A stretch of DNA of 34,121 nt from Candidatus Woesearchaeota archaeon (GTDB taxonomy: Archaea; Nanobdellota; Nanobdellia; SCGC-AAA011-G17; ARS1403). The stretch is taken from NCBI GenBank assembly GCA_018302505.1, contig JAGVZL010000014.1, positions 1 through 34,121 of the forward strand, given 5' to 3'. This document shows positions 1-34,121 of this stretch, one piece after another (within the stretch, counting starts at the first letter, position 1; the number at the start of each line of letters is the position of its first letter). The position numbers and the translations under genes are program-made. The notes below the pieces were generated by a model that did not search any database, was not told the DNA's origin, and was given only the letters and a program-made list of their open reading frames with translations.

Positions 1-1
1 C

Positions 2-1474
2 AGTAACAGCTCAGCTCTTTCAGTTCCGTGGCTCAATATAACTTCAGGAGGCACAGATGCTAAGTTCATCATAGACACAGCAGGCAACGTCGGCATCGGG
101 ACAACGGCACCTGTTGAAAAATTGATGATAACAATTGCAGATAGCGGAACTACATGGGCAAATTATGACGGTATTAGGATTTATAATACTGACACCACAA
201 CTAATGCAGGAGGTAGACTAGTTTTTAACTTAGGAGACTCTGGGACAGCTCAAGCTGGAATAGCTGGTGTAATCGTAGCTTCGTCAGATTCGGCTTTGGC
301 GTTTATTACAGAGGACTCAGATACAATTACAGAAAAAATGAGGATTACAGAAACAGGCAACGTCGGCATCGGCACGACGGATCCAGCAGATTTGTTAGTA
401 GTTCAAAACTCAAACAAGGCAAATATCTCGCTCGCCCCATCAGGCAATAATGCAATAATCCGTATGGATTATATTACTGGCAATGATGCAATTATTATGT
501 TCAGAGAAAATAGTATAGAAAAAGGGCGTATTGCATATGTTGGAGACACAAAAGAACTTCGATTGATTTCCTCTGAAGCGGAATCAATATTGACTCTCCA
601 TTCCAACAACACCGAAAGAATAAGAATTAATGCAGCGGGCAACGTCGGCATCGGCACGACGAGCCCAGGGGCTTTACTAGAAATTGTGGATGGAGATGTT
701 AATATAACAAATGGCACTGGCGATTGGGGAATGATTTTTGATGAAGCTACTGGATTTGTAGGTATGGGGTATAGTATAAATGATAATTGGGCTCAATTGA
801 ATGGACCTTTAAGCATTTTTGCTTCAGGAGATAATGGTTCTAGTGCTATAAGAATTCAAACTAATGATGCAACTGGTGAACATAGTGGAATTGGATTCTA
901 TACAGCTTCTCTTCCAGGACAATCTTTTCCACTAGGTTTAGTTGGTTTAGAAAAAACATCAGACACAGGCCAACATTCAGGGGATTTAGTATTCTATACA
1001 AGACCCGGCACAACTAATGTAGCTCCTATAGAAAGAATGAGAATAACTTCAGGAGGCGACATCTGCGACCCGGCAACTGACGCAGATTTATCAGACTGCG
1101 CTTCAGATGCAAGATTAAAAACAAACATTCAAGATTATCAATACGGCTTAAATGAAATCTTGCAACTAAGACCGGTAAATTTCAACTGGAACCAGAAAGC
1201 AGTTTCAGAGCTGAGCTACAATCCAAATTTAACAAACACAGGTCTAATAGCCCAGGAAGTAGAACAAATAATCCCGGAGTGGGTAGAAACAAAAGAAGAC
1301 GGCTATAAAAAAATCCCGGGCTCAGGAGATTTGGATTTAGTCTTGGTTAATGCCGTCAAGGAGCTCAACTCAAAAATCTCGGCACTGGAACAGCAGAATA
1401 ATGAACTCAAGGCTGAAATCTCAGCACTAAAAGAGCCTTCTTTAGAAAAGAACCCTCGGGAAAAAAAGAAATAA
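2..1474 (+). CDS. Tail-fibre-like surface protein with C-terminal S74 self-cleaving chaperone domain (5' partial)
   Basis: The frame is open to the left edge, so the gene starts outside the window; the first in-window ATG (125) is internal. The visible part has beta-rich repeats, each ending in a GNVGIGTT motif (near 83, 356 and 638), as in phage tail fibres and bacterial/archaeal fibre proteins. The C-terminal ~120 residues form a Peptidase_S74 (intramolecular chaperone) domain: the catalytic Ser-Asp-x-Arg-Leu-Lys motif has its Ser at 1103-1105 and Lys at 1118-1120, followed by the typical GLNEILQLRPVNFNWN and GLIAQEVEQIIPEWV segments and a final coiled coil (about 1350-1440). In this family the chaperone helps trimerise the fibre and then cuts itself off just before the Ser. 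The role is inferred to be an extracellular adhesin or virus-derived fibre. The domain call is firm and the biological role is not. Confidence 0.88.
   Translation, partial: SNSSALSVPWLNITSGGTDAKFIIDTAGNVGIGTTAPVEKLMITIADSGTTWANYDGIRIYNTDTTTNAGGRLVFNLGDSGTAQAGIAGVIVASSDSALAFITEDSDTITEKMRITETGNVGIGTTDPADLLVVQNSNKANISLAPSGNNAIIRMDYITGNDAIIMFRENSIEKGRIAYVGDTKELRLISSEAESILTLHSNNTERIRINAAGNVGIGTTSPGALLEIVDGDVNITNGTGDWGMIFDEATGFVGMGYSINDNWAQLNGPLSIFASGDNGSSAIRIQTNDATGEHSGIGFYTASLPGQSFPLGLVGLEKTSDTGQHSGDLVFYTRPGTTNVAPIERMRITSGGDICDPATDADLSDCASDARLKTNIQDYQYGLNEILQLRPVNFNWNQKAVSELSYNPNLTNTGLIAQEVEQIIPEWVETKEDGYKKIPGSGDLDLVLVNAVKELNSKISALEQQNNELKAEISALKEPSLEKNPREKKK
83..661 (+). repeat. Three near-identical 24-base repeats encoding GNVGIGTT
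   Basis: Copies lie at 83-106, 356-379 and 638-661. The second and third are identical over 24 bases and the first differs at two. They are GC-rich (core GGCAACGTCGGCATCGG) in an AT-rich gene, so conservation is at DNA level, not only protein level. Intervening sequences are unrelated in length and content. Confidence 0.9.
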
Positions 1475-1488
1475 CGTCGGTTCGGCAC
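1473..1488 (+). repeat. Remnant of the GNVGIG repeat just after the S74 stop codon
   Basis: AACGTCGGTTCGGCAC overlaps the stop codon and matches the internal repeat apart from a one-base loss and one change. Reading on from it gives a Gln-rich coiled-coil-like fragment up to a stop near 1586, so it looks like a leftover of another fibre gene end. Confidence 0.5.
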
Positions 1489-1534
1489 AGCAGCAAGCCC
1501 AAATACAGCAGCTAAGAAAGGAATTAGCAACCCA

Positions 1535-1870
1535 TCTCAAACCCCATCATTCAGCCTCTCAAGTCCTAAACCCATCAAATTCTTAGTAACATCCATTACC
1601 TAAATTACTAGTAATCCTAATGACCTTTTTTAGTAGTATTCATGACCTAATTCCCTCACCTAGATCTCTCATTTTACCAAGAATTTTTCTAAAAGCTTAT
1701 TTTTTGAAAATAAATCTCCAACATTTTAACATCTATAAAACTCAACTATCAAATTATAATTTTAATTTAAGAAATTTAAAATTATTTAAGATAGTTTCTC
1801 AACAATGTAGTAATTAAAATGTCTAAAGATTTATATAATTCAAAAACAAATAATAAAGAAATGATAGGGT
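1535..1870. repeat. Recurrent island segment, copy A
   Basis: This covers the gene-free stretch between the S74 gene and the toxin-like gene and runs into the first codons of the latter. It starts with a C/T-rich tail (AAACCCCATCATTCAGCCTC, 1539-1558), passes the perfect palindrome ATTACTAGTAAT (1604-1615) and an AT-rich leader with CCAACATTTT, and ends in ATTAAAATGTCTA. Copy B at 2677-3017 has the same order of landmarks; copy C at 3576-3655 has the first part only. I see no convincing gene in 1475-1818. Confidence 0.6.
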
Positions 1871-2172
1871 ATTCAATTTCTAGAAATAAAGTAAAAATCA
1901 GGCTTACAGAGGAAAGATGGTTCCATATAGTAGAATCTCATGATTATATGTCCGGTCTTAGCGAAGTTGTATTAGAGACAATTAATAATCCAGAAGAAAT
2001 TTTAGAAGGAATTAAAGACGAATTTATAGCAGTACAAAAGTTTAAAAGTAAGTATATCATAGTTATTTATAAAGAAGTCTCAAAAGAAGATGGGTTTGTA
2101 ATCACGGCATTTATAACTTCCAAAATAAATAAAGTAAAAAATAACAGGAAATCAATATGGAAAAAGCAATAA
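1819..2172 (+). CDS. Small RNase-toxin-like protein (BECR/RelE-type fold suspected)
   Basis: 117 residues. The segment KIRLTEERWFHIVESHDYM, then a helix with NNPEEIL, then strands with YIIVIYKEV and FVITAFIT, resembles phage-associated nuclease domains of the barnase/EndoU/colicin E5-D/RelE group, where a His in the WxHI..RH/SH region is catalytic. The gene overlaps by 16 bases the next one, a DUF2283 protein; DUF2283 proteins are frequent antitoxin-like partners of small toxins. Together they look like a toxin-antitoxin module. The first ~15 codons fall inside the duplicated segment copy A, so the true N-terminus may have been acquired from it. The fold assignment is from pattern only; function unproven. 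Confidence 0.6.
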   Translation: MSKDLYNSKTNNKEMIGYSISRNKVKIRLTEERWFHIVESHDYMSGLSEVVLETINNPEEILEGIKDEFIAVQKFKSKYIIVIYKEVSKEDGFVITAFITSKINKVKNNRKSIWKKQ

Positions 2173-2384
2173 TAAAAAAAATAGAGCAATTGGCTCCAGA
2201 CATAATGAATATATCCCCACAAATGTGGATAGATTTTGATAGAGAAGCGGATGTTCTATATGTAAGTTTTGAGAAGCCGCAAAATGCTGATGATAGTGAA
2301 ATGGAAGGGGATGTTATAGTTCATAAGAGAAAAAACAAAATAGTTGGTTTGAGCCTATTACATGCAAGCAAATTTGCCTCTTAA
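2157..2384 (+). CDS. DUF2283 family protein, probable antitoxin
   Basis: 75 residues. The core WIDFDREADVLYVSFEKP, an acidic turn, then DVIVHKRKNKIVGLSLLHAS is the DUF2283 signature (usually YDxEADVLYI..F, then IVGI.I..AS). The family is small, soluble and often encoded next to DUF4258 or other small toxins. The start overlaps the upstream toxin-like gene by 16 bases, indicating translational coupling. A 21-base direct repeat begins five bases after the stop. The family call is firm; the antitoxin role is inferred from pairing. Confidence 0.75.
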   Translation: MEKAIIKKIEQLAPDIMNISPQMWIDFDREADVLYVSFEKPQNADDSEMEGDVIVHKRKNKIVGLSLLHASKFAS

Positions 2385-2463
2385 TTTCTTAGTAATATTC
2401 ATGACCTAAAATACGTATTCTTTTACATAAATTCTTAAAAAATATGTTTCAAAAGATTAATCC

Positions 2464-2829
2464 ATGTAAGAAAAAATAATCTGTCCAGAGTGCAGTTCAA
2501 AATCAACTATCAGGAAAGGAATAAGAAAAAATCAGCAGCAAACTATTCAACAGTATAAATGTAAAAACTGCAGTAATATTTTTACCCAGCAGCCCATCTG
2601 CCCGCAGCACCCCGATGCCGAAATCTGCAATCAAAACTCAAGAATCCAGGCCCTGGAAGCTCAGGGAGCAAACTCCTCTCAAACCCCAAAATCCAGCCTC
2701 CTCAGCCCAAATCCCCACAAATTCTTAGCCAAATCAGGTTGGCAGATGGCTAGCCATTTTTGGTTGCTTTTATTAGCCAAATTCAGTGTTATTCCAAAAC
2801 CAATTTTACTATTAATCTTGGTGAAATAA
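2464..2829 (+). pseudogene. Degraded zinc-ribbon gene fused to a fibre-type coiled-coil tail
   Basis: ATG at 2464 is followed at once by TAA (2467-2469); the frame then stays open to TAA at 2827-2829. It encodes a four-cysteine zinc ribbon (ICPECSSKS near 2479, CKNCSNIFT near 2563) very like the N-terminus of the intact gene at 3740. It then switches to a Gln/Ala-rich helix (NSRIQALEAQ) like the coiled coil that ends S74 proteins, then to the recurrent tail (copy B). No other usable ATG precedes the ribbon. I read it as a recombinant relic. A non-ATG start within the frame (ATA/ATT) cannot be excluded. Confidence 0.6.
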
Positions 2830-3017
2830 ATCCAACATTTTTCAGCAAAGATTCAGCTGTTAAATTATGATTTTCTCTTCCATGACTTTCAGGAAAATCA
2901 TTTAGATAGCTTCATTATAAAATATTGATTAAAATGTCTATAATTCATTTTGAACTTACTTTTCCTAAAAGTAAGAATTTAAATAATTCAAAAAAGACAA
3001 CAAAAATAGAATGAAAG
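2677..3017. repeat. Recurrent island segment, copy B
   Basis: Landmarks in the same order as copy A: C/T-rich tail, perfect 12-base palindrome ATGGCTAGCCAT (2746-2757), GAAATAAATC then CAACATTTTT, an AT-rich leader, GATAG, and ATTAAAATGTCTA (ATG at 2934). The sequence after that ATG (AATTTAAATAATTCAAAAA) still resembles the first codons of the toxin-like gene at 1819, but the frame ends after 26 codons. The toxin gene itself is missing here. Confidence 0.55.
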
Positions 3018-3190
3018 AAACTAAAAAACATCAAACCAAAAAATGGGAAATCTCCATTATGGAAATAGAGGATAAAGAAGGAAGAAAATACAAGGTAACA
3101 CGACGTCTTCCAGAAATGTCAGTGGCAGAAACAAAAATATTCTCTTCAAAAGAAAAAGCAATAATGCAATTTAACGATTGGCTAAAATAG
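3011..3190 (+). CDS. Small hypothetical protein, 59 aa
   Basis: ATG at 3011, stop at 3188-3190. The protein is KWEISIMEIEDKEGRKYKVTRR, then LPEMSVAETKIFSSKEKAIMQ and FNDWLK. Alternating strands followed by a C-terminal helix, with a Trp at each end, give a protein-like composition unlike a random AT-rich frame. It follows directly on copy B and its last 20 bases overlap the convergent phosphatase-like gene. I do not recognise a family with certainty. Being real is inferred from composition and compactness. Confidence 0.5.
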   Translation: MKETKKHQTKKWEISIMEIEDKEGRKYKVTRRLPEMSVAETKIFSSKEKAIMQFNDWLK

Positions 3191-3497
3191 GCTCAGCTAT
3201 TTGCATCATTTTCTTATTTAATTCTTCAATAAGCCTAATATCCCCATAAGAATATATATCTCCTATATTCAAGGATAATATTCTCTTCTGCATATATAAT
3301 TTTGGGAATCTTTTGGCTATCTCACTTCTTTGATTATCATCCATAACTATAATTAAATCAGCCCATTCAATCTGCTTTTTGGAAACAGGCCTATTATTAA
3401 ACAAACCAGCTGATTTTGTCTTATATCTATTCCTAAATAACTCTTCAGCGGTCTTGCTCCTATTCTGATTTTGATTGCATATAAATAAAACTTTCAT
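3171..3497 (-). CDS. Low-molecular-weight protein tyrosine phosphatase-like protein
   Basis: 108 residues from ATG at 3497; a TTG two codons earlier is a less likely start. The N-terminus MKVLFICNQNQNRSKTAEELF has the phosphate-binding loop C-x5-R-S (Cys7, Arg13, Ser14) right after the first beta strand, as in LMW-PTPs, followed by KSAGLFNNRPVSKKQIEWADLIIVMDDNQR, a typical family middle. At ~108 residues it matches the short subgroup of predicted protein-tyrosine phosphatases rather than the ~150-residue classical enzymes, and I see no classical DP-type catalytic acid. Likely cytoplasmic; substrate unknown. It is alone on the minus strand within the island. Upstream AT-rich sequence holds GATTTATATTTATAC (around 3513-3527), a plausible TATA box. 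Confidence 0.75.
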   Translation of the reverse strand: MKVLFICNQNQNRSKTAEELFRNRYKTKSAGLFNNRPVSKKQIEWADLIIVMDDNQRSEIAKRFPKLYMQKRILSLNIGDIYSYGDIRLIEELNKKMMQIAEPILANR

Positions 3498-3575
3498 AAT
3501 CAATAATAAGAAAGATTTATATTTATACCTTTCGCAAGTTCATTACTAAAAACAATCCAACACATTAACCAAACA

Positions 3576-3655
3576 CATCCAAACCCCTTCATTCAGCCTC
3601 CCCAGCCCAAACCCATCATTTTTCCAGCCAAATCATGTTACAGTATGGCTAGCCA
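3576..3655. repeat. Recurrent island segment, copy C (tail and palindrome only)
   Basis: Contains AAACCCCTTCATTCAGCCTC, then CCAGCCCAAACCCATC, AGCCAAATCATGTT and the palindrome TGGCTAGCCA (3646-3655). It closely follows copy B over the same span. It lies directly upstream of the zinc-ribbon nuclease gene at 3740. The rest of 3504-3739 holds nothing else I can support except a promoter. Confidence 0.6.
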
Positions 3656-3708
3656 AACAGTGTGTTTCTATCAGCCGTTTTGTGTTGTAATCATTACACT
3701 TCAACAGT

Positions 3709-3718
3709 ATTTTTAAAC
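3709..3718 (+). promoter_or_regulatory. TATA box of the zinc-ribbon nuclease gene
   Basis: TATTTTTAAA lies about 25 bases before ATG 3740, the spacing expected for a leaderless archaeal transcript. It argues for starting the protein at 3740 rather than at the upstream GTG at 3662. Confidence 0.5.
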
Positions 3719-3739
3719 CAATTTACAGCAAAATATTTC

Positions 3740-4768
3740 ATGTCAATAGAGATAAGCAATATATCTTGTCCAAACTGCTCATCAACTAAAATAAGAAAAC
3801 ATGGAATAAAGCAGCAAAAACAATCCAGCATTCAAAGATATTTATGCAAAAACTGCAAAAAAACATTCACATTAAAACAAGAGCTAAAGGGCAAATCATA
3901 CCCAACAAACATAATACTTAATTCAATCTCCTTATACAATCGACTTTACTCTCAGCCAGAAATAATAAAACTCATCAGTAAACAACATAAAATAAGAATC
4001 CCACAAAAAACAATCTCAAACTGGATCAATGAATTTTCCAAGATTACAACATTCCATAGATTAAGAGGTAAAGCAAAACAGCAATTCAAACCAGAAAACA
4101 TAATAGAACAGTATGAATTCCTGCACAACAACCTTAACTACAAATACCAAATACATAATTTCAAATTAGATTACTTAACAGCTAATGATGAAAAGCTGGA
4201 AAGAATCAAAACTTATCTAAAAAAAATCCTAACCAAAAATTTTCCTCATCATATCTTCAAATCAAATTACAAAATAGAAGAAAAATCAGACAGGGCATCA
4301 CAGACAAATTTTAAAATATTAAACATAAAACCGCTAAACAAGCAAAACTTAGCTAACAAATTAGCAAAACTAGCATTAAATTTGGCAAAAACAAATAAAG
4401 ACAGACATCAATCAATACAAAATTTCTTCATAACAAATGACTCAACAACAATAGCAGCAGAAATACCAATATATCTAACGCATGATGATTTGCTTTACTT
4501 CAGTTCAAGAGGCTTCATGTTAAATCCAAATGGCTTCTCAACACCGATAACCGGACATATAGATATTTTACAGATAAGAAACAACTTAATCCACATCCTA
4601 GATTACAAACCTAATGCTAACAAAGAAAATCCAATTCACCAACTGACAATTTACGCTCTAGCAATAGCCTCCAAAACAAAGCTTCCATTAATAATGTTCA
4701 AATGCTCATGGTTTGATGAAAATAATTATTATGAGTTCTTCCCGCTGCATGTAGTTTACAAAAGATAG
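3740..4768 (+). CDS. Zinc-ribbon, helix-turn-helix, RecB-type PD-(D/E)XK nuclease protein
   Basis: 342 residues from ATG 3740 (the frame extends to GTG 3662 inside repeat C). Domains in order: a zinc ribbon, Cys10-Cys13 and Cys36-Cys39, of the type found at the N-terminus of IS1-like transposase proteins; a helical region ~55-95 with KTISNWINEF that reads as a DNA-binding HTH; a basic middle; and a C-terminal nuclease-like domain with GHIDIL (Asp275), ILDYKP (Asp288-x-Lys290) and HQLTIYALA (Gln301, Tyr305). These are RecB-family motifs II (GxxD), III (D/ExK) and IV (QxxxY), all intact. The layout suggests sequence-directed DNA cleavage, either in mobile-element movement or defence. No recombinase, helicase or Cas gene is adjacent. 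It follows repeat copy C, and a broken relative of its zinc ribbon sits 1.3 kb upstream. Domain calls are from motifs; the function is inferred. Confidence 0.7.
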   Translation: MSIEISNISCPNCSSTKIRKHGIKQQKQSSIQRYLCKNCKKTFTLKQELKGKSYPTNIILNSISLYNRLYSQPEIIKLISKQHKIRIPQKTISNWINEFSKITTFHRLRGKAKQQFKPENIIEQYEFLHNNLNYKYQIHNFKLDYLTANDEKLERIKTYLKKILTKNFPHHIFKSNYKIEEKSDRASQTNFKILNIKPLNKQNLANKLAKLALNLAKTNKDRHQSIQNFFITNDSTTIAAEIPIYLTHDDLLYFSSRGFMLNPNGFSTPITGHIDILQIRNNLIHILDYKPNANKENPIHQLTIYALAIASKTKLPLIMFKCSWFDENNYYEFFPLHVVYKR

Positions 4769-4769
4769 A

Positions 4770-4782
4770 AAGGTTTAAATAC
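4770..4782 (+). promoter_or_regulatory. TATA box of the PIN toxin operon
   Basis: AAGGTTTAAATAC, with a BRE-like purine start, is ~25-35 bases before ATG 4807 and two bases after the preceding stop, so the toxin pair has its own leaderless-type promoter. Confidence 0.5.
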
Positions 4783-4806
4783 TACATATGTCTTACATTA
4801 TATCAC

Positions 4807-5310
4807 ATGATAGCAACAGATAGTTCATCATTAATATTGTTGGCAAAACTTAGTATTTTAGACAAATTCCTGCAGAATCTAAAAACAAAATTGGTTATCA
4901 CCCCTGAAGTAGAAACAGAATGTATATTGAAAGACTCATTTGATGCAAAATTAATCAAAAAAAGAATAGAAGAAAAGATAATAAGTAAGAAAATAATAAA
5001 TAATAGAAATATGTGCAACAAAATAATAGCAGATTTCAATATTGGAAAGGGAGAAGCTGAAACAATTACCTTATGTTTAGAAAATAAATTGGATATTATA
5101 ATAGATGACAAAAAAGCAATCAACGCATGTAAAGTGCTTAAAATAAAATTCACAACAATACCAAATATATTAGTAGAAATGTGCAGAAAAAATATAATAG
5201 CAAAATCACAAACAGAAACATATGCCATAAAACTTGAGGGGATAGGAAGATACAAAAAAGAAATAATGGAAAGAATAAAGGGGGATATTAAAAATGACAA
5301 GAATGAATAA
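4807..5310 (+). CDS. PIN-domain toxin, DUF3368 type
   Basis: 167 residues. The N-terminus MIATDSSSLILLAK carries the first catalytic Asp (Asp5); ITPEVETE supplies a Glu (36-38); GKGEAETITLC (Glu83) and IIIDDKKA (Asp100/101) complete the acidic set of a PIN ribonuclease. The GEAEAI..A and DDKKAR-like motifs are characteristic of the DUF3368 branch. Overlaps by 17 bases the next gene, a ribbon-helix-helix/UPF0175-like antitoxin, so the toxin comes first, the reverse of most VapBC operons. The predicted role is Mg-dependent RNA cleavage held in check by the partner. Active-site residues appear intact. Confidence 0.82.
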   Translation: MIATDSSSLILLAKLSILDKFLQNLKTKLVITPEVETECILKDSFDAKLIKKRIEEKIISKKIINNRNMCNKIIADFNIGKGEAETITLCLENKLDIIIDDKKAINACKVLKIKFTTIPNILVEMCRKNIIAKSQTETYAIKLEGIGRYKKEIMERIKGDIKNDKNE

Positions 5311-5599
5311 TACAATGACAATAAGGCTGCCGAGAAAAGATATTGAAATAGTGAAACAAATATCAATAGAAAACAAAAAAGACAAATCAACAATAGTGAG
5401 AGAATTAATAGAACAGGGAAAAGTGTATTTTGCAATAAAAGAGTACAAAGACGGAAAAATAAGTATAGGAAAGGCATCAGAAATAGCAGGTTTAACAATA
5501 TCTGAAATGATGGATGTACTTGCCAATCTAGGAATAAAAAATAATATAGAACTAGAAGATTATTTTGAAGGCTATGGCTCATTAAAAAATATGTTTTGA
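5294..5599 (+). CDS. Antitoxin with N-terminal ribbon-helix-helix and UPF0175-like HTH
   Basis: 101 residues. N-terminal part TMTIRLPRKDIEIVKQISIE plus KDKSTIVRELIEQG is a ribbon-helix-helix DNA-binding unit (~8-40). The C-terminal part GKISIGKASEIAGLTISEMMD plus VLANLGI (~53-83) is the UPF0175 helix-turn-helix pattern. UPF0175 proteins commonly pair with DUF3368 PIN toxins, as here. Three Met codons lie within the first eight (5294, 5303, 5315), and any could be the start; the first overlaps the toxin gene. Likely represses its own operon and neutralises the toxin. Confidence 0.8.
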   Translation: MTRMNNTMTIRLPRKDIEIVKQISIENKKDKSTIVRELIEQGKVYFAIKEYKDGKISIGKASEIAGLTISEMMDVLANLGIKNNIELEDYFEGYGSLKNMF

Positions 5600-5603
5600 G
5601 AAT

Positions 5604-5622
5604 CGCAATGTCGGCATCGGAG
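5604..5622 (+). repeat. Isolated remnant of the fibre-gene GNVGIG repeat
   Basis: CGCAATGTCGGCATCGGAGA, just after the antitoxin stop, matches the 24-base repeat of the S74 gene (15 of its core bases with one change) and still reads RNVGIGDAGV in one frame. No fibre gene surrounds it. It marks the right edge of the accessory island next to tRNA-Pro. Confidence 0.55.
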
Positions 5623-5676
5623 ATGCTGGAGTAATAAATAAATTTATAAACAAAAATCTGCCCCTAAAAGTAATAC

Positions 5677-5751
5677 GGGGTTGTAGTGTAACTTGGTTTA
5701 TCATTCGAGGTTTGGGACCTCGCGATCTCGGTTCAAATCCGGGCAGCCCCA
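5677..5751 (+). tRNA. tRNA-Pro (anticodon TGG)
   Basis: Acceptor GGGGTTG pairs with CAGCCCC, the anticodon stem CGAGG/CCTCG encloses TTTGGGA (anticodon TGG), and the T arm is CTCGG-TTCAAAT-CCGGG. No intron. A TATA-like AAATTTATAAAC lies just upstream (5639-5650). Confidence 0.92.
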
Positions 5752-5761
5752 ATTTTTCTAA

Positions 5762-5934
5762 AAAATAAGAACAAAAAACCTAAATCTATCTATCATTTAG
5801 CAAAATTAACAGAGAGAAAATATAAAAATGTATATGGCGACGTAGAACTATTGGAAGAACTTGGTTTAATAACAAGAGAAAGCCATAAAATAGAAGTAGA
5901 ATTTAGTAAGTTATCTGCGAAAATCGTAGTTTAA
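5762..5934 (+). pseudogene. Remnant of a winged-helix regulator (HVO_A0114/COG4190-like)
   Basis: Directly after tRNA-Pro, a frame without start codon encodes KPKSIYHLAKLTE; after a one-base shift near 5818 it continues YKNVYGDVELLEELGLITRES and ends at TAA 5932-5934. This is the recognition-helix region of a family of archaeal MarR-like DNA-binding proteins (pattern PKSIYELAKL..R.YKNVH.DV..LEELGLI). The N-terminal half is missing and the frame is broken, so it cannot make a full product. Nothing else is recognisable up to 6033. Confidence 0.7.
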
Positions 5935-6033
5935 AAACTAATAGAAAACCTTTTAAACGGAAAAACAAAGAATTTTCTTCATAGAAAGGGCGTTCATAAC
6001 ATAAGTTTTGCAAAGCTTTTTCTAAAAGATTCT

Positions 6034-6240
6034 ATGGGAAAAGGACAAGGAACAATAGGAAGATTTGGAGTAAGGTATGGTAGAACTCCAAAAACTAAAT
6101 TAAAAAAAATAGAAGCTAAGCAAAAAGCTACTTATGTGTGCCCATCATGCTCATACAAAAAAGTAAAAAGATTATTCATAGGAGTATGGCAATGCTCAAA
6201 ATGTAATCATAAATTTGCCGGAAAAGCTTACGAGGTTTAA
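6034..6240 (+). CDS. rpl37ae: Large-subunit ribosomal protein L37Ae (eL43)
   Basis: 68 residues, slightly shorter than most family members. The basic N-terminus GRFGVRYGRTPKTKLKKIE is followed by the zinc ribbon Cys36-x2-Cys39 and Cys54-x2-Cys57 with the family's GVWQCSKCNHKFAGKAYE ending. It binds 23S rRNA in the large subunit. It is one base upstream of the gene for RNA polymerase subunit Rpo12, followed by prefoldin beta: a conserved archaeal gene string, so the three are almost surely co-transcribed. A TATA-like CCTTTTAAACGG is at 5947-5958. Confidence 0.95.
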   Translation: MGKGQGTIGRFGVRYGRTPKTKLKKIEAKQKATYVCPSCSYKKVKRLFIGVWQCSKCNHKFAGKAYEV

Positions 6241-6241
6241 T

Positions 6242-6379
6242 ATGGCTCAATATAAATGCATAGATTGTGGAAAAATAATAAAACAGGAATATGTCAAAAA
6301 GAATATCAGATGCCCTTACTGTGGAAGTAAAATTCTATTCAAAGCCAATATTGTTTCTTCAACTCATATAGCAAGATGA
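6242..6379 (+). CDS. rpo12: DNA-directed RNA polymerase subunit P (Rpo12)
   Basis: 45 residues: MAQYKCIDCGK, then IRCPYCGSKILFKAN. Two CxxC pairs (CIDC and CPYC) form the single zinc ribbon of Rpo12/RpoP, and YxCxxCGK and IRCPYCGxxI are family signatures. It is a small subunit that helps hold together the Rpo3/Rpo10/Rpo11 platform. Stop overlaps the next start (ATGA at 6376-6379), so translation of prefoldin beta is coupled. Confidence 0.95.
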   Translation: MAQYKCIDCGKIIKQEYVKKNIRCPYCGSKILFKANIVSSTHIAR

Positions 6380-6708
6380 ATATCCAAAAAGAACATGAAG
6401 AAAAAATAGAAGAAATTCAGTTATTGGAACAGTCTTTGCAAAGTTTATTGCAGCAAAAACAAAGATTTCAAAATGAACAGATTGAAATTGAAAACGCTTT
6501 AAATGAATTAAATAAAACTAAATCAAAACCTTATAAAATAATAAATGGAATTATGTTCGAAGCAGAACCAGAAGATTTAAAAAAAGAATTATTCTCAAAA
6601 AAAGAAGTAATTGATATAAGAATTAAAAGTATAAACAAACAAGAACAAGAAAAAAGAAAAAAAGCAGAAATATTACAAAAAGAGGTATTAAAGGGAATTA
6701 AATCTTAG
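6376..6708 (+). CDS. pfdB: Prefoldin beta subunit
   Basis: 110 residues. Two long coiled-coil helices (~1-50 and ~72-108) flank a short hairpin with INGIMFEAEPEDLKKEL, the hallmark of beta-type prefoldin (usual length ~115-120). Prefoldin is a hexameric jellyfish-shaped cytosolic chaperone (two alpha, four beta) that delivers unfolded proteins to the thermosome. The operon with L37Ae and Rpo12 is the standard archaeal context. The start ATG overlaps the Rpo12 stop. Confidence 0.92.
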   Translation: MNIQKEHEEKIEEIQLLEQSLQSLLQQKQRFQNEQIEIENALNELNKTKSKPYKIINGIMFEAEPEDLKKELFSKKEVIDIRIKSINKQEQEKRKKAEILQKEVLKGIKS

Positions 6709-6730
6709 CACCTCTACAGGAGAAAATAAA

Positions 6731-6979
6731 ATGGTCAATGGTATCACGCAAGAGGTACTTGCCGAGTTTGAAAAAATTATTGTTGATGAAAGCGTGCCTA
6801 AAAATATCAAATTAAAAATAAATGAATTAATTTCTATGTTTGATGACAATGAGACAACACCAGAATGCAAGAACAATAGAGCTTTGCAGGAATTAGATGA
6901 GATATCAGAAGAATCAAATGTGCCTGAACATGTTAGGACGCATATATGGAGTATAGTTTCACTATTAGAAAGTGCGTAA
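6731..6979 (+). CDS. UPF0147 family protein
   Basis: 82 residues. ESVPKNIKLKINELISMF, then RALQELDEISEESNVPEHVR, then IWSIVSLLES is the pattern of the archaeal UPF0147 family: two similar helical halves, each with a (S/N)VP motif. The function is unknown. The protein is acidic and soluble. It starts 22 bases after prefoldin beta and may belong to the same transcript. Confidence 0.85.
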   Translation: MVNGITQEVLAEFEKIIVDESVPKNIKLKINELISMFDDNETTPECKNNRALQELDEISEESNVPEHVRTHIWSIVSLLESA

Positions 6980-7000
6980 CAATCATTAAAGAATAGAAAT

Positions 7001-7014
7001 CTTTATATATAAAC
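7001..7014 (+). promoter_or_regulatory. TATA box of the sepF gene
   Basis: CTTTATATATAAAC lies about 25 bases before the start region. A GGGG run (7027-7030) a few bases before ATG 7035 could act as a weak ribosome binding site. Confidence 0.5.
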
Positions 7015-7034
7015 ACCTATATTATAGGGGTAAA

Positions 7035-7463
7035 ATGAAAGATGCATTCTCAAGATTAAAGGACAGGATAATGGGTCAAATAAACGAAGATTCAGATAAT
7101 CTTCCAGAAGAACAGTATTTAGAAATAAACCCGTCAGAAGTGATAGATTCTAAGGCAAAAATAATGGTTAGACCATTTATAATAAAAGAATTTCAGGATA
7201 TTAAACCTGCTTTAGATGGTTTAAGAGAAGGTCATACAATAGCTTTAGTTAATATTAAACCTTTAAAAGATAAAGATATTGTTGAATTAAAAAGGGCAGT
7301 TAATAAATTAAAGAAAACTTGTGATGCTATAGAGGGAGATATTGCCGGTTTTGGAGAAGACTGGTTAGTTGCGACTCCATCATTTGCAAAAGTGCACAGG
7401 CAGACATCAGTAAGCACTCAAAGAACATCTGGAATTATTGAAGATGACGATAAGGATTTTTAA
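7035..7463 (+). CDS. sepF: Archaeal SepF-like cell division protein
   Basis: 142 residues. Short amphipathic N-terminal helix (residues 2-16, with AFSRLKDRIMG), typical of the SepF membrane anchor. Then a linker and a DUF552/SepF core: KIMVRPFIIKEFQDIKPAL, then GHTIALVNIKPLKDKD, then LKRAVNKLKKTCDAIEGDIA and GFGEDWLVATP. In archaea SepF links FtsZ to the membrane at the division site. No FtsZ gene is in the window. The acidic C-terminal tail (EDDDKDF) is variable. Confidence 0.9.
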   Translation: MKDAFSRLKDRIMGQINEDSDNLPEEQYLEINPSEVIDSKAKIMVRPFIIKEFQDIKPALDGLREGHTIALVNIKPLKDKDIVELKRAVNKLKKTCDAIEGDIAGFGEDWLVATPSFAKVHRQTSVSTQRTSGIIEDDDKDF

Positions 7464-7506
7464 ACTCACGTAAAGTTTTTAAATCTAATTCTTTTTTTCT
7501 TAAAAT

Positions 7507-8025
7507 ATGTCACCAGAATTAAAAGATCAAAAATGCCCAATATGTGGGAAGGACAAATTAACCTTAACAGAAGAAGATTATGATATCCCTCATTTTGGAA
7601 AATGCTTTTTAATGACAATGCATTGCGATTCCTGCCACTATCATACATCTGATGTTGAAAGTGAAGAAAATAAAGGTCCAATAAAGATAACTTTTGAGGT
7701 TGAAAAAGAAGAGGATATGAGGGTAAGGGTTATAAAATCTTCAGAAGCTGCGGTAAAAATTCCTCAAATGCATATGTCAATGGAACCCGGAACAGCATCA
7801 ACCGGTTTTCTATCTAATATTGAAGGCTTATTAAACAGATTTAAAAAAATAATAGAGTCCGAAAGAGATAATGCTGAAGACCAGTCTATAAGAAAAAAGG
7901 CAAAAAATCTGTTAAAAAAATTATGGAAAGTTGAGTTAGGAGAGGAAAAATTAAAGATAATTATAGAGGATCCATCTGGAAATTCAGCAATAGTCTCAGA
8001 TAGGGCCGAAACCAAAAAATTATAG
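7507..8025 (+). CDS. ZPR1-type zinc finger protein
   Basis: 172 residues. The zinc finger CPICGKDKLTLTEEDYDIPH, then GKCFLMTMHCDSCHYHTSDV has the C-x2-C plus C-x2-C layout of the ZPR1 family, followed by the conserved beta domain (PIKITFEVEKEEDMRVRVIKS and IPQMHMSMEPGTASTG) and a helical part (EGLLNRFKKIIES). In eukaryotes ZPR1 acts with elongation factor 1A; archaeal homologues carry a single copy of the module, as here. The archaeal role is not settled. Confidence 0.87.
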   Translation: MSPELKDQKCPICGKDKLTLTEEDYDIPHFGKCFLMTMHCDSCHYHTSDVESEENKGPIKITFEVEKEEDMRVRVIKSSEAAVKIPQMHMSMEPGTASTGFLSNIEGLLNRFKKIIESERDNAEDQSIRKKAKNLLKKLWKVELGEEKLKIIIEDPSGNSAIVSDRAETKKL

Positions 8026-8055
8026 GAAAAATTTATAAATAAGGTTATTCTTATT

Positions 8056-8310
8056 ATGAAATTCGAAACATCTAAAATCACGGAAAGAGGACAAATTACA
8101 ATACCTGAAAACTTTAGAAAAAAATATGGGTTTATGAGTGGAGATAAAGTTTTATTTATTGAAGAAAATAAAGGTCTATTTTTAAGACCCGCTAGAAAAA
8201 TTGATTTTAAAGAACTAAACAGGATACTAGAAAAAACAAAAAAAATAAAACCCAGATATAATCTAAGTGCTGGAGAAATGGACAAAATAAATGAGGGACT
8301 ATTTAGATGA
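8056..8310 (+). CDS. AbrB/SpoVT-type antitoxin
   Basis: 84 residues. The N-terminus SKITERGQITIPENFRKKYG plus SGDKVLFIEENKGLFLRP is the swapped-hairpin AbrB DNA-binding fold (residues ~5-50). The C-terminal tail (~55-84) would wrap the toxin. ATGA overlap with the PIN gene downstream gives the usual antitoxin-first VapBC arrangement. Expected to repress its own operon and block the RNase. A TATA-like AAATTTATAAATAAGG is at 8029-8044. Confidence 0.87.
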   Translation: MKFETSKITERGQITIPENFRKKYGFMSGDKVLFIEENKGLFLRPARKIDFKELNRILEKTKKIKPRYNLSAGEMDKINEGLFR

Positions 8311-8684
8311 ATTTTATAGATGCAAATATTCTAGCATATGCTTTTTATGATAATGAAAATAGAGAAAAATGTATAAAGATAGTGAAAGGTGGTGGAATCG
8401 TTGATAGTTTATGTTTAATAGAGGCTTTTAATATTATTGAACTACAAACAAAAAATAGGAAAATTGCTGTTGAATCCATTATGTCTTTAATGAAAATTAA
8501 TTTGGAGATTGTTGATATTAACGTTAATGTTGTCTTTGAAACGTTAAAAAAATCAGAAAGATATAGTAAACTAAAATTCCTAGATTTGATTCATTATGTT
8601 ATTGCCTTGAATTGTGAATGTAGAGAAATAATAAGTTATGACAAAGATTTCAATAATCTAGAGATAAAGAAGATAGAGCCATAA
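8307..8684 (+). CDS. vapC: VapC-type PIN ribonuclease toxin
   Basis: 125 residues. Catalytic acids of the PIN fold are in place: Asp5 (FIDANIL), Glu39 (LIEAFNII), Asp93 (FLDLIHY) and Asp112/114 (SYDKDF). Start overlaps the AbrB-like antitoxin stop by 4 bases. Members cut tRNA or rRNA in a Mg-dependent way when freed from the antitoxin. Lies between ZPR1 and glycyl-tRNA synthetase, among housekeeping genes, so it looks stably kept. Confidence 0.85.
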   Translation: MNFIDANILAYAFYDNENREKCIKIVKGGGIVDSLCLIEAFNIIELQTKNRKIAVESIMSLMKINLEIVDINVNVVFETLKKSERYSKLKFLDLIHYVIALNCECREIISYDKDFNNLEIKKIEP

Positions 8685-8691
8685 TACAAAA

Positions 8692-8702
8692 AAGTTATAA
8701 AG
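8692..8702 (+). promoter_or_regulatory. TATA box of glyS
   Basis: AAGTTATAAAG sits about 25-30 bases before ATG 8725, consistent with a leaderless transcript. Confidence 0.5.
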
Positions 8703-8724
8703 ATAAGTTCTATTATTTCTATCA

Positions 8725-10242
8725 ATGATATCCATAGATGATATAGCTGCATTTTGTAGAAGACGTGGTTTTGTCTATCCTAATTCTGAGATTTATGGAG
8801 GTTTAGCAGGTATATTCGATTACGGTCCAGTAGGAGTTGAACTAAAAAATAATATCAAAAAAGAATGGTGGAAATTCCACGTCCAAAGCAGAGAAGATAC
8901 TGTGGGGATTGACGGTTCAATAATATCCCATCCGAAGATATGGAAAGCTTCAGGTCATTCTGATTCCTTTGAAGATATAATGGTTGAAGATTCTAAAACT
9001 AAGGAATTATTTAGGGCAGACCTGTTAGTTGAAGAATTTTTAAAAGAGTCTATGGATGGCAAAACAAGAGAGGAATTATGGAAATTGATTCAGCAGCATA
9101 AAATAAAATCCCATAAAGGTAATGAACTATCAAAACCAAAGGGATTTAACTTAATGTTCTCAACAGATGTCGGTCCAAAGAATCCAATAAAAGCTTACTT
9201 AAGACCTGAAACCGCACAATTAATTTTTACTAATTTTAAACTAATAACAGAGAATTCAAGATTGAAACTGCCTTTTGGAATAGCCCAGATTGGAAAGGCC
9301 TTCAGAAATGAAATTGCTGCTAGGAATTTTTTATTTAGATGTAGAGAATTCGAACAGATGGAGATAGAATACTTCACAAAACCTAAAGAAACAAAGTGCA
9401 AATTCATAAATGAAGTTGAGGATTATAAATTAAAAATCTACTCGGCTGAGATGCAGGAAAAAGGATCGCCAGAAATAGAAATGACAATAAAACAAGCCTT
9501 GAGTAAAAAAATTTTCAAGAATGAATGGCATGCTTATTGGCTAGCAACAGAGCATAAATGGTTTATTTCTCTGGGAATTAATAAAGACAATCTAAGAATA
9601 AGACAGCACAATAGAAAAGAATTAGCGCATTATTCTTCTGATTGTTGGGATTTAGAATATAAATTTCCTTTTGGATTCAAGGAAGTTGAGGGAATAGCAG
9701 ATAGATCCGATTATGATTTAAAACAGCATATTGAACACTCAAAAAAAGATTTAAGTTTATTTGATGATGAATTAAAGCAAAAAATAGTTCCTTATGTAGT
9801 CGCAGAACCATCTCTGGGTGTAGATCGCGCCTTTTTAATATTTTTATTTGAAGCTTATGAATATAATAAAGAAAGGGAAAACGTGGTTTTGAAATTGCAT
9901 CCGAAATTATCGCCAATAAAAGTCGGAATATTTCCATTAGTGAAAAACAAACCTCAAATTGTGAAAAAAGCAAGAGAAGTTTATGATTTTTTAAAAAATG
10001 AATTTGTTTGTGATTACGATGATAGCGGGTCAATAGGAAGAAGATATTCAAGGCAGGATGAAATCGGTACTTTCTTGGGTTGCACAATAGATTTTGAAAC
10101 ATTAAAAGACAAATCAGTTACTCTTCGTGATAGAGACACAACCAAACAAATTAGAGTAAAAATTGATGAATTAAAAGAAATAATTAAAAAATTAATTAAT
10201 GAAGAAATAAAATTTGAAAAAGCTGGGAAATTAATTAAATAG
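8725..10242 (+). CDS. glyS: Glycyl-tRNA synthetase, archaeal/eukaryotic dimeric type
   Basis: 505 residues, shorter than the ~560-600 common in other archaea. Class II synthetase: N-terminal CRRRGFVYPNSEIYGGLAG and FDYGPVGVELKNNIK with motif 1 (KKEWW); motif 2 around residue 194 (GKAFRNEIAARNFLFR then EFEQMEIEYF); motif 3 around 361-368 (EPSLGVDRAFL). The C-terminal anticodon-binding domain is from ~390 (KVGIFPLVKN, FVCDYDDSGSIGRRYSRQDE, GCTIDF). It charges tRNA-Gly in the cytosol. The RPETAQ motif near residue 156 is also present. The gene is single, with its own TATA box. Confidence 0.96.
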   Translation: MISIDDIAAFCRRRGFVYPNSEIYGGLAGIFDYGPVGVELKNNIKKEWWKFHVQSREDTVGIDGSIISHPKIWKASGHSDSFEDIMVEDSKTKELFRADLLVEEFLKESMDGKTREELWKLIQQHKIKSHKGNELSKPKGFNLMFSTDVGPKNPIKAYLRPETAQLIFTNFKLITENSRLKLPFGIAQIGKAFRNEIAARNFLFRCREFEQMEIEYFTKPKETKCKFINEVEDYKLKIYSAEMQEKGSPEIEMTIKQALSKKIFKNEWHAYWLATEHKWFISLGINKDNLRIRQHNRKELAHYSSDCWDLEYKFPFGFKEVEGIADRSDYDLKQHIEHSKKDLSLFDDELKQKIVPYVVAEPSLGVDRAFLIFLFEAYEYNKERENVVLKLHPKLSPIKVGIFPLVKNKPQIVKKAREVYDFLKNEFVCDYDDSGSIGRRYSRQDEIGTFLGCTIDFETLKDKSVTLRDRDTTKQIRVKIDELKEIIKKLINEEIKFEKAGKLIK

Positions 10243-10314
10243 CAAAAGATATTTAAATGAAAACATATATTAGAAAAGATATAATAACTTAACAAAAAAA
10301 GAGGTGAAAAACAA

Positions 10315-10467
10315 ATGGTAACTATAAAACAACTTGCAAACAAAATAAGAAGTTTGAAAAAACAAGTTAAAAGAGTTGAGCATCAAAAGAAAAGGCTATC
10401 TTCTATGAAGAAAAAATCGCCTAAGAAGAAATCAACTAAGAGAAGAACTTCAAGAAGGAGGAGATAA
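10315..10467 (+). CDS. 50-residue highly basic protein
   Basis: ATG 10315 follows a good Shine-Dalgarno (GAGGTG, 10301-10306). The protein reads MVTIKQLANKIRSLKKQVKR, then VEHQKKRLSSMKKKSPKKK, then TKRRTSRRRR. An N-terminal coiled-coil-like helix (~1-32) is followed by a Lys/Arg-only tail; about half of all residues are basic and none of the tail is acidic. This suggests nucleic-acid binding (chromatin or ribosome-associated). Upstream TATA-like AAGATATTTAAATG lies at 10244-10257, and a T-run (CTTTTTTAAAC, 10484-10494) follows as a possible terminator. I know no named family; alternative roles are possible. Confidence 0.7.
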   Translation: MVTIKQLANKIRSLKKQVKRVEHQKKRLSSMKKKSPKKKSTKRRTSRRRR

Positions 10468-10515
10468 AATACTCCTCATAACTTTTTTAAACTCTTAATT
10501 CTACTAATTTTCTAT

Positions 10516-10586
10516 GGGCTGATAGTCTAATGGTAAAATTCGAGGCTGGCAGTCTTGAGTCCTGGGTTCGATTCCCAGTCAGTCCA
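10516..10586 (+). tRNA. tRNA-Ala (anticodon GGC)
   Basis: Acceptor GGGCTGA/TCAGTCC contains a G3-T70 wobble, the alanine identity pair. Anticodon stem CGAGG/TCTTG encloses CTGGCAG (anticodon GGC); T arm CTGGG-TTCGATT-CCCAG. No intron. Confidence 0.9.
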
Positions 10587-10591
10587 AGAGG

Positions 10592-11242
10592 GTGATACAA
10601 ATAATAAAAGCAATAATATTAGACATTGATGACACAATAATAGATTATAGTAAGATAGTCTCGCATTGTTATCAGCAAACTGCAATTGAACTTGGGCTAA
10701 AAAAAGTTTCAAGGGAAAGAATTTCAAAATATTTCGGAACGCCACATAGCTTAATGTTAAATGATTTATGGAACTACAAAGATGAAAAAAAATTTGAAAG
10801 AATCTTATTCAAGAAAATAAATTCAAAAATAGTCAAGCCGTTTCCGGGTGCAATAGATGTAATAAAGAAGTTATATAAAAAATATGTCTTAGCCTTATTA
10901 AGTTCTAAAAATAAAAAAATAATGTACCCACAATTAAAGCAGATAAATCTTTCAACAAAATATTTCAAATTCGTTTATTCAAAACAGGATACAAAATACA
11001 ATAAACCGGACCCAAGAGTTTTCTCTAAGCCATTAAAAATATTAAAGCTAAAATCATCGGAGATCCTTTATGTTGGAGACTCAAAGTTTGACTGTATAGC
11101 CGCTAAAAAAGCTAAATTAAATTTTGTAGCAGTTTTAACAGGACATTACTCAAAAAAAGAGTTTAGAAAATACAAAGTAAAAAACGATAATATTTTAAAA
11201 TCATTAAGAGACCTACCTAAATGGTTGGATAAAAATGAATGA
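10592..11242 (+). CDS. HAD superfamily hydrolase (phosphatase)
   Basis: 216 residues from a GTG start only five bases after tRNA-Ala; no better start is available. HAD motifs: I, ILDIDDTIID (nucleophile Asp11, Asp13); II, LALLSSKN near residue 102; III, Lys in YNKPDP; IV, ILYVGDSKFDCIAAKKA. The helical cap between residues ~20 and 85 matches phosphoglycolate phosphatase-like subfamily I enzymes. Soluble phosphatase; substrate not predictable. The last eight bases overlap the HIT gene, so the two are co-transcribed. Confidence 0.87.
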   Translation: MIQIIKAIILDIDDTIIDYSKIVSHCYQQTAIELGLKKVSRERISKYFGTPHSLMLNDLWNYKDEKKFERILFKKINSKIVKPFPGAIDVIKKLYKKYVLALLSSKNKKIMYPQLKQINLSTKYFKFVYSKQDTKYNKPDPRVFSKPLKILKLKSSEILYVGDSKFDCIAAKKAKLNFVAVLTGHYSKKEFRKYKVKNDNILKSLRDLPKWLDKNE

Positions 11243-11693
11243 CTGCATTTTTTGTAAAATAGTAAGGGGAGAAATACCTTCTCATAAAATATGGGAAGAT
11301 AAGAATCATCTAGCCCTCCTTACAATATTCCCAAACACAGAGGGTTTTTCAATAGTTATCCAAAAAAAACATTACCCAAGTTACCTATTTGATTTGCCTG
11401 ACAAAGTAATAACGGATTTAATCTTAGCTGCAAAAAAGGTCGCAAAATTATTAGATTCAAAATTAGAAGATGTTGGAAGAACCGGAATGATATTTGAAGG
11501 ATTTGGAGTTGACCATATTCACGCAAAACTATTTCCAATGCACGGCACTGTAGATATGAAAGAATGGAAACCACTAAAATCAAATGTGGATAAATACTTT
11601 AAAAAATATGAAGGTTATATCTCATCGCATGATTATAAAAGAGAAGATGATAAAAAATTAGCAAAGCTGGCTGAAAAGATTAGGAAAAATTAA
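11235..11693 (+). CDS. HIT family nucleotide-binding protein
   Basis: 152 residues. N-terminal CIFCKIVRGEIPSHKIWED with a CxxC (Cys4, Cys7) as in zinc-binding HIT proteins; the histidine triad region is GVDHIHAKLFPMHG. His94 and the expected catalytic His96 are present, while the third triad position is Lys98 instead of His, a variant known in archaeal HIT proteins. Predicted nucleotidyl hydrolase or transferase. Overlaps the HAD gene and ends convergent (4-base overlap) with lgt. Confidence 0.88.
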   Translation: MNDCIFCKIVRGEIPSHKIWEDKNHLALLTIFPNTEGFSIVIQKKHYPSYLFDLPDKVITDLILAAKKVAKLLDSKLEDVGRTGMIFEGFGVDHIHAKLFPMHGTVDMKEWKPLKSNVDKYFKKYEGYISSHDYKREDDKKLAKLAEKIRKN

Positions 11694-12442
11694 GCAGTTA
11701 TTCTTTTATTTTTATATAAAAAATATCCTCCAGCAAGAATCATTATTAAGCTAAAATACTGTCCATCACTTAATCCTAACCACTTAGGATCTTCTCTCAA
11801 AAAGCTAATTAAAAATCTGGTAACTCCCATAAGCAAAACAAATACAAAAAGCAAAACACCTTCTTTTTTCTCAGTTTTTCTAAAGAATAATAAAACTCCA
11901 AAGATTAAAAAGTTTGCTAGAGATTCGTACAACTGAGAAGGATGTCTGCAGCCTAAAATATCCTTAAAATTAACGCACCATGAAACATCTGTGACCGTTC
12001 CATATAACTCACCGTTGATGAAATTAGCAATCCTTCCTATAGCTAAAAATAAAGCAGCGGGAACAACTAAAATATCTCCTAATTTTTTCCATGAAACATT
12101 ATTCTTTCTAACAAAATAAAAAGTGGATAAAATAGCTCCGGTTAAACCGCCATGAAAAGCAACTCCACCTTCCCATAGAGCGAATATCTTAAAGGGATTG
12201 GCAAAATAATAGCCAGGGTCTGAAAACAAAACATGAAACAGTCTAGCACCAATTACAATACTCAAAATCAAATAGACCATATAATTCTCTAATTCTTCTC
12301 TGGAAACATTTAATTTATCCTTAGATTTAATAATAAAATAATAAGTAACTAAAAAACCAAAAGCCCAAGCCAGTCCATAGTATCTTATCTGAAAGTTCCA
12401 TAAATAAAAGAGTACAGGATCTAAATTATGTACAAATGGCAT
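11690..12442 (-). CDS. lgt: Prolipoprotein diacylglyceryl transferase, bacterial type
   Basis: 250 residues, about seven membrane segments. Family landmarks are intact: YYGLAWAFGF near the N-terminus, GARLFHVLF, EGGVAFHGGLTGA (conserved His), the signature LAIGRIANFINGELYG, HPSQLYES, and the final GVTRFLISFLRED. In bacteria Lgt attaches a diacylglyceryl group to the lipobox Cys of secreted lipoproteins. The gene next upstream on the same strand encodes a protein with just such a lipobox. Lgt is rare in archaea, whose lipids are ether-linked, so the substrate lipid here is an open question. It has its own TATA box. Confidence 0.93.
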   Translation of the reverse strand: MPFVHNLDPVLFYLWNFQIRYYGLAWAFGFLVTYYFIIKSKDKLNVSREELENYMVYLILSIVIGARLFHVLFSDPGYYFANPFKIFALWEGGVAFHGGLTGAILSTFYFVRKNNVSWKKLGDILVVPAALFLAIGRIANFINGELYGTVTDVSWCVNFKDILGCRHPSQLYESLANFLIFGVLLFFRKTEKKEGVLLFVFVLLMGVTRFLISFLREDPKWLGLSDGQYFSLIMILAGGYFLYKNKRITA

Positions 12443-12464
12443 ATTTACAATTATTAAAAATTAA

Positions 12465-12476
12465 ATTATATAAATC
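12465..12476 (-). promoter_or_regulatory. TATA box of lgt
   Basis: On the minus strand GATTTATATAAT is about 25-30 bases before the lgt start, so lgt need not depend on read-through from the cupredoxin gene. Confidence 0.45.
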
Positions 12477-12486
12477 TTGTTAAAGC

Positions 12487-12903
12487 TTAATTTACAATCA
12501 GTTTTCCATTCATATTACTGTGCCCATCACCGCATTGTACTGAACAAAAGAAAGTATATTCTCCATTTTTATCTGCAATAAATTCCACGACTGTAGTTTC
12601 ACCAGGTATTAAAATTTCATTAACATTAAATTGGGATATGACAAATCCATGGGTAACATCAATGCTTTTTACATTTAGTTTAATCCTATCCCCTTTATTA
12701 ATTTCAATAATATCAGGCTCAAATCTCCATTGTTTTGCTATTATATTAAATTCCTTTAAATCATCTACAACAGTCTCTTCAATATCCTCAAATCCGGGGG
12801 CTGAAAGTTTTGACACAACTCCACTTTCATCATTAACAATATCTGAATTGCTGGAACACCCAATAATAAAAACTAATAACAACAAAATAAAACATCTTTT
12901 CAT
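12487..12903 (-). CDS. Lipoprotein cupredoxin with CuA-type (COX2-like) site
   Basis: 138 residues. Type II signal peptide: KR, a hydrophobic stretch, then lipobox IIGC (Cys16) followed by SSNS. The mature part is a cupredoxin (residues ~50-138): AKQWRFEPDIIEINKGD, His85 in DVTHGF, and FFCSVQCGDGHSNMNG with Cys120, Cys124, His128 and Met131. This is the CuA ligand set of cytochrome c oxidase subunit II and N2O reductase; the usual Glu between the Cys residues is Val, but that residue binds through its backbone. No transmembrane helices as in true subunit II and no oxidase genes nearby. Likely an outside-facing, lipid-anchored copper electron carrier or copper-handling protein. Confidence 0.85.
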   Translation of the reverse strand: MKRCFILLLLVFIIGCSSNSDIVNDESGVVSKLSAPGFEDIEETVVDDLKEFNIIAKQWRFEPDIIEINKGDRIKLNVKSIDVTHGFVISQFNVNEILIPGETTVVEFIADKNGEYTFFCSVQCGDGHSNMNGKLIVN

Positions 12904-12951
12904 TTTATCACGCCTTCCTAAAATAAAAAATAAAGAAGGTATTAAGCCTTC

Positions 12952-13665
12952 CTATAATTGGGACTCAATTGCTTGTTGGAATGCAGCAAACGGTTGTGCC
13001 CCGCTTAAAGGTTGGTTGCCAACAATAAAATAAGGAGTACCCCTTCCGCCTGCAGCAGAAGCATCACTTAAATCATTCGCAACTTCACCAGCTTGTTTTC
13101 CAGAATCCAAACAATTATTGAATGTAGTTGTATCTAATTCTAGAGTAGCGGCCCATTGTTTTAAGCTTGCTAAACTTAAACTTTCTTGATTTTCAAAGAT
13201 AATATCATGGTATTCCCAAAATTTCCCCTGGTCATCCGCGCATTCAGAAGCTTCAGCAGCTTTTTGAGCCATTGGATGAATGCTACTTAATGGAAAATCC
13301 CTATAAACCAATTTTACTTTTCCAGTCTTTACATACTGTTCTTCTATCTGAACAATAGCATCATCTCTTGCCCTCTTACAAAATGGGCATTGAAAATCAC
13401 TGAACTCCACAATTGTCAAAGGAGCATTTTTGTTGCCCAAAACAGGATCATCATCAACAAAATCGTCTGCTCTTACAGCCACAACCCCTGTTGGTATTGT
13501 AGGTTCTGTTGGATCTACTCTAATAGCATTGCCATTAACACTAGTCCCACTTTCAGTTACATCATGAAAAATTGTAACTAAAAATAATAGTCCAAAAACA
13601 ACAGTCCCTACTTTCCATAAGGTAGATTTCTTTAATTTAAAAGTATCTTCATTACGTTCTTCCAT
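12952..13665 (-). CDS. Membrane-anchored DsbA-family thiol oxidoreductase
   Basis: 237 residues. Charged N-terminus, then one membrane helix (~15-33), a linker, and a Thioredoxin_4/DsbA domain from ~65: active site CPFC (Cys93, Cys96) in VEFSDFQCPFC, an inserted helical domain (HPMAQKAAEASECADDQGKF), and the cis-Pro loop RGTPYFIVG near 208. Expected to oxidise or isomerise disulfides outside the membrane, which fits the cysteine-rich surface proteins encoded at the right end of the window and the copper site of the neighbour. Shine-Dalgarno GGAGGG is at 13676-13681. No VKOR/DsbB partner seen here. Confidence 0.9.
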   Translation of the reverse strand: MEERNEDTFKLKKSTLWKVGTVVFGLLFLVTIFHDVTESGTSVNGNAIRVDPTEPTIPTGVVAVRADDFVDDDPVLGNKNAPLTIVEFSDFQCPFCKRARDDAIVQIEEQYVKTGKVKLVYRDFPLSSIHPMAQKAAEASECADDQGKFWEYHDIIFENQESLSLASLKQWAATLELDTTTFNNCLDSGKQAGEVANDLSDASAAGGRGTPYFIVGNQPLSGAQPFAAFQQAIESQL

Positions 13666-13707
13666 TTTAATTTAACCCTCCATTACTTATAATTTTAGTA
13701 AAAGCTT

Positions 13708-13722
13708 CTATATATATAATTT
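13708..13722 (-). promoter_or_regulatory. TATA box of the DsbA-like gene
   Basis: AATTATATATATAG on the minus strand, ~50 bases from the start codon. With the GGAGGG ribosome site this gives a short leadered transcript. Confidence 0.5.
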
Positions 13723-13726
13723 ACGA

Positions 13727-13758
13727 TTATGTGCAAACCTCCTTTGTTTATGTGCAAA
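13727..13758. promoter_or_regulatory. Direct repeat TTATGTGCAAA x2, possible operator
   Basis: Two exact 11-base copies (13727-13737 and 13748-13758), 21 bases apart start to start, i.e. two helix turns. They sit immediately upstream of the DsbA-gene TATA box, where a regulator would bind on one DNA face. Confidence 0.5.
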
Positions 13759-13809
13759 GCCATGTTAACCAAAACTGTTAAAAACCAAATGTAGCTTATT
13801 TTTGAATAA

Positions 13810-13883
13810 GGCGCCCTAGCTCAGTTCGGTAGAGTGCTGCTCTCATGAGGCAGATGTCCCGAGTTCAAATCTCGGGGGCGCCA
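13810..13883 (+). tRNA. tRNA with anticodon CAT (elongator Met, or Ile2)
   Basis: Acceptor GGCGCCC/GGGCGCC, anticodon stem CTGCT/GGCAG with loop CTCATGA, T arm CCGAG-TTCAAAT-CTCGG, discriminator A. It lacks initiator features (three G-C pairs in the anticodon stem). A CAT tRNA modified to read ATA (Ile) cannot be told apart by eye. It abuts the stop codon of the antiporter gene. Confidence 0.88.
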
Positions 13884-15602
13884 CTAATTTTTCTCTATAT
13901 TAGGGTGTCTATGCCCAATTTTTTCTCTATTCCTTAAATGTAAAATATGTTTTCTCTTTTCAATTAAGAATTTATTTTTATTCAACCCATATTTATTTAT
14001 CATCATAGAAGCATATTTTCCGCCTAAAAAATGAGGCAATACAACATAAGTAGCTCCCTTATCATACAAAACATTAGCATCGCCAATTTGATGTGAAATA
14101 ACTATAGTGATAGCATTTGGATTTATCCTTTTAATTGTATTTACTAATAAGACATTAGTATCAAAATCTGGAACTGTAGAGACCGCCATTTTTACCCCCT
14201 CCAATGGCAAACCAACTAAAAATTCCTCATCATCTGCATCGCCATATAAACAATCTATCCCATTATTAGATAAATCCTTGATAACATCCGGATTATAATC
14301 CACAACTAGAAATTTCTTTTTTAATTTTTTAAAGCTTTGTAAAAAATCATAACCAATCCTATTGTAGCCAAATAAAATAATATCATATTTTTTAAAAGAT
14401 TCTTTATTCTTCTTTTTATCTTTTCTTATCTCAAAAATCGTTAGATAATTTTCAATATAAGGATATATCTTATCAGAGTATATTATGAAGTAAGTTGAAC
14501 CAGCTATTGTAATCAACCCTACTACAGTAACAAGGGATAATATATCATTATTCAAATGGCCGATACTAACTCCTAAAGCAACCAAAATTAAAGAGAACTC
14601 ACTAATCTGGGCAACTGTTAATCCGGCTAAGAATCCTGTCTTTTTATTATAGCCCAACGACCCCATTAATAATAAAACTATCAAAGGATTTCCAATTAAA
14701 ATAAGCAAAGAAAAAACTATAGCAGGAACAATATACTGATTAATATTGCTGAAAGATAATTGTGACCCTAATAAGATAAAGAATAATATAATGAAAAAAT
14801 CCCTTAACGGTCTCATCTTAGAGCTTATTTCATAATGGTAAGGAGAAACAGATAATGCAATACCTGCTAGTAAAGCTCCGATTTCAATAGAAAAACCAAT
14901 AAAATTGAATAAAGAAGCCAACCCTAATCCCCAGCCAATAGAGAATAAAAACAAAAATTCCTGAGATCTCGCAAAGAAATTGCTTAATTTTGGAAGAATA
15001 TATTTTCCAGTGAGTAAAAGGATAATAATCAATACTAACCCCTTAAAAATCAGTCCTAATAAAGTAGCAGAAACTGTTAACTCTCTAGACATAGAAGAGA
15101 TTATTATTAAAATAAATATTGCAATTAAATCCTGGACTAATAAAAACCCAATAGATATTTTTCCATATAATTTATCCAAATCATTTTTATCAGATAATAA
15201 TTTCATAATTATGATGGTACTGCTAAAAGCCAGAGCAATTGCTATATACATAGAAACAACATTTGAAAACCCTAATAATTTAGAAATGAAGAATCCTATT
15301 AAAGTTGTAAAAATTACCTGCCCAACTCCAGTAATTAAAGAAATTTTACCAACTTCTCTTATGACATTAGGGCTTAAACTCAAACCTACTATAAATAATA
15401 AAAAAGATACTCCTATTTGAGAAAAAATAGTTATTGTGTCTGTAGATTTTATTAAATTCAAAAAGAATGGGCTTAATAATATTCCTGTTAAAATGTAACC
15501 TATTATCAAAGGTTGTTTCAACAGTCTCATCAACCCAGAAATTAAAGTAGCAATAACAATAATAACACTTAATTCAATAAAAACATTCAATCCATTAATC
15601 AA
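13884..15602 (-). CDS. Cation:proton antiporter (CPA2, KefB-like) with TrkA-N domain
   Basis: 572 residues. The membrane part (~1-385) has about 12 helices with CPA2 landmarks: PLIIGYILTGILLSP, IGVSFLLFIVGLSL, ALAFSSTIIIMKLLSD, LLVQDLIAIFIL and GALLAGIALS. The cytoplasmic part starts with a Lys-rich linker (~390-405) and a Rossmann RCK_N/TrkA-N domain: DIILFGYNRIGYDF, acidic VVDYNPD at the strand-2 end, and YGDADDEEFL. It exchanges K+ or Na+ for H+, gated by nucleotide binding. Single gene; 3' end abuts the convergent tRNA. Confidence 0.9.
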   Translation of the reverse strand: MINGLNVFIELSVIIVIATLISGLMRLLKQPLIIGYILTGILLSPFFLNLIKSTDTITIFSQIGVSFLLFIVGLSLSPNVIREVGKISLITGVGQVIFTTLIGFFISKLLGFSNVVSMYIAIALAFSSTIIIMKLLSDKNDLDKLYGKISIGFLLVQDLIAIFILIIISSMSRELTVSATLLGLIFKGLVLIIILLLTGKYILPKLSNFFARSQEFLFLFSIGWGLGLASLFNFIGFSIEIGALLAGIALSVSPYHYEISSKMRPLRDFFIILFFILLGSQLSFSNINQYIVPAIVFSLLILIGNPLIVLLLMGSLGYNKKTGFLAGLTVAQISEFSLILVALGVSIGHLNNDILSLVTVVGLITIAGSTYFIIYSDKIYPYIENYLTIFEIRKDKKKNKESFKKYDIILFGYNRIGYDFLQSFKKLKKKFLVVDYNPDVIKDLSNNGIDCLYGDADDEEFLVGLPLEGVKMAVSTVPDFDTNVLLVNTIKRINPNAITIVISHQIGDANVLYDKGATYVVLPHFLGGKYASMMINKYGLNKNKFLIEKRKHILHLRNREKIGHRHPNIEKN

Positions 15603-15650
15603 AATATCACCTTTTTTTAAGGAAACATCTATTTACTTTCTATTTAAATC

Positions 15651-15968
15651 TTACTTCTTAATTAAAGTAATTTCAATATAAGAAACTCTCACTTGTTTTC
15701 CATCTTTGTTCTCAAAACCTTCACTACCTACTTTAATTCCGTCTTTAGCTATTTCAATTTGTCCTTCTAAGAATCTCTTAGTTGCCACTTCCACAACATC
15801 TACAGCCCTAGAAATAAATCTTCCTCTAGCTTTAACAACAACCTCACTGGCATTTTTAGTAGTAAATTGCATAACAACCCCAGTAACATAGTTCATAAAA
15901 GGTTTAGGCCCAACAAATACAACATGGTTATCTTCCCTAGAATCACTCTGAAAGTCTTCATTGCTCAT
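15651..15968 (-). CDS. albA: Alba DNA/RNA-binding chromatin protein
   Basis: 105 residues. Core VVFVGPKPFMNYVTGVVMQF, then VVVKARGRFISRAVDVVEVA and a final strand VSYIEITLIKK is the Alba fold (IF3-C-like), with the acidic N-terminal tail variable. The usual acetylatable Lys region is replaced by VGPKPF, as in many archaea. Dimeric nucleoid and RNA-binding protein. TATA-like TTATAATTATATAA lies 5' of it (15980-15993). Confidence 0.93.
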   Translation of the reverse strand: MSNEDFQSDSREDNHVVFVGPKPFMNYVTGVVMQFTTKNASEVVVKARGRFISRAVDVVEVATKRFLEGQIEIAKDGIKVGSEGFENKDGKQVRVSYIEITLIKK

Positions 15969-16014
15969 TTAAGTCACCCTTATAATTATATAATAACAGA
16001 ATTTTTAAAGTTTG

Positions 16015-16899
16015 CTATAACCTTCTGAATACAACTCCCTTATACTCATCATTTATTATTTTCTTAGCTGGTTTAGTCAGCTCCCCTTTAGACAAAAACA
16101 TTAATGGTAATTTCCCAGCTTCATTATAAGCTAAGCTGATATCCCCTTCGGTAATATTTTTCTTATCTCTAAATTTAACAAAATACTTTAAATTTCCTAA
16201 TTTAGTTTCAAAACTGATAACATAATTAACATCTTTATCTTTTCTAATAACTTTCTCTTCCCACACAACAATCCCATTAATTCTGAAGAATTCCTTAATA
16301 ATATCAACATCAGCTTCTTTCCTAATCCTGGATTTTGGTTTTTCAATCTCCACTTCTTTCTTTTCAAAAATTTCTTTTTTAGGCTCTATTTTAACTTCTT
16401 TAATATCTTCAACAATCTTTTGTGTTTCTTTTTTTTCCTTATTATTTACCATATCCAAAATCTTTTGTTTAGCAGCATCCTCATTAACTAGGTAATATCT
16501 CCAAAAGACCTCTTTCTCCCCATTATCTCTCTTCAGAATTAAACTCTTAGCGAAATCTTTTACAATCCTATAAGAAACTCTTTGTAAAGGCGTACAGTCC
16601 CTATCCTTAAGAATTCCTTTTTCTTTTAAGTTTTGTAAAGTTTTTATATCATTTTCATTTAAGAATTTTAGATAATTTTCCAGCTTGCTTTCCTGCCATT
16701 TAATATAATAAACCGGGCTACCTCCAACTCTTAAATGCTCAGAAACTTGTAGTTTTCCCTCATTTACTAATTCAGAAAGAATAGCCCCTGCAAACATAGT
16801 ATCAATACTAAGTTCTTTTCCTATTTGAATAGGAATAACCGGACCTTGTCTACTAATAAAATGAAGTGCTTTATCTCTCTTCCCCAAATTTCCAGCCAT
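16015..16899 (-). CDS. Winged-helix protein with possible nuclease-like C-terminal domain
   Basis: 294 residues. The N-terminal ~70 residues read as a winged helix (DKALHFISRQGPVIPIQIGK, then AGAILSELVNEGKL and a wing GGSPVYYI). A second helical part (~70-140) is followed by a Lys/Glu-rich linker (~145-195). The C-terminal domain (~200-294) alternates strands and helices: VNYVISFETKLGNLKYFVKF, then GDISLAYNEAGK, then LPLMFLSKGELTKPAKKII. This resembles Mrr/Holliday-resolvase-like folds with a degraded active site, but I see no clear D..ExK set. The gene lies between EndA and Alba, all on one strand. Probably conserved among DPANN archaea (inference); function unknown. Confidence 0.7.
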   Translation of the reverse strand: MAGNLGKRDKALHFISRQGPVIPIQIGKELSIDTMFAGAILSELVNEGKLQVSEHLRVGGSPVYYIKWQESKLENYLKFLNENDIKTLQNLKEKGILKDRDCTPLQRVSYRIVKDFAKSLILKRDNGEKEVFWRYYLVNEDAAKQKILDMVNNKEKKETQKIVEDIKEVKIEPKKEIFEKKEVEIEKPKSRIRKEADVDIIKEFFRINGIVVWEEKVIRKDKDVNYVISFETKLGNLKYFVKFRDKKNITEGDISLAYNEAGKLPLMFLSKGELTKPAKKIINDEYKGVVFRRL

Positions 16900-16954
16900 A
16901 AATATATTAGAAATCGAACTCTTTTAAAAGAATTATTATAGTGTAGAAGAGAAA

Positions 16955-17509
16955 TTAAGGTCTAATCCACATTATCTCCCAATAGCTAACTTCTGCTTCA
17001 TCATCCACAACTCCAACTAATAGCTTCTTTTTAGTGCTGTGTGCTACCCTGTTTTTAGCCGCAAATTCATACCAAGTTGTAGTATTAGTCTCATGAACAG
17101 GATAAACAATCCATTTAGCATGGTCCTCGCCAGGTTTAACCCCTCTATTATAAACTCTAAATTCAGCTCCGAATTTTAAGGCGGTCTTAACAATATACCC
17201 TCTTGATCTTAAGTCCTTAAAAACACAATACTTGACCCAGAAATTTTTATCTAATCTTCTAACTTTTTTCAAAAAATCATCAAACTTAATTTTTTTTTTC
17301 TTAGTATCTATAATATCCATCCTCTTAGTATCCAATAAAAATAATCCTTCAACCAAAGAATAGTGGTACTTTTCTCCTACCTTCTCTCCGAATCTGCTTC
17401 TATCATACAATAAAGTGCTCTCATCCGAAATCTCGGCAACTACGCTCTCTTTTTCTAAAATTCCTTTTATTTTTTTCTTTAGCTCGGTTACTTCTTCCTT
17501 CTTAATCAT
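16955..17509 (-). CDS. endA: tRNA-intron lyase (splicing endonuclease EndA)
   Basis: 184 residues, the size of the homotetrameric short form. The C-terminal catalytic domain has the triad Tyr120 (FRVYNRG), His130 (GEDHAKWIV) and Lys161 (STKKKLLVGVVDD), spaced as in the M. jannaschii enzyme. The N-terminal domain (1-85) includes LVEGLFLLD. It cuts bulge-helix-bulge RNA at intron borders. Relevant here because a tRNA gene in this window (22441) appears to hold an intron. Divergent from RNase Z with a 54-base spacer, so tRNA 3'-end trimming and splicing genes share a promoter region. Confidence 0.94.
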   Translation of the reverse strand: MIKKEEVTELKKKIKGILEKESVVAEISDESTLLYDRSRFGEKVGEKYHYSLVEGLFLLDTKRMDIIDTKKKKIKFDDFLKKVRRLDKNFWVKYCVFKDLRSRGYIVKTALKFGAEFRVYNRGVKPGEDHAKWIVYPVHETNTTTWYEFAAKNRVAHSTKKKLLVGVVDDEAEVSYWEIMWIRP

Positions 17510-17563
17510 AAATCAAAATCAAAGGGAAAGTATTTAAAAAACCTTTCTTTTTTAATATATATT

Positions 17564-18454
17564 ATGAAAATAACATTTCTAGGTACATCAGCAATGATAC
17601 CGACAAAGGATAGAAACCATTCTTCTTTGTTCATACAATACAAGGATGAAGGCATTTTAGTAGACTGTGGAGAAGGAACCCAAAGACAGTTAAGAAGGGC
17701 AAAAATCTCTCCGTCAAAAATAACTAAGATATTAATCTCCCACTGGCATGGGGATCATACATTAGGAATTCCGGGTTTAATGCAGAATTTAGGAGCGAGC
17801 AATTATACAAAGACATTAGAAATATACGGTCCTAAAGGAACAAAAAAATATTTCAAAAATATGATGTCCGGCTTTTCATATCAATTGAAAATAAAATATA
17901 AATTAAAAGAAGTTTCTTCAGGAGTAATTTACAAAGATAAAAACTTTAGAATAGAATCAATTTTACTTGATCATACAATAACAACACTGGGATATTCAAT
18001 AATAGAAAAAGAAAAATTAAAAATGAACTTAGAATATCTAAAAAGATTTGGATTAACCCAGCATCCATTATTGGGAAAACTGCAGCAGGGAAAAGATATT
18101 GTTTACAAAGGTAAAAAAATAAAAGTAAAAAATGCTACAACCCCAATAAAAGGAAGAAAAATAACAATAATTATGGATACAGCTCCATGCAAAAATGCGG
18201 AATCTTTAGCGAATAATTCTGATTTATTAATTATCGAGTCAACTTGGAATGATAAATTAAAAAATTTAGTTAAAAGAAGAAAACATTTAACATCTAAACT
18301 AGCTGCAGAAATAGGAAAGAAAGCAAAAGTAAAAAGAATAATTTTAACTCATTTCTCCCAAAGATATAAAAATACAAATGAGCTAGAATCAGAAGCGAGA
18401 AAAGTTTTCAAAAATACTAGAGCAGCAAAAGATTTAATGGAAATAGAAATTTAG
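17564..18454 (+). CDS. rnz: Ribonuclease Z (tRNA 3' processing)
   Basis: 296 residues, typical length. Metallo-beta-lactamase fold: MKITFLGTSAMIPTKDRNHS, ILVDCGEGTQRQL, the metal motif HWHGDH (His60, His62, Asp64, His65), LLDHTITTLGYSI, ITIIMDTAPCKN and ILTHFSQRY. The extended helical arm (~155-180) that clamps tRNA is present with QQGKDIVYKGKKI. It removes 3' trailers from pre-tRNA. TATA-like TTTTTAATATATATTATG immediately precedes the start, consistent with a very short or absent leader. Confidence 0.94.
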   Translation: MKITFLGTSAMIPTKDRNHSSLFIQYKDEGILVDCGEGTQRQLRRAKISPSKITKILISHWHGDHTLGIPGLMQNLGASNYTKTLEIYGPKGTKKYFKNMMSGFSYQLKIKYKLKEVSSGVIYKDKNFRIESILLDHTITTLGYSIIEKEKLKMNLEYLKRFGLTQHPLLGKLQQGKDIVYKGKKIKVKNATTPIKGRKITIIMDTAPCKNAESLANNSDLLIIESTWNDKLKNLVKRRKHLTSKLAAEIGKKAKVKRIILTHFSQRYKNTNELESEARKVFKNTRAAKDLMEIEI

Positions 18455-18918
18455 TTATCAAAAAAAATTCTTGAAGGTGAAGATTTATGTTGTCTGGAAT
18501 GTTTTTCTACAGACCTAATCATAAGTTCTAAAAGATAATCTCTATGGGTAAGTTCACATCTTATAATGTCCTCAAAATTATCTACTTCTCTACCCCTAAT
18601 CGCATCATTAACCTCTTTCCTTTTTAGTAGCAATGATTTAGAGATTAAATCCCAATCTTGAACGTTGTATAATTGTAAAATAAAACAAGTGTATCCATTA
18701 TAAGGTACAACCCTCGCCATATTAAAAGCAAATTCTCTTATAGGATCGCTGGTATCATCGGCAACATAATCAAAGATTGCCCTTTCACGCAAATAATCAT
18801 AAGAATCTGTAAGTCTCTCAATATCATTACTCCCCGTAGCGAGCGCATGTGGATGAGCCAAAGCAAGTATTGCATGAGGCATATAAATTTCATCTATAAC
18901 AGGTTTTAAGTAACTCAT
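18451..18918 (-). CDS. Hypothetical protein coupled to TFB, 155 aa
   Basis: I do not recognise a family. The ATG overlaps the TFB stop (ATGA at 18915-18918), so it is translated from the TFB transcript. The protein is soluble, helix-rich and has several histidines (PHAILALAHPHALATG, LTHRDYLL, EKHSRQHK) and acidic/Arg residues (YDYLRERAIFDYVADDTSDP). It is less Lys-rich than its neighbours. Its 3' end overlaps the RNase Z stop by 4 bases, tail to tail. Coupling to a transcription factor hints at a transcription or stress role, but this is only context. Confidence 0.7.
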   Translation of the reverse strand: MSYLKPVIDEIYMPHAILALAHPHALATGSNDIERLTDSYDYLRERAIFDYVADDTSDPIREFAFNMARVVPYNGYTCFILQLYNVQDWDLISKSLLLKRKEVNDAIRGREVDNFEDIIRCELTHRDYLLELMIRSVEKHSRQHKSSPSRIFFDN

Positions 18919-21377
18919 TTTCTTTTCTTCTTTACTTTCTCATCTAATTTTAATTTCTTCAAAAGTTCTTTGTATCTATTTCTAATAGTAACTTCAGTCA
19001 CACCAGCAACATCCGCAACTTCCCTTTGGGTTCTTTTCTCATTATTTATTAAAGCAGCTACATATAAAGAAGCAGCAGCAATCCCAGTTGGACCTCTTCC
19101 TGAAGTTAATTCTGAATTCTGAGCTTTCTCTAATATTTCAACAGCCTTAGTTTGAGTATCTGCGCTTAATTTCAAAGAAGTTGCAAATCTGGCAATATAA
19201 TCCACAGGATTGCTAGGTAAAATCCTAATTCCTAATTCTCTTGTAATAAACCTATAGGTTCTTCCAATTTCTTTCTTATCAATACCACTAGCTTCACTTA
19301 ATTCATCCAAAGTTCTTGGAACTTCATGTCTCCTGCATGCGGCATATAATGCTCCAGCTACAACAGATTCCATTGACCTCCCTCTAACTAATCCTCTTTG
19401 AACAGCTAAAGTATAAATTCTAGCGGATTCTTCTTCAACAGCTTTTGTTAATTTTAAATAGCTGGAAACTCTTTTTAATTCAGCTAAAGCTAATTTTAAA
19501 TTTCTCTCAATAGCAGTTGAAATTCTATATTGCCATTTTCTTAATCTGAAGAATCTATTTCTGTCTTTTCCGCCTAATTGATAAATATCAGATTTTCTTC
19601 CAACATCAGTTCCTAATCCTCTATCATATTTAGTGTTGTGCAAAAATATTCCGCCCATTCCTCCGACAAAATTTTCATATCCAGGAACAGTTAAGTCATA
19701 AGCGTATCCAGTGCTTGATTTCATTTTTTTAATGCCTCTAACTCTCAAATATAGAAATGGCGCTTTAGCGATTTTCATTAATTTTTCATCACCATACTTT
19801 TCAGCTATTTTCAAAGCAGATTTCCTATCGATCCTTATCCTATCTCTAAATTTCCATTCTTTCTTATATATCTGCGGAGCAGGTATTAATGTCTCAATAG
19901 CTCCCTTGCCTTTAACCTCGCTTGGTTTATCTTTCAAAAAACCAAGATCATATGCGGTATCGGGATTCTTAATCAAAGCCCTCTTAGAAACAGTATCAGA
20001 AATTCTCTGCCCAGTTTTTTCCATAACTCTTCCCTTAATAAATGCTTCTTGGTAGTTTGCATGCATCCCAAGCTGTGAATATAATAATATGAAATCATTA
20101 GTCAAATCCCCGCTGGCAGAATTAGTTGAAATGCAAACATCAGGTCTAAATCCTTCATGCTCTATAATCACTTTGCCGCCATCTCCATCCAGATAAGCCA
20201 TTAAAAATTCTTTTTTAAATTCCATAGGAACTGAATAAATTATTTCTGGAATTCTCTTTGTTATAGCATTAGAACCTGTTTTTAAAATATCTCTGAATAG
20301 AATACTTAAAAGCTTGCTGTTAAACTGTATCTGTGTAGCTGAAGTGTTTTTTGCATAAACATTGTCGCTAACTTTAAATAAATTTTTGGTTATCCTTCTG
20401 ATTTCATCAATATATTCAACTTCGTGGCTTCCAAAGGAGAATACTAAATGATTATCTCTAGCAGTGCCCTCTGCTATAAACAAACCTAGAAGTCTAATAA
20501 AATCTTTATCAATGTTAATTTTTAGAGGCAACTCAGATTTTCCGCTATAAATGCCTATTTTGCAGTTATTTAAATTGTAATCATATATATTTATTTGTCT
20601 GGAAAACTCATTAAGTACCCATAAAGGAATAGTTTTGTAATGTCTCCAACTTTTGATTCTGCCTTTTAAAATATCATTGCTATTTTCTAGCAATTTCAGT
20701 TTCTCAAAGAGTTTTTCATCTGAAAAATTCCTTAAATATAATAATGGATATTTTTTTCCTAAAATTATAAACTCATCCAATAAATTTAATTCCCTAATAT
20801 CTTCAATTGTGGGTATCTCTTTTGGAGCAACAATAAAATCTCCTTCCTTTAGTTCACTTACTCTAACCGGCTTTATTTCCTTATCGGCGCTAAATACACT
20901 GTGATTTCCGGTAACCTTGACTTTTTTTCCAGTCTCCAGTAAAATTTCAAATACTTCATCAGCAGGATGTCTAGAAACTTCGCTTATTTTTCTAAATTTA
21001 ATTTCATTATTTTTATCAAAGGCAACACATTCAAAATCTTCAACAGGAGCGTATTCAATATCCTCATCAATTCTAATAAAACTATTTCTCTCAGCTAATA
21101 TATCATCAACAAATTTTCCAATTTTAACAATACTAATCTTATTATTCCTCTTAATCACAATAGGCTCTTCTGCATCTACACTATAGGTCATAGGACTTCC
21201 TGTCCTTCTTCTAGAAGCAGCTTGCTCATGGTCAAATTCTCTCCATTCCTGACCGAAGTCTATCATCTTCTCTTCGATAACTAAACCGCAATCCTTACAT
21301 ACTATCTCACCCCTGTCTTTGTTCAGTAAAAGATTGATACTTCCACAATCCGGGCACTTTTTGACGTATGTCGGCAT
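18915..21377 (-). CDS. tfb: Transcription initiation factor TFB with an intein
   Basis: 820 residues as translated. The N-terminal extein (1-65) holds the zinc ribbon (Cys8, Cys11, Cys27, Cys30) and B-reader linker ending SRRRTGSPMTY. The intein is residues 66-581. The C-terminal extein (582-820) resumes TKYDRGLGTDVG and contains two cyclin repeats (ESARIYTLAVQRGLVRGRS and GRGPTGIAAASLYVAALI) plus the recognition helix TQREVADVAGVTEVTIRNRY. Splicing would give a normal 304-residue TFB joining Tyr65 to Thr582. TFB recruits RNA polymerase to TBP-bound promoters and contacts the BRE. Expression of functional TFB thus depends on protein splicing. Confidence 0.96.
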   Translation of the reverse strand: MPTYVKKCPDCGSINLLLNKDRGEIVCKDCGLVIEEKMIDFGQEWREFDHEQAASRRRTGSPMTYSVDAEEPIVIKRNNKISIVKIGKFVDDILAERNSFIRIDEDIEYAPVEDFECVAFDKNNEIKFRKISEVSRHPADEVFEILLETGKKVKVTGNHSVFSADKEIKPVRVSELKEGDFIVAPKEIPTIEDIRELNLLDEFIILGKKYPLLYLRNFSDEKLFEKLKLLENSNDILKGRIKSWRHYKTIPLWVLNEFSRQINIYDYNLNNCKIGIYSGKSELPLKINIDKDFIRLLGLFIAEGTARDNHLVFSFGSHEVEYIDEIRRITKNLFKVSDNVYAKNTSATQIQFNSKLLSILFRDILKTGSNAITKRIPEIIYSVPMEFKKEFLMAYLDGDGGKVIIEHEGFRPDVCISTNSASGDLTNDFILLYSQLGMHANYQEAFIKGRVMEKTGQRISDTVSKRALIKNPDTAYDLGFLKDKPSEVKGKGAIETLIPAPQIYKKEWKFRDRIRIDRKSALKIAEKYGDEKLMKIAKAPFLYLRVRGIKKMKSSTGYAYDLTVPGYENFVGGMGGIFLHNTKYDRGLGTDVGRKSDIYQLGGKDRNRFFRLRKWQYRISTAIERNLKLALAELKRVSSYLKLTKAVEEESARIYTLAVQRGLVRGRSMESVVAGALYAACRRHEVPRTLDELSEASGIDKKEIGRTYRFITRELGIRILPSNPVDYIARFATSLKLSADTQTKAVEILEKAQNSELTSGRGPTGIAAASLYVAALINNEKRTQREVADVAGVTEVTIRNRYKELLKKLKLDEKVKKKRK
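19635..21182 (-). other. Intein with LAGLIDADG homing endonuclease inside TFB
   Basis: 516 residues, from Ser66 (SVDAEEPIVIK, block A) to Asn581 (GGIFLHN, blocks F/G), with Thr as +1 residue. Block B is VTGNHSVFS (His159). Two dodecapeptide motifs, LLGLFIAEG (~296-304) and LMAYLDGDG (~392-400), keep their acidic catalytic residues, so the endonuclease may be active. Boundaries follow from the terminal motifs and from the continuous TFB sequence left after removal. Confidence 0.95.
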
Positions 21378-21479
21378 ATTTAAAATCCCCCAGCATAAGC
21401 TTTATAAATAAGCCCAATTTATCAGTATATAAATGTTTCTAAAAGTTTAAATTTAAAACCTTGATTTCCTGTAGAATTC

Positions 21480-21854
21480 TTATTTAATCAGAACAGCGTT
21501 AATAGCTCCTTCCTGCCCTGGTCTGGAAGTTACTTTGGCCTTGCCAACTTCAGTATCAATTATGGCCCCTTTTGTTATAATATTTCTCCTAACAAAATGC
21601 CTATTAGCACTATTATCTATTACAGATTTAATCTTGCTTTTACTATATTTTTTGCCATCAAAAACATTTGCTTCATCAATACTCAATAAAACAACCTTGC
21701 TATTCCCGCCTAAAGTTCTAAATATTTTTTTCCTTACTTTATCAACTTTAGTATTCCTAGGTTCATTTCCTAATTCATACTTTTTTTTCTTTCTGTACGG
21801 AACATAAACTCCGCCACTTACTTTTCTTTTTGATCTATACTGTGATATGGCCAT
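21480..21854 (-). CDS. rps8e: Small-subunit ribosomal protein S8e
   Basis: 124 residues. [20 protein letters not shown], then [12 protein letters not shown], then [37 protein letters not shown] and [20 protein letters not shown]: the complete archaeal S8e pattern, typical length. Binds 16S rRNA in the small subunit. The upstream spacer to the divergent Sm-like gene (~130 bases) holds promoters for both. Confidence 0.96.
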
Positions 21855-21983
21855 TTTAATTTAAAATGAAAATAAAGACTATTTAAAGTTACCTATGTAT
21901 CCCTTTTTGACTGCTATGAAAAATTTCAGAAAGCTTTTTAAATCAAAAACATTTTAGAAAATTATATTTAGGGGGTTAAAACA

Positions 21984-22211
21984 ATGGAAGCATCAAGACC
22001 ATTAGATACATTAAATTCAGCAAGAGACAAAAAAGTAATATTAGAACTGAAAAACGGAAAGCAGATTGTAGGAACATTAAAAGCATTCGACGTACATATT
22101 AACACAGTTTTAGAAAATGCAGAAGAGCATCAAGATGGGGAAATGATAAGAAAGCTAGGAAAATTATTTGTTCGTGGGGACACTATAATTCTAATCTCAC
22201 CTTCAGAATAA
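21984..22211 (+). CDS. Sm-like archaeal protein (LSm/SmAP)
   Basis: 75 residues. Sm1 motif [20 protein letters not shown] plus [11 protein letters not shown], Sm2 motif [17 protein letters not shown]. Forms ring-shaped heptamers that bind U-rich RNA. A strong GGGGG (21971-21975) precedes the start, with a TATA box GCTTTTTAAATC at 21933-21944. One base separates it from the L37e gene, the usual archaeal pair. Confidence 0.95.
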
Positions 22212-22212
22212 A

Positions 22213-22395
22213 ATGGTAAAGGGAACTCCATCAATGGGGAAGAAGTCTGGTAAGGTAACCCACATACGTTGCAGAAGATGTGGGAAGCCGACTTATCATA
22301 GAACCAAGAAAAAATGTTCTAGTTGCGGTTTCGGAAAATCTTCAAGATTAAGAAAATACAGCTGGAATAAAAAACAAGGTTCTAAGAGAAAATAA
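22213..22395 (+). CDS. rpl37e: Large-subunit ribosomal protein L37e
   Basis: 60 residues. [20 protein letters not shown] is followed by the zinc finger C-x2-C then C-x2-C (RCRRCGK and CSSCGFG) and [13 protein letters not shown], a textbook L37e. Co-transcribed with the Sm-like gene, a widely conserved archaeal operon. Confidence 0.96.
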
Positions 22396-22440
22396 TTCTA
22401 CAAAACGTTTTTAAAGCATTCAAGGCATTCTTTATTTAGC

Positions 22441-22559
22441 GTGGGAGTGCCGGAGCGGAAAACGGGCTAGAATCTCTAAAGATGGCCAAGCTTAGGTTTT
22501 CCTAAAATAAGACACCTAGTGACTTAGTGTCTACGCAGGTTCAAATCCTGTCTCCCACA
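22441..22559 (+). tRNA. Class II tRNA with intron, probably tRNA-Leu (anticodon unresolved)
   Basis: Acceptor GTGGGAG/CTCCCAC with discriminator A, TGCC at positions 8-11 and T arm GCAGG-TTCAAAT-CCTGT are clear. At 119 bases it is ~30-35 too long, so an intron is likely. CTAG at 22467-22470 can pair with CTAG at 22516-22519 as the anticodon stem, leaving a variable arm GAC-TTAGT-GTC. The interior holds hairpin TTAGG-TTTT-CCTAA. I could not place the splice sites: a single intron after position 37 would leave CTC, not a Leu anticodon. CTTAGG (22491-22496) would supply TAG if two introns were removed. Leu is inferred from A73 and class II shape. Confidence 0.75.
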
Positions 22560-22595
22560 AATTTTCTAAAATCAAAACATTACCAAGAAAAGAGA

Positions 22596-22913
22596 TTAAG
22601 CGGTTAACATTTCTTTTTCTAAATCTTTTTCAACTTCAGAACTAACAACAGACCAATAATAATCTATGAATTTTTCTACTTGAGGATTGTCTCTATTTAA
22701 TGTAAACATCTTGGCTTTTCCAACATCTCTAGTATATTTTACTATTTCTCTTTTGACAAATTCTTTCCAGATTTCTTTTAAGGAGGTATAACTAACTTCT
22801 GAAAACTTAGCAATGTCTTTCATAGAATAATCAAATTCAGAATGAACTATTAAAAAATTCCATAATCTATTCCTAACAGTATTCCCTTCCAACATTAAAA
22901 AAACTGATGTCAT
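22596..22913 (-). CDS. Small winged-helix DNA-binding protein
   Basis: 105 residues. VRNRLWNFLIVHSEFDYSMK, then DIAKFSEVSYTSLKEIWKEF and VKREIVKYTRDVGKAKMFTLN form helix-turn-helix plus wing (~10-75), followed by a C-terminal helical segment that may dimerise (KFIDYYWSVVSSEVEKDL). Predicted transcriptional regulator, common type in DPANN. TATA-like GATTTATAAACA on the minus strand (~22938-22949) ~25 bases from the start. The divergent spacer carries a 10-base palindrome that may be its operator. Confidence 0.75.
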   Translation of the reverse strand: MTSVFLMLEGNTVRNRLWNFLIVHSEFDYSMKDIAKFSEVSYTSLKEIWKEFVKREIVKYTRDVGKAKMFTLNRDNPQVEKFIDYYWSVVSSEVEKDLEKEMLTA

Positions 22914-22961
22914 GCAAGAATATAAGGATAATACTTGTTTATAAATCTTTCTTTTTTATGT

Positions 22962-22971
22962 CCCTTAAGGG
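22962..22971. promoter_or_regulatory. Perfect palindrome CCCTTAAGGG, candidate operator
   Basis: Ten-base perfect inverted repeat between the divergently transcribed winged-helix regulator and the gene at 23020, just upstream of the latter's TATA box (AAATATTTATAT, ~22986-22997). Confidence 0.4.
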
Positions 22972-23019
22972 TCAAAAAATTGACTAAATATTTATATTGT
23001 TTTAGATAATTAAAAATTT

Positions 23020-23325
23020 ATGGCTAAAATAAAAAAGAGTGATTATATTAAATTAAGTAGAATATTAATAAGAAAATTATTTGATGAAAATTGTTTTGGA
23101 AAAGGTTCTATTTATATTGACAATCTTAAAAGAGGGATTCCTCAAGAGTATTTAGACAAAGTTGAAACTGTTTTAGATGCTCTATTTAAACAGGGAATTT
23201 GTGGAAAGAAAAAGAAAGAGCACGGCTGGAAATATTTCTTGAAGATAGAAAGATTAGATAAAATAAAAGAAATATTAAAAGAAAAAGGTGGAAGTTCAAT
23301 AATCACACTACTATTAATGTTATAA
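23020..23325 (+). CDS. Conserved-looking hypothetical protein, 101 aa
   Basis: Compact basic protein: MAKIKKSDYIKLSRILIRKL, GKGSIYIDNLKRGIPQEYLD, then a helix and KKKKEHGWKYFLKIERLDKI. The order helix, GKGS loop, helix, then Lys-rich beta-turn reads like a small winged helix. The last residues (GGSSIITLLLML) are hydrophobic. Its TATA box ~25 bases upstream suggests a leaderless transcript. No named family recognised; it may be controlled by the divergent regulator. Confidence 0.7.
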   Translation: MAKIKKSDYIKLSRILIRKLFDENCFGKGSIYIDNLKRGIPQEYLDKVETVLDALFKQGICGKKKKEHGWKYFLKIERLDKIKEILKEKGGSSIITLLLML

Positions 23326-23415
23326 TTTTTCTTAACCATTTAGAAATTTTAATAAATAACCTTTACTTTCTAACTAAAAAAGGAGATAAAAAATTCACCG
23401 CATATACTTTCTCTG

Positions 23416-24183
23416 TTAAAGCATATCTCCCACATATTTCTCAACTAAGATTAATAAATAAACTCTAAACCAAGTTAAAAATAATAAAAATACAAAACCA
23501 TTTACTAATTTCAAACCAACTAAACTAAGTAAACTCCCTATAAAAAATAAAATCAATAAAAAAATAAGAAAGGGAAATAGTAATTGAGGGTTTTTGATTC
23601 CTAAAAGAAAACATTCTTTAAAAGATTTCAAAGATTTATTGGATAAGCTAAATAAAGCAAAAGATATAACTCCAAAATAAACAAATAATAACAAAGGTAT
23701 GTTCAAAATAAAGATACTAAAAGTCTGTAACAATGAAGAATTATTATAAAATATATAAATACTCAATCCTAAAATTAAAGTCCAAATTAAGCTAAATAAA
23801 GCAAAATCCAATAAATAATCCAAATCAAATTTTTTAGATCTTTTAACTATATTTCTGCTTATCAGCCAGCTAACACTTTGAAATAAGCTCCATAATAAAA
23901 AGGCAACAAGGAAGAATTCTAATACAATAAATAGCATATTAATTAAAGTATCAGAAACACCTGATAACCTTGAAAATAAATCTCCAGATATTTGACCATC
24001 TTGAACAAGAATATTTTCTAGAGTGTTACCGATATAATCATAATCTCTCATGAATAAATTATAAAAAAAAGAAGCAGAAATTATAAGCAAAACTAAAAAC
24101 AAAAAATCAAAAAGAGAACAAATTAGCCATTTCTTCTTATTCTCACTTAACAGCAAAAAACTTTTTTTTAATTCTCTTAACAT
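23416..24183 (-). CDS. Polytopic membrane protein at the end of the surface operon
   Basis: 255 residues, about six transmembrane helices (~20-42, 83-107, 125-148, 152-176, 196-218, 222-246), with a short outside loop after the first helix (NTLENILVQDGQISGDLF). No catalytic motif seen; no family recognised. It starts nine bases after the 1032-residue secreted protein gene and is the last gene of the cluster, so it may serve as a membrane platform or export helper for the surface proteins, by context only. Confidence 0.7.
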   Translation of the reverse strand: MLRELKKSFLLLSENKKKWLICSLFDFLFLVLLIISASFFYNLFMRDYDYIGNTLENILVQDGQISGDLFSRLSGVSDTLINMLFIVLEFFLVAFLLWSLFQSVSWLISRNIVKRSKKFDLDYLLDFALFSLIWTLILGLSIYIFYNNSSLLQTFSIFILNIPLLLFVYFGVISFALFSLSNKSLKSFKECFLLGIKNPQLLFPFLIFLLILFFIGSLLSLVGLKLVNGFVFLLFLTWFRVYLLILVEKYVGDML

Positions 24184-24192
24184 CTTTCAAAA

Positions 24193-27100
24193 TTATCCTG
24201 AAACACATGCTCCAGACAAACATGTCCTTCCATCTAATTGACAATTTAATGTAGAACTTACACATGACCCATCCCTGCATTCAAAATCGCTAGCTACATT
24301 CTCGTTACAAGAATCCTTATGAACTCCAGCAACTCCAGCAGCATCTATACATATCCCCCCAATTCTAAAATCATCCCTGTCATCACTATCGATGCATCTT
24401 TCTTTAACTTCATTGTAAATTACAATCTTTTTAGTAACTTCAGATAATACTCCTTCTTCATCTCTGCAAATATCATAGCCAATCAATCCCTCAGGTACAA
24501 CCAATTGAACAGTTAAATCATAAACTCCACTAATCGGGGCATCGTTAGCTTCTGGAATTTCCCAAACTCCAAATGTTACTCCGCTAACTGCTTGAGAATA
24601 TGGTATTTCAAATGGACCTTCATATGTAGATCTAGGTCCACCAGTTATTTCAACAAGGACTAATAAATCCTCAGTGTTGACATTCACAGTTCCGCTTAAA
24701 ACATTTAATGAATCCACGCCTACACTAATTGTTTCTCCAGGAATATAGATTCTATCAAGCCCTTGAACGCCTTCTAAAATATCTCCTCCTACGAGTCTAA
24801 TTCCACCAAAAGAAGCATAACAACTGCTTCTGGTATCTAAAACACTTCCATCAAGTTTTCCATTTGCGATATTAGGATGTGTATTCTCTAAATATTCTTG
24901 ATAATTATTAAACTTATCCCCATCAGGATCTTCACTGCCATCATTAACTCTCCCCCCATCAGTATTGGAATTAAGAGGGTCTAAAACATTGGATTTTCCG
25001 GCTTGTAGTAAATCCTTGCATGCTTTTTCATCCTGAGCATTGGAAAATTCTCCTCTATTTTGATAACAACTAAATCTAATCTCCCAATCATCTGGCAACC
25101 TATCATTATCTGAATCTTTCACCCCTTCTTTAAATAATTCGAGATCCTCATTTATCCCACCAGTACTTCCTTTTCCAGGTGGATAACATCTAATTCTGCT
25201 AACCCCTTCTTTTAAATCAAAGCATAATTTTGTATATTCTAATTCATCAGTTACCTGAATAAAATCAGAATTAAAGTCGCCTATATTCCTCAAAACATCA
25301 CTATGGATAGGTCTTCTTGAACCTTGGTCGCTTTCTAAATAAACATCATATCTTAAACTCTCTCTGCCAGAAACTACCATCCAGCTTATGTCATATCCAT
25401 AAACAGGAACTCCGCCTTCACCAAAGAAAGCAACTTTATAATTAAAATTAGAAGAAGTCGTTGTTTTTATAGGAGCATTAGCTAGTTCAGAAGATTGTAA
25501 CGAATTGAAATTAGGAAAATCACGATATAACGCTAAAGAACAAAGAGTGCTTGCCAATAAATGACTTTGATAACCTAAGTTTCCCTTAATATCTGCAGAG
25601 CCTAAAACTGCAACTTCATTCTTTGCAAACTCTCTGGCATTTCTTGTTCCGCTATTTAATCCCTTAATAATAAAATTATTTCTCAAAATTCCGCCGGCCT
25701 CTACAGCTTCCTCTCCAGAAGACTTTTTAGGTTCATTAGTATTGCTATTAAAACCGAAGAAAGACCCAAAATCAAACTTACCGACATACTGCAGTTCATC
25801 TATAATAAAGGTACATACTCCATTACTTAAAACTCGATCACATTCTCCAACATATTGCCCTGTTGTTTTAGCCTCCAATAAACAAGTTTTCCATTGTAAA
25901 GCAATAGCCTCAATTTGATAAAGCTTGGCTAACATCCCGCTAACACAACCACAGGTCGTACTCAAAAATAAACTATCTTGTATAGGTTTAGGGCTAGGTT
26001 GTCCAGTAATAAGATCTTTGCCTATTGTTAACTCAGCCAGACTTTTACTTCCTTCTTTTGGATGCCAGTTTAAAGGTCTACACCAATCTCTGGGGCATGC
26101 CACAGCACTACACATAGACCTTCCGCTTATAATAAAACTTTCCTTATACAAACCAAAATTTCTTAGTTCCTCAGGACCAAACCAGATAAAATTAACAGCA
26201 TCATCAACTCCAGGAATAAAACTAAATATTTTCCCTCCAAGTACGATTGAAATTGCACCTAAACAATTGCCTCTCAAAAATTCATACAAATTCCTCAATT
26301 TTGGTTCTAAAGCTTCTGTAAAATCAAGAACCTTATCTGCACTTTCCATTCCCGCAATTAAAAATGCCTCTGGTGGTTTATATGCCAAACTATCTAATGA
26401 AATTATCAATGGAAATTCTTCCTCTTCCGGAGGATAGATTGGAATACAATTATTGCTTCTAACTCTTACCCCGTTCTCATCTTTTATCAATCTCCTACAT
26501 TGATTAATTCTTGCTGTGCATTCAAATTCAATTTCATCAATTCCATATTCTCCTTTATAATTTCTAATATCTTTAGGCCTAACCAAAGATTCATCACTCT
26601 GATAATTTAATCTTATTTCTAAAGTCCTATTCATATCAGTATTTCCGACTCCGGATAAACTAACACTGCCATAACTCCCTTCAATATAGGTAACGCCGTT
26701 CCTTGATTGAACATTTAACTCTCCACCATTTTGACCGCTATCAAAAACTAAATCTCCAACTCCTATTTCTTTAGTTCTAATAACTCCTCTGTCATTAGTA
26801 CAATAAACAGTAGCCCCTCTAAATTCAATATCCTCATTTTCAAGAACATTAAACGTATTTCTAAAGAAACTGATAGGCTGATAAACTTTAACACCCTGTC
26901 TTTGATCAGTAAGCCAATTAGGTTCTACAACTCTTGGTCTAGCATCGTTAGTATCAATTCTAATCCCCCAATAATTGCTAAATCCTGCAGTTTGACTTGG
27001 ACTACATCCAGAATCATCGCCTCTGCGGCTAGCAACTTCTCCACTAGGAGTTCCAGCACATAAATCTCCTAAAATAGTCGCCGTACATCCAAGATCTATA

Positions 27101-27291
27101 CTTCTTACATCCCCATCTCTATAAATATTACTTGGTTCATCACAAATACCGTCTCCATCAGAATCATATCGTGAGCTTGTAAACACCCTATCAGTTCCGC
27201 CAGCAGTGTCGCCTTCAATAACCGTGCTCTGAGCATAAGAGATACTAATAAACATTAAAAATATAATCCCTAATAATATCACCCTTTTCAT
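24193..27291 (-). CDS. Large secreted protein with Ca-binding-type repeats and Cys-rich tail
   Basis: 1032 residues. Cleavable signal peptide (1-20, ...FMFISISYA). Just after it lies DSDGDGICDEP (thrombospondin type 3-like, calcium-binding pattern); another pair occurs near 740-800 (DSDNDRLPDDWE and EDPDGDKFNNYQEYLE). The middle holds a region with many paired cysteines (MCSAVACPRDWCRP, TTCGCVSGML). A beta-sandwich-like part precedes a Cys-rich C-terminus (DSCNENVASDFECRDGSC). No membrane anchor at the C-terminus. Two bases after the upstream pilin-like gene, so co-expressed. Likely an extracellular structural or adhesive protein stabilised by disulfides. Confidence 0.8.
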   Translation of the reverse strand: MKRVILLGIIFLMFISISYAQSTVIEGDTAGGTDRVFTSSRYDSDGDGICDEPSNIYRDGDVRSIDLGCTATILGDLCAGTPSGEVASRRGDDSGCSPSQTAGFSNYWGIRIDTNDARPRVVEPNWLTDQRQGVKVYQPISFFRNTFNVLENEDIEFRGATVYCTNDRGVIRTKEIGVGDLVFDSGQNGGELNVQSRNGVTYIEGSYGSVSLSGVGNTDMNRTLEIRLNYQSDESLVRPKDIRNYKGEYGIDEIEFECTARINQCRRLIKDENGVRVRSNNCIPIYPPEEEEFPLIISLDSLAYKPPEAFLIAGMESADKVLDFTEALEPKLRNLYEFLRGNCLGAISIVLGGKIFSFIPGVDDAVNFIWFGPEELRNFGLYKESFIISGRSMCSAVACPRDWCRPLNWHPKEGSKSLAELTIGKDLITGQPSPKPIQDSLFLSTTCGCVSGMLAKLYQIEAIALQWKTCLLEAKTTGQYVGECDRVLSNGVCTFIIDELQYVGKFDFGSFFGFNSNTNEPKKSSGEEAVEAGGILRNNFIIKGLNSGTRNAREFAKNEVAVLGSADIKGNLGYQSHLLASTLCSLALYRDFPNFNSLQSSELANAPIKTTTSSNFNYKVAFFGEGGVPVYGYDISWMVVSGRESLRYDVYLESDQGSRRPIHSDVLRNIGDFNSDFIQVTDELEYTKLCFDLKEGVSRIRCYPPGKGSTGGINEDLELFKEGVKDSDNDRLPDDWEIRFSCYQNRGEFSNAQDEKACKDLLQAGKSNVLDPLNSNTDGGRVNDGSEDPDGDKFNNYQEYLENTHPNIANGKLDGSVLDTRSSCYASFGGIRLVGGDILEGVQGLDRIYIPGETISVGVDSLNVLSGTVNVNTEDLLVLVEITGGPRSTYEGPFEIPYSQAVSGVTFGVWEIPEANDAPISGVYDLTVQLVVPEGLIGYDICRDEEGVLSEVTKKIVIYNEVKERCIDSDDRDDFRIGGICIDAAGVAGVHKDSCNENVASDFECRDGSCVSSTLNCQLDGRTCLSGACVSG

Positions 27292-27293
27292 TT

Positions 27294-29240
27294 TTAGCTA
27301 AACCTCGGTTCAAGCAAATCTCTATTTCTGTTTACAGCGTCTCCCATCTCATAAGCCCTCAACACATCACTTACAACTCTTGGATTAACCGCAAAAGCTG
27401 TAAATTCTATGTTATCATTTTCTAATTGCTCAGGGCTTATATATACATCATCTAATTCAATATGACCTAAAACTATTGTATCGGCTGATTTAGATTCAAA
27501 TCCATTGACATTTTGACCAGCTAGAGTTAATTGTTCGTTTAAAACCAAGTCCAAATTAAGATTATACCTTCCAGGAGCTAACCTTAAAACAACTTCTTCA
27601 CCACTATTATAATTAACAGCAATCTCATCATCCACACCGCCAAATATTTCATTTATTTTTATTAGCTGTAAAAATACTTCTTCATTTATATTAAGACTCC
27701 TTCCAAGTTCGCTTACGACATTATCATTTTGATCTAAATCAATCACTTTAACATTTAAAGTTAAATTACGATAAGGTTCAATATCCGCAATAACGCTTTG
27801 TACACCTGTGTCTAAAGTATCTAAAGATTGTCTATAAACGCCATATCCATCTCCATCAACCCTTAATTCTCCGCCAACACATAACGGGAAGCTCCCTCTA
27901 TATTCTATGGCCCCATATTCATTTTCAGTAGTTTCTCCAACGATACATTCATTAAGTCCACAAATATAAGAAACTTTAAGCCCATCAACAAATTCTCCAT
28001 TAGATGTATCAATAGCACTAACGCTGACTTCTTCACTTAATCTTTGATCTTCATCACAAAATAAATTTCCTGGTCCGCTTCTGAAATCAGTTGTTCCAAA
28101 AGCATTTCTCCTTCCATAATTATTATCAACAAATACCTCAATAACAAAATTAAAAGATTCCATTCCGGATTCTAGACTAACAAGAACAGGATAAATTAAA
28201 TCATATCTGAAGTTATGTCTATTAAAACAAATATCAGGCCTCAAAGGGATAGGTATCTTCAAAACGTCAGAAGTTAAAACAGGTCCTCTTCTTGGAGTAA
28301 CATCCATAACAAAAGGCCACCCAGCATAATAATTAAAATTAACGTTTACATCATTATGACTTCTTGAGAAAGTATTATCAATTACCATATGGTTATTATA
28401 ATAAACTTCATCATAAGTTTGGATATTGCTCCCTTCAACCTGTAGATAGGGAGTCATAACCTCTATATTTCTTATAAGGGTTTCTCCAACCTCCACTAAA
28501 TTATACCTGGATTTGCTGCAATCGAAATCAATTCCTGCAATTTGAGGAATCCCACTATTATCATCTTTACTCCAAAGAGAAACAAGTTCTATTGTATTAT
28601 CTTCCAAAGGAGAATTAAGTCTTTCTCTGTTAATTATTTCATTAGCCATTTCATAAAATTCATTTAATCTGCTTGGAATTGAAACTTTTACATATCTACT
28701 CAAATCAAAATTATCTTCTTTAATCCCAACTTGTAGATTAGTATTTAAATTAACTTCAACATCTTTATCTAGAATATTAACATTAATGTCAATAGTATCT
28801 TCAGGAATATTATAACCTATGTCTCTGTAAGAATCAAACCCACAATCAGATACAAATCTTGATTCGATATAAGCTCCCAACTCATTTTCCATTTCCTCAA
28901 TCGTGGGAATATTCTCTAAGTTATCTTCTCCATAAAGCCAATAAGGAACTTTTCTATTTTCTGTAACTTCTAAATAAGTTCTTGGACTTATATCCGGGAA
29001 CACAACATACCCACCTTGTTCCCCTATTAGTTTTAAACCATCTGAAGCGATATTCTCAACACACCCTTCCACATAATTTACAACACCTTGAGCTTGTTCA
29101 GGAACAACAACGCTTCTAAAAGCAATATTTTGAACTCTCTCTCTAAAATTCTCACTTTGTAAATAGCTAATAGAAATTGCTAAAATAACTACAATAATTC
29201 CTAAAATAATGAATACTGTTACTTGACCCTTTTTTTTCAT
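27294..29240 (-). CDS. Large pilin-like surface protein with class III signal peptide
   Basis: 648 residues. N-terminus MKKKG/QVTVFIILGIIVVILA has the Lys-Gly processing site and hydrophobic helix of type IV pilin-like precursors (prepilin peptidase cut after Gly). The large ectodomain (~35-648) is rich in beta and Asn/Asp, with scattered cysteines and a carboxypeptidase-like repeat feel in RPDICFNRHNFRYDLIYPV and ADIEPYRNLTLNVKVIDL. Far larger than usual pilins (~120-200), suggesting a tip or minor subunit. It begins one base after the stop of a 39-residue ORF, whose coding end supplies a GGTGAAAGG ribosome site. Confidence 0.8.
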   Translation of the reverse strand: MKKKGQVTVFIILGIIVVILAISISYLQSENFRERVQNIAFRSVVVPEQAQGVVNYVEGCVENIASDGLKLIGEQGGYVVFPDISPRTYLEVTENRKVPYWLYGEDNLENIPTIEEMENELGAYIESRFVSDCGFDSYRDIGYNIPEDTIDINVNILDKDVEVNLNTNLQVGIKEDNFDLSRYVKVSIPSRLNEFYEMANEIINRERLNSPLEDNTIELVSLWSKDDNSGIPQIAGIDFDCSKSRYNLVEVGETLIRNIEVMTPYLQVEGSNIQTYDEVYYNNHMVIDNTFSRSHNDVNVNFNYYAGWPFVMDVTPRRGPVLTSDVLKIPIPLRPDICFNRHNFRYDLIYPVLVSLESGMESFNFVIEVFVDNNYGRRNAFGTTDFRSGPGNLFCDEDQRLSEEVSVSAIDTSNGEFVDGLKVSYICGLNECIVGETTENEYGAIEYRGSFPLCVGGELRVDGDGYGVYRQSLDTLDTGVQSVIADIEPYRNLTLNVKVIDLDQNDNVVSELGRSLNINEEVFLQLIKINEIFGGVDDEIAVNYNSGEEVVLRLAPGRYNLNLDLVLNEQLTLAGQNVNGFESKSADTIVLGHIELDDVYISPEQLENDNIEFTAFAVNPRVVSDVLRAYEMGDAVNRNRDLLEPRFS

Positions 29241-29241
29241 T

Positions 29242-29361
29242 TTAACCTTTCACCTTCTTTCTAATAAGTTCTATAATCTCAGTATTCAAATCTTTATTAA
29301 TCTTGGACTTGAAATTCTCCCATAATCTCTCATCTTCGATAAGAAGAAGGTATTTTTTCAT
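29242..29361 (-). CDS. 39-residue ribbon-helix-helix-like protein
   Basis: Too short for most gene callers: MKKYLLLIEDERLWENFKSK then INKDLNTEIIELIRKKVKG. A short strand followed by two helices with LWxxFK and an ELIRKKV second helix fits the minimal ribbon-helix-helix DNA-binding unit. It begins ~25 bases after a TATA box and ends one base before the 648-residue pilin-like gene. So it is the first gene of a transcript that carries the large surface genes, and may autoregulate it. Fold is inferred from pattern. Confidence 0.6.
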   Translation of the reverse strand: MKKYLLLIEDERLWENFKSKINKDLNTEIIELIRKKVKG

Positions 29362-29380
29362 ATACCATCAAACAGTAGTT

Positions 29381-29393
29381 TTAATATATAAAT
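29381..29393 (-). promoter_or_regulatory. TATA box splitting the surface cluster
   Basis: TTTATATATTAA on the minus strand, centred ~26 bases from the ATG at 29361, gives a leaderless promoter for the RHH, 648-aa, 1032-aa and membrane protein genes, separate from the four upstream pilin genes. Confidence 0.55.
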
Positions 29394-29397
29394 GTTT

Positions 29398-29426
29398 CTT
29401 ACTAACTTACTTAGTTACTTACTAAG
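29398..29426. repeat. Tandem-like TTAGTAAG/TAAGTAAC stretch at a pilin stop codon
   Basis: On the minus strand the pilin gene ends in TAG TAA, and the sequence continues as variations of TAAGTAAC/TAAGTTAG with several in-frame stops within 25 bases. Low-complexity spacer between the two transcription units; could also serve as a stop-safe transcript end. Confidence 0.5.
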
Positions 29427-29889
29427 AACATAATTTAAGTTCAAAATTATAATTTCTCGGCAGTCTGACTGGGCTTGCAGTAATTCCTTCATCACAAACA
29501 CCATTAAACAGTTCAATATAAGTAATCGTATCTAAAGAACCTTTGAATTGATAGATTTCTATTTCTGATAAAGTTGCTTTAAATATATCAGTTAGATCCT
29601 TTTCGACAGCTACGCAAATATCAGATTTAATTTTTTGAGGTGGGGGGTTTGGATTTAATTTAGTAGGATTATCCAAACAGTCTTTCATTAATTCTTTTAA
29701 ACTGGTTTTATCAAGATAGTCTAAATTAACATCCATTATAGCATTCATTAAATTATTAGCTCTAAAACTACTTCTCAATGTAACACTGGAATCATCACTT
29801 TGTTTGATTCTAACAAAGAAAATTAATGCGAATATTAACAAAATAACTATAAATATTAATCCAAAAATTTCTGCCTGTCCTTTTTTCAT
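29422..29889 (-). CDS. Pilin-like protein (class III signal peptide), 155 aa
   Basis: N-terminus MKKG/QAEIFGLIFIVILLIF, with cut site after Gly4 and a hydrophobic helix ~5-26. The ectodomain includes RANNLMNAIMDVNLDYLDK, a Pro-rich NPNPPPQK turn and cysteines near DCLDN, DICVA, GVCDE and the C-terminal LCS. Size fits a pilin subunit. Its ATG shares one base with the stop of the preceding gene, so the two are tightly coupled. No assembly ATPase or peptidase is within the window. Confidence 0.8.
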   Translation of the reverse strand: MKKGQAEIFGLIFIVILLIFALIFFVRIKQSDDSSVTLRSSFRANNLMNAIMDVNLDYLDKTSLKELMKDCLDNPTKLNPNPPPQKIKSDICVAVEKDLTDIFKATLSEIEIYQFKGSLDTITYIELFNGVCDEGITASPVRLPRNYNFELKLCS

Positions 29890-30407
29890 TATTCAACCTC
29901 TCCAATTATTATTAGCTTTCCTATCCTGTATATATTATCTGAAGGGTAATAAATTGAAACAGGAGTTGCATATCTCAACCCGTCACCAGTATATCCCATT
30001 AAAGTAAATTTATTACAATCAATACTTGTAACATCGCATTCTCTAGGAGTTACGGTAGGATAAACAACTTCAACTTCCAATCCTAAAATCCCAAATTCAT
30101 CTAAATACTTATCTTTTATATTCCCATTATTAGTTAATACTTCTCTAAAAGCTATTAATTTTTTGGCATCCAAACATTCTCTTTCAATTCCTCTTACGCT
30201 ACATTTAATTTCTGGAGCACTAGTTAAAGAATTAACTAAAGTAGAAAATTTCTCATCTAAAATTTCTTGTCTACTTTCTTTAATGGTAGTATAAGTAAAT
30301 TGGAAATAAACAACCAAAGCAACAATCAATAAAATAAAAAACACTAATAAAACCATCATGGTTATCCCAATTTCTAATTGTCCTTTCTTTAATAAATTCC
30401 TTCGCAT
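29889..30407 (-). CDS. Pilin-like protein (class III signal peptide), 172 aa
   Basis: N-terminus MRRNLLKKG/QLEIGITMMVLL and a hydrophobic helix to ~32. The ectodomain carries SRQEILDEKFSTLVNSL (amphipathic helix following the membrane segment, usual in pilins) and then beta strands with paired cysteines (IKCSVRGIERECLDAKK, PRECDVTSIDCNKFT). Overlaps the upstream gene by 19 bases and the downstream by one base. Confidence 0.8.
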   Translation of the reverse strand: MRRNLLKKGQLEIGITMMVLLVFFILLIVALVVYFQFTYTTIKESRQEILDEKFSTLVNSLTSAPEIKCSVRGIERECLDAKKLIAFREVLTNNGNIKDKYLDEFGILGLEVEVVYPTVTPRECDVTSIDCNKFTLMGYTGDGLRYATPVSIYYPSDNIYRIGKLIIIGEVE

Positions 30408-31267
30408 CCTTCCCTCAAAAGTCCTTCATTGGCAGTAATTAATTCATTTACTTGTTCAGGTAAATTCTTTATAGCATCTATCGCTGCCTGTCTAAAACTG
30501 CATCCATATCCAATTCCATCAGCTTTCTTAAGGTACACTTTCCTAATGTTTTCATATTTTTTTAAAGCAACATGATTAGTTAAACAAAAGAAATTACTTG
30601 TATCAGAAAAAATATAAGCATAAATCATTGCATTACCATAAAAATCTCTATCAGTTCCGCCATCGCATAATTTTCCATAATACTCTCCATTAATCTGTCC
30701 TTCATAAAAAACTTTTTTCTTATTACCATTCACATTATCAGAACAATCAACAAGATTCACAGAATCTAAATCTATAAATTGAATGGTTTCATCGCTACCT
30801 ATAAACATTTCAGGAATCTTATTTATTTCGTCAGGAGCATCCTCAAGATAAAAAAATTTATCATTCCCTGTTATAAAGATAAAATTAGTAATCCTAAATG
30901 GAGCATTCCAGCCATATGTAAAAAATTTAAATTCATTATCCTTCATACCTTCAGGAGCAAAAACTATATTACCTTTTAGTTTTTTACCTGCCACCCCATT
31001 AACAAACATCCTTTCTTCATTTAAAGTACTAGGATCGCATTTAAACTCTAATTTTATCTCTTTGCCAAATTCTAACTTGCTTCCAACTAAATTGCTTTTA
31101 AATCCAGTAAATGCAATATCTAATTCCTCCACAGCAACTTTTGCAGTTAAATTTCCAAATAAATCAGTTTGTTGAACAGCGAACCAAACTAAAAATAAAA
31201 ATATAGATATACCGGCAATTATCGAAAACAACCAGCTAAAAGATATTTCAAAACCTTTTTTATTCAT
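30389..31267 (-). CDS. Pilin-like protein (class III signal peptide), 292 aa
   Basis: N-terminus MNKKG/FEISFSWLFSIIAGIS, hydrophobic to ~28. Ectodomain of ~260 residues, rich in Phe/Tyr and Gly, with cysteines around EFKCDP, LVDCSDN, KLCDGG, FFCLTN, GCSFRQ and the C-terminal GCEGIY. One base after the preceding gene; overlaps the next by 19. Likely a minor pilin or linked surface subunit. Confidence 0.78.
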   Translation of the reverse strand: MNKKGFEISFSWLFSIIAGISIFLFLVWFAVQQTDLFGNLTAKVAVEELDIAFTGFKSNLVGSKLEFGKEIKLEFKCDPSTLNEERMFVNGVAGKKLKGNIVFAPEGMKDNEFKFFTYGWNAPFRITNFIFITGNDKFFYLEDAPDEINKIPEMFIGSDETIQFIDLDSVNLVDCSDNVNGNKKKVFYEGQINGEYYGKLCDGGTDRDFYGNAMIYAYIFSDTSNFFCLTNHVALKKYENIRKVYLKKADGIGYGCSFRQAAIDAIKNLPEQVNELITANEGLLREGCEGIY

Positions 31268-31268
31268 T

Positions 31269-31730
31269 TTATTGACTAATCAAAACTCCTTCATTTCCTC
31301 TATTTTCAAATCTTATTTCAACTCTATCATTTCTAACAGTAGCACAAGTAGGATTATTATTTTCTACAAAAAATCTAGTAGCATTAAATCTATTTTCCCT
31401 GAATTCGGTTACAGGAAAAACAAAAACATTGCTAAATTCTTTCAAAGATTCCATATAATCATCCGGGTCAACATTATAAGTTGGATTTATAAAACAAACT
31501 CGAGTAACTTCGCTAGGTAGAATAAAATCTTCTCTGCCGCTGCTCCCAATATCTAAAAAATAAAAATCATTTATTTTCTTTTCTAAATTTTTATAAAAAT
31601 CAATTAATAGGACTTCATCTTTAAAATCTTCGCCTTGTCTAACAGTTTTAATTCCAAAAAATAAAACGGTTACCGCTAAGATTAATATAAATATCCATGT
31701 AAAAATCTGCTGCATCTGTCCGTTTTTCAT
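31269..31730 (-). CDS. Pilin-like protein (class III signal peptide), 153 aa
   Basis: N-terminus MKNG/QMQQIFTWIFILILAV with hydrophobic helix to ~26. The ectodomain (IKTVRQGEDFKDEVLLIDFY, VTRVCFINPTYNVDPDDY, PTCATVRNDRVEIRFENRG) has two cysteines that could form one disulfide, and ends in a beta strand. Starts five bases after the large Cys-rich gene. Confidence 0.78.
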   Translation of the reverse strand: MKNGQMQQIFTWIFILILAVTVLFFGIKTVRQGEDFKDEVLLIDFYKNLEKKINDFYFLDIGSSGREDFILPSEVTRVCFINPTYNVDPDDYMESLKEFSNVFVFPVTEFRENRFNATRFFVENNNPTCATVRNDRVEIRFENRGNEGVLISQ

Positions 31731-31735
31731 TTTTT

Positions 31736-34121
31736 TTAGACATTAATCTTCACTATATTAGGCATAACATTGCCCCAATTATCTCTACACTGAGTATAGT
31801 AGCTTGAACTTGTAACAACTAAATGTTTTCTATTATTTTCTGTCCTGCTTAAATCATTACCAAGATTAATATTATTAGTTGTAGATAATTTGCATATTGC
31901 CTCTTCATTTGTTCTAATATATTTAGTCCCGCCTGTTGTAATTATCTGGACTATTTGAGGAGGAGTAATATCTCTTGAAACAGCGAAGTTAATAGTATTA
32001 GTAAGTGTTTCAGCTCCATCACCGCAGCTTATAGTTATTGTCTTAGCGCCATTGCTAATTCCGCTAACAGTGGCTGTATGGATGTAAATGTTTGTATTAT
32101 CAAATGCCCTTGTTAAACTTCCGCTCAAGCTTCCTGAATAAGTACATTGCACATTCGCTCCATTATTAGCTCCTCCGGCAGTCTTAGCGCTAATTGTAAA
32201 GCTATCGCTTCCTTGTGTTTCACTAGGCTTAGTTTCAACAATTCTTAACCTATTTGATTGAGGAACATTAATTCTAAAGTTAATCTCTTGTAAAGCAATA
32301 CTATTTCCAGCCTCATCTCCGCATCTTACATAAAATGTATAATCATCATTGCCTCTAACTAAATTCTCTTTTGTATATCTAATGCTTGGAACTCCACTAA
32401 CCCTGACTTCCTGATGTGTATCCATAATTTGGTTGTTAAATGCGCCCGCTACTACATCATCTGTTTCCATTAAATTATCATAATTCTCGCTCCAATAGCA
32501 GGTAGCAGCACCATTTCCTGTTTGTCCGCCTGTTAATGTAATCTCTAAATCAAAAGCATAATCAGTTAGTGTCCCACTTGGACCTTTGCTTTGCACAACT
32601 AAATTTCCTGCAGTTATGCCTTCAGGTCCTTCTCCAGGTTCTTCTTCAAGTCCGCTTATTAATAAAGTGTTCAACAAACCACTTTCTATATTTTGTGCTT
32701 TAACATAGTAAGCGTTATTAGGACTAAACCCGTCATTCAATCTTACAGCAGTCCATCTGATAATTGTAACATTCTCTATACTAAATGTAATTCCAGTTGA
32801 AGGCACGACAACATCATCTGGTTGAGCTAAATCAATTCCTGCAATTGCATCTTTTTCTAATATTTCATAGCTTATAGCATTTCCAACCTCGCAGCTTTCT
32901 CCTCTTATAACTGCGATTGCTTCGCTTCCTTGTCTTATGCTCTGTAATGATGCTCCGCTTTGTTCATCTTTCCATTCAATAGAAGTTATTCTGCATTCTT
33001 GAGGATCAGGTTCAGTAATGCCTGCTCCACCATCACCTCCAGCTCCGGTTACAGTTGTGCTTCCTGCAGATACAGCAAAGTAAAACGGTTTTTGTGCAAA
33101 TGCTCCTTGTCTATCCTCAACTCTAGCCACTAAAACATAATCCCCATTTCTAGCATCATCAGGAACTCTCCAGCTAAATTCATTTTGTAAATTTCCGACT
33201 CTTAAGAATTGGGCAGAAACATCTTCATTCTCATTTCTTATTGTATAAACTAAATTAGCATTATCTCCAGCATCTTCATCGTTAGCAACAATTCTTACAT
33301 TAATTACTTCCCCTTTATTATATACATATTTATCAAGTTGTATATTTGATATAGTTGGATTCCTATTAGTAACTCCTTCTTGTAAAACTATTAATCTCAA
33401 TTCCTTGCAGGCTCTATTGCTGCTCAAATCAGTAAAGCAGAAAGCAATAGTATAATCCCTCGGTGTCATTGACGCACTGTTTAACACAAATCTATAAGAA
33501 TTATCGCTAATTTTAGAAACAGAAGCGAATCTTCCTATTCTTGGTGTTTCGCTAAACGTATTCATACCAATACCTACTGGGCTTGTTGCAATAACGGTAA
33601 ATTCATATAAGTCTCCTCTATTCAAAGTTCTTTCACTATCTGGTTCAATAACTATTATAGGGGATTCATCCTGGCAAACTTTATTATTATCACTATCTCT
33701 TAATCCACTTAGACAATTATCTCTGCAAACATGAGTTGTAGTATCTTCTGCATCAACTAAATTCCATTCACAATTCAAACTTGGGTTTACACATAAATCT
33801 CTTGTTGTTAAAGTATTACAAGCGGTTGTAGTTCCAACTGCTTCACAAACCCCATCTCCATTATTATCTACAGTATTTGCTGGACAGTCAGCAACACATT
33901 GTGTTCCAAACCATTTACAATTTAAGTCCGAAGCAATACAATTACCTTGCCCTTGGTCAGTTAGGCTTGAACATGTTTGAGTAACAACTCCAGGCTCGCA
34001 AGTCTGTATTAAACTCGGAGAAGAAGTACTACAACTATTTGGATTAATACAAGTTCTAGTTATTTCACCATTAGTAGGACATTCTGCAGGGCTAAAACCA
34101 GTACATACCCATTCACAAACT
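31736..34121 (-). CDS. Large Cys-rich, Ig-like surface protein (5' partial)
   Basis: The frame stays open from the stop at 31736 to the window edge, at least ~795 residues; the TTG at 33778 is internal. The visible N-terminal part is a series of cysteine modules (NCKWFGTQC, DNNGDGVCEA, TTRDLCVNPSLNCEW, CRDNCLSGLRDSDNNKVCQD), followed by several Ig/cadherin-like beta domains (IVIEPDSERTLNRGDLYEFT; ISNIQLDKYVYNKGEVINV; TITLSCGD-like ends). The C-terminal domain is IVQIITTGGTKYIRTNEEA. The signal peptide is outside the window. Probably an extracellular adhesive or sheath protein, first in the pilin-like operon; disulfide-rich, consistent with the DsbA-like gene. Confidence 0.8.
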   Translation of the reverse strand, partial: VCEWVCTGFSPAECPTNGEITRTCINPNSCSTSSPSLIQTCEPGVVTQTCSSLTDQGQGNCIASDLNCKWFGTQCVADCPANTVDNNGDGVCEAVGTTTACNTLTTRDLCVNPSLNCEWNLVDAEDTTTHVCRDNCLSGLRDSDNNKVCQDESPIIVIEPDSERTLNRGDLYEFTVIATSPVGIGMNTFSETPRIGRFASVSKISDNSYRFVLNSASMTPRDYTIAFCFTDLSSNRACKELRLIVLQEGVTNRNPTISNIQLDKYVYNKGEVINVRIVANDEDAGDNANLVYTIRNENEDVSAQFLRVGNLQNEFSWRVPDDARNGDYVLVARVEDRQGAFAQKPFYFAVSAGSTTVTGAGGDGGAGITEPDPQECRITSIEWKDEQSGASLQSIRQGSEAIAVIRGESCEVGNAISYEILEKDAIAGIDLAQPDDVVVPSTGITFSIENVTIIRWTAVRLNDGFSPNNAYYVKAQNIESGLLNTLLISGLEEEPGEGPEGITAGNLVVQSKGPSGTLTDYAFDLEITLTGGQTGNGAATCYWSENYDNLMETDDVVAGAFNNQIMDTHQEVRVSGVPSIRYTKENLVRGNDDYTFYVRCGDEAGNSIALQEINFRINVPQSNRLRIVETKPSETQGSDSFTISAKTAGGANNGANVQCTYSGSLSGSLTRAFDNTNIYIHTATVSGISNGAKTITISCGDGAETLTNTINFAVSRDITPPQIVQIITTGGTKYIRTNEEAICKLSTTNNINLGNDLSRTENNRKHLVVTSSSYYTQCRDNWGNVMPNIVKINV

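Follow-up and report, generated by a model that had tools for sequence, protein, structure and literature searches.

The window analyzed here is the whole 34,121-nucleotide stretch of contig C38, which belongs to a draft woesearchaeal genome (G000; 868,772 bases in 58 contigs, 86% complete). ORF calls place eight minus-strand genes in it, spanning from 34120, at the contig end, down to 23416. Taken in that direction, the intergenic gaps are 5, 1, -19, -1, 181, 2, and 9 nt, and this spacing is operon-like. The features, in the same order, are as follows.

31736..34120, minus strand: sec794, secreted Cys-rich protein of at least 794 aa (ORF; N-terminus lost at the contig end)
31269..31730, minus strand: p153, prepilin-like, 153 aa, MKNG/Q (ORF and N-terminal motif)
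30389..31267, minus strand: p292, prepilin-like, 292 aa, MNKKG/F (ORF and N-terminal motif)
29889..30407, minus strand: p172, prepilin-like, 172 aa, ..LLKKG/Q (ORF and N-terminal motif)
29422..29889, minus strand: p155, prepilin-like, 155 aa, MKKG/Q (ORF and N-terminal motif)
29242..29392, minus strand: TATA-like element (about 29392) and a 39-codon ORF, both within the 181-nt gap that precedes p648 (sequence reading)
27294..29240, minus strand: p648, prepilin-like, 648 aa, MKKKG/Q (long helix at the N-terminus, followed by beta domains that form a stalk)
24193..27291, minus strand: sec1032, giant secreted Cys-rich protein, 1032 aa (Sec signal)
23416..24183, minus strand: memb255, polytopic membrane protein, 255 aa (about seven hydrophobic segments)

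From the element in the 181-nt gap, p648 may have a promoter of its own. The initial annotation had described five prepilin-like genes of 153 to 648 aa with Lys-Gly-type ends, and all five ORFs are there, consecutive on the minus strand, with such ends (KNG/Q in p153). As a count of the pilin-like proteins, five holds for the window, but a sixth, a short paralogue of p648, lies on another contig (C50). Similarly, the two giant secreted proteins both exist, but the size of about 800 aa given for one of them reflects truncation at the contig end, and a third secreted protein is encoded on C50. The large proteins are indeed Cys-rich, with 32 Cys in sec1032 and 28 in sec794, and the membrane protein placed beside them is polytopic (memb255, 23416-24183). 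No cluster protein of the window gave an above-cutoff match in Pfam or NCBIfam. A match to bindosome BasB (E = 0.08) and matches of the PSII/TatA type were rejected as hydrophobic-helix noise.

Elsewhere in the window, a TFB (TFIIB) gene (18915-21377, minus strand) contains an intein that matches LAGLIDADG weakly; in sister genomes, the homologous proteins have about 300 aa and no intein. A bacterial-type prolipoprotein diacylglyceryl transferase (LGT; 11690-12442, minus strand; E = 2e-63) is found here in an archaeal genome, adjoining a lipobox-bearing cupredoxin and a DsbA-like protein. At the contig start, there is an ORF that is open at its upstream end (2-1474, plus strand); its product has a Peptidase_S74 chaperone domain like those of tail spikes.

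Prepilin signals

Archaeal prepilin peptidases are reported to need G, A, or S at position -1 and a charged residue at -2 (PMC4371748). All five window proteins have archaeal prepilin ends, [KR]G/Q or F followed by a hydrophobic helix, and thus carry the class III signal (-1 G/A/S, charged -2, hydrophobic helix), with the exception of p153, which has Asn at -2 (KNG/Q). That exception is confined to the window, as motif-bearing p153 homologues carry Lys or Arg there. Among motif-bearing homologues generally, the -1 residue is G, A, or S, and Gln occupies +1 in 71/79 homologues of p648, in all 11 of p155, and in 17 of the 18 of the short p648 paralogue. As a background, 47 of 743 unrelated neighborhood ORFs were loosely class III-like, and a single one of the 743 had [KR][GAS]/Q before a helix. 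The conserved [KR][GAS]/Q motif is therefore far above background and more than chance. The same KG/Q type of site is carried by the Epd pilins of Methanococcus, which are cut by EppA, a likeness to archaeal type IV pili (PMC4371748).

Some of the small proteins are also related to one another. p153 matches the first 80 residues of p292 (hhalign, 93%), while p172 resembles p155 (96%) and one small prepilin of the C32-type locus described below (94%); shared hydrophobic helices inflate such scores. Homologues of p292 were found in 48/61 relatives.

Gene order in relatives

Within the same family, the order is short p648, a secreted protein of 620 to 705 aa, a giant secreted protein of 1440 to 1689 aa, p153, p292, p172, p155, p648, sec1032, and the membrane protein; some genomes have one additional gene within this series. 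The operon of sister genomes is thus longer than the window, with the short p648 paralogue and another secreted protein upstream. In the genome studied here, the short p648, the secreted protein, and the start of a third gene, that of the giant, are found on C50, where a 215-aa fragment aligns with the N-terminal end of the G006 giant protein (44%). The ends of C50 and C38 have no common sequence, so we infer their adjacency from synteny.

Other families of the order have the set at two places. The short p648, the giant secreted protein, and the small pilins lie together near an S-layer gene, and p648 and sec1032, sometimes with the membrane protein, occupy the second, where Lsm-like, eS8-like, and TFB-like genes are frequent neighbors. 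The S-layer-like gene adjoins the small-pilin block at L080 (16675-18951), L085 (3999-6251), and L082 (2008-4413), and PF05124 was confirmed in those of L080 and L085.

The search for this order in relatives, as the initial annotation proposed, bore out a conserved unit of pilin-like and giant secreted proteins: a sec1032-family gene lies directly downstream of the long p648 in 50/63 evaluable named loci. Homologues of memb255 come after sec1032 in many loci. Two loci have a composite gene ahead of p153 and p292: in one (L169), a single 1046-aa protein joins the short p648 domain to the giant secreted family, and in the other (L157), this domain continues into a long extension at the corresponding position (2225 aa). 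Because of this adjacency, fusion, and extension, the gene arrangement supports p648 and the giant secreted protein being physical partners.

The large prepilin and the giant secreted proteins

The p648 family is present in 60 of the 61 genomes of the relatives set and in 240/279 sampled genomes of the phylum (194/219 good ones), with many of the matches beyond the order being partial. Named matches from a contig scan, run with an 11-sequence alignment, are Woesearchaeota, Nanoarchaeota, and unclassified archaeal MAGs. Eight Cys of p648 are invariant in a 28-sequence alignment of the order.

The AlphaFold2 model of p648 is confident (mean pLDDT, 90; pTM, 0.60) and has a helix at residues 4 to 40, a break, and then mixed and beta domains. 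Foldseek matched it to multidomain surface proteins, SlaB of the S-layer and sortase pilins among them, but whole-chain TM scores were low, and no T4 pilin is among the matches listed; a p648 profile search against PDB gave no match. On the model, p648 has a pilin-like N-terminus, and the remainder looks like a stalk.

sec1032 carries an ordinary Sec-type signal, MKRVILLGIIFLMFISISYAQS, and its family has a conserved Cys core. Its model was poor (mean pLDDT, 63) and had no fold match at an E value of ≤0.001, so its function was not read from structure; a PDB profile search gave weak Ig-type surface-protein matches at most. Full-length homologues of sec794 in sister genomes are 1440 to 1689 aa long, and the window portion corresponds to their C-terminal part; its Ig-like Pfam matches are weak, under the cutoff or close to it. 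PilY1/PilC models of Pfam and NCBIfam did not match sec1032, sec794, or the sec1032 homologues.

Several small pilin-like proteins and one large one recall, in their layout, the sets of minor pseudopilins, and one might imagine a secretion or uptake pseudopilus, similar to that of type II secretion or competence, that carries DNA or the giant proteins through the envelope. We regard this as improbable. The giant proteins have, or should have, Sec signals of their own; an outer-membrane step is unnecessary in such archaea; and DNA-uptake genes were not found in the window.

Assembly machinery and prepilin peptidase

The statement of the initial annotation that no pilus ATPase is nearby is correct for the window, but two ATPase/TadC sets are encoded elsewhere in the genome, on C30 and C32, and the search for these genes and for a prepilin peptidase was successful on C30, C32, and C42. 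The C30 set has an ATPase with an apparent intein and two TadC proteins; this T4P-type ATPase (L006 5253-7433) reads as interrupted by the intein-like insert. The C32 set has an ATPase, a 702-aa double TadC, and prepilin-like genes. The peptidase (PF01478; G000:C42:654-1016) is the one found in this genome. A prepilin peptidase was found in 59/61 relatives, almost always in one copy and, in several genomes, 10 to 20 kb from the C32-type locus.

Which of the two sets might serve the pilins of the window? Classic TadC (PF00482), the platform of C30, was not found in 52 of the 279 phylum genomes, some of them near complete, and near-complete genomes without it nonetheless have strong p648 matches (for example, G094, G100, G103, and G110). 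Classic TadC is therefore disfavored as the machine for p648. The C32-type double TadC is present in 271/279 genomes, compared with 240/279 for p648; the distributions are compatible, although near-universal presence cannot prove use. The C32 type is the sole platform found here that is able to serve nearly all p648 genomes, and we infer that the pilin set uses it. In several genomes, p648 lies about 15 to 95 kb from the C32-type locus by coordinates, a closeness that is suggestive but explainable by housekeeping synteny. What links the pilin set of the window to the C32 machine is thus purely their distribution.

The same observations bear on a surface complex with no pilus, in which the helix of the pilin-like proteins is kept in the membrane or trimmed and the stalks hold the giant proteins at the S-layer. 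The Foldseek matches of p648 to Ig/CnaB stalks and to the S-layer anchor SlaB are as expected for such anchors, as are the PF05124 S-layer gene next to the small pilins in the two genomes tested and a locus without an ATPase. Weighing the other way, the three residues of the prepilin cleavage site are conserved despite only about 25% identity, and the peptidase and platform are near universal. We consider such an anchored complex possible but doubtful.

Murein-cutting domains in relatives

A Pfam scan found SLT domains in sec1032 homologues; neither sec1032 of the window nor the present part of sec794 has one. In the order, SLT was found in 33/61 genomes, and a hand tally places it at the giant partner or the machine locus in 23 of these 33. 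By coordinates checked by hand, it is within sec1032 or its immediate neighbor in 17 genomes, a few of them via contig-end synteny, and in 6 it belongs to a protein encoded where the run of prepilins at the C32-type locus ends. By eye, the N-terminus of these six proteins is clearly of class III in four, reads KKG/E in G008, and shows no such signal in L231. The G008 protein (L234 10756-12438) carries both SLT and Amidase_2. The position of SLT in sec1032 may be N-terminal, middle, or C-terminal, and this variation suggests that the domain has been repeatedly gained or shuffled.

Most of the SLT proteins inspected contain E-S...GLMQ or close variants, and several also contain AYNAGP; one SLT segment aligned to solved lytic transglycosylases (E value of about 1e-4). 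On two contigs (L236 and L241), SLT adjoins genes of archaeal type, a setting that speaks against contamination by bacteria. Within the genomes checked, SLT lies no more than 10 kb from p648 in 26; the binomial estimate for this proximity assumed a background of 5% and serves as an indication only. SLT was found in 131/240 genomes with p648 and in 2/39 without it (Fisher P = 1e-9), a lineage-confounded comparison in which the overlap was counted by hand; the association is inflated because genomes without p648 cluster in few families.

Archaea have no murein, and since these relatives carry murein-cutting domains all the same, some of them may target bacteria. The simplest reading is that the target in SLT-bearing relatives is probably bacterial murein. 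The domains might instead act on the cell's own glycans or in pilus assembly, as bacterial secretion systems use lytic transglycosylases to pass their own wall and GlcNAc is possible in archaeal glycans. This seems to us rather unlikely: an archaeal cell offers no murein of its own, one machine-locus protein also has Amidase_2, and the lack of an SLT match in 146 of the 279 phylum genomes implies that SLT is dispensable for assembly.

The only SLT match of the genome studied here is at C56 2894-3202 (L235 2780-3406), in a small stand-alone protein (about 208 aa) that lacks a prepilin motif. Given that its own giant proteins, in the parts present, lack SLT and that this sole match is a separate protein, adhesion is the safer claim for this organism, and it is, from the sequence, the most likely role of the cluster.

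DISCUSSION

We propose that the window contains a second, motorless prepilin locus, a module of minor pilins or of a tip, of a type IV pilus (T4P)-like machine found across the phylum. As a full explanation in four steps, we would give it an even chance. First, six prepilins (p153, p292, p172, p155, p648, and the short p648 on C50) would enter the membrane and, as suggested by their motif and by the presence of the enzyme, be cut before the hydrophobic helix by the peptidase of the genome. Second, they would be assembled by an ATPase/TadC set that is encoded elsewhere, most likely of the C32 type. Third, the long and short p648 would each bind the giant Cys-rich secreted protein encoded next to it and expose it at the cell exterior, in a tip or surface complex; given their pairing and the fusion, we imagine that p648 and the giant proteins work like minor pilins and PilY1. 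Finally, the giant proteins would bind partner cells, and in the many relatives in which they or the machine-locus proteins have murein-cutting domains, presumed to be active, the target would probably be the bacterial wall. Against the tip-module reading are p648 itself, which beyond its N-terminal helix is unlike a known T4 pilin, the lack of an ATPase at the locus, the Asn at -2 of p153, and the SLT-free sec1032 of the window.

Of the attachment or cell-fusion structure proposed in the initial annotation, the first part stands: the conserved unit of pilin-like and giant proteins most likely forms a structure for attachment or contact. Cell fusion found no support. Contact between a DPANN archaeon and its host had also been suggested, but an archaeal host is not specifically indicated, and the murein-cutting domains of relatives point to bacteria, at least there. 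One can envision, more tentatively, that much of the Nanoarchaeota/Woesearchaeota phylum has a pilus-like contact machine, with tips that can be fitted with murein hydrolases to dock on and breach bacterial walls, and that the window holds a noncutting version.

The cluster resembles archaeal T4P, as surveyed by Makarova et al. in 2016 (PMC4858521), in having several prepilins apart from the ATPase/TadC genes and extra large secreted components. It differs in that its proteins have no Pfam match to known pilin families and in the fixed pairing of a 648-aa stalked prepilin with a giant Cys-rich protein. With bacterial minor pilins and PilY1, as described in PMC7541494, it has in common a small pilin-like set with one large member and a big secreted protein in one operon. 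In contrast to the PilY1 tip complex described there, a location at the tip is suggested here by the arrangement of the genes, and no sequence relation to PilY1 was found.

In Castelle et al. 2021 (PMC8204110), giant proteins with transglycosylase domains (fam00969) are reported in Woesearchaeota and Pacearchaeota, and bacterial hosts are suggested. Like the sec1032 family, they are very large and extracellular, have a lytic transglycosylase domain, and occur in the same lineages. Set side by side by description, fam00969 probably overlaps the sec1032 family. sec1032 differs in being tied to a class III pilin-like gene and often lacking SLT, and SLT here also sits on machine-locus proteins. 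Vigneron et al. 2022 (PMC9723730) described "vampiristic" Woesearchaeota, for which lytic murein transglycosylases are proposed in the attack on bacteria, as would be the case for the SLT-bearing relatives here. By term search, the main text of Castelle et al. (PMC8204110) has no mention of pili or pilins, and that of Vigneron et al. (PMC9723730) has no pilus link. PMC12352652 deals with archaeal murein hydrolases that kill bacteria, and Jarett et al. 2018 discuss T4P genes in Nanoarchaeota. A term search of these four open-licence works gave no pilin-like operon joined to giant proteins; an earlier mention elsewhere is possible. Giant transglycosylase proteins have thus been noticed before, and their tie to a pilin-like machine is absent from the literature searched.

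The cluster offers a small, phylum-wide, and as yet unassigned gene set with which to test how DPANN archaea touch their partners. DPANN archaea of the Woesearchaeota type are widespread, and the recurring murein-cutting domains make it directly testable whether bacteria support some DPANN archaea.
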